DNA of 26,254 bases from a virus, in IMG/VR virus record IMGVR_UViG_3300027659_000184, positions 1 to 26,254 of that record. The stretch is one strand, 5' to 3'. The notes beneath the pieces were generated by a model. It ran no database searches. It had not been told where the DNA came from and was given only the letters and a program-made list of their open reading frames with translations. Position 1 is the first letter of the stretch; each line of letters starts with the position of its first letter. This document shows positions 1 through 26,254 of the stretch, piece after piece. A program made the translations under genes and the position numbers.

Positions 1-24
1 ACCAACATCAAAACCTATAGCCAT
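1..24 (-). CDS. 5' end of a gene cut by the window edge; possible actin/Hsp70-fold ATPase
   Basis: A minus-strand ATG at 24 follows a strong ribosome binding site (AAAGGAGAAGAA just upstream) and opens a frame that runs off the window after eight residues, M-A-I-G-F-D-V-G. The start lies 13 bases beyond the stop of the preceding gene, the usual spacing in this gene block. A hydrophobic residue, G, then D-x-G at the very N-terminus matches the phosphate-1 motif of the actin/Hsp70/sugar-kinase ATPase superfamily. Eight residues are too few for a firm call, so the gene start is well supported and the family is only a suggestion. Confidence 0.5.
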
Positions 25-37
25 TTCTTCTCCTTTT

Positions 38-265
38 CTATGCTTTCTTACCGAAGTTTAATTTTGGCTGTTGGGCAAAGTCTGGTATTTCCCAAGCTGT
101 TGCCTCTTTTTTAGCTTCTTGGGATTCCACCTTGTTAGTGGCTTGCGTTCCCACAGAAACGCCCAGTGTATTAAGATTTATGTTTAAGTCTATACTAATC
201 GATAGCTTGCATTCGCCATCTTTCGTTACGACCTTCACATCACTTGCTTTTATAAGTTGAGCCAA
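38..265 (-). CDS. Small hypothetical phage protein, 75 residues
   Basis: I do not recognise this protein. It starts at a TTG codon with an AAGAGG ribosome binding site at the right distance; no in-frame ATG is available, so the TTG start is accepted. The first half is beta-rich with alternating polar and hydrophobic residues (K-L-S-I-S-I-D-L-N-I-N-L), the middle is charged (E-S-Q-E-A-K-K-E), and the tail is short and basic. It has no signal peptide or membrane segment. It sits between the GT9-like gene and a further downstream gene at the edge and is probably co-transcribed with one or both. The regular spacing and good ribosome site support a real gene. Confidence 0.6.
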   Translation of the reverse strand: MAQLIKASDVKVVTKDGECKLSISIDLNINLNTLGVSVGTQATNKVESQEAKKEATAWEIPDFAQQPKLNFGKKA

Positions 266-281
266 TGTAACCTCTTACATC

Positions 282-292
282 TAATATAGTTT
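282..292 (-). promoter_or_regulatory. Shared AAACTATATTA box, possible minus-strand -10 element (copy 1)
   Basis: The minus strand reads AAACTATATTA here, just upstream of the TTG-started 75-residue gene and overlapping the stop codon of the GT9-like gene. The identical 11 bases occur at 4258-4268 in front of the DUF115-like gene. Both sit in short gaps before a minus-strand start, which suggests a promoter -10 element, but no matching -35 is obvious and the genome is AT-rich. Confidence 0.2.
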
Positions 293-1259
293 ATGTTTTT
301 TCAGATTTGAACGGCCACTTCTTGAACATTTCATCTATTCCAGATATTATCTCCGTTTCAGTGATCTCTGTTAGGCATGGTTTGAGCTGTTTTCTTGACT
401 TAATACAGTTACCAAACTTGAAACATGGTCCACATTCCCAGTTCCCATTGTCTCTATGTTTTTGTATAAGCGTGAAATCATAATGCTTTCCATAAACCTT
501 TCCATCAGCAAAGGTAAATATACCACATAAAGGCTTTCGAAGACCCCCAGCGAGATGAAAGGCTGCGGTATCGACCGTTATCATGTAATCCATGCAGTCA
601 ACATAACATATAAAATCTTGTAGACCTAGACCGCTTAATGTCTGTATTCCATGTCTTTTGCATGATGAAAGCTCATCTTTGTGGAATGCTATGAGATTGT
701 GTTCGTTTAATTTATTTGCAATCCAACCAATCTGATTTTCTTGTAAACTTTTTGTTGCTATCTTTGAAGTTGGGGCGAAACCAATAAGCGCACCCGAGTT
801 TTTTTTCAATGATTGAATTCTTGACATTACTGATCTTTTGCGATCTTGGTCTATAACAAAGTGCATATCATGGCTTGTTAGGTTAAGACCACAGTATCTC
901 GCCCATATGTCACTCCTATGATCGTCATAGTTTGGAGCCTTGTGGTGTTCATAGCGATCCGCTATCGTAACGCAAGTATTTAACACACAGATATAATCTT
1001 CGTGGTTAACAGTTCTTGAATCCACAACATCATGGATATATGGATGATCTATTGCCGCATCTCTATATTCTGGAAGGCAAGCAAGCGTAAACTCACATTC
1101 GGGACACTCACGCTTTAGATCATCAAATATCATGCGTTGCATAAAAACATCGCCAAGACCACCCTTATCATGCCAAATAAGAACTTTATTTTTTCTTTCA
1201 TAAAATTCTTTAATGGTCAGAGTTTTCTTTTTGTAGTTTTTGGTTAGTAGTTCAGCCAT
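291..1259 (-). CDS. Glycosyltransferase family 9-like protein (ADP-heptose:LPS heptosyltransferase fold)
   Basis: This 322-residue protein looks like a GT-B fold glycosyltransferase of family 9, whose bacterial members add heptose to the LPS inner core. Residues 26-50 give the N-terminal Rossmann strand and the G-G-L-G-D loop (33-37; the Asp is the usual catalytic base position). Residues 156-165 begin the second domain, and residues 228-241 (T-V-D-T-A-A-F-H-L-A-G-G) match the family's donor-binding S/T-x-D-T-x-x-x-H-L-A motif with D230 and H235. A C-terminal four-cysteine set (C276, C279, C285, C295) is also found in phage and bacterial GT9 proteins. Length is near the family norm of about 320-350. 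The start has no clear Shine-Dalgarno sequence and lies directly after a terminator. The acceptor is unknown: it could be host LPS or a virion protein. Confidence 0.75.
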   Translation of the reverse strand: MAELLTKNYKKKTLTIKEFYERKNKVLIWHDKGGLGDVFMQRMIFDDLKRECPECEFTLACLPEYRDAAIDHPYIHDVVDSRTVNHEDYICVLNTCVTIADRYEHHKAPNYDDHRSDIWARYCGLNLTSHDMHFVIDQDRKRSVMSRIQSLKKNSGALIGFAPTSKIATKSLQENQIGWIANKLNEHNLIAFHKDELSSCKRHGIQTLSGLGLQDFICYVDCMDYMITVDTAAFHLAGGLRKPLCGIFTFADGKVYGKHYDFTLIQKHRDNGNWECGPCFKFGNCIKSRKQLKPCLTEITETEIISGIDEMFKKWPFKSEKT

Positions 1260-1260
1260 G

Positions 1261-1304
1261 CTTTAAAAAAGAAAGATGCCACCAATTTTAAATTGGCGGC
1301 ATCT
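1261..1304 (-). terminator. Rho-independent terminator of the 192-residue protein gene
   Basis: Bases 1274-1287 and 1291-1304 form a 14-bp inverted repeat around a 3-base loop. The single non-matching pair is a G-U wobble in minus-strand RNA but an A-C mismatch in plus-strand RNA, so the hairpin is tuned to the minus strand. It is followed on that strand by a T-rich tract (TTCTTTTTT, 1273-1265). It lies 16 bases after the stop codon at 1321, and the start of the GT9-like gene follows immediately. Confidence 0.9.
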
Positions 1305-1320
1305 AATTATAAGACAAATA

Positions 1321-1899
1321 TTAGCTCAAGCAGTTGTTTTTAATGGAGCATAAGACTTGGATGTCCGATGCACTTCCACCAGAAACATTGTTGATGAAAG
1401 CCAATTTGGTCACAAGTAAGTCGCCAGCATTGAACACTTGGGTTTCAGATCCTCCAAGTTCGAATGTCGCACCTGCTATTCCATTTAATCTTACACGCAC
1501 CGAGCTTGGACCTTGATTTGTAATTTGGACAAAGTTTGCATAGCTTTCTGTGTCTCCAGCTATGTCTACAGTATTGTCGTCATAATCTGTGCCTTGTTCG
1601 ACAATAAGGTTGTAAACTTTAGGATAGTTGTTTTCGGATGATACATCGCTGTAGATAGAGCCATCATCAGAAACCACTTCGATAAAAGCTTGTTCTTGAT
1701 CAACTTGGGGATATGCAAATTTTTTCCAGTAATTGCAATCAACAAATGTTTCTCCATCAAATAATTTTCGGTATTTTCTCCCAGGCCCTTGAACAAAGAT
1801 AGTTCTTTGAACAGAAGTAGAGAATTGAGATTGCGTGGAGGGGTTTACATCCAGTGTTCCCTGCTTGCTATTATTTAGTTTAACTCTGAATTCGCTCAT
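1321..1899 (-). CDS. Probable virion structural/decoration protein, 192 residues
   Basis: I do not recognise a named family. The protein is beta-rich and typical of a small virion component. Residues 1-60 hold S/T/Q-rich segments and an aromatic basic patch (R-K-Y-R-K-L-F-D-G). Residues 120-192 form a probable beta-sandwich with regular strands (F-V-Q-I-T-N-Q-G, V-R-V-R-L-N-G, L-L-V-T-K-L-A-F-I-N-N-V-S-G-G). There is no signal peptide or membrane segment. The ATG at 1899 follows AGGAG at good spacing. A late-promoter-like box lies about 35 bases upstream and a strong terminator follows the stop, so it can be expressed as a single-gene unit, as expected for a protein needed in many copies. Adhesin, collar or head decoration roles are all possible. 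Confidence 0.7.
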   Translation of the reverse strand: MSEFRVKLNNSKQGTLDVNPSTQSQFSTSVQRTIFVQGPGRKYRKLFDGETFVDCNYWKKFAYPQVDQEQAFIEVVSDDGSIYSDVSSENNYPKVYNLIVEQGTDYDDNTVDIAGDTESYANFVQITNQGPSSVRVRLNGIAGATFELGGSETQVFNAGDLLVTKLAFINNVSGGSASDIQVLCSIKNNCLS

Positions 1900-1961
1900 G
1901 TTTCTCCTGTGTTGTTAAGAGCCCATTGACGATTTATATATGATTCTGCCAACATCTTCAT
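1896..1961 (-). CDS. Possible 21-residue leader peptide or short gene
   Basis: An ATG at 1961 follows AAGGA with five bases between and opens a 21-codon frame (begins M-K-M-L-A-E-S-Y) that ends in an ATGA overlap with the start of the 192-residue gene. Several real gene pairs in this window are coupled this way. The frame contains the promoter-like box at 1931-1938, so at most one of the two readings is likely to be functional, unless transcription also enters from upstream. No homologue is recognised and the call is tentative. Confidence 0.3.
   Translation of the reverse strand: MKMLAESYINRQWALNNTGET
1931..1938 (-). promoter_or_regulatory. T4-late-like -10 box TATAAATC
   Basis: On the minus strand the sequence TATAAATC matches the T4 late promoter consensus TATAAATA at seven of eight bases. 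It lies about 32 bases upstream of the ATG at 1899, leaving room for a short leader with the AGGAG ribosome site. It would give the 192-residue gene its own promoter to go with its own terminator. In AT-rich DNA a 7/8 match can arise by chance. Confidence 0.3.
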
Positions 1962-1988
1962 TTTTTCCTTGTTACATTTTTTCACCAA

Positions 1989-2651
1989 TTATGGAGAAAG
2001 GACTCTCATGCATGGAAATATCTTCTTGTAAAATCCTGTTCCAACCCCACTATCCAAAAGCGTACAGTCAATTCCGGCCATTGCCGCCTTGATCAATTGT
2101 TCGCCTTCAACTGAAACCACGCTTGAGACACCATCCCATGGTTCGTTCAAGCGACAGTTTCTTCCGCTTGATTGGATGTTTTTTATCAAATGGCAAGTTT
2201 CTTCGGCATTCAGAGTTCTTGTTGGAGCATTTCCAAATGTGTAAACAAAAACATTGTTTGTTGGTTTACTTGCAGATCCACAAAGAACCGGAATTCTAAT
2301 TTTAGATTCTTCCATGATTATTTGCACAGGGTGTGTTGCATTGTCAAAAATAAGATCTCGGACATAGCAGTAGTCAGTTTTGTTGAATGTTTTTTTACTA
2401 CACACTCTTGGCTCGTCCTCTAATAGATAATACGCTTCATTCTTGCAAGCCAAGTGTACTTGTATGCCATGGAATTGGTTTTCGATGAATGGCCTTAGCA
2501 ATCGTAGAAGCTCAATGTATTCATTGCTATTTCCAAAATAGCTTATGCAATACTTATATTTGACTTGAAGAAAATTATTGAAAGGCGTAAACATGGAAGA
2601 AAGTACCGAAAAGGTAAATGTTGCATTGGAAGCTTTTGCTGTCTTCTCCAC
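1989..2651 (-). CDS. Hypothetical protein, weak GT-B glycosyltransferase resemblance
   Basis: This frame encodes up to 220 residues from a GTG at 2651, or 201 residues from the ATG at 2594 (M-F-T-P-F). Neither start has a clear ribosome site; a TATAAATG box lies about 20 bases before the GTG. The shorter form begins just before a hydrophobic strand (Y-K-Y-C-I-S-Y-F-G-N), as in a Rossmann-type fold. Near the end, residues such as V-V-S-V-E-G-E-Q-L-I-K-A-A-M-A-G followed by a G-V-G-T-G loop recall the donor-site helix of GT-B enzymes. With a GT9-like gene nearby this is suggestive only. The segment 2593-2651 is also covered by a plus-strand short gene, so the N-terminal extension is doubtful. 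Confidence 0.5.
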   Translation of the reverse strand: MEKTAKASNATFTFSVLSSMFTPFNNFLQVKYKYCISYFGNSNEYIELLRLLRPFIENQFHGIQVHLACKNEAYYLLEDEPRVCSKKTFNKTDYCYVRDLIFDNATHPVQIIMEESKIRIPVLCGSASKPTNNVFVYTFGNAPTRTLNAEETCHLIKNIQSSGRNCRLNEPWDGVSSVVSVEGEQLIKAAMAGIDCTLLDSGVGTGFYKKIFPCMRVLSP

Positions 2652-2745
2652 TCAATTAGGAGATGACGACATTTATAAGAGAATCTTGATTGAGGTTCTA
2701 TTTGAAGAGCTGATGCGAAATAAAGGAGATAAAAATGGCAAGTAA
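2593..2745 (+). CDS. Small acidic helical protein, 50 residues, plus-strand
   Basis: An ATG at 2593, seven bases after AAAGG, opens a 50-codon frame ending in TAA at 2743-2745. The product begins M-E-E-S-T-E-K-V and is acidic and probably helical (Q-L-G-D-D-D-I-Y-K-R-I-L-I-E-V-L-F-E-E-L). Its last codons overlap the start of the next plus-strand gene by 11 bases (ATGGCAAGTAA), and the AAAGGAG site of that gene lies inside it. The pair is therefore probably translated together. No family is recognised. It lies antisense to the 5' end of the preceding minus-strand frame. Confidence 0.55.
   Translation: MEESTEKVNVALEAFAVFSTQLGDDDIYKRILIEVLFEELMRNKGDKNGK
2670..2677 (-). promoter_or_regulatory. 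T4-late-like -10 box TATAAATG
   Basis: The minus strand reads TATAAATG, seven of eight bases of the T4 late box, about 20 bases before the GTG at 2651. It would start transcription of the 1989-2651 gene and favour the GTG start. The same bases are inside the plus-strand 50-residue frame, and the match may be by chance. Confidence 0.2.
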
Positions 2746-3103
2746 TTATACCGTGTGGATTTACCTTGGAAAGCGTGATAAAGATGGGATAAAGTTGGTG
2801 AGTCAATTTAAGGGAAAAAAGATTCTTGCCACTAGAATAAAAAATCTTTCCGAGATCAATATGCCAGCCGAATACTATGATGTGATACAAGGCATCATCT
2901 ATGAAAATAGGTTTTTATACGAACCATGGATTGAGTCTGCTGATGATTTCGCAAGCTTGCGTCAGACTCTTAAGCTTCGTGGTTACACAAACATACCAGT
3001 TGCCAATGTGCAGCTTTATGGAAGTATGTCATCTATATCAGCGCCTGAAATAAACACAACGAACATACCTCAAGCGGCGACTATGATAAGGAAGATCAAC
3101 TAA
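2735..3103 (+). CDS. Hypothetical phage protein, 122 residues, plus-strand
   Basis: The ATG at 2735 has an excellent ribosome site (AAAGGAG, six bases away). The product has an N-terminal beta segment (Y-T-V-W-I-Y-L-G-K-R), a mixed middle, and an S/T/N/P-rich C-terminal tail (S-M-S-S-I-S-A-P-E-I-N-T-T-N-I-P) typical of flexible virion segments. It has no membrane or signal sequence. With the upstream 50-residue gene it forms one of only two plus-strand islands in the window. Its end overlaps the end of the convergent 97-residue gene by eight bases. The function is unknown; a minor structural or assembly role is possible. Confidence 0.7.
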   Translation: MASNYTVWIYLGKRDKDGIKLVSQFKGKKILATRIKNLSEINMPAEYYDVIQGIIYENRFLYEPWIESADDFASLRQTLKLRGYTNIPVANVQLYGSMSSISAPEINTTNIPQAATMIRKIN

Positions 3104-3389
3104 TTTTTTTTAGAAATCTTTTGTGACATACAAATGATCCGGCATCAACATCAACCAAGAATTTGTTTCCGTCACGCTCTAGTACCGTGCCACCAACTTT
3201 TAAAAATTGTCTTAATATTTCTGAATCATCACCATATTCAATTTGTATTTTTTCATCAAGGTTTTCAATCCCAGGTCTTGCTTTAACATGGCATCCTATG
3301 AATTCATCTTCGTAATTTTTTGTATCATGGTGATTGTTGATCCACTTTTTGAAGTCGGATAGATTAAAGTAATTGAATGGGTCGTTCAT
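3096..3389 (-). CDS. Hypothetical protein, 97 residues
   Basis: No family is recognised. The ATG at 3389 follows AGGGAAAA, a usable ribosome site, and sits six bases after the stop of the DUF115-like gene, so the two are probably co-transcribed. The N-terminal third is hydrophilic and aromatic (N-Y-F-N-L-S-D-F-K-K-W-I). The rest looks like a small beta-barrel: G-C-H-V-K-A-R, then G-G-T-V-L-E-R-D-G-N-K-F-L-V-D-V-D-A-G-S-F-V, an alternating pattern reminiscent of SH3-like or KOW-type folds. It ends convergently against the plus-strand 122-residue gene with an eight-base overlap and no terminator between them. Confidence 0.65.
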   Translation of the reverse strand: MNDPFNYFNLSDFKKWINNHHDTKNYEDEFIGCHVKARPGIENLDEKIQIEYGDDSEILRQFLKVGGTVLERDGNKFLVDVDAGSFVCHKRFLKKIS

Positions 3390-3395
3390 TTTTCC

Positions 3396-4253
3396 CTATT
3401 TGAATATTTCTGGTAGTTCTTCTTCACTTATATATGTGGCATTATCAAAACTTGCTCCACTATCGTGGTGAAATGCTTCTGTAATGCTGTACTCTTCATT
3501 GTGTAACCAAAACAGCTTGGTGTCTATGAGGTCGTGAGCTATGTTTTGTTGTGGGTACTGATAAAGTCCGTTTTCAAGCTTTTCGGATCCTGGTCTTTCC
3601 CCAGCAAAACTATCATCACAGCAGAAAAGAACAATTTTAGATGCACCAAATATGTAGGCGCAATGTATGGCTGCGCATATTGGGTTCCTATAATCATCTA
3701 TGTGTTGCCTAGTATCATTAGAGAATTTTGATGTGTAAAGCGATTCGTGGACTGGCATATATTTGAAAACTTGACCCTTGTATGCGTGTAAGAAGTATGG
3801 GTTTGCACGCAATGATGCTATGCATTTTGGAAGTGCTCTTATTCTCTTGTTGAGGTACTTCATGCACTGCTGAAATGGATTGTTAACAAGATAGTAGTCC
3901 ATGATTCGACCAGGAACATTCCATTTCTGCAAGGATCCAAGAACGCCGATGATTCCAACATCTTTTGGAATCATTGACAAAAGATGTTGTTTCTTAGAGA
4001 AGTCATAACCATCAGATACTATCACAATGGTTTGGTGTTGAAAATTTTCATTTTCAAGCCATGTCAATCTTTGATTGCTATTTTGTACTTCATTTGCAAG
4101 AAATGTTTGTACTTCTTGTCTGCTGTATGTTGAATTGATATCTTTGGCCGGCGCATGGATATTGACAAAGTTGCGCACCCACATGCCATGGTTGGTCTTA
4201 GTGTATTGGTTGTTATCAGGATATGTCTTAATTCTTTTAATTTGGTTTTGCAT
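3396..4253 (-). CDS. Rossmann-like protein resembling DUF115/MptE and sialyltransferase-type enzymes
   Basis: This 285-residue protein has two features of the DUF115/6-hydroxymethylpterin pyrophosphokinase-like and GT42-like folds: a first strand ending in a loop (T-I-V-I-V-S-D-G-Y-D-F, residues 75-85), and a later segment of S/N-P-x-C-A-A-x-x-x-A-Y-x-F-G-A-x-K-I-V-L-F followed by C-C-D-D (residues 190-214). That layout matches the family's helix, 'lineage' strand and acidic end. In bacteria DUF115 proteins are often found with flagellin or surface glycan modification genes. The start has no good Shine-Dalgarno sequence nearby and shares the context TTAAAGCATG with the GT9-like gene. The exact reaction cannot be assigned; a role in sugar transfer is an inference from fold and neighbours. 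Confidence 0.45.
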   Translation of the reverse strand: MQNQIKRIKTYPDNNQYTKTNHGMWVRNFVNIHAPAKDINSTYSRQEVQTFLANEVQNSNQRLTWLENENFQHQTIVIVSDGYDFSKKQHLLSMIPKDVGIIGVLGSLQKWNVPGRIMDYYLVNNPFQQCMKYLNKRIRALPKCIASLRANPYFLHAYKGQVFKYMPVHESLYTSKFSNDTRQHIDDYRNPICAAIHCAYIFGASKIVLFCCDDSFAGERPGSEKLENGLYQYPQQNIAHDLIDTKLFWLHNEEYSITEAFHHDSGASFDNATYISEEELPEIFK

Positions 4254-4257
4254 GCTT

Positions 4258-4268
4258 TAATATAGTTT
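4258..4268 (-). promoter_or_regulatory. Shared AAACTATATTA box, possible minus-strand -10 element (copy 2)
   Basis: Identical on the minus strand to 282-292. It lies in the 23-base gap between the stop of the giant repeat protein and the ATG of the DUF115-like gene, five bases from that ATG. If it is a -10 element, the transcript would be almost leaderless, which fits the lack of a good ribosome site here. Confidence 0.2.
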
Positions 4269-4276
4269 CCTCAATC

Positions 4277-7200
4277 TCACTCGCATGGCACTATAGCCAC
4301 GCATTGGCCTTTTTGGCTGTCTCCATTTAGCTTACTTATGTCAAGCTGTATCTTGACATCAATTGGAGATCCCTTGTAAACCATTTCAATTTCGGGCTTA
4401 TCTGGCATAACAAGTCTGATCTCACTTGGTATGGATCCTACCAACTCGATTTGTGGTGGTATGCCAACAACTTGTATCTTGTCTGGTATTTGGCTTGCGT
4501 CTATTCTGATTGTTCTTGGAAAATCGTTTGGCACTTCAAGCCTTATAAAATTCGGCATGTTTGACGCATCAATTGATATTACACTTGGCAAATTGTATGA
4601 AATTACCTTAATCTCGCTTGGTATATCTTCAGACCTAATTCTTATTTCGCTTGGGATATAAAGATCTGATATCATTTTGATGATTGATGGAATCTTTATT
4701 GATTCAACTTTGATGATTCCTGGAATATCATGGAGAATTTTTATGTCTGGAATTACTGGAGCTATGACTTTGATGATGCTTGGTATTCCAATATCTCCGA
4801 GATCAATATCTATGTTTGGGTCGGCATATGGATCTGCGTCAAGGGCAGCCATTGGCGTGCCGCTAGTTGGGCATTCTAATTTAATCACACAGCTTAGAGT
4901 TGGTGTTGTACCCCAATTTACGCTGACCGTTGGTGTTGGTCCAAATTCAATTTTGGAGAATGTTGGTACTGGCCCAAATTCAATTTTGGAGAATGTTGGC
5001 ACTGGCCCAAATTCAATCTGAGAGAATGTTGGCGCTGGTCCAAATTCAATCTGAGAGAATGTTGGGAATGGCCCAAATTCAATCTGAGAGAATGTTGGGA
5101 ATGGCCCAAATTCAATCTGAGAGAATGTTGGGAATGGCCCAAAATCAATTGTCGTTGGGAATGTTGGGAATGGCCCAAAATTTATAAGCGTCGGCAACGA
5201 TGGAGCAGGTCCAAAATTTATAAGCGTCGGGAATGATGGCGGTGGTCCAAAATTTATAAGCGTAGCAATTGATGGAGCTGGCCCAAATGTTATGACTGTA
5301 GCAATTGATGGAGCAGGTCCAAAATTTATAAGCGTTGGAAATGATGGAGCAGGTCCAAAATTTATAAGTGTCGGGAATGATGGCGGTGGTCCAAAATTTA
5401 TAATTGTAGCAATTGATGGAGCTGGCCCAAATGTTATGACTGTAGCAAACGATGGAGCAGGTCCAAAATTTATAAGCGTCGGGAATGATGGAGCTGGCCC
5501 AAATGTTATGAGTGTAGCAATTGATGGAGCTGGTCCAAAATTTATGAGCGTCGGGATCGATGGAGGTGGTCCAAATGTTATGAGTGTCGGGAACGATGGA
5601 GCTGGTCCAAAATTTATGAGCGTCGGGATGCTAATTGGGCCAAAAACAATTAAGGTCGGACAATTTAATGGACCAAAATTTATAAGAGTACATACTGGGA
5701 ATGGCCCAAAACCAATCATCGTTGGAATTTTTGATGGGCCGAAACCTATAACAGAAGGTAATGACGATGGCCCGAAAGTTATAGTAGACGAAATGTTTGA
5801 TGGCCCGAAAGTTATAGTAGACGGAATGTTTGATGGCCCAAACTGTATTGTTGAACAGAAGTTTGGCATTGGGCCAAATACTATTACGCTAGGGAATGAT
5901 ACTGGGCCAAAAACAATTACGCTAGGGAATGATACTGGGCCAAAAACAATTAAGGTTGGACAGTTTAATGGGCCAAAATTTATAAGAGTACATACTGGGA
6001 ATGGCCCAAAACCAATCATCGTTGGAATTTTTGATGGGCCGAAACCTATAGTGGATGGAAGGTTTGATGGCCCGAATCCTATAGTAGACGGAAGATTCGA
6101 TGGCCCGAAACCTATAGTAGACGGAATGTTTGATGGCCCGAACTGTATCGTTGAACAGAAGTTTGGCATTGGCCCAAAGACTATTACACTAGGGAATGAT
6201 GTTGGTCCAAAAACGATCAAAGTAGGGAATGATACTGGGCCAAAAACTATTGTGCTAGGGAATGATACTGGGCCAAAAACGATAAATGTTGGGCAATTTA
6301 GTGGACCGAAATTTATAAGAGTACATACTGGGAATGGCCCAAAATCAATCATCGTTGGGATTTTTGATGGACCGAAACCAATAACAGAAGGTAATGAAGA
6401 TGGCCCGAAAACTATAGTAGACGGAAGGTTTGATGGCCCGAAAACTATAGTAGATGGCAATGGCGCTGGTCCAAACTGTATCAAGGAACAGAAATTTGGT
6501 AGTGGACCAAAAACTATTACGCTAGGGAATGATACTGGACCAAAAACGATCAAAGTAGGAAATGACGCTGGGCCAAAAACTATTGTGCTAGGGAATGATA
6601 CTGGGCCAAAAACTATTAAGGTTGGACATATAATTGGTCCGAAATTAATCAAGCTACAAACTGGGAATGGCCCAAAATCAATTATCGTTGGGAATGTTGG
6701 TGGTGGCCCAAAGACTATTACACTAGGTAATGATGTTGGCCCAAAACTGATTATCGTTGGCAAAGTCACTGGCCCAAAACCGATGAGGCTACAGAAATTT
6801 GGTAGTGGCCCAAAACTGATTATCGTTGGCAAAGTCACTGGCCCAAAACCGATGAGGCTACAGAAATTTGGTAGTGGCCCAAAACTAATTATTGTCGGAA
6901 AACTCAGTGGCCCAAAACTAATTATTGTCGGAAAACTGATTGGTCCAAATTCAATTAATGTTGGACATATAATTGGTCCAAAATTAATCAAGCTACAAAC
7001 TGGGAATGGCCCAAAATCAATTATCGTTGGGAATGTCGGCAATGGCCCAAAAGTTACCATGGTTGGCAATACAGGCAATGGCCCAAAACTGATGATGCTG
7101 CAGAAATTTGGTAGTGGCCCAAAGACAATTACTGTCGGAAAACTGAATGGTCCAAAAACAATTACTGTCGGAAAACTGACTGGTCCAAATTCAATCAATG

Positions 7201-8335
7201 TTGGACATATAATTGGCCCAAAATTAATCAAACTACATACTGGGAATGGCCCAAAATCAATCATCGTTGGGAATGTCGGGAAATCCGGGAATACGATGCT
7301 TGGTAATGGAGGTGGTGGCCCAAAAGTTATCATGGTTGGCAATGGAGGTAGTGGCCCAAAACTTATAATGCTGCAGAAATTTGGCAGTGGATCAAATATG
7401 ATGACTGTTGGAAGTGGTGGATCAACGATGATTATCGAAGGAATACTCAGTGGTCCAAGAGGCCCGATGTCAAGGCATGGAAAAACAATCGGTGGTGGCT
7501 GGATGTTTATTGTTGGTATGATTGGATTTGGAAAATCCAAAGTTGGAATATCTGGTATGTTTGGTATGAGTATTTCTAATGGTGCATTTGCGATTTGAAT
7601 TACTGGTTGGGTCGCAATAGTTCTTTCGTATGGACTTTGAACTATGGTACACTTATCAGTACTAATTTGAACTACTGGATCTATTGTAGTGTTTGCTGCA
7701 TATGTGTGCGTACCACTCAATGATGTTGTCGTAAATTCGCCATCACCGAAGTCAATTCTGAAATTCTTATAGTTTCCAACAATCTCAATGTTATAGTTTA
7801 TGATTGTTCCAGCAGTTGGACTTTGAGAAACAACATTGTAGAAGAATGTAATGTCTGGACAAGTAAAGTCGTCAAATATGACTTCAAGTTCCGCAAGGTT
7901 ACGGATTCTCCAATCTAGTGTCGTTTTATCTGGTGTAAAATTATAGCCAACAAAATTTTCTATTTTGAGGATGGCATCGGCAATTTGGTTGTGATGTTCC
8001 GCCACAACAAAACCACGAACCTCAGATCCTACTTTGTTGAATTTCGTCTTGGTTCCACCAAGGTTTCTAACACAATTAATGAGCTGGTTAATTTTACCAT
8101 AGTTGTTCTTAGAAACGCCGGCGTAATAAAAAAGCTCCCCATTTATGTTGGCGAAACCATTTTCAGACCATATTTCGCATGCGGATGATCCAACTGGTAC
8201 GATGTCTATCGTTGCTTCCCAAGGATGGTTATCTACTGTCGTTATGGTCTCTGATGTGTTATAAACCAAGTACAATGTACGATCAGTATCGTATTGCTTT
8301 GGATACACAGGAATTGATGGAAAATTGCTGGACAT
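4277..8335 (-). CDS. Giant virion adhesin with shared N-terminal module, PKD domain and about 71 FGP repeats
   Basis: This 1352-residue protein has four parts. Residues 1-150 are an attachment module shared with the next two genes upstream (A-E-H-H-N at 112-116 after an F-Y-Y-A-G strand). Residues 160-245 are a PKD-type beta-sandwich (F-R-I-D-F-G-D-G, then H-T-Y). Residues about 250-1133 are an 11-12-residue repeat array, consensus x-F-P-T-x-I-x-F-G-P, with about 71 F-G-P copies from 326 to 1133. Residues about 1180-1335 continue the same beat with I-P-S-E-I-K/R-x units lacking FGP. One short hydrophobic strand plus a Gly-Pro turn per repeat suggests a long beta-solenoid or beta-spiral fibre. 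It is most likely a tail or whisker-type adhesin. The ribosome site is weak. I know no named family with this repeat. Confidence 0.85.
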   Translation of the reverse strand: MSSNFPSIPVYPKQYDTDRTLYLVYNTSETITTVDNHPWEATIDIVPVGSSACEIWSENGFANINGELFYYAGVSKNNYGKINQLINCVRNLGGTKTKFNKVGSEVRGFVVAEHHNQIADAILKIENFVGYNFTPDKTTLDWRIRNLAELEVIFDDFTCPDITFFYNVVSQSPTAGTIINYNIEIVGNYKNFRIDFGDGEFTTTSLSGTHTYAANTTIDPVVQISTDKCTIVQSPYERTIATQPVIQIANAPLEILIPNIPDIPTLDFPNPIIPTINIQPPPIVFPCLDIGPLGPLSIPSIIIVDPPLPTVIIFDPLPNFCSIISFGPLPPLPTMITFGPPPPLPSIVFPDFPTFPTMIDFGPFPVCSLINFGPIICPTLIEFGPVSFPTVIVFGPFSFPTVIVFGPLPNFCSIISFGPLPVLPTMVTFGPLPTFPTIIDFGPFPVCSLINFGPIICPTLIEFGPISFPTIISFGPLSFPTIISFGPLPNFCSLIGFGPVTLPTIISFGPLPNFCSLIGFGPVTLPTIISFGPTSLPSVIVFGPPPTFPTIIDFGPFPVCSLINFGPIICPTLIVFGPVSFPSTIVFGPASFPTLIVFGPVSFPSVIVFGPLPNFCSLIQFGPAPLPSTIVFGPSNLPSTIVFGPSSLPSVIGFGPSKIPTMIDFGPFPVCTLINFGPLNCPTFIVFGPVSFPSTIVFGPVSFPTLIVFGPTSFPSVIVFGPMPNFCSTIQFGPSNIPSTIGFGPSNLPSTIGFGPSNLPSTIGFGPSKIPTMIGFGPFPVCTLINFGPLNCPTLIVFGPVSFPSVIVFGPVSFPSVIVFGPMPNFCSTIQFGPSNIPSTITFGPSNISSTITFGPSSLPSVIGFGPSKIPTMIGFGPFPVCTLINFGPLNCPTLIVFGPISIPTLINFGPAPSFPTLITFGPPPSIPTLINFGPAPSIATLITFGPAPSFPTLINFGPAPSFATVITFGPAPSIATIINFGPPPSFPTLINFGPAPSFPTLINFGPAPSIATVITFGPAPSIATLINFGPPPSFPTLINFGPAPSLPTLINFGPFPTFPTTIDFGPFPTFSQIEFGPFPTFSQIEFGPFPTFSQIEFGPAPTFSQIEFGPVPTFSKIEFGPVPTFSKIEFGPTPTVSVNWGTTPTLSCVIKLECPTSGTPMAALDADPYADPNIDIDLGDIGIPSIIKVIAPVIPDIKILHDIPGIIKVESIKIPSIIKMISDLYIPSEIRIRSEDIPSEIKVISYNLPSVISIDASNMPNFIRLEVPNDFPRTIRIDASQIPDKIQVVGIPPQIELVGSIPSEIRLVMPDKPEIEMVYKGSPIDVKIQLDISKLNGDSQKGQCVAIVPCE
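4937..7360 (-). repeat. Coding tandem repeat, 33/36-base units encoding x-F-P-T-x-I-x-F-G-P
   Basis: Units alternate between 11 and 12 codons, so the period is 33 or 36 bases. A hand count gives 71 FGP units over 808 residues (mean 11.4). There are three blocks. Residues about 318-900 (bases 5636-7360 and slightly beyond) carry a higher-order repeat with cysteine-containing units. Residues 901-1067 (5135-5635) are mostly 12-residue units of type A-P-S-F-P-T-L-I-N-F-G-P. Residues 1068-1133 (4937-5134) are 11-residue units of type F-P-T-F-S-Q-I-E-F-G-P. The six F-P-V-C units begin 300, 333, 333, 339 and 240 bases apart, all multiples of three, as expected from in-frame duplication. Confidence 0.95.
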
Positions 8336-8359
8336 TTCTTACCTATCTAGGTCTCCATG

Positions 8360-10624
8360 TTAAAAAATGGCCATGGCAAATTGATTGCCAGATGGCCTGT
8401 TTGATACACTGCTGAATGTTAGCGTTGTCTCATTGAACTTTATAAATGGCTTTGTGCTATAATCAAAGCTAAGATAAGCTACCTTATCTGAGTCCGAGGC
8501 CGCCATAAGCGTATTTGCTTGATTATCAAAATCAACAATAGAGTTATCTTGCAATAGCCTGAATGACGCCGAGTTTATCCCCGTGCCACCAGTTTCCCAA
8601 ATATCCGTAGTTGGATTGTAAGCCGATATTGCGCCTGTGTTGTTGAAGAAATAAACACCTTGGCTTAATGTAACCAGCTTGCCTTCAACTTTTGCCGGAC
8701 CAGCCATATCTGTTAGTTTCTTGATATCAAGAAAATACTCAGAGGTTGATCCAGATGTCTTATAAAAATTTTTGATCCTAAAGAATGTGCCAACACCTTG
8801 ATTCCTCAATATAAATCCAGCCGTATCCTTCCAGCATGACCTATAGACACTCATATGACCTTGTACTGGATCTCCTGAAGTGTTGTAGGTCACTTCGTTA
8901 TTTTTTAACTCTTGGGCGCCATTTTTGTAATTAGAAGTAGTAAGTGTGTCCGTGGTTACGGAGAGATCAGCAAGGGAAACTTTTGATTTTACTTGGTTGG
9001 TTAGACTGGTATTTGGTAGTTGGGAAGTTGTCAAACCACCAAATACAAAATAAAGGTTTGTATAACTGTAAAGATCAACCCAGTTCCATGGTCTGCTGAT
9101 CGGACTTTGAGTCAGATAGGTTTGGGTGAAACCATTGAATTCATTAATCTTTATTGTTTCATTAGAGGCTGAATCAGATGGACTTCTGCCCGAAGCGTAG
9201 TATAGCAACCCAACACCACCATTGCCACTGGCGGTTGTTCCACGGGGTGCAAATCCTGCATTTCTTTTAAATTCCATTTTTTGTTGAGCTTCATTGTTCT
9301 GACCATCCAAAAAGCTAATGTCTCTTGATACTGTTACTGGGTTCGTGAAGGTAGTTTTGAATGTCTCGCTAATCAAACCAAGCTCATAAGCATTGATCTG
9401 GTTTGTTGTAATGTAATTCCATAACCATAGATTGTATTTTTCTACGACATCTATGGATCCCTCATATGTCGTGATTCTGTATGATCCATACTGAGTATCG
9501 CACCTTAAGACAATGTTATAAATGCCACCGATACTGTAGGATCCTCTGACCGCCGATGTGTTAGTATGTGTGAGATCATCGGCGAGTGACCATGTGTAGC
9601 TTTCTACAGCATCTATAGGAACACCACCAGAAACCTCTTCCCCAACATAAGTCTTTCCTGTGTTTGGGTTTATGCCATTTGGAACTTCTGCATCAACAAA
9701 TGTGTTTACTGGTGTTCTTAAAACTGGAATTGTCGTATATGGACCATTTATTGGAAGACCAGTCCTAGCCAAAATCTGTCCTGTTCTCAAATTAAAATTG
9801 ATAACTGCTTCGTCGGGTGCTGCAACTCTTGCATTTATGAACTCTGGAAAAACTAAAGTATCAGATCCAAAGTCATTGGAAATTGTAAGACTAACATCAT
9901 ATATTCCAGGCCTGCTATAGACTTTGCTTACAGTGCCGCCATCCAAATCTTGAACAATAACATTGCTTTGTGTGACAGGTCCGCTAGTTGTACTTACTGT
10001 GACTATAGATGGGCCAGTGTTATCTCCAAAATCCCATATGTAGCTGATTACTCCGGTTGTGCCATCTGTACCAAGACGAAAACTAAGATCCTTGAACTCA
10101 ACCGTTAGAGGTATTAGGCCAATCTTATTGTTGGCGGTAAACCATGCCTTTGGAACTAGTGCAATTTTTCGGAGGTAGTTTATCCTTGCCTCCATGGTTC
10201 CAGTCAATGGTTGTTGGGCAATCTCGTTCTTTTTACCGGCAGTATGTTCGATCGCAATGATGGCATTTTTTAGTGCGTTGTGGTGCTCAGCCATTACATT
10301 CATGGTTATATGTGTTATGTCCCTTGGCTTGGCCACATCAACGAAGCAAGACAACAGTTCAAGATTATCAAATGAAACCGGAGTCTTACTTCCATAATAA
10401 AAGGTTATTGCACGGACATCGGCATCGCTGCATTGTTCCGTAAGCGTTATAAATCCAGAGTCTGGAAATCTGTTTATGATTTCGTTGTCACCATACACAA
10501 AAATTGATCTATCACCTGGGTTATAGTCTGCAGACAGTGTGACACGGAGACTATCATGGACAAGAAACAGAGTGTTGTCGTCATCAATGCTTGTAGGGAA
10601 TTTTACTGTTGATGGTATTACCAT
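8360..10624 (-). CDS. Virion adhesin: shared N-terminal module, PKD domains and Kelch-like propeller
   Basis: This is a 754-residue protein. Residues 1-150 are the attachment module shared with both neighbours (F-P-D-S-G-F-I-T-L, I-T-F-Y-Y-G, then M-A-E-H-H-N-A-L at 111-118). Residues 158-267 are a PKD domain (Y-I-W-D-F-G-D at 195-201, then S-R-P-G-I-Y-D-V-S-L-T-I). Residues 270-395 look like a second, more divergent PKD (S-Y-T-W-S-L-A-D-D, I-G-G-I-Y-N-I-V-L-R). From about 400 to the end, repeated short strands such as L-Y-F-V-F-G-G, V-Y-F-F-N-N-T-G and S-A-Y-N-P-T-T-D-I-W-E resemble Kelch/galactose-oxidase propeller blades. Such domains bind sugars or proteins on cell surfaces. The ATG overlaps the upstream gene's TAA by one base (TAATG). 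Confidence 0.75.
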   Translation of the reverse strand: MVIPSTVKFPTSIDDDNTLFLVHDSLRVTLSADYNPGDRSIFVYGDNEIINRFPDSGFITLTEQCSDADVRAITFYYGSKTPVSFDNLELLSCFVDVAKPRDITHITMNVMAEHHNALKNAIIAIEHTAGKKNEIAQQPLTGTMEARINYLRKIALVPKAWFTANNKIGLIPLTVEFKDLSFRLGTDGTTGVISYIWDFGDNTGPSIVTVSTTSGPVTQSNVIVQDLDGGTVSKVYSRPGIYDVSLTISNDFGSDTLVFPEFINARVAAPDEAVINFNLRTGQILARTGLPINGPYTTIPVLRTPVNTFVDAEVPNGINPNTGKTYVGEEVSGGVPIDAVESYTWSLADDLTHTNTSAVRGSYSIGGIYNIVLRCDTQYGSYRITTYEGSIDVVEKYNLWLWNYITTNQINAYELGLISETFKTTFTNPVTVSRDISFLDGQNNEAQQKMEFKRNAGFAPRGTTASGNGGVGLLYYASGRSPSDSASNETIKINEFNGFTQTYLTQSPISRPWNWVDLYSYTNLYFVFGGLTTSQLPNTSLTNQVKSKVSLADLSVTTDTLTTSNYKNGAQELKNNEVTYNTSGDPVQGHMSVYRSCWKDTAGFILRNQGVGTFFRIKNFYKTSGSTSEYFLDIKKLTDMAGPAKVEGKLVTLSQGVYFFNNTGAISAYNPTTDIWETGGTGINSASFRLLQDNSIVDFDNQANTLMAASDSDKVAYLSFDYSTKPFIKFNETTLTFSSVSNRPSGNQFAMAIF

Positions 10625-11673
10625 TATTGCACCACTATGCTTTCGCTGAGGAATGTGCGCTTGGTTGTTGAAGTCTCTAATATGGTCATGAGACCTGGTC
10701 TGTAGTCTCCAGGCTTATCAAAAATAAACTTAATCTCATGCTTGTTTGGATTGTTTTCTTGGTAGCTTTGATTTGCAACTGGTATTCCTTCTACAGTTCC
10801 ATCACCGCCAAATATCCAATACCTTTGCACTATATCACCATCAGTTTGATCGATAATCCTGAACTCTGTTGGATCTATTGACATAGCATTTGCTGTCTCA
10901 AGAGAGTAGCCTGTTCTTGGAGTCACATAGAAAAAACTATTGATTTCTTGCTTGCTTACTGTGATGTAATTGCTCTTTGTTGTTATTCCTTGGGCGCCAA
11001 GTATCGAAACAATGTTCAGTTGTACTGTGTATATGCCTTCGGACTGATAGGTGTGTGTTGGATTTTTCTCTACGGATGTGGCTCCATCGCCAAAGTCCCA
11101 AAGATATCTTACAAGAGGGCCAGTACTGAAATTCTGGAATCTTACTTTTAATGGTGGTTGACCAATAATCTTGCTTGCCCTAAATATGGCTTTTGGTGCC
11201 AAGAATATGTTCTCTTGGCGCTTTAAGATTCCATTTAAAGATCCAGTCGTTGGATCAATATTGGTGCCAAGGTCTGTCTCGATGTTGTGTATTGCGTCTC
11301 TTAGGGCATTGTGATGCTCGGCCATTACGCTATGACTGACAGTTGTTGTCGCAGGCCAAATTGTTTGGCGTGAACCAACGAATCCACGGACTAGGTTGTA
11401 AAATACACCTTCATTCTTGTTGCCATAATAGATTATTTCATAGTTTCCGGCTTTTCCTGGTGGTGGCCCAAGTCTGATTAATCCCCTTGTCGGGAAACTA
11501 TCGTTGTTATCGACAATGATATACTTACCATTAAATGACAAAGATTGCTTCATAACGGTTTGTGCGTTATTCTTTGCTTCATACAGAGTCTCTTTGTCGT
11601 CAAGGTTTAGCGGAAATGCCGACAGACTTCCTATAGAATAGCCAGGTGTCAGTGTTGAAATTCTAGTTGTCAT
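10624..11673 (-). CDS. Virion protein: shared N-terminal module and two PKD domains
   Basis: This 349-residue protein is the shortest member of the three-gene family. Residues 1-155 are the common attachment module (F-P-T-R-G-L-I-R-L, Y-E-I-I-Y-Y-G, V-M-A-E-H-H-N-A-L at 116-124, then A-I-H-N-I-E). Residues 160-240 are a clear PKD domain (Y-L-W-D-F-G-D-G at 190-197, H-T-Y-Q-S-E-G-I-Y-T-V-Q-L). Residues 245-349 form a second PKD-like sandwich (Y-W-I-F-G-G-D-G, D-K-P-G-D-Y). It has no long C-terminal effector part, so it may be a base or spacer on which the longer paralogues are modelled. The start overlaps the end of the coiled-coil gene by 11 bases, and its stop is joined to the next start through TAATG. 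Confidence 0.75.
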   Translation of the reverse strand: MTTRISTLTPGYSIGSLSAFPLNLDDKETLYEAKNNAQTVMKQSLSFNGKYIIVDNNDSFPTRGLIRLGPPPGKAGNYEIIYYGNKNEGVFYNLVRGFVGSRQTIWPATTTVSHSVMAEHHNALRDAIHNIETDLGTNIDPTTGSLNGILKRQENIFLAPKAIFRASKIIGQPPLKVRFQNFSTGPLVRYLWDFGDGATSVEKNPTHTYQSEGIYTVQLNIVSILGAQGITTKSNYITVSKQEINSFFYVTPRTGYSLETANAMSIDPTEFRIIDQTDGDIVQRYWIFGGDGTVEGIPVANQSYQENNPNKHEIKFIFDKPGDYRPGLMTILETSTTKRTFLSESIVVQ

Positions 11674-12355
11674 CTGTCTCCTGCTTGATCAAAGCTGTTT
11701 CCGCTTGTTTCTTCATATCGACCATTTGCCTATGCCTCACATCAAGATTCTTGAGTGTCTGCTCCTTGATTGGGATGTCATCAGGTAGTGCAAGAACTGT
11801 TTCTATAAGCTCGGTGTCTACATGAGATTGCATTAGCATCTTGAGGTTTATTTTCTGTAGTAACTTCTCACCCCAATATTGCTTTTGAGCTTTGAGGTTA
11901 TCATAATCTAGCAATGGTTCGACCTCTTGTAAGTTCTTGAATGCCAACACAAAGAACTTAGCTTCTTCTTGTAGATACTTTCTTTTCTTGGCAAGAGCCT
12001 CGATGTTTTTCTTGGCTGCAATCATTTGCCGTTCACTTTTCCTCAAGCTTATTTCTGAAATTCTGATTGCCATAGGATTTATACCCTTGGCTTTTTTCTT
12101 GTTCAGAATTGCCTTATTTCTATTTATGTTTATTTCGATCAATTCTAGGTTGTCGCTGGCTTCTTCAAGCTCAAGTTCTATAGCTTCTAACGAATCGTGC
12201 CTCGCTTTGATCTCTCGTATACATTGCCACATTTTGGATTGTGTGGTCGGCTCTTTTCCTACTATAAAGTACTTCATTTGAAAGTAGCTGTGCCTCTCGG
12301 CGGGCTCATTTACAAGCACATCACGCAATTCAGCCATAAGGTCTTTGTTTTCCAT
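11663..12355 (-). CDS. Coiled-coil protein, 230 residues, possible adhesin assembly factor
   Basis: No family is recognised. Residues 50-90 (E-A-I-E-L-E-L-E-E-A-S-D-N-L-E-L-I) and 100-145 (S-E-I-S-L-R-K-S-E-R-Q, then K-N-I-E-A-L-A-K-K-R-K) show heptad-like hydrophobic spacing with many K and E, indicating two long helices that probably pack as a coiled-coil hairpin. There is no signal or membrane segment. The ATG at 12355 has a strong AAGGAG site. The gene opens the minus-strand run into the three adhesin genes, and its end overlaps the first of them by 11 bases. An assembly chaperone or structural connector for those proteins is a plausible inference. Fibre chaperones in other phages are often helical and encoded next to their clients. 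Confidence 0.65.
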   Translation of the reverse strand: MENKDLMAELRDVLVNEPAERHSYFQMKYFIVGKEPTTQSKMWQCIREIKARHDSLEAIELELEEASDNLELIEININRNKAILNKKKAKGINPMAIRISEISLRKSERQMIAAKKNIEALAKKRKYLQEEAKFFVLAFKNLQEVEPLLDYDNLKAQKQYWGEKLLQKINLKMLMQSHVDTELIETVLALPDDIPIKEQTLKNLDVRHRQMVDMKKQAETALIKQETDDN

Positions 12356-12380
12356 AATTTTCTCCTTGAAATATTAGAGA

Positions 12381-12408
12381 TTGATTTGTTTTGTAAATGA
12401 TTTAAAAT
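12381..12408 (+). promoter_or_regulatory. Candidate sigma-70-type promoter for the plus-strand deoxyribosyltransferase-like gene
   Basis: In the 77-base gap between divergent genes, TTGATT (12381-12386) and TAAAAT (12403-12408) are 16 bases apart on the plus strand. They match four of six -35 bases and five of six -10 bases of the housekeeping consensus. The start codon lies 25 bases further on, behind an AAAGGAG ribosome site. A short inverted repeat (AAATGA/TCATTT) overlaps the -10. The gene needs its own promoter because all flanking genes run the other way. Confidence 0.35.
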
Positions 12409-12432
12409 TCATTTTTTAAAGGAGTATATTTA

Positions 12433-12936
12433 ATGCTTAATGGTTCAAAGGCTTATTTAAGCGGTCCTATGGAGTTCAGCAATGGCGATTATCGCACACA
12501 ACCAGCAATAGAATTGCTCAAAACATTCGGTATTCAGGTTTTTGACCCAGCTCTTGACCCTAAGGAGCAATGGGTTCCAGATATCAAGCAAGCAAAAGCC
12601 GACAAGGACTACATGCGTATAAAGTCAATAGCGGAGAGATTTTTTCGCAAAGATCTTGGTATGTTGTACCAATGTGATATGACTATTGCTTTTTTGCCAT
12701 ATAAAGTGCCAACAGTTGGAACACATCATGAAATTATTGAAAGTTGGAGATGCATGAAGCCAACCCTCCTTGTCTGCCCCGATGGCATAGAGAACATACC
12801 TGTTTGGTATTTTGGCTTTATGCCACTCGAACACATGTTTTCTTCTTGGGATTCTCTTTATGATTATCTTCGCCGTGTAGATAGCGGAGACGCATATGAT
12901 GATACATGGTATATCTTACGCCAGAAATCAGATTAA
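12433..12936 (+). CDS. Nucleoside 2-deoxyribosyltransferase-like protein
   Basis: This 167-residue protein has the hallmarks of the nucleoside 2-deoxyribosyltransferase/DUF4406 superfamily, which cleaves or exchanges the N-glycosidic bond of (deoxy)nucleosides or nucleotides. Residues 7-13 (A-Y-L-S-G-P-M) are the N-terminal strand and phosphate/ribose loop. D82 lies in the C-D-M-T-I-A-F-L strand, and G96-T97-H98-H99-E100 matches the family's G-T-x-x-E segment, whose Glu is the nucleophile. Length fits the family. It stands alone on the plus strand with its own AAAGGAG site, and its end overlaps the end of the convergent glycosyltransferase-like gene by nine bases. Roles in nucleotide salvage or in handling modified or signalling nucleotides are possible; the substrate cannot be told. 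Confidence 0.7.
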   Translation: MLNGSKAYLSGPMEFSNGDYRTQPAIELLKTFGIQVFDPALDPKEQWVPDIKQAKADKDYMRIKSIAERFFRKDLGMLYQCDMTIAFLPYKVPTVGTHHEIIESWRCMKPTLLVCPDGIENIPVWYFGFMPLEHMFSSWDSLYDYLRRVDSGDAYDDTWYILRQKSD

Positions 12937-13458
12937 GGCGGCTCCAACGATACCTTTAAATTTATACCCCTTAGAAACGGCAAGGGACCCCCATGCGGCT
13001 TTGCATTCGCTGAGATTAGGCGTTTCTGGCATGTCGCCAAGATCGGTATAGGCATCCCTGTGGATCATGATTCCATTTACGGAGCCATCCACAAAGTTCA
13101 TTTTTCTGTCAATTATCGGGTAAAGTATGTCTTTGTGTGACTCGATGAAACAAGAATACTTGCGGTGAGCATGATTTCTTATCGGTGTGCCAGATATAAC
13201 TATTATGTTCCACTCTGCTGGAGCATTTTTCATTCCCATGCTCAGTAAAGAGCTATATGTATTCTTTGCACAAAACAATTTTCCAAAAACTGACATTTCA
13301 TCCATAGTCTGCTCAAGTATGGAATCCGTGACTACTGTTATAAATGGCTTTTCGCCATACTTTGCTGATATTGATGAGACTGTTATTTCCACATGCTTTG
13401 GGTTGTTTTCAGGCGCTATAATTACAAAGCCGATGTCAATGTCTTTTGGTTCGTACAT
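12928..13458 (-). CDS. GT-A-like glycosyltransferase fragment or small enzyme
   Basis: This 176-residue protein resembles the core of a GT-A fold glycosyltransferase. An N-terminal strand (I-G-F-V-I-I-A-P-E) is followed by a helix of type V-E-I-T-V-S-S-I and a second strand (P-F-I-T-V-V-T-D-S). The middle segment W-N-I-I-V-I-S-G-T-P-I sits where the metal-binding D-x-D strand usually lies, but no canonical D-x-D is present. The later G-S-V-N-G-I-M-I-H-R-D-A-Y resembles the acceptor-side strand and loop (x-G-x-x-x-x-R-x-x-F). It is short for a full enzyme (about 220-300 residues is usual), so it may be reduced or non-catalytic. It follows the fibre-like gene by seven bases and is probably co-expressed with it. 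Its ribosome site is weak. Confidence 0.45.
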   Translation of the reverse strand: MYEPKDIDIGFVIIAPENNPKHVEITVSSISAKYGEKPFITVVTDSILEQTMDEMSVFGKLFCAKNTYSSLLSMGMKNAPAEWNIIVISGTPIRNHAHRKYSCFIESHKDILYPIIDRKMNFVDGSVNGIMIHRDAYTDLGDMPETPNLSECKAAWGSLAVSKGYKFKGIVGAALI

Positions 13459-13465
13459 TTGTTTC

Positions 13466-14317
13466 TCATGTCAAGGAAATATCAAAATCTATTCTGATGA
13501 TGTCTTGCGACGACAAGGCATTGTCAAGCGCAAATGTTCCACCAGTATGGTTTGGCGTGAACTTATTGAGAGTCCACGACATTGTTGGGTTGCTACTTGG
13601 ACAATAAATCAAATAATCAGAATTTATTCTAACACCATTCACGAAAACACGCAAGCTTCCTTGGATATATGGAGTGTTGACGCTGGTTACTGAATAGTTT
13701 TGATAATCTACAGTTATTGGCTCAAGGTCATAGTAGTGAGTATGAGCGAAAGTCGTGCCAATACTAAGATTTGGCTTGATGACAAATGGTTGGGATGGCG
13801 TGGCTGGAGCCGTTATGTCCCATGTTATGGTATCAGAGGGCTGGAATGATATGCTTCCCTCAGTAATTGATACTATTGAGCTTGGGCTTTGGACATTAAA
13901 ATCAATGTTTGTGGCTTCATCTGCTATAAGGTTAAGCTTAGAGCGTTCAGCCTCAAGCATACGAACAAAGGATATGGGGTTTGTAATACTGTTAAACCCA
14001 AGTGTATTTTGTATATAGCTGAGTTCAGAACCATCAACATCCTTGGATGCATCTGTATGCTCCGCTATACTATGAAGCGCTTGATCAATGGCGATAGGCT
14101 TTAGGTTCCCATCCGAGTCAATAGATTGATCAATCCTGTTGGCCATGTTGCCCTGGGTTCCAGCCCCATTGCGAAGTATTTGCGAAGCGTTTTCAAGCTC
14201 ATTGTTTATGAGTTCATCACGAAGCACTAAATTTTTTATGGGTAAATTATCATATTCCCAGTGGTATGGCTGGTTTGGTTGATATTCCGGCACAGGTATC
14301 TTAGATAGATCGACCAT
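13466..14317 (-). CDS. Probable tail fibre or adhesin-type virion protein, 283 residues
   Basis: This protein is typical of a phage fibre component but matches no family I can name. The first 60 residues are polar and aromatic (P-Y-H-W-E-Y-D-N-L-P) with a helix. Residues 80-115 contain A-L-H-S-I-A-E-H-T-D, which weakly echoes the A-E-H-H-N helix of the three PKD adhesins. From about 145 on it is beta-rich, S/T/N-rich and ends in strand-like segments (G-S-L-R-V-F-V-N-G-V-R-I, then I-I-R-I-D-F-D-I-S-L). The ATG at 14317 has an AAAGGTG ribosome site. It lies between the 56-residue gene and the GT-A-like gene on the same strand. The fibre role is an inference from composition and position. Confidence 0.6.
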   Translation of the reverse strand: MVDLSKIPVPEYQPNQPYHWEYDNLPIKNLVLRDELINNELENASQILRNGAGTQGNMANRIDQSIDSDGNLKPIAIDQALHSIAEHTDASKDVDGSELSYIQNTLGFNSITNPISFVRMLEAERSKLNLIADEATNIDFNVQSPSSIVSITEGSISFQPSDTITWDITAPATPSQPFVIKPNLSIGTTFAHTHYYDLEPITVDYQNYSVTSVNTPYIQGSLRVFVNGVRINSDYLIYCPSSNPTMSWTLNKFTPNHTGGTFALDNALSSQDIIRIDFDISLT

Positions 14318-14341
14318 GTTTCACCTTTTGTCTATGACTAT

Positions 14342-14512
14342 TTAATTGGTTATTTTTTTGAACTGATCCTTAAGGCGCTCGATGAGTGCTTTGGTATCAA
14401 TTTTCTTTTTATCTATGTGGTTCTGCTTGAAAATGAAGGTGCGTTTTCGCAACTTCTTTATATTGTTCTCAGCTGGTGTTTGATTTGCTTTCTTATCAAG
14501 CCAATAGTTCAT
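14342..14512 (-). CDS. Small basic protein, 56 residues, coupled to the SET-domain gene
   Basis: The ATG at 14512 lies inside the ATGA stop/start overlap with the SET-domain gene and has GGGAG seven bases upstream. The frame runs 56 codons to TAA at 14342. The product is lysine- and arginine-rich (K-K-L-R-K-R-T, H-I-D-K-K-K-I, L-I-E-R-L-K-D-Q-F-K-K) and probably helical, with no membrane segment. Translational coupling to the SET gene suggests the two act together; a lysine-rich partner could be a methylation substrate, which is speculation. No family is recognised. Confidence 0.65.
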   Translation of the reverse strand: MNYWLDKKANQTPAENNIKKLRKRTFIFKQNHIDKKKIDTKALIERLKDQFKKITN

Positions 14513-15027
14513 AAAATTCTCCCAAGTTCGTAAAGGTTAAGCTCAAGAAAATTTTGCCAATCCTTTTTGTCTGTCTTGTTGGACTCATGCTGCTTCTGCA
14601 TCCAGCTGAGCAAGTTCTGCCAGTTATCGCCATAGTTGCCAAGTATTTCTTCATCCTTGGCCACATCACGCAGAAACACATAGGCTATGCTCTCGTTGCC
14701 CATGCTTTCTATCTGTACATTTCTTTTTGACTCTTCATCCATATGGTTTACCATACCAGAAAAGCCAAGTGGTATAACCATCTTGTTGCCAGCAACTAAT
14801 TCGCCATTTCCAAGCTGTATGACATCTAGAGCGAACTTGTAATTGTTTGCGTATGTTGTACATTTATCAGCGTATGAATTCTTCTCAACAACCACACCAC
14901 TGATATCTATTTTTTCGCCCTTACTTATTTTGTGACGGGCAAATAGTCCCTTACCAGCGCCTTTTATGGTTGAATCACTGATGTAGAACCTGTTGTCGTT
15001 CTCGTCGTATCTGAGCGATTTGCTCAT
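14509..15027 (-). CDS. SET-domain protein (protein lysine methyltransferase-like)
   Basis: The 172-residue protein shows the ordered SET-domain motifs. Residues 20-40 hold the SAM-binding loop, I-K-G-A-G-K-G-L-F-A followed by I-S-K-G-E. Residues 88-95 (L-G-F-S-G-M-V-N-H) match the R-F-I/L-N-H element that forms the pseudoknot. Residues 116-136 (Y-V-F-L-R-D-V-A-K-D-E-E-I-L-G-N-Y-G) match the A-x-R-D-I-x-x-G-E-E-L-x-x-D-Y-G motif carrying the catalytic tyrosine. There are no pre- or post-SET cysteine clusters, as in other compact bacterial and viral SET proteins. The family transfers methyl groups from S-adenosylmethionine to protein lysines. It is embedded in the structural operon: TAATG overlap upstream, ATGA overlap downstream. 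The target could be a virion or host protein. Confidence 0.8.
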   Translation of the reverse strand: MSKSLRYDENDNRFYISDSTIKGAGKGLFARHKISKGEKIDISGVVVEKNSYADKCTTYANNYKFALDVIQLGNGELVAGNKMVIPLGFSGMVNHMDEESKRNVQIESMGNESIAYVFLRDVAKDEEILGNYGDNWQNLLSWMQKQHESNKTDKKDWQNFLELNLYELGRIL

Positions 15028-15296
15028 TAAATTTCTCCCTTATTTATGGCCGACACAATCTCAGGTAGTGTCGTCTCACGACCAAGGAATTCGCTGAAAC
15101 ATTCAACAAAGTGGTTGATTATGGACATTGATATGGACTCACGCATATCTGGTCTTTGATCAATCATCTTTTTTGTTTGAATAAGCGATTTATCATCTAT
15201 GCCCCAGTCGAAAACTTCATTTCCGACCACAAGCATGTTGATTTCTTTGCCGGCCTCGTTGCTTTTAATCTTAACAATTTTTATTGTGTTTGGCAT
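15027..15296 (-). CDS. Hypothetical protein, 89 residues, upstream of the SET gene
   Basis: No family is recognised. The ATG at 15296 has a GAGGAAAC ribosome site, and its stop overlaps the SET-domain start by one base (TAATG). The N-terminal half is beta-rich and charged (I-K-I-V-K-I-K-S-N-E-A, then I-N-M-L-V-V-G-N-E-V-F-D-W-G-I). The second half is helical (M-R-E-S-I-S-M-S-I-I-N-H-F-V-E-C-F-S-E-F-L). There is no signal or membrane segment. It resembles the small, conserved-looking 'orphan' genes that sit between tail genes in large myoviruses; a role in tail assembly or as a partner of the SET protein cannot be decided. Confidence 0.6.
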   Translation of the reverse strand: MPNTIKIVKIKSNEAGKEINMLVVGNEVFDWGIDDKSLIQTKKMIDQRPDMRESISMSIINHFVECFSEFLGRETTLPEIVSAINKGEI

Positions 15297-15304
15297 GTTT
15301 CCTC

Positions 15305-15784
15305 TTAGATGAATGAAAGTCGCCAGTTAAATGTTATCTGCATGCTACTTGTCTTATTGAGATCAGCAAATGCAACCATACTGTAAAGATCGCCATTTGA
15401 CATCTGTAAAGCCATCTCGTTTATTGCATACCCATTAGCATCATCAAAGGATAGAACGGATGTAAACACTACTTGACTTAGGATATTAGGGTCAACCGAA
15501 CTGATTACTGGCTTGCTAGCCCTTGTTACGCCAAAAAGCGCAGTTCTTGCACTGTCAACAACCTTGAGTGTTCCACCGGCCGTGCCACCATCACCAAAGA
15601 TCATGCGATTGATGTAGAATGTGTAGGTTGCCCCGATGCTGTTTGCCAAGCTACTAGCAAGCGCCTCTCTTCCTTTGCGGAGGATGGTATTTTTGACTTC
15701 GGATACCTCCTTGCGACCATCGGAATACTCGATGATCCTCTCCACGATTCCAATCACTTTTAATGGTTCATGTAATTCTGTCAT
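15305..15784 (-). CDS. Probable tail/fibre-associated virion protein, 159 residues
   Basis: This protein is of a type often seen next to baseplate wedge genes in myoviruses, with an N-terminal strand pair (V-I-G-I-V-E-R-I-I-E-Y), a central helix (G-R-E-A-L-A-S-S-L-A-N), a glycine loop with M-I-F-G-D-G-G-T, and a C-terminal set of strands (A-I-N-E-M-A-L-Q-M-S-N-G, I-T-F-N-W-R-L-S-F). It is coupled to the gpI-like gene by an ATGA overlap at 15781-15784 and has an AAAGGTGATAT ribosome site inside the end of that gene. In P2-like gene orders the gene after gpI is the fibre gene gpH, so this could be a short fibre base or adaptor. Sequence alone supports only a structural role. Confidence 0.6.
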   Translation of the reverse strand: MTELHEPLKVIGIVERIIEYSDGRKEVSEVKNTILRKGREALASSLANSIGATYTFYINRMIFGDGGTAGGTLKVVDSARTALFGVTRASKPVISSVDPNILSQVVFTSVLSFDDANGYAINEMALQMSNGDLYSMVAFADLNKTSSMQITFNWRLSFI

Positions 15785-18700
15785 ATATCACCTTTCTTTC
15801 TTGTACCGTCTCTGTACTCTATTATAAATTCAACCCCTTCTTTTTGGCTGGTTGATTCTAAAAAATTATCTTTTGGAACTTGAAGCATCTTTATTTCTTC
15901 GGTTCCAGATGCATCATTTCCAATGGTAACTCTGCCACGCCTATCAATAGTGTCGAATGTGGCCGGTTCGAGGTCAAATTGCTGACCTTGTATAGTAATA
16001 TCTTGCGTTTTAATATAACGATATATGCTGTAAGGTGTAGATGTGCCGCCATTAACAAGTGTTTTCCAGTAGGAATCTGGACCATCCAATGCTATTGTTG
16101 TGTTTCCAACTGGGCTATTTCCGTTTATATTGGCCATTAAATATAGTTTTCCATTGATGTCAATAAGGTAATTTTCCTTGAAATGATCATCCTCAAGTGG
16201 CGTTGCGACAAGGCTGTTTTCGCCATTGTTTATGGATAGACTTGATTCAATATTTCCAGATATTTGAATATTTAAACCCTTATGGCTCAAATAACCAACT
16301 TTGTTGTCCAAGAGGCGCCTATATGTGTACAAACTCGCCCCAGCAACATCGCCTCCTGTGTATCCATCGATATAAAACTGGTCATCTGCACCATCCTTGA
16401 ATCCAGTTATTTTATACTCTGTACCTGATATATTTTGGTAATCACCTATTAAGAAAACATTTTTCACATCATGCAAGGTTGTGTTGAGAACTTCTGTTCT
16501 TCCCCTTGAGGTCACAACAAGCACACCAGATGAGCTTGTGAACAGCTCGTTGTTGTATTGATCATATGCTGTGTATGAAATGGATGTAGCAGAACTTGAT
16601 GGTAGACTTCCGCCATCTTCTAGCATGATCGATCCATCACTTTGAACATTGATAATGTTTAATGGGGTTGCTGAATATACTGGTATTTTAATCTTCCAAG
16701 ATGCTGTGCTATATCCACGGCTGACATCCCAAAGCGATTTAAAGTTATTGAACGATTGGCTTTCGTCGGTGAATTTGAAAATATTGTCTTGGTATATATT
16801 GATGGTGCTTGATGCATCTATAGGGTTTGACAGTCTGAAACTGAATGCTCTCTGGTTGAGTGCAAGTCTTGGGCTGAAAATGTTATTTGTCTCATTTATT
16901 GGTTCAGTAATCGAAACAATCTTGACTGTGTTTGGCGTTGGGCTATCCACATTGTAATCACCAGCAAGTGTTCCACCTAGTATCTTGAGTATGGCCGTTC
17001 CATCATTGATCATGCCTATCGATTTGAAGTTCACTTCACCACAGAAAAGAACCACACTGTCGTTGTAGGCTATGCCTGTTCCCGAATCAACAATGCTAGA
17101 TGTGGCCAGGTCACTGCGAAGTACTGCTTGCGAACCCGTAATCCCATTTATCATTACTCTGTTGAACCACATTTGTGCGTTTCCAGATATGGTGAACGCA
17201 TTTTGAAGGAATGTCACAAGTATTTCAAAATCTTCTTCGGGAGGTATGACGACCTCGTTAATTCCACCATATATGTTCATAACATGTAAAACTGCATGGA
17301 ATGGCAAACACTCACGGAGAACATCGTTGGCCTCGACTATTCTGTCGTTACTTAAATACTCTATTTCAAGGTCTATGTTGTATTTACTGCTGAGTCCGGA
17401 GTGGCATGGGTCTACAAAGTTCTTGTCTATATCACATGGATCTTTGCTGTTGCGGATACTTCCATTGTATTCATCCATGTTGTAGATGTTTTCGCTGTAG
17501 GGAAACTCTGTCCTTACTTTTCCAAAAACGATATCATCGTGGAATGGTGTTTTCGTTGGTATGATAATGTCAAATAGTGGATCTGTCTCTTCAATTAGCC
17601 TTACATTCCAGTTCTTAATCGGGTATTCGTTATCCCTCTCGTCACGAGAATCCATCAATGGTAGCATCCTGATGTAATTCTCAATTGTTTGCTGAGTTCC
17701 AGTAGATATTTCTATGACTTTGTACACGACTCTGATGGAATCGCCTATAGTTAGATTTATTGATGACACAGAAAGCGTGTCGCCAACCCACCTAAGTATT
17801 GACAAGCCATCAACCTCGTCAAAGATGATGTAGTCTGAGGAAATACTAGTCCAGATGTCGCTATCAACATATCTGATGTACAGCTCGAAGTTATCTAGAT
17901 CAATTGGCAGAGCGGTTCTTTCTAATATGAAAAAATCATTTTCTCCATCGTATGTGAAGATCTCTTGCCATGTGTGATTAGATATGACTTGCCATAGCCT
18001 TGTAATCTTAATGAATTTGACGCCTGCTTGATCCAATGATTCTTTAAGACCGCCAATTGTTCCTTTTTTCTTGAATAATGGAACAGCGTTTTTGATTTGC
18101 CTTCTCCATCTGTATGGATCAGTTGTCTTCAGTCTTAAGTTAAAAAGGTTAGACAAAAATGGCAATAATGACTCAGATAGAACATTTGCATCATAAAGAT
18201 CAATCAACTGGTTGGCATAATTTTCAAGCACCGCAAAGCCATCGGCAATCGCCAAATTTAGCTTTTGAATTACATCAGGTGTTCTGTCAAACTGACTCAG
18301 TCTTGTCTTGAACATATCTGGTGTATATCGTTCAAGTAGAGTTGGATATTTTTCTGGAGGCGTGAAGTGCGATGGGATTGCATTGGCTTCAACATCCACA
18401 CTCACTATGCTAAACTTCTGATGACTTAACTTGGTTGTGCCAGCTATTACGGATGTCCAAGTGTAACATACGAAGTAATCACCCTCACGGAAGCTGAATG
18501 GTTTCCAAACATATTTAAAGTTACCATACAGCGTGTTGCTTTCACTGTCTTCATTTACTTTTTGGATCAATGCGTTGTCTTGGTCAGTTGAAAGCCAAGC
18601 TGGAAACATGTCGGTTCCAACAGTGAATATCGGAGTTGCATCTTTGTAGTAAAACTTCTGGGATTTAACGCTGCTATCAAGGTCTGCTCGAAGTTTTTTA

Positions 18701-18963
18701 GCTTCGAATATATTTTTTTCGTTAGGATTTTCGCAAGCAAGCTTTTCGGCAGCTATCGTGGCAGCAAGCTTCTCGCTCTCATAGATGTCTTGGGTGTATT
18801 CGTTAAGGGTTGGGTCAACAAAACTTCTCTCAATGAAATATATGACAATCTTGTCGACCTTGTATGGATCTGCAAGGAGGCATCCATTGTCATCAGGAGT
18901 TGTAAACTCTAGAACAATCTCATCATTGAGGGTCGGGTTTTCTGTAATTCGCTTCTGTGTCAT
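15781..18963 (-). CDS. Baseplate wedge protein, tail protein I (gpI/gp7)-like, 1060 residues
   Basis: Residues about 200-350 match phage tail protein I: L-L-E-R-Y-T-P-D-M-F, then a helix F-A-V-L-E-N-Y-A-N-Q-L, L-L-P-F-L-S-N-L-F-N, and the hallmark Y-R-W-R-R-Q-I-K-N-A-V with K-K-K-G-T-I-G-G-L-K. A further gpI-like element, L-P-F-H-A-V-L-H-V-M-N, appears near residue 580. P2 gpI is about 175 residues, so this copy carries a roughly 200-residue N-terminal domain (with an E/K/A-rich helix) and about 450 extra beta-rich C-terminal residues. That size is closer to T4 gp7, the wedge protein joining gp6 and the peripheral fibres. It directly follows the gp6/gpJ gene. The C-terminal part may be the outer arm that docks fibres. 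Its start lacks a close ribosome site (see 18964-18986). Confidence 0.8.
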   Translation of the reverse strand: MTQKRITENPTLNDEIVLEFTTPDDNGCLLADPYKVDKIVIYFIERSFVDPTLNEYTQDIYESEKLAATIAAEKLACENPNEKNIFEAKKLRADLDSSVKSQKFYYKDATPIFTVGTDMFPAWLSTDQDNALIQKVNEDSESNTLYGNFKYVWKPFSFREGDYFVCYTWTSVIAGTTKLSHQKFSIVSVDVEANAIPSHFTPPEKYPTLLERYTPDMFKTRLSQFDRTPDVIQKLNLAIADGFAVLENYANQLIDLYDANVLSESLLPFLSNLFNLRLKTTDPYRWRRQIKNAVPLFKKKGTIGGLKESLDQAGVKFIKITRLWQVISNHTWQEIFTYDGENDFFILERTALPIDLDNFELYIRYVDSDIWTSISSDYIIFDEVDGLSILRWVGDTLSVSSINLTIGDSIRVVYKVIEISTGTQQTIENYIRMLPLMDSRDERDNEYPIKNWNVRLIEETDPLFDIIIPTKTPFHDDIVFGKVRTEFPYSENIYNMDEYNGSIRNSKDPCDIDKNFVDPCHSGLSSKYNIDLEIEYLSNDRIVEANDVLRECLPFHAVLHVMNIYGGINEVVIPPEEDFEILVTFLQNAFTISGNAQMWFNRVMINGITGSQAVLRSDLATSSIVDSGTGIAYNDSVVLFCGEVNFKSIGMINDGTAILKILGGTLAGDYNVDSPTPNTVKIVSITEPINETNNIFSPRLALNQRAFSFRLSNPIDASSTINIYQDNIFKFTDESQSFNNFKSLWDVSRGYSTASWKIKIPVYSATPLNIINVQSDGSIMLEDGGSLPSSSATSISYTAYDQYNNELFTSSSGVLVVTSRGRTEVLNTTLHDVKNVFLIGDYQNISGTEYKITGFKDGADDQFYIDGYTGGDVAGASLYTYRRLLDNKVGYLSHKGLNIQISGNIESSLSINNGENSLVATPLEDDHFKENYLIDINGKLYLMANINGNSPVGNTTIALDGPDSYWKTLVNGGTSTPYSIYRYIKTQDITIQGQQFDLEPATFDTIDRRGRVTIGNDASGTEEIKMLQVPKDNFLESTSQKEGVEFIIEYRDGTRKKGDI

Positions 18964-18986
18964 TTTTTTATTCGTAAACGAATCCT
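18964..18986 (-). promoter_or_regulatory. Hairpin between a distant Shine-Dalgarno and the gpI-like start codon
   Basis: The gpI-like ATG at 18963 has no ribosome site at normal distance: six As precede it. Further upstream, AGG (18986-18984) is 20 bases away. Between them a perfect 14-base palindrome, ATTCGTTTACGAAT (18983-18970), can fold as a 5-bp stem with a 4-base loop. Folding leaves AGG about six bases from the ATG. T4 gene 38 is a known case of an intervening hairpin that brings a distant Shine-Dalgarno into place. The palindrome also encodes the last residues of the gp6/gpJ protein. Confidence 0.35.
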
Positions 18987-20521
18987 AAATCGATGATGTC
19001 AGGTCTGATTATCTCATAATACTTTGCTGTTACGATGTTGTTCGCCGTTGGTGAAACATCTGTACTAAAGGCAATGTCAATTGATGAAATTTCTTTGAGA
19101 TCAGACAGTTCTTTTACTATATCTGATTCTTTTAGGTTCTGTCCAAACTCCCATCTGCTAATGCTGAAAAAGCTGTTGACCCTGTTCAATATCTTGATTC
19201 TCAGTTCGTCTTCAAATTTCTTGTAAAATTTGTCTACTGTTACAGATATGTTAACATCAATTGTGACAGGAACACCATCCTTGATGCAGATGTAATCTGT
19301 TATCATCTTTTTTGACTCAAGATAATTCATCAACGCTGTTTTAAGCTGGTCTGATGCGTTGTCTAAAGTTTCGGTGTCTTTCCTTGCCAAAACATAAATG
19401 TCTATGATGTTGGCTGCACAACCATGATTACGAAGAACAGCAATCGACTTACCAATCTGCCCTTGGTACGGAGTCGCAAACTGATCAGTTAGTGTTTTGT
19501 AATCAAGTCCAGTCACAGCTCTGTCTTGTGTTCTAAGATAGGCTGGAAGCTTGCGTCTGATGTCATCAATGGTGTCGCCATCAAAGCCGTATTGAGCTCT
19601 AGTGTAGTTGTTAAGAAAAATCGGAACTGTATAGCTTAATCCTGGGACAGTAGCAAGAATGCTTTCTTGTGTGGCATTTGTTACAAGATTTCCTCTTACT
19701 CCACCACCTGTTCTATATGTGATGTTAATCAAAGATCCTACAGTTGGCACCATACCTGCAACACCATTACCAAAAATGAAAAAAGCACTAAAATCAGAAT
19801 TGTATTCTACACGGTACTCACGAAGCTGTTGTGACTCTGTGAAGAAATCAACTTTGTTCCACAGAACTCCATCAACCTCAACTTTCATGCTGTCAAATAA
19901 GACAGTGCTGAAACCACTTCTTATCGTTTGATTGGCTGCACCAGTCCCTGCAACTTCCTCTATTCTGGTAAGACCTTCAAGGCCGACAATGCTTGCGTTA
20001 ACCAATGAATTTGCCGGCAATAGAATATCTTCATCGAATAATGGATTTCCCTCAGCATCCGCAGCAAAAAGCTCCATGTCTAACGACTCGCCGCCACCAT
20101 TTACTTGCACTCGTATTGGTGTGGCTACTGTAATATCTGTGGTTATTGCGTTTGTCAAACTGGCTGTCCAATAGCTTTTTGCTGCAATAGGTGCTGTTGG
20201 TTGAAAGCCAACCAATTTGCACAATCTGAATGCATTTTCTATTTCTGTTACGGTGTCAATGAATATCTCATTGGCAATCTGATCCATCTTAAAGGACAGT
20301 GTGTCGGCTATAAATGACCAGTTTTCTATAAGCATGACCGCTAAAGAAGATTCAACAAAATCTGAGAACTCACTAGAAAACCTTTGCTGTGTAAATTGCA
20401 AAAGTCTTGTTTTCATGCTCCAAAAATCTTGGTTTGTATAATTTAGGTTGAATACATTAGGCTTCTTTATGATCTCAGCCTTGGCATAAGGTTCTACATT
20501 AAATGGACAGTTATTGGTCAT
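18968..20521 (-). CDS. Baseplate wedge protein gp6/gpJ-like (baseplate J family)
   Basis: The 517-residue protein follows the baseplate J pattern. An N-terminal helical region (residues 50-105, with F-I-A-D-T-L-S-F-K-M-D-Q-I-A-N-E and A-F-R-L-C-K-L-V-G-F) leads into a beta domain. F-G-N-G-V-A-G-M-V-P and I-N-I-T-Y-R-T-G-G-G (250-274) are classic J-family motifs. D-D-I-R-R-K-L-P-A-Y-L-R with A-V-T-G-L-D-Y-K (319-342) matches the conserved segment of this family, and a C-terminal alpha/beta domain carries V-T-I-D-V-N-I-S-V-T-V. In contractile tails this protein dimerises to form the ring of wedges around the hub. The AGGAG site lies inside the end of the gp25-like gene one base upstream. Length is close to T4 gp6 (about 660) and longer than P2 gpJ (about 300). 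Confidence 0.9.
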   Translation of the reverse strand: MTNNCPFNVEPYAKAEIIKKPNVFNLNYTNQDFWSMKTRLLQFTQQRFSSEFSDFVESSLAVMLIENWSFIADTLSFKMDQIANEIFIDTVTEIENAFRLCKLVGFQPTAPIAAKSYWTASLTNAITTDITVATPIRVQVNGGGESLDMELFAADAEGNPLFDEDILLPANSLVNASIVGLEGLTRIEEVAGTGAANQTIRSGFSTVLFDSMKVEVDGVLWNKVDFFTESQQLREYRVEYNSDFSAFFIFGNGVAGMVPTVGSLINITYRTGGGVRGNLVTNATQESILATVPGLSYTVPIFLNNYTRAQYGFDGDTIDDIRRKLPAYLRTQDRAVTGLDYKTLTDQFATPYQGQIGKSIAVLRNHGCAANIIDIYVLARKDTETLDNASDQLKTALMNYLESKKMITDYICIKDGVPVTIDVNISVTVDKFYKKFEDELRIKILNRVNSFFSISRWEFGQNLKESDIVKELSDLKEISSIDIAFSTDVSPTANNIVTAKYYEIIRPDIIDLGFVYE

Positions 20522-20522
20522 A

Positions 20523-20948
20523 TCAAGCTCCTAGTGGGACCTCTAGCCTCAGCTCGTTGATCGTCCTGATATCGAGTCTGTCAAAGAATGTTATTCTGAT
20601 GAGCAACACATGCTCGTTTTCTGGGTCTGGATCATTCGGGTTTGCGCTATCCGAGTCCAACCTTGACTGAATATATATGTTCTCAATTGCCACTCTTGGT
20701 TCCCACATCTTAAGTGAGTTAGCGATCATCGCCTTTGCTTCCAATATAGTTCCTGGATCATTAGGATTGAAAAAAAGTTTGCGAAGCGGGGTGCCAAAGT
20801 CATGCAGCATCACCCTTTCTCTTGGGTTTGTCAGCAATAATACAATCATGTCTGATTTGACTTGATCGACACCACTTTGTGTATAAAAAAAACCTTTTGG
20901 ATTTTTTGTTATGGGGTATGGTGCGCCCTTGAAGCTTTTCTGATTCAT
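20523..20948 (-). CDS. Baseplate wedge protein gp25/gpW-like
   Basis: At 141 residues this matches the gp25/gpW family in size and pattern. Residues 30-60 hold the conserved core (S-D-M-I-V-L-L-L-T-N-P-R-E-R-V-M, then F-G-T-P-L-R-K-L-F-F), and a later E-P-R-V (83-86) with strand I-T-F-F-D and an acidic linker completes the fold. Despite old 'lysozyme-like' naming, this family is a structural wedge component that joins sheath and baseplate. It overlaps the spike gene by one base (TAATG) and leads into the gp6/gpJ gene one base after its stop. This gp25-gp6-gp7 (W-J-I) run is the most conserved signature of a contractile tail. Confidence 0.92.
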   Translation of the reverse strand: MNQKSFKGAPYPITKNPKGFFYTQSGVDQVKSDMIVLLLTNPRERVMLHDFGTPLRKLFFNPNDPGTILEAKAMIANSLKMWEPRVAIENIYIQSRLDSDSANPNDPDPENEHVLLIRITFFDRLDIRTINELRLEVPLGA

Positions 20949-23194
20949 TATTGTCCACCGCCTGTGGTTGGTGTTTCATTATCTGGATTACATCTTTTTC
21001 TGGCCAAAGGTAGAATGTGGGTAATCGACATACATGGATCATTTTTGCCGACACTAGCTATAATTTTGGAACTCAATCTAATTGTCTGTGTCTTTAAGTC
21101 AAATACGCACAATCTACCAATTCTTGGACTGTTTTTTGGACCATCTTTCCCTGCGAACAAAGCTATGACATCATTTGCATAGAAGATATGCGATTTTTTA
21201 GTGATGTTAACATAGAAGTCTCTTGTGTATACTAATTTCAACTTACTGATCAACTCTATTTTATTGTTTGGCTTGGAACATCCACCTATATCACCTATGA
21301 TCTCAACTTGATTGTCTGTTGTTGCTATAATATGGTTACCGGCAACACGAAGGAACACCAGCCCAGGGCCACTTGGTGATTCTTGATATTGATGTATGTG
21401 TGGTCCCCTACAGTTTGTATAGTGTGGACAATAAATCTTGATGTATTGTCTTTGAGTGGTTATTTGCGAATTATCATCACGCATGATGAACTCAAGGCCA
21501 TAACCAGACCTTATTTTCACATAAGCTTTCTTAGCAAGAGGCTTTGGATCTCCACCATGACCAACAGGATTTTGCTCTTCATTTTGTTTTTCTGGACTCA
21601 AACTTTTTCTTGATCCACTACCGCATTGCTCATTGTCCTCATCAATCATTTCAAATTGGTGCTTGCTTGTAGTTTGCATGCTGATGCCACGGTGTTTCCC
21701 AGCTATACATTTTGATTTTTCATGATCGTTAAGCTCAATTCTGTTGCCAAATGCAGTTAAAAGCTTGATTCCATTCCATTCACTCCTTACTTCAGGTTCT
21801 TTTTCAAGGTCTGACATCTCAATCATGTGTCCTGTAGCTGATTTGATGTATGTTCTGCCTTCAAATATGTTCTCTGCACCAAAGTCAAATGGTTTTAGGC
21901 TTCTTTCCCATTCTGGTATGCCCACTGGGCAACTAACGGAATCATCCATTACGAATGTGTGACCGCCAACACTCATGAGCTGTATTCCAGACTGAGGTAA
22001 ATCACAAGTGTTGTTCTGTGGTGTCTCTGGTCCTTTATAGGGACGGCATTCATTCTCATGTTTGAAGTATGGATTTTGTCCTTTTTGCTGCTTATATCTT
22101 GATGATTTTGGATGCCCAGTTCTTGCTTGTGAAGAAAATCTTGGAATTAGCTTTCCACATATTGGAACTTCAGATGTTGGGACATAATCTGGTACAATAT
22201 CTTTTACTTTTTGTGTTTTCGTTGCAAGTGCTTTGGCTATTTCGCTTAAGCCTGCAATTCCTTGATTTGGATTGCTGTCTGATGCTATTATGCCAGCGTC
22301 AATGCCTATCGATCTTGCCATGTCTGGATATGGAGCCTCTGGAGTTCCTTCAATGCAACTCACATCATCATCAGCTACTATTTCATCAGTATTTGGAAAT
22401 GTAACATTACAGTCTGGGTGCGCCCATTGACCACCATAGTGAAGGTGGTCATCTTTGAGCATCAACCAGTTACCAGTACTGCTCGTAAGCTCGATTCTTT
22501 TCCATCGTCTATTACACTTTGGATCACCATCCACCATTTTTAAAGCGTGTTTTTCTGGTGTCTTGAATCCGTAAATGTTTGGAAATGTGATGATTCTTTG
22601 AACTTCAGGCATGTCTGCAAAGTCTAAAATTGAGGTTAGATCAAAACCATTGTAGCTTTCGGTATTCCATGGAGGTAAAACTTGGCTTTCATCATTGGGG
22701 CCAACAAGATATCCTTTTCTATGGCCTTCCCATATTTTGTAATATTCATCCATGAGGTGATTGACACCCCAATTGTGTTGACCTTCTGGACCTCTGTTTC
22801 TAGACCAAATGGTTCCAATATAAAAGGCAGAACTTCTATTTCCACTTTCAAAAACAAGGGCAATTGAAGACCCAGCTGGTGGAACCCAACTTAATCCCGA
22901 GTCGTCAAATCCACCCATTGCCGAAATAGGATGAGCCCATGGAAGTTGTTTTATTTGAACATCTGCTCTATGCAGCTTGGGACAGAAAAATCTGACACGA
23001 TTTTGCTTCCATATATCTATTGTTTCTATGACAAGACCAACCATCAAGCCAAAGTGCATATCCTTTGTATCGCTCGTTTGACTTTTTTGATTCGTTCTTG
23101 CAATGGCGACCGTGGAATACTCTACGCTTCCTAGTTGATTTGTAAGGCTCAAAACTTTTCTTTCTAATTCTGCTATTTTGCTTGATACACTCAT
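20948..23194 (-). CDS. Baseplate central spike protein, gp5/gpV-like, without lysozyme domain
   Basis: The start is set at the ATG at 23194 (748 residues): it overlaps the hub gene's TAA as TAATG and has AAAGGAG upstream, whereas an earlier in-frame start at 23251 lies inside the hub gene without support. Residues 4-22 form a short coiled coil. Residues 48-132 are the gp5-type OB fold (G-L-V-I-E-T, R-V-R-F-F-C-P, S-W-V-P-P-A-G-S-S-I-A-L-V-F, Y-I-G-T-I-W). Later the motif [G]-[HN]-x-[IFL]-x-[ML]-x-D recurs about seven times (A-T-G-H-M-I-E-M-S-D, A-F-G-N-R-I-E-L-N-D, V-G-G-H-T-F-V-M-D-D), as in VgrG/gp5-type spikes. No lysozyme domain is visible. The protein would form the puncturing tip of the tail tube. 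Confidence 0.82.
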   Translation of the reverse strand: MSVSSKIAELERKVLSLTNQLGSVEYSTVAIARTNQKSQTSDTKDMHFGLMVGLVIETIDIWKQNRVRFFCPKLHRADVQIKQLPWAHPISAMGGFDDSGLSWVPPAGSSIALVFESGNRSSAFYIGTIWSRNRGPEGQHNWGVNHLMDEYYKIWEGHRKGYLVGPNDESQVLPPWNTESYNGFDLTSILDFADMPEVQRIITFPNIYGFKTPEKHALKMVDGDPKCNRRWKRIELTSSTGNWLMLKDDHLHYGGQWAHPDCNVTFPNTDEIVADDDVSCIEGTPEAPYPDMARSIGIDAGIIASDSNPNQGIAGLSEIAKALATKTQKVKDIVPDYVPTSEVPICGKLIPRFSSQARTGHPKSSRYKQQKGQNPYFKHENECRPYKGPETPQNNTCDLPQSGIQLMSVGGHTFVMDDSVSCPVGIPEWERSLKPFDFGAENIFEGRTYIKSATGHMIEMSDLEKEPEVRSEWNGIKLLTAFGNRIELNDHEKSKCIAGKHRGISMQTTSKHQFEMIDEDNEQCGSGSRKSLSPEKQNEEQNPVGHGGDPKPLAKKAYVKIRSGYGLEFIMRDDNSQITTQRQYIKIYCPHYTNCRGPHIHQYQESPSGPGLVFLRVAGNHIIATTDNQVEIIGDIGGCSKPNNKIELISKLKLVYTRDFYVNITKKSHIFYANDVIALFAGKDGPKNSPRIGRLCVFDLKTQTIRLSSKIIASVGKNDPCMSITHILPLARKRCNPDNETPTTGGGQ

Positions 23195-24666
23195 TAAACT
23201 TCTTCTCCTTTGAAGGTGCCATCGCCGGTTCCGTCTGTCATAGGCCCGCAACTGCCTTCGCCACCAATAGGTTCATCTGCCGCTAGTTCAGCATTAGGAA
23301 CTGCCAAGCCTACTTTTAGTTTAGTTATAAACTTGCCAGAATCTATTTGGTGATCAACACCCTCAAGCATCCATTTTTTATTCGATAGTGTTTTATTTGT
23401 TGGTGGTTTAGCTATCCATGTACATGGACTCATAAATCCGCCATCAATTTTATATGGGCTTAAAACTGATATGGATATGTATCTTCCTATATCTGTTATA
23501 TTTGCATATTTTACATCTCCAATTATAACAAGTTCTCCTTGAATACTTTTTGCGGTGTCAAATGGTTTATTGGCTAGAGTGTTGGCTGCTGTTGCCTCGT
23601 TCAACATTTTACCATGTTGTTCTTGTGGTATGGTGTGACTATACTCAACTGGAATTGCTTGCTCATTTCCAGATCCGCTTCCTTCAATTGGTTGAAGCTC
23701 TAAAGGTTCTTGCGCCTTATTTTGTTCACTTGTACTTCCGCTACCAGATTGGCCTCCAAAGCCACCAGCATCAAGAATCCAGTCTATTTCTGGATTAAAT
23801 TCTATAACTGGACTGCAATTTCCACCATTGACAACATATGAGTCTATGACTCCGTCGCAAGCACAAACTTCTGGTTTTCTGCATACATCATCTTCTTGAA
23901 TGACTAATTTTGTGTCTACCGGATCATATCTAAAATAAACTCCTTTTTTATCTGCAGTTTTTGTAGTGCTAACCCATGATCTTATAGTTGCTAAAAGTGT
24001 AAGTTCATTGGACTGCCAAACAGATTTATACCCTCTTGGCTCTCTCTCAAAATCAAAGTCACCATCACCCTTTCTGTTGCGAAACTCGACATCAATTGTT
24101 GGATCTTGAGTGTCGCAAAGTTGTATTATAGCATCTTTAAGATGTATAAGGTTTCCTTCTGAGCCTATATTTGCTGTCACACGGCGATCATTGTGTCTCT
24201 CAAGTAGATCTTTGCATTCAAGCTTAATTTTCGCTATGCCTTTGTCAATGTTAGTTGACATTTTTACCGGTAAAATATGTATCCATGGTGATAATTGTGT
24301 TTCAAAATCAACATTATTGGTACAATCTTTTAAAATCCACCCAAAACGAAATCTTGTGTTTTTTATTTCTTCAGGGGCAAGTTTAATTGTTTTGTTCATC
24401 AAGTCAAAAAGCTTTTTGTACCCTTCAGAACCCTCAGAAAGAATCTCAAATTCAACTGTGATTCCACCATTTCCTCGACTCATCCCATATTGCATAGAAC
24501 TTATAGCCATAGTATGTGGATCGCTTGGAAGCGATTCGTTGCCGCAATAAATTTGCAGTCCTCGTATATCAAGTTCAACCCATGGAGCGTAAACACGACC
24601 AGCTGGTGGTTCTGCTGGTTTTGCACAAAGGCACTCTGCGGCATCCCCACTAATATTACAAGCCAT
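23194..24666 (-). CDS. Baseplate hub protein, gp27/gpD-like
   Basis: The 490-residue protein has the layout of the late-control D/gp27 hub that connects tail tube and spike. An N-terminal beta domain (residues 24-155) contains W-V-E-L-D-I-R-G-L and several strand pairs. Residues 160-300 form a second domain with a helix and W-S-N-type turn. A glycine/serine-rich linker covers about 300-335. The C-terminal part carries G-E-L-V-I-I-G-D-V-K-Y (377-387) and M-L-E-G-V-D-H-Q-I-D-S-G-K-F-I-T-K-L (433-450), the typical D-family ending (G-x-F-x-T-x-L). It precedes the spike gene, as D precedes V in P2-like order, and is joined to it by TAATG. Several cysteines (C3, C12, C14, C262, C268, C270) cluster in two places and might bind metal; that is inference. 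Confidence 0.8.
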   Translation of the reverse strand: MACNISGDAAECLCAKPAEPPAGRVYAPWVELDIRGLQIYCGNESLPSDPHTMAISSMQYGMSRGNGGITVEFEILSEGSEGYKKLFDLMNKTIKLAPEEIKNTRFRFGWILKDCTNNVDFETQLSPWIHILPVKMSTNIDKGIAKIKLECKDLLERHNDRRVTANIGSEGNLIHLKDAIIQLCDTQDPTIDVEFRNRKGDGDFDFEREPRGYKSVWQSNELTLLATIRSWVSTTKTADKKGVYFRYDPVDTKLVIQEDDVCRKPEVCACDGVIDSYVVNGGNCSPVIEFNPEIDWILDAGGFGGQSGSGSTSEQNKAQEPLELQPIEGSGSGNEQAIPVEYSHTIPQEQHGKMLNEATAANTLANKPFDTAKSIQGELVIIGDVKYANITDIGRYISISVLSPYKIDGGFMSPCTWIAKPPTNKTLSNKKWMLEGVDHQIDSGKFITKLKVGLAVPNAELAADEPIGGEGSCGPMTDGTGDGTFKGEEV

Positions 24667-24674
24667 AAATCACC

Positions 24675-24998
24675 TCAATAAATAGATCCTGGAATTCTAA
24701 TGCTAAGTCCAGACTTAAAATCCCATATATCACTTATTCCATTGGCTTCAAGAATACGATGCCAAAACATGCTAGTTCCATAAAAATCCACTGCAACAAG
24801 ATCTGGTCGGTATTCATAACCTTTTCCAATAACCGTGTATTTGTCATTTTGAGATCGCCTTGTGGTTGATCTTCTGTAGAGCGGGAATGTGATGTATTTG
24901 TTTTCTCCATAATAGATAACAGTACTGTCTTCGTATCTGCTATTTGCAGCTACCATTTTTCTTGCTTGTATTCTTGAAACTTCTATGTTATTTGCCAT
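24675..24998 (-). CDS. Small baseplate protein, LysM/gp53/gpX-like
   Basis: This 107-residue protein matches the small LysM-like component found before the hub gene in contractile tails (P2 gpX; T4 gp53 carries the same fold). The C-terminal half is diagnostic: Y-E-Y-R-P-D-L-V-A-V-D-F-Y-G-T (residues about 61-75), then W-H-R-I-L-E-A-N-G-I and D-I-W-D-F-K-S-G-L-S-I-R-I-P at the end, which fits the family's 'D-x-L-x-x-x-Y-G-x-x-x-x-W-x-I-L-x-x-N ... G-x-x-x-x-I-P' pattern. The N-terminal half is basic and polar (R-R-S-T-T-R-R-S). GGGAG lies six bases before the ATG. It is thought to clamp wedge or tube components together rather than bind peptidoglycan. Confidence 0.72.
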   Translation of the reverse strand: MANNIEVSRIQARKMVAANSRYEDSTVIYYGENKYITFPLYRRSTTRRSQNDKYTVIGKGYEYRPDLVAVDFYGTSMFWHRILEANGISDIWDFKSGLSIRIPGSIY

Positions 24999-25013
24999 TG
25001 TTTATTCTCCCGA

Positions 25014-25589
25014 TTACTGAGTGCCGCCGTTTCTTACGATGTCTTCTGCATATGGAAGATCAGATGACTGATACACGACTTCAAAGTCCAAACTTACATC
25101 AAGTTTGTATGGGATTCCCTCTGTTTCATCCCATGGAACTGCTGGGTCAAATTTCACATTATAATTATTCAAAACTACGCATAGCGTATCATCCGCTATA
25201 TTGTTAAAGCACTTTATTTGCAATATTGGAGGTGGAATGTAAGTTCCAGTACCTGCTTGTTGGGGATAGACATGAGCTTCAAGCCAACGAAGTGTGTTTT
25301 TGATTGCCGAAGCCGATTGTGGCCCGCTAGCTTGCTGAACAAAAAAATGACATTCACATGTTATCATTCTATTTTCTGAATTTGCATACACCTTGAATGG
25401 TGCGCCTCTTCCAATACCTGTTTCATCATTATATTTTGCCGACTTTTTATCACTGATATCTGGAAGATTGTCAAAGTAAAGTGTGTTGGTATCACCCTTT
25501 GAATACAATGGACCGGCAGCTGCCAATGTGCTGTATATGTAGCATTCATCAAATGGAACGAGTCTTCCGTCTTTTCTTGTTGCTTTCAC
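25014..25589 (-). CDS. Probable tail tube/baseplate junction protein (gp48/gp54-like)
   Basis: The start is set at GTG 25589 (191 residues), six bases after AAGGGG; the TTG at 25595 would touch that site directly. The protein is beta-rich. Residues about 38-70 contain L-P-D-I-S-D-K-K-S-A-K-Y and then G-A-P-F-K-V-Y-A, resembling tube-type proteins that stack on the hub. Residues 130-175 hold V-L-N-N-Y-N-V-K-F-D, P-W-D-E-T-E-G-I-P-Y-K-L-D-V-S-L and E-V-V-Y-Q, similar to baseplate proteins that cap the hub and start tube growth (T4 gp48/gp54 role). It lies between the presumed tape measure end and the LysM-like gene, the usual site for such a protein. The family is assigned from pattern and place, so it remains moderate. 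Confidence 0.5.
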   Translation of the reverse strand: MKATRKDGRLVPFDECYIYSTLAAAGPLYSKGDTNTLYFDNLPDISDKKSAKYNDETGIGRGAPFKVYANSENRMITCECHFFVQQASGPQSASAIKNTLRWLEAHVYPQQAGTGTYIPPPILQIKCFNNIADDTLCVVLNNYNVKFDPAVPWDETEGIPYKLDVSLDFEVVYQSSDLPYAEDIVRNGGTQ

Positions 25590-25604
25590 TTTCAACCCCT
25601 TAAA

Positions 25605-26254
25605 TTATTTCGTTCCGGCTCCGATGTTTGATACTTGCTTGCCTGATGTCTGCATGAAGGCTCCATATGCCCACTTAGCATTCATGTATGGCTTATTCAT
25701 TGTTTTTCTTGACGATGTATCTGCATCTGGTGCCGAACCACCACCAGACGACATACTTTCTCCACCACCCATGGCATCAACTAACTTAGTTAGAAGCTCA
25801 ACCATTTGCTCATTCAGTATTGTTTGCTGTGATGTTTCGTTGGCTATATCACTCAACTCTGGAGAACCAACATTTGTCGATCCTGGCTCAGATGTAACTT
25901 TATCCCTTTGCACCATGTCTTGTGTTCCTATACCTGGCGGAACAACTGTAGCAACCGATGGCGAGGTTGCAAGTTCACTAGCTATGCTTGATTGAATTCC
26001 TAATGGCTCTATTAGTCCTTTGACGCTTGATCCGATGGATCCTATTATTGAATCTGGACCATCAAAAAGAGAAGAAAGTGTTGTGCTTACATTTTCCATG
26101 ACATCTTGATCTGATGTCTTGGAAAGACTTGCTTGCGCTCCTCCCATTGCCTTCTCATCTGAGCCAGATCCGAATAGCCAACCACCAACGGATGAGGCCA
26201 TGCTGCCAATTAATTTTGCTGGTGCAGTTGCGATGTCAAAGGCCGTGCTTGCAA
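25605..26254 (-). CDS. C-terminal part of a larger tail protein, possibly tape measure, cut by the window edge
   Basis: The frame stays open from 25605 (TAA) to the window edge. The internal ATG at 26201 is not a likely start: upstream codons continue in the same style (A-S-T-A-F-D-I-A-T-A-P-A-K-L-I-G-S) and there is no ribosome site. The visible 216 residues are rich in S, G, T and A (W-L-F-G-S-G-S-D, G-G-G-E-S-M-S-S-G-G-G-S), with an amphipathic helix (N-E-Q-M-V-E-L-L-T-K-L-V-D-A-M) and a basic, aromatic end (Y-M-N-A-K-W-A-Y-G-A-F). Its place before the tube-junction and LysM-like genes is where tape measure genes end in P2- and T4-type tails. A structural linker or chaperone-bound protein is an alternative. 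Confidence 0.5.
   Translation of the reverse strand, partial: ASTAFDIATAPAKLIGSMASSVGGWLFGSGSDEKAMGGAQASLSKTSDQDVMENVSTTLSSLFDGPDSIIGSIGSSVKGLIEPLGIQSSIASELATSPSVATVVPPGIGTQDMVQRDKVTSEPGSTNVGSPELSDIANETSQQTILNEQMVELLTKLVDAMGGGESMSSGGGSAPDADTSSRKTMNKPYMNAKWAYGAFMQTSGKQVSNIGAGTK

Follow-up and report, generated by a model that had tools for sequence, protein, structure and literature searches.

A proline- and isoleucine-spaced repeat array in a baseplate-region protein of huge phages and the relation of its length to the tape-measure protein

The 26,254-nucleotide stretch of viral DNA analyzed here (hereafter the window; positions 1 to 26,254 of IMG/VR record IMGVR_UViG_3300027659_000184) contains a gene in which one short motif is repeated 71 times, raising the question of what kind of protein is built in this way and what, if anything, governs the number of its repeats. 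The evidence presented below suggests that the product is most likely a tail fiber with a stalk of variable length, and that in most of the lineages tested its length follows that of the tape-measure protein. The relevant parts of the gene are as follows:

4277..8335, minus strand: array protein gene, with an ATG start, 1352 aa and no internal stop
7886..8335, minus strand: N-terminal attachment-like module, aa 1-150, common to the two upstream PKD proteins
7640..7858, minus strand: PKD-like domain, about aa 160-232, with a DFGDG motif (family profile, predicted fold, BFVD)
4937..7360, minus strand: FGP array, aa 326-1133, 71 copies of an 11/12-residue unit by direct count
4280..4927, minus strand: conserved C-terminal part, aa 1137-1352, with invariant P/I columns in the family alignment

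The first-pass annotation, made from the letters alone, had described about 71 F-G-P repeats of 11-12 residues. Counting bears this out: 71 FGP motifs lie within aa 326-1131 of the 1352-aa protein, and the 70 spacings between them are of 11 residues in 46 cases, 12 residues in 23 cases and 23 residues once, whereas 2000 composition-matched shuffles of the same region gave a mean of 2.4 and never more than 10. Throughout the 69 regular units, F, G, P and one Ser/Thr occur without exception, and Ile is present in 68, the remaining one having Val. The DNA of the array shows tandem repeats of 33/36 bp; nevertheless, the 70 units comprise 50 distinct sequences, and the motif draws on both Phe codons, all four Gly codons and two of the Pro codons. 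This variety of units and codons indicates that the motif has been kept at the protein level and is not merely the result of recent DNA duplication. An antisense open reading frame over the array (5292-7598, plus strand) was set aside as an artifact because the GGNCCN codon pairs for Gly-Pro also read as Gly-Pro on the opposite strand. The PKD domain proposed in the annotation is genuine by family profile and fold even though the Pfam match of the window protein itself is sub-threshold (E 0.19): positions 185-228 of the family profile match collagenase PKD domains (E 0.012 and weaker), and PKD domains were the only matches of note in a BFVD fold search with an orthologue. On the other hand, the C-terminus, which had been considered distinct, carries about a dozen P-x-x-I units at spacings of 10-12 residues and so continues the repeat pattern.

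The annotation had also given the protein an attachment module and noted two other adhesins next to it. Indeed, aa 1-150 match the window at 11038-11463 (E 7e-9) and 10229-10618 (E 8e-6), within both neighboring PKD proteins, and the module is conserved in all aligned orthologues. The surrounding genes are as follows:

25605..26252, minus strand: tape-measure protein, C-terminal end, truncated where the contig stops (homology to the relatives' upstream long gene)
10624..11673, minus strand: PKD protein 1 (PF18911, E 8e-18), with an N-module as in the array protein
8360..10624, minus strand: PKD protein 2 (PF18911, E 3e-11), with an N-module as in the array protein
3396..4253, minus strand: MptE-like (DUF115/Maf-related) putative glycosyltransferase, next downstream of the array (PF01973, E 3.7e-6, short of the curated cut-off)
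291..1259, minus strand: glycosyltransferase family 9-like gene (PF01075, E 1.6e-5, above the cut-off)

These belong to a fixed gene order: gp6-like wedge, tail proteins, a 230-aa protein, PKD1, PKD2, array, MptE-like, small genes, p1321 and GT9-like. Of 60 loci, 59 have the MptE-like gene downstream of the array and the other one breaks off inside the array; the GT9-like gene is present in 38 of the 60, several of the others being incomplete. The tape-measure gene is upstream of the baseplate genes, and every locus examined encodes a homologous long protein; in one relative this protein has a sub-threshold match to PF10145 (PhageMin_Tail, E 3.9e-5) and also matches the PHROG "tail length tape measure protein" at E 4.5e-21.

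As the annotation had anticipated, homologues with the same gene order occur in other phage tail loci. Successive scans of IMG/VR recovered 10, 58 and finally 196 matching relatives on contigs of up to 532 kb, 80 of which were retained for comparison. Among 50,697 phage records searched by tblastn there was one true relative, in the 595-kb uncultured phage LR756511, and the single GTDB match is a contig filed under a Neisseriaceae MAG that bears the same phage tail genes. A match in a Mannheimia phage was rejected as compositional, falling on the strand opposite its hypothetical protein. As the relatives are metagenomic contigs, their repeat counts may be affected by mis-assembly.

Across the orthologues, conservation covers the first 250 aa and the last 220 aa, while the array between them is replaced almost entirely. 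The family-wide unit is [ILF]-P-[ST]-x-I-x-[FILV] with a period of 10, 11 or 12; across the family, 956 of 1364 spacings are of 10-12 residues, and Ile is present in 96%. The array unit becomes IPTEITVVVPD in L008, LPDNIPLFDD in L010, IPTAITITPVN in L042 (a protein of 2049 aa) and FDCISFCxPPS in L068 and L075, which have 84-104 Cys after residue 250. At the Ser/Thr site of some relatives, as many as 46% of the units carry Asp/Asn, and the share with Ser/Thr can be as low as 18%. Thus, the x-F-P-T-x-I-x-F-G-P consensus of the annotation describes the window array but not the family: FGP is a local decoration found in close relatives, the family being defined by P-[ST]-x-I-x-hydrophobic. Whole units are gained or lost in otherwise identical sequences (indels of 33 bp between L008 and L009, and of 36 bp between L035 and L036). 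In three divergent relatives the array itself is substituted, by a Pro-rich linker with RCC1-like and kelch-like propellers (L171), a VPPTP polyproline stalk with a kelch-like part (L165) or a PTPQPTP stalk with a Cys-rich tip (L154), pointing to a modular adhesin plan of anchor, stalk and tip. The same N-module is borne by the array, propeller and polyproline-stalk versions alike, as well as by the two neighbor proteins. Profile searches of Pfam, NCBIfam and PHROG gave no significant match over the repeat array, nor did a PDB sequence search, in agreement with the annotation, which knew of no named family; a WSN Pfam match in L005 was dropped, as it lacked any significant stretch. The repeat class is uncatalogued but not unique to the window protein.

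The surprising part of these findings is the coupling of array-protein length to the tape measure. Over 23 loci outside the Cys-rich clade, the two lengths are strongly correlated (r=0.86, rho=0.76), with a slope of 2.37+-0.31 residues per residue, and the relationship persists in independent contrasts that use a tree built from N-terminal module sequences (r=0.72 on log and 0.78 on linear lengths; p 1e-4 to 1e-5). When all 28 loci are used, including the Cys-rich clade, r falls to 0.55 and the contrasts to r=0.53-0.62 (p 0.004-0.0005). In this clade (L068, L071, L072 and L075) the trend is absent: array proteins of 1370-1500 aa accompany short tape measures (1058-1983 aa). The clade was excluded post hoc, once the data had been seen, which is a weakness of the stronger figures. 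Moreover, a first estimate of rho 0.98 from 10 loci weakened to 0.76 at 23 as loci were added, L152 (633/2705) and L143 (1039/1947) lie off the trend, and L063 and L064 have arrays of equal length with tape measures 161 aa apart. The neighboring proteins provide a comparison: the lengths of PKD1 (r=-0.19) and PKD2 (r=-0.12) show no trend with the tape measure, and that of the MptE-like protein shows a weaker one (r=0.51) over a narrow range of 274-313 aa. Thus, array-protein length follows tape-measure length in most lineages tested, and the Cys-rich clade breaks the rule. We found no description of a relation between fiber length and tail length in the literature.

The slope itself invites a more literal interpretation. 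It amounts to some 26 residues of tape measure for every 10.8-residue unit (25.7+-4.0 by direct count in 10 loci), and a tail ring with the quoted rise of 36-42.8 A (PMC8570332) would call for 24-28.5 residues of tape measure, given a helical rise of 1.5 A per residue. This hint of one unit per tail ring is suggestive, with the slope depending on L042. Applied to the phage of the window, the fit would put the tape measure at very roughly 3700 aa. Under such a scheme, the array would extend along the tail as a second ruler or tail-long brace, the I-x-hydrophobic strand of each unit docking on a ring of the tube or sheath and the Pro-rich stretch spanning the gap to the following ring. An extended chain of 10-12 residues is about 34-41 A long, both protein ends are conserved, and the strands in the L060 model described below have no intramolecular packing. 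However, when L042 is left out the slope steepens to 3.1 tape-measure residues for each array residue (about 33 for each unit), the intercept is large, units of 10 residues scarcely span 36 A, and neither the Cys-rich clade nor the polyproline-stalk relatives fit; an array bound to the sheath would also have to survive contraction. We therefore regard the ladder as unlikely, and its narrower form, a strand-turn ladder lining the tail with about one 10-12-residue unit per ring, so that the tape measure and the number of units co-evolve, as rather unlikely. A fiber matched in length to the tail is the simpler reading of the same correlation.

The adjacent genes raise another possibility, namely that the Ser/Thr following the unit Pro is O-glycosylated by the MptE/Maf-like enzyme to give a flexible, sugar-coated fiber. 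The Maf factors of flagellin glycosylation are among the MptE-like proteins, and this kinship makes fiber glycosylation plausible, as do the near-constant position of the gene, the nearby GT9-like gene and the invariance of Ser/Thr in the window units. A part for Maf proteins in the glycosylation of flagellin is described in two reports (PMC4065374, PMC9298399). Against this, the PF01973 match falls below the Pfam cut-off, the enzyme may have another substrate, and the frequent Asp/Asn at the site in relatives means that a turn-capping role would explain the Ser/Thr too. We regard the glycosylated brush as rather unlikely.

With regard to fold, the annotation had predicted a solenoid or spiral with one unit per turn or half-turn. 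For aa 900-1352, an AF2 monomer model built with 42 family members places a strand of four residues every 12 residues in the FGP part at pLDDT ~68, and pLDDT is <50 over most of the C-terminal part. Foldseek searches with the FGP-array model found nothing significant in the PDB (best E 0.2, TM ~0.1) and no significant neighbor in BFVD. In the full-length monomer model of orthologue L060, the PKD domain at 160-232 reaches pLDDT ~71-88, the imperfect array is unfolded (pLDDT ~30-40) and the C-terminal units are separate short strands. A beta-solenoid adhesin whose turns each comprise one or two units could claim the regular strands and the mostly left-handed beta-helix proteins among the non-significant PDB neighbors, but is the least probable reading, given these scores, the unfolded L060 array, the polyproline arrays of relatives that cannot be solenoids and the tendency of AF2 to invent solenoids for near-perfect repeats (PMC11795689). 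As this bias leaves the monomeric solenoid unsupported, a shaft that folds only as an oligomer or on a partner would be the simpler reading of the models.

We thus return to the fiber as the preferred reading, and in its full form, a baseplate-anchored virion fiber of huge contractile-tailed phages with a length-variable stalk matched to the tail, we hold it to be somewhat favored. It is based on the fixed gene order beside the gp6-like wedge, tail and PKD genes; on the N-module common to three neighboring proteins, with conserved ends and a replaced array; and on a length that tracks the tape measure while those of PKD1 and PKD2 do not. In such a protein, the shared N-terminal module would fix the fiber to the baseplate, and would be followed by the PKD domain and then by the array of P-[ST]-x-I-x-hydrophobic units. 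The latter would form a long Pro-stiffened stalk of beta-strands and turns, probably taking on order only when oligomerized or bound to the surface of a partner, and capped by the conserved C-terminal units, with contact to the host as its presumed function. Selection may act only on spacing, that is, one short strand and a Pro turn per 10-12 residues, which would leave surface residues (FGP, TITP, DDLPDN, CxxxC) free to drift. Fiber length would change by gain or loss of whole units and be adjusted to tail length, as expected of a fiber folded back along the tail before adsorption. A precedent is provided by phage A-1(L), whose tail fibers fold back along a groove of the sheath (PMC10966104).

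More generally, the array represents an uncatalogued repeat class in a conserved baseplate-region protein of huge phages. Its drift between conserved ends amounts to a natural experiment on what a fiber stalk must keep, and if fiber length does follow the tape measure, it would constitute a second, independent length-matched component of the phage tail.

Comparison with known systems qualifies the novelty suggested by the annotation: the repeat is uncatalogued, but similar repeats in cultured Firmicutes phages indicate that it is not confined to the array protein. A profile of the huge-phage arrays found Brevibacillus phage Jenst gp139 (E 1.5e-10), Psychrobacillus phage Perkons ORF173 (1.1e-9) and, weakly, Bacillus phage G gp367 (1.3e-3), and no shuffled or reversed control did better than 0.5. 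These proteins have a similar unit, [ILV]-x-[ST]-x-I-x-V of about 11-13 residues, but differ in their ends, their fewer prolines and a DNRLRE/CBM96-type domain; the Jenst and Perkons proteins match DNRLRE-type sequences, and the domain is present in Perkons and absent from the window protein and the relatives tested. The likeness may reflect either descent or convergence. We found no solved structure for a repeat of this type, and no description in the literature of FGP repeats or DNRLRE in phage tails. The triple beta-spiral shafts of the adenovirus fiber and reovirus sigma1 are thin and trimeric, with short repeats of 15 residues and two strands, hydrophobic alternation and Gly/Pro turns. 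The array unit is likewise short, with hydrophobic alternation and Gly/Pro turns, but has 10-12 residues and one short strand, and no PDB sequence match supports the resemblance. Like the A-1(L) LTF/gp34 and T4 long tail fibers, which are attached to the baseplate and have a tail-related length and a conserved attachment end, the array protein would be attached at the baseplate; however, the A-1(L) fibers are short structured trimers without sequence similarity to it, and the middle of the array protein consists of simple repeats. Finally, it would resemble the phage tape-measure proteins in that its length, in most lineages tested but not in the Cys-rich clade, varies in register with that of the tail, for which tape-measure length serves as the proxy here. 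Unlike them, it is a Pro/Ile strand-turn repeat rather than a helical protein, and it is encoded among the baseplate and fiber genes with a separate tape-measure gene nearby.

The array gene is not uniform across the relatives' loci, and in three of them the same gene carries a different stalk in place of the array, as follows.

L171 4986-11021: Pro-rich stalk with RCC1/kelch-like propellers
L165 4965-7757: Pro-rich stalk with RCC1/kelch-like propellers
L154 4977-8027: Pro-rich stalk with a Cys-rich tip

One clade (L045, L051-L055, L057, and L059-L065) has short, irregular arrays. Neither the glycosyltransferase family 9 (GT9)-like gene nor p1989 was found in this clade, and the GT9 gene is possibly linked to array regularity. 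The array genes of L063 and L064 are near-identical, whereas their tape measures are 1843 and 1682 aa, respectively. Another locus, L078, is a phage contig binned under a Neisseriaceae MAG (RXKI01000071), a placement that possibly hints at the host or else is a binning error.

The window includes other genes, and a further ORF lies antisense to the array.

2735-3103, + strand: 122-aa gene, position kept in 57/60 loci
12433-12936, + strand: nucleoside 2-deoxyribosyltransferase-like gene, position kept in 20/60 loci
14509-15027, - strand: SET-domain protein (PF00856, E 9e-9), within the tail gene cluster
5292-7598, + strand: 768-aa ORF opposite the array, with G-P repeats throughout

The first two lie opposite the tail genes in strand, yet their position is conserved; the SET-domain gene is restricted to close relatives of the window. 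The antisense ORF was rejected as a gene because the Gly-Pro codon pair GGNCCN is palindromic, making its G-P repeats a by-product.

Cys-rich arrays, built of units such as FDCISFC and FCEPPSF, are seen in L068, L070, L071, L072, and L075, with 84-104 cysteines per protein past residue 250, and also in L001, with 27. These arrays perhaps form disulfide ladders; a comparison is offered by phage Milano, whose tail is disulfide-linked (PMC10811340).
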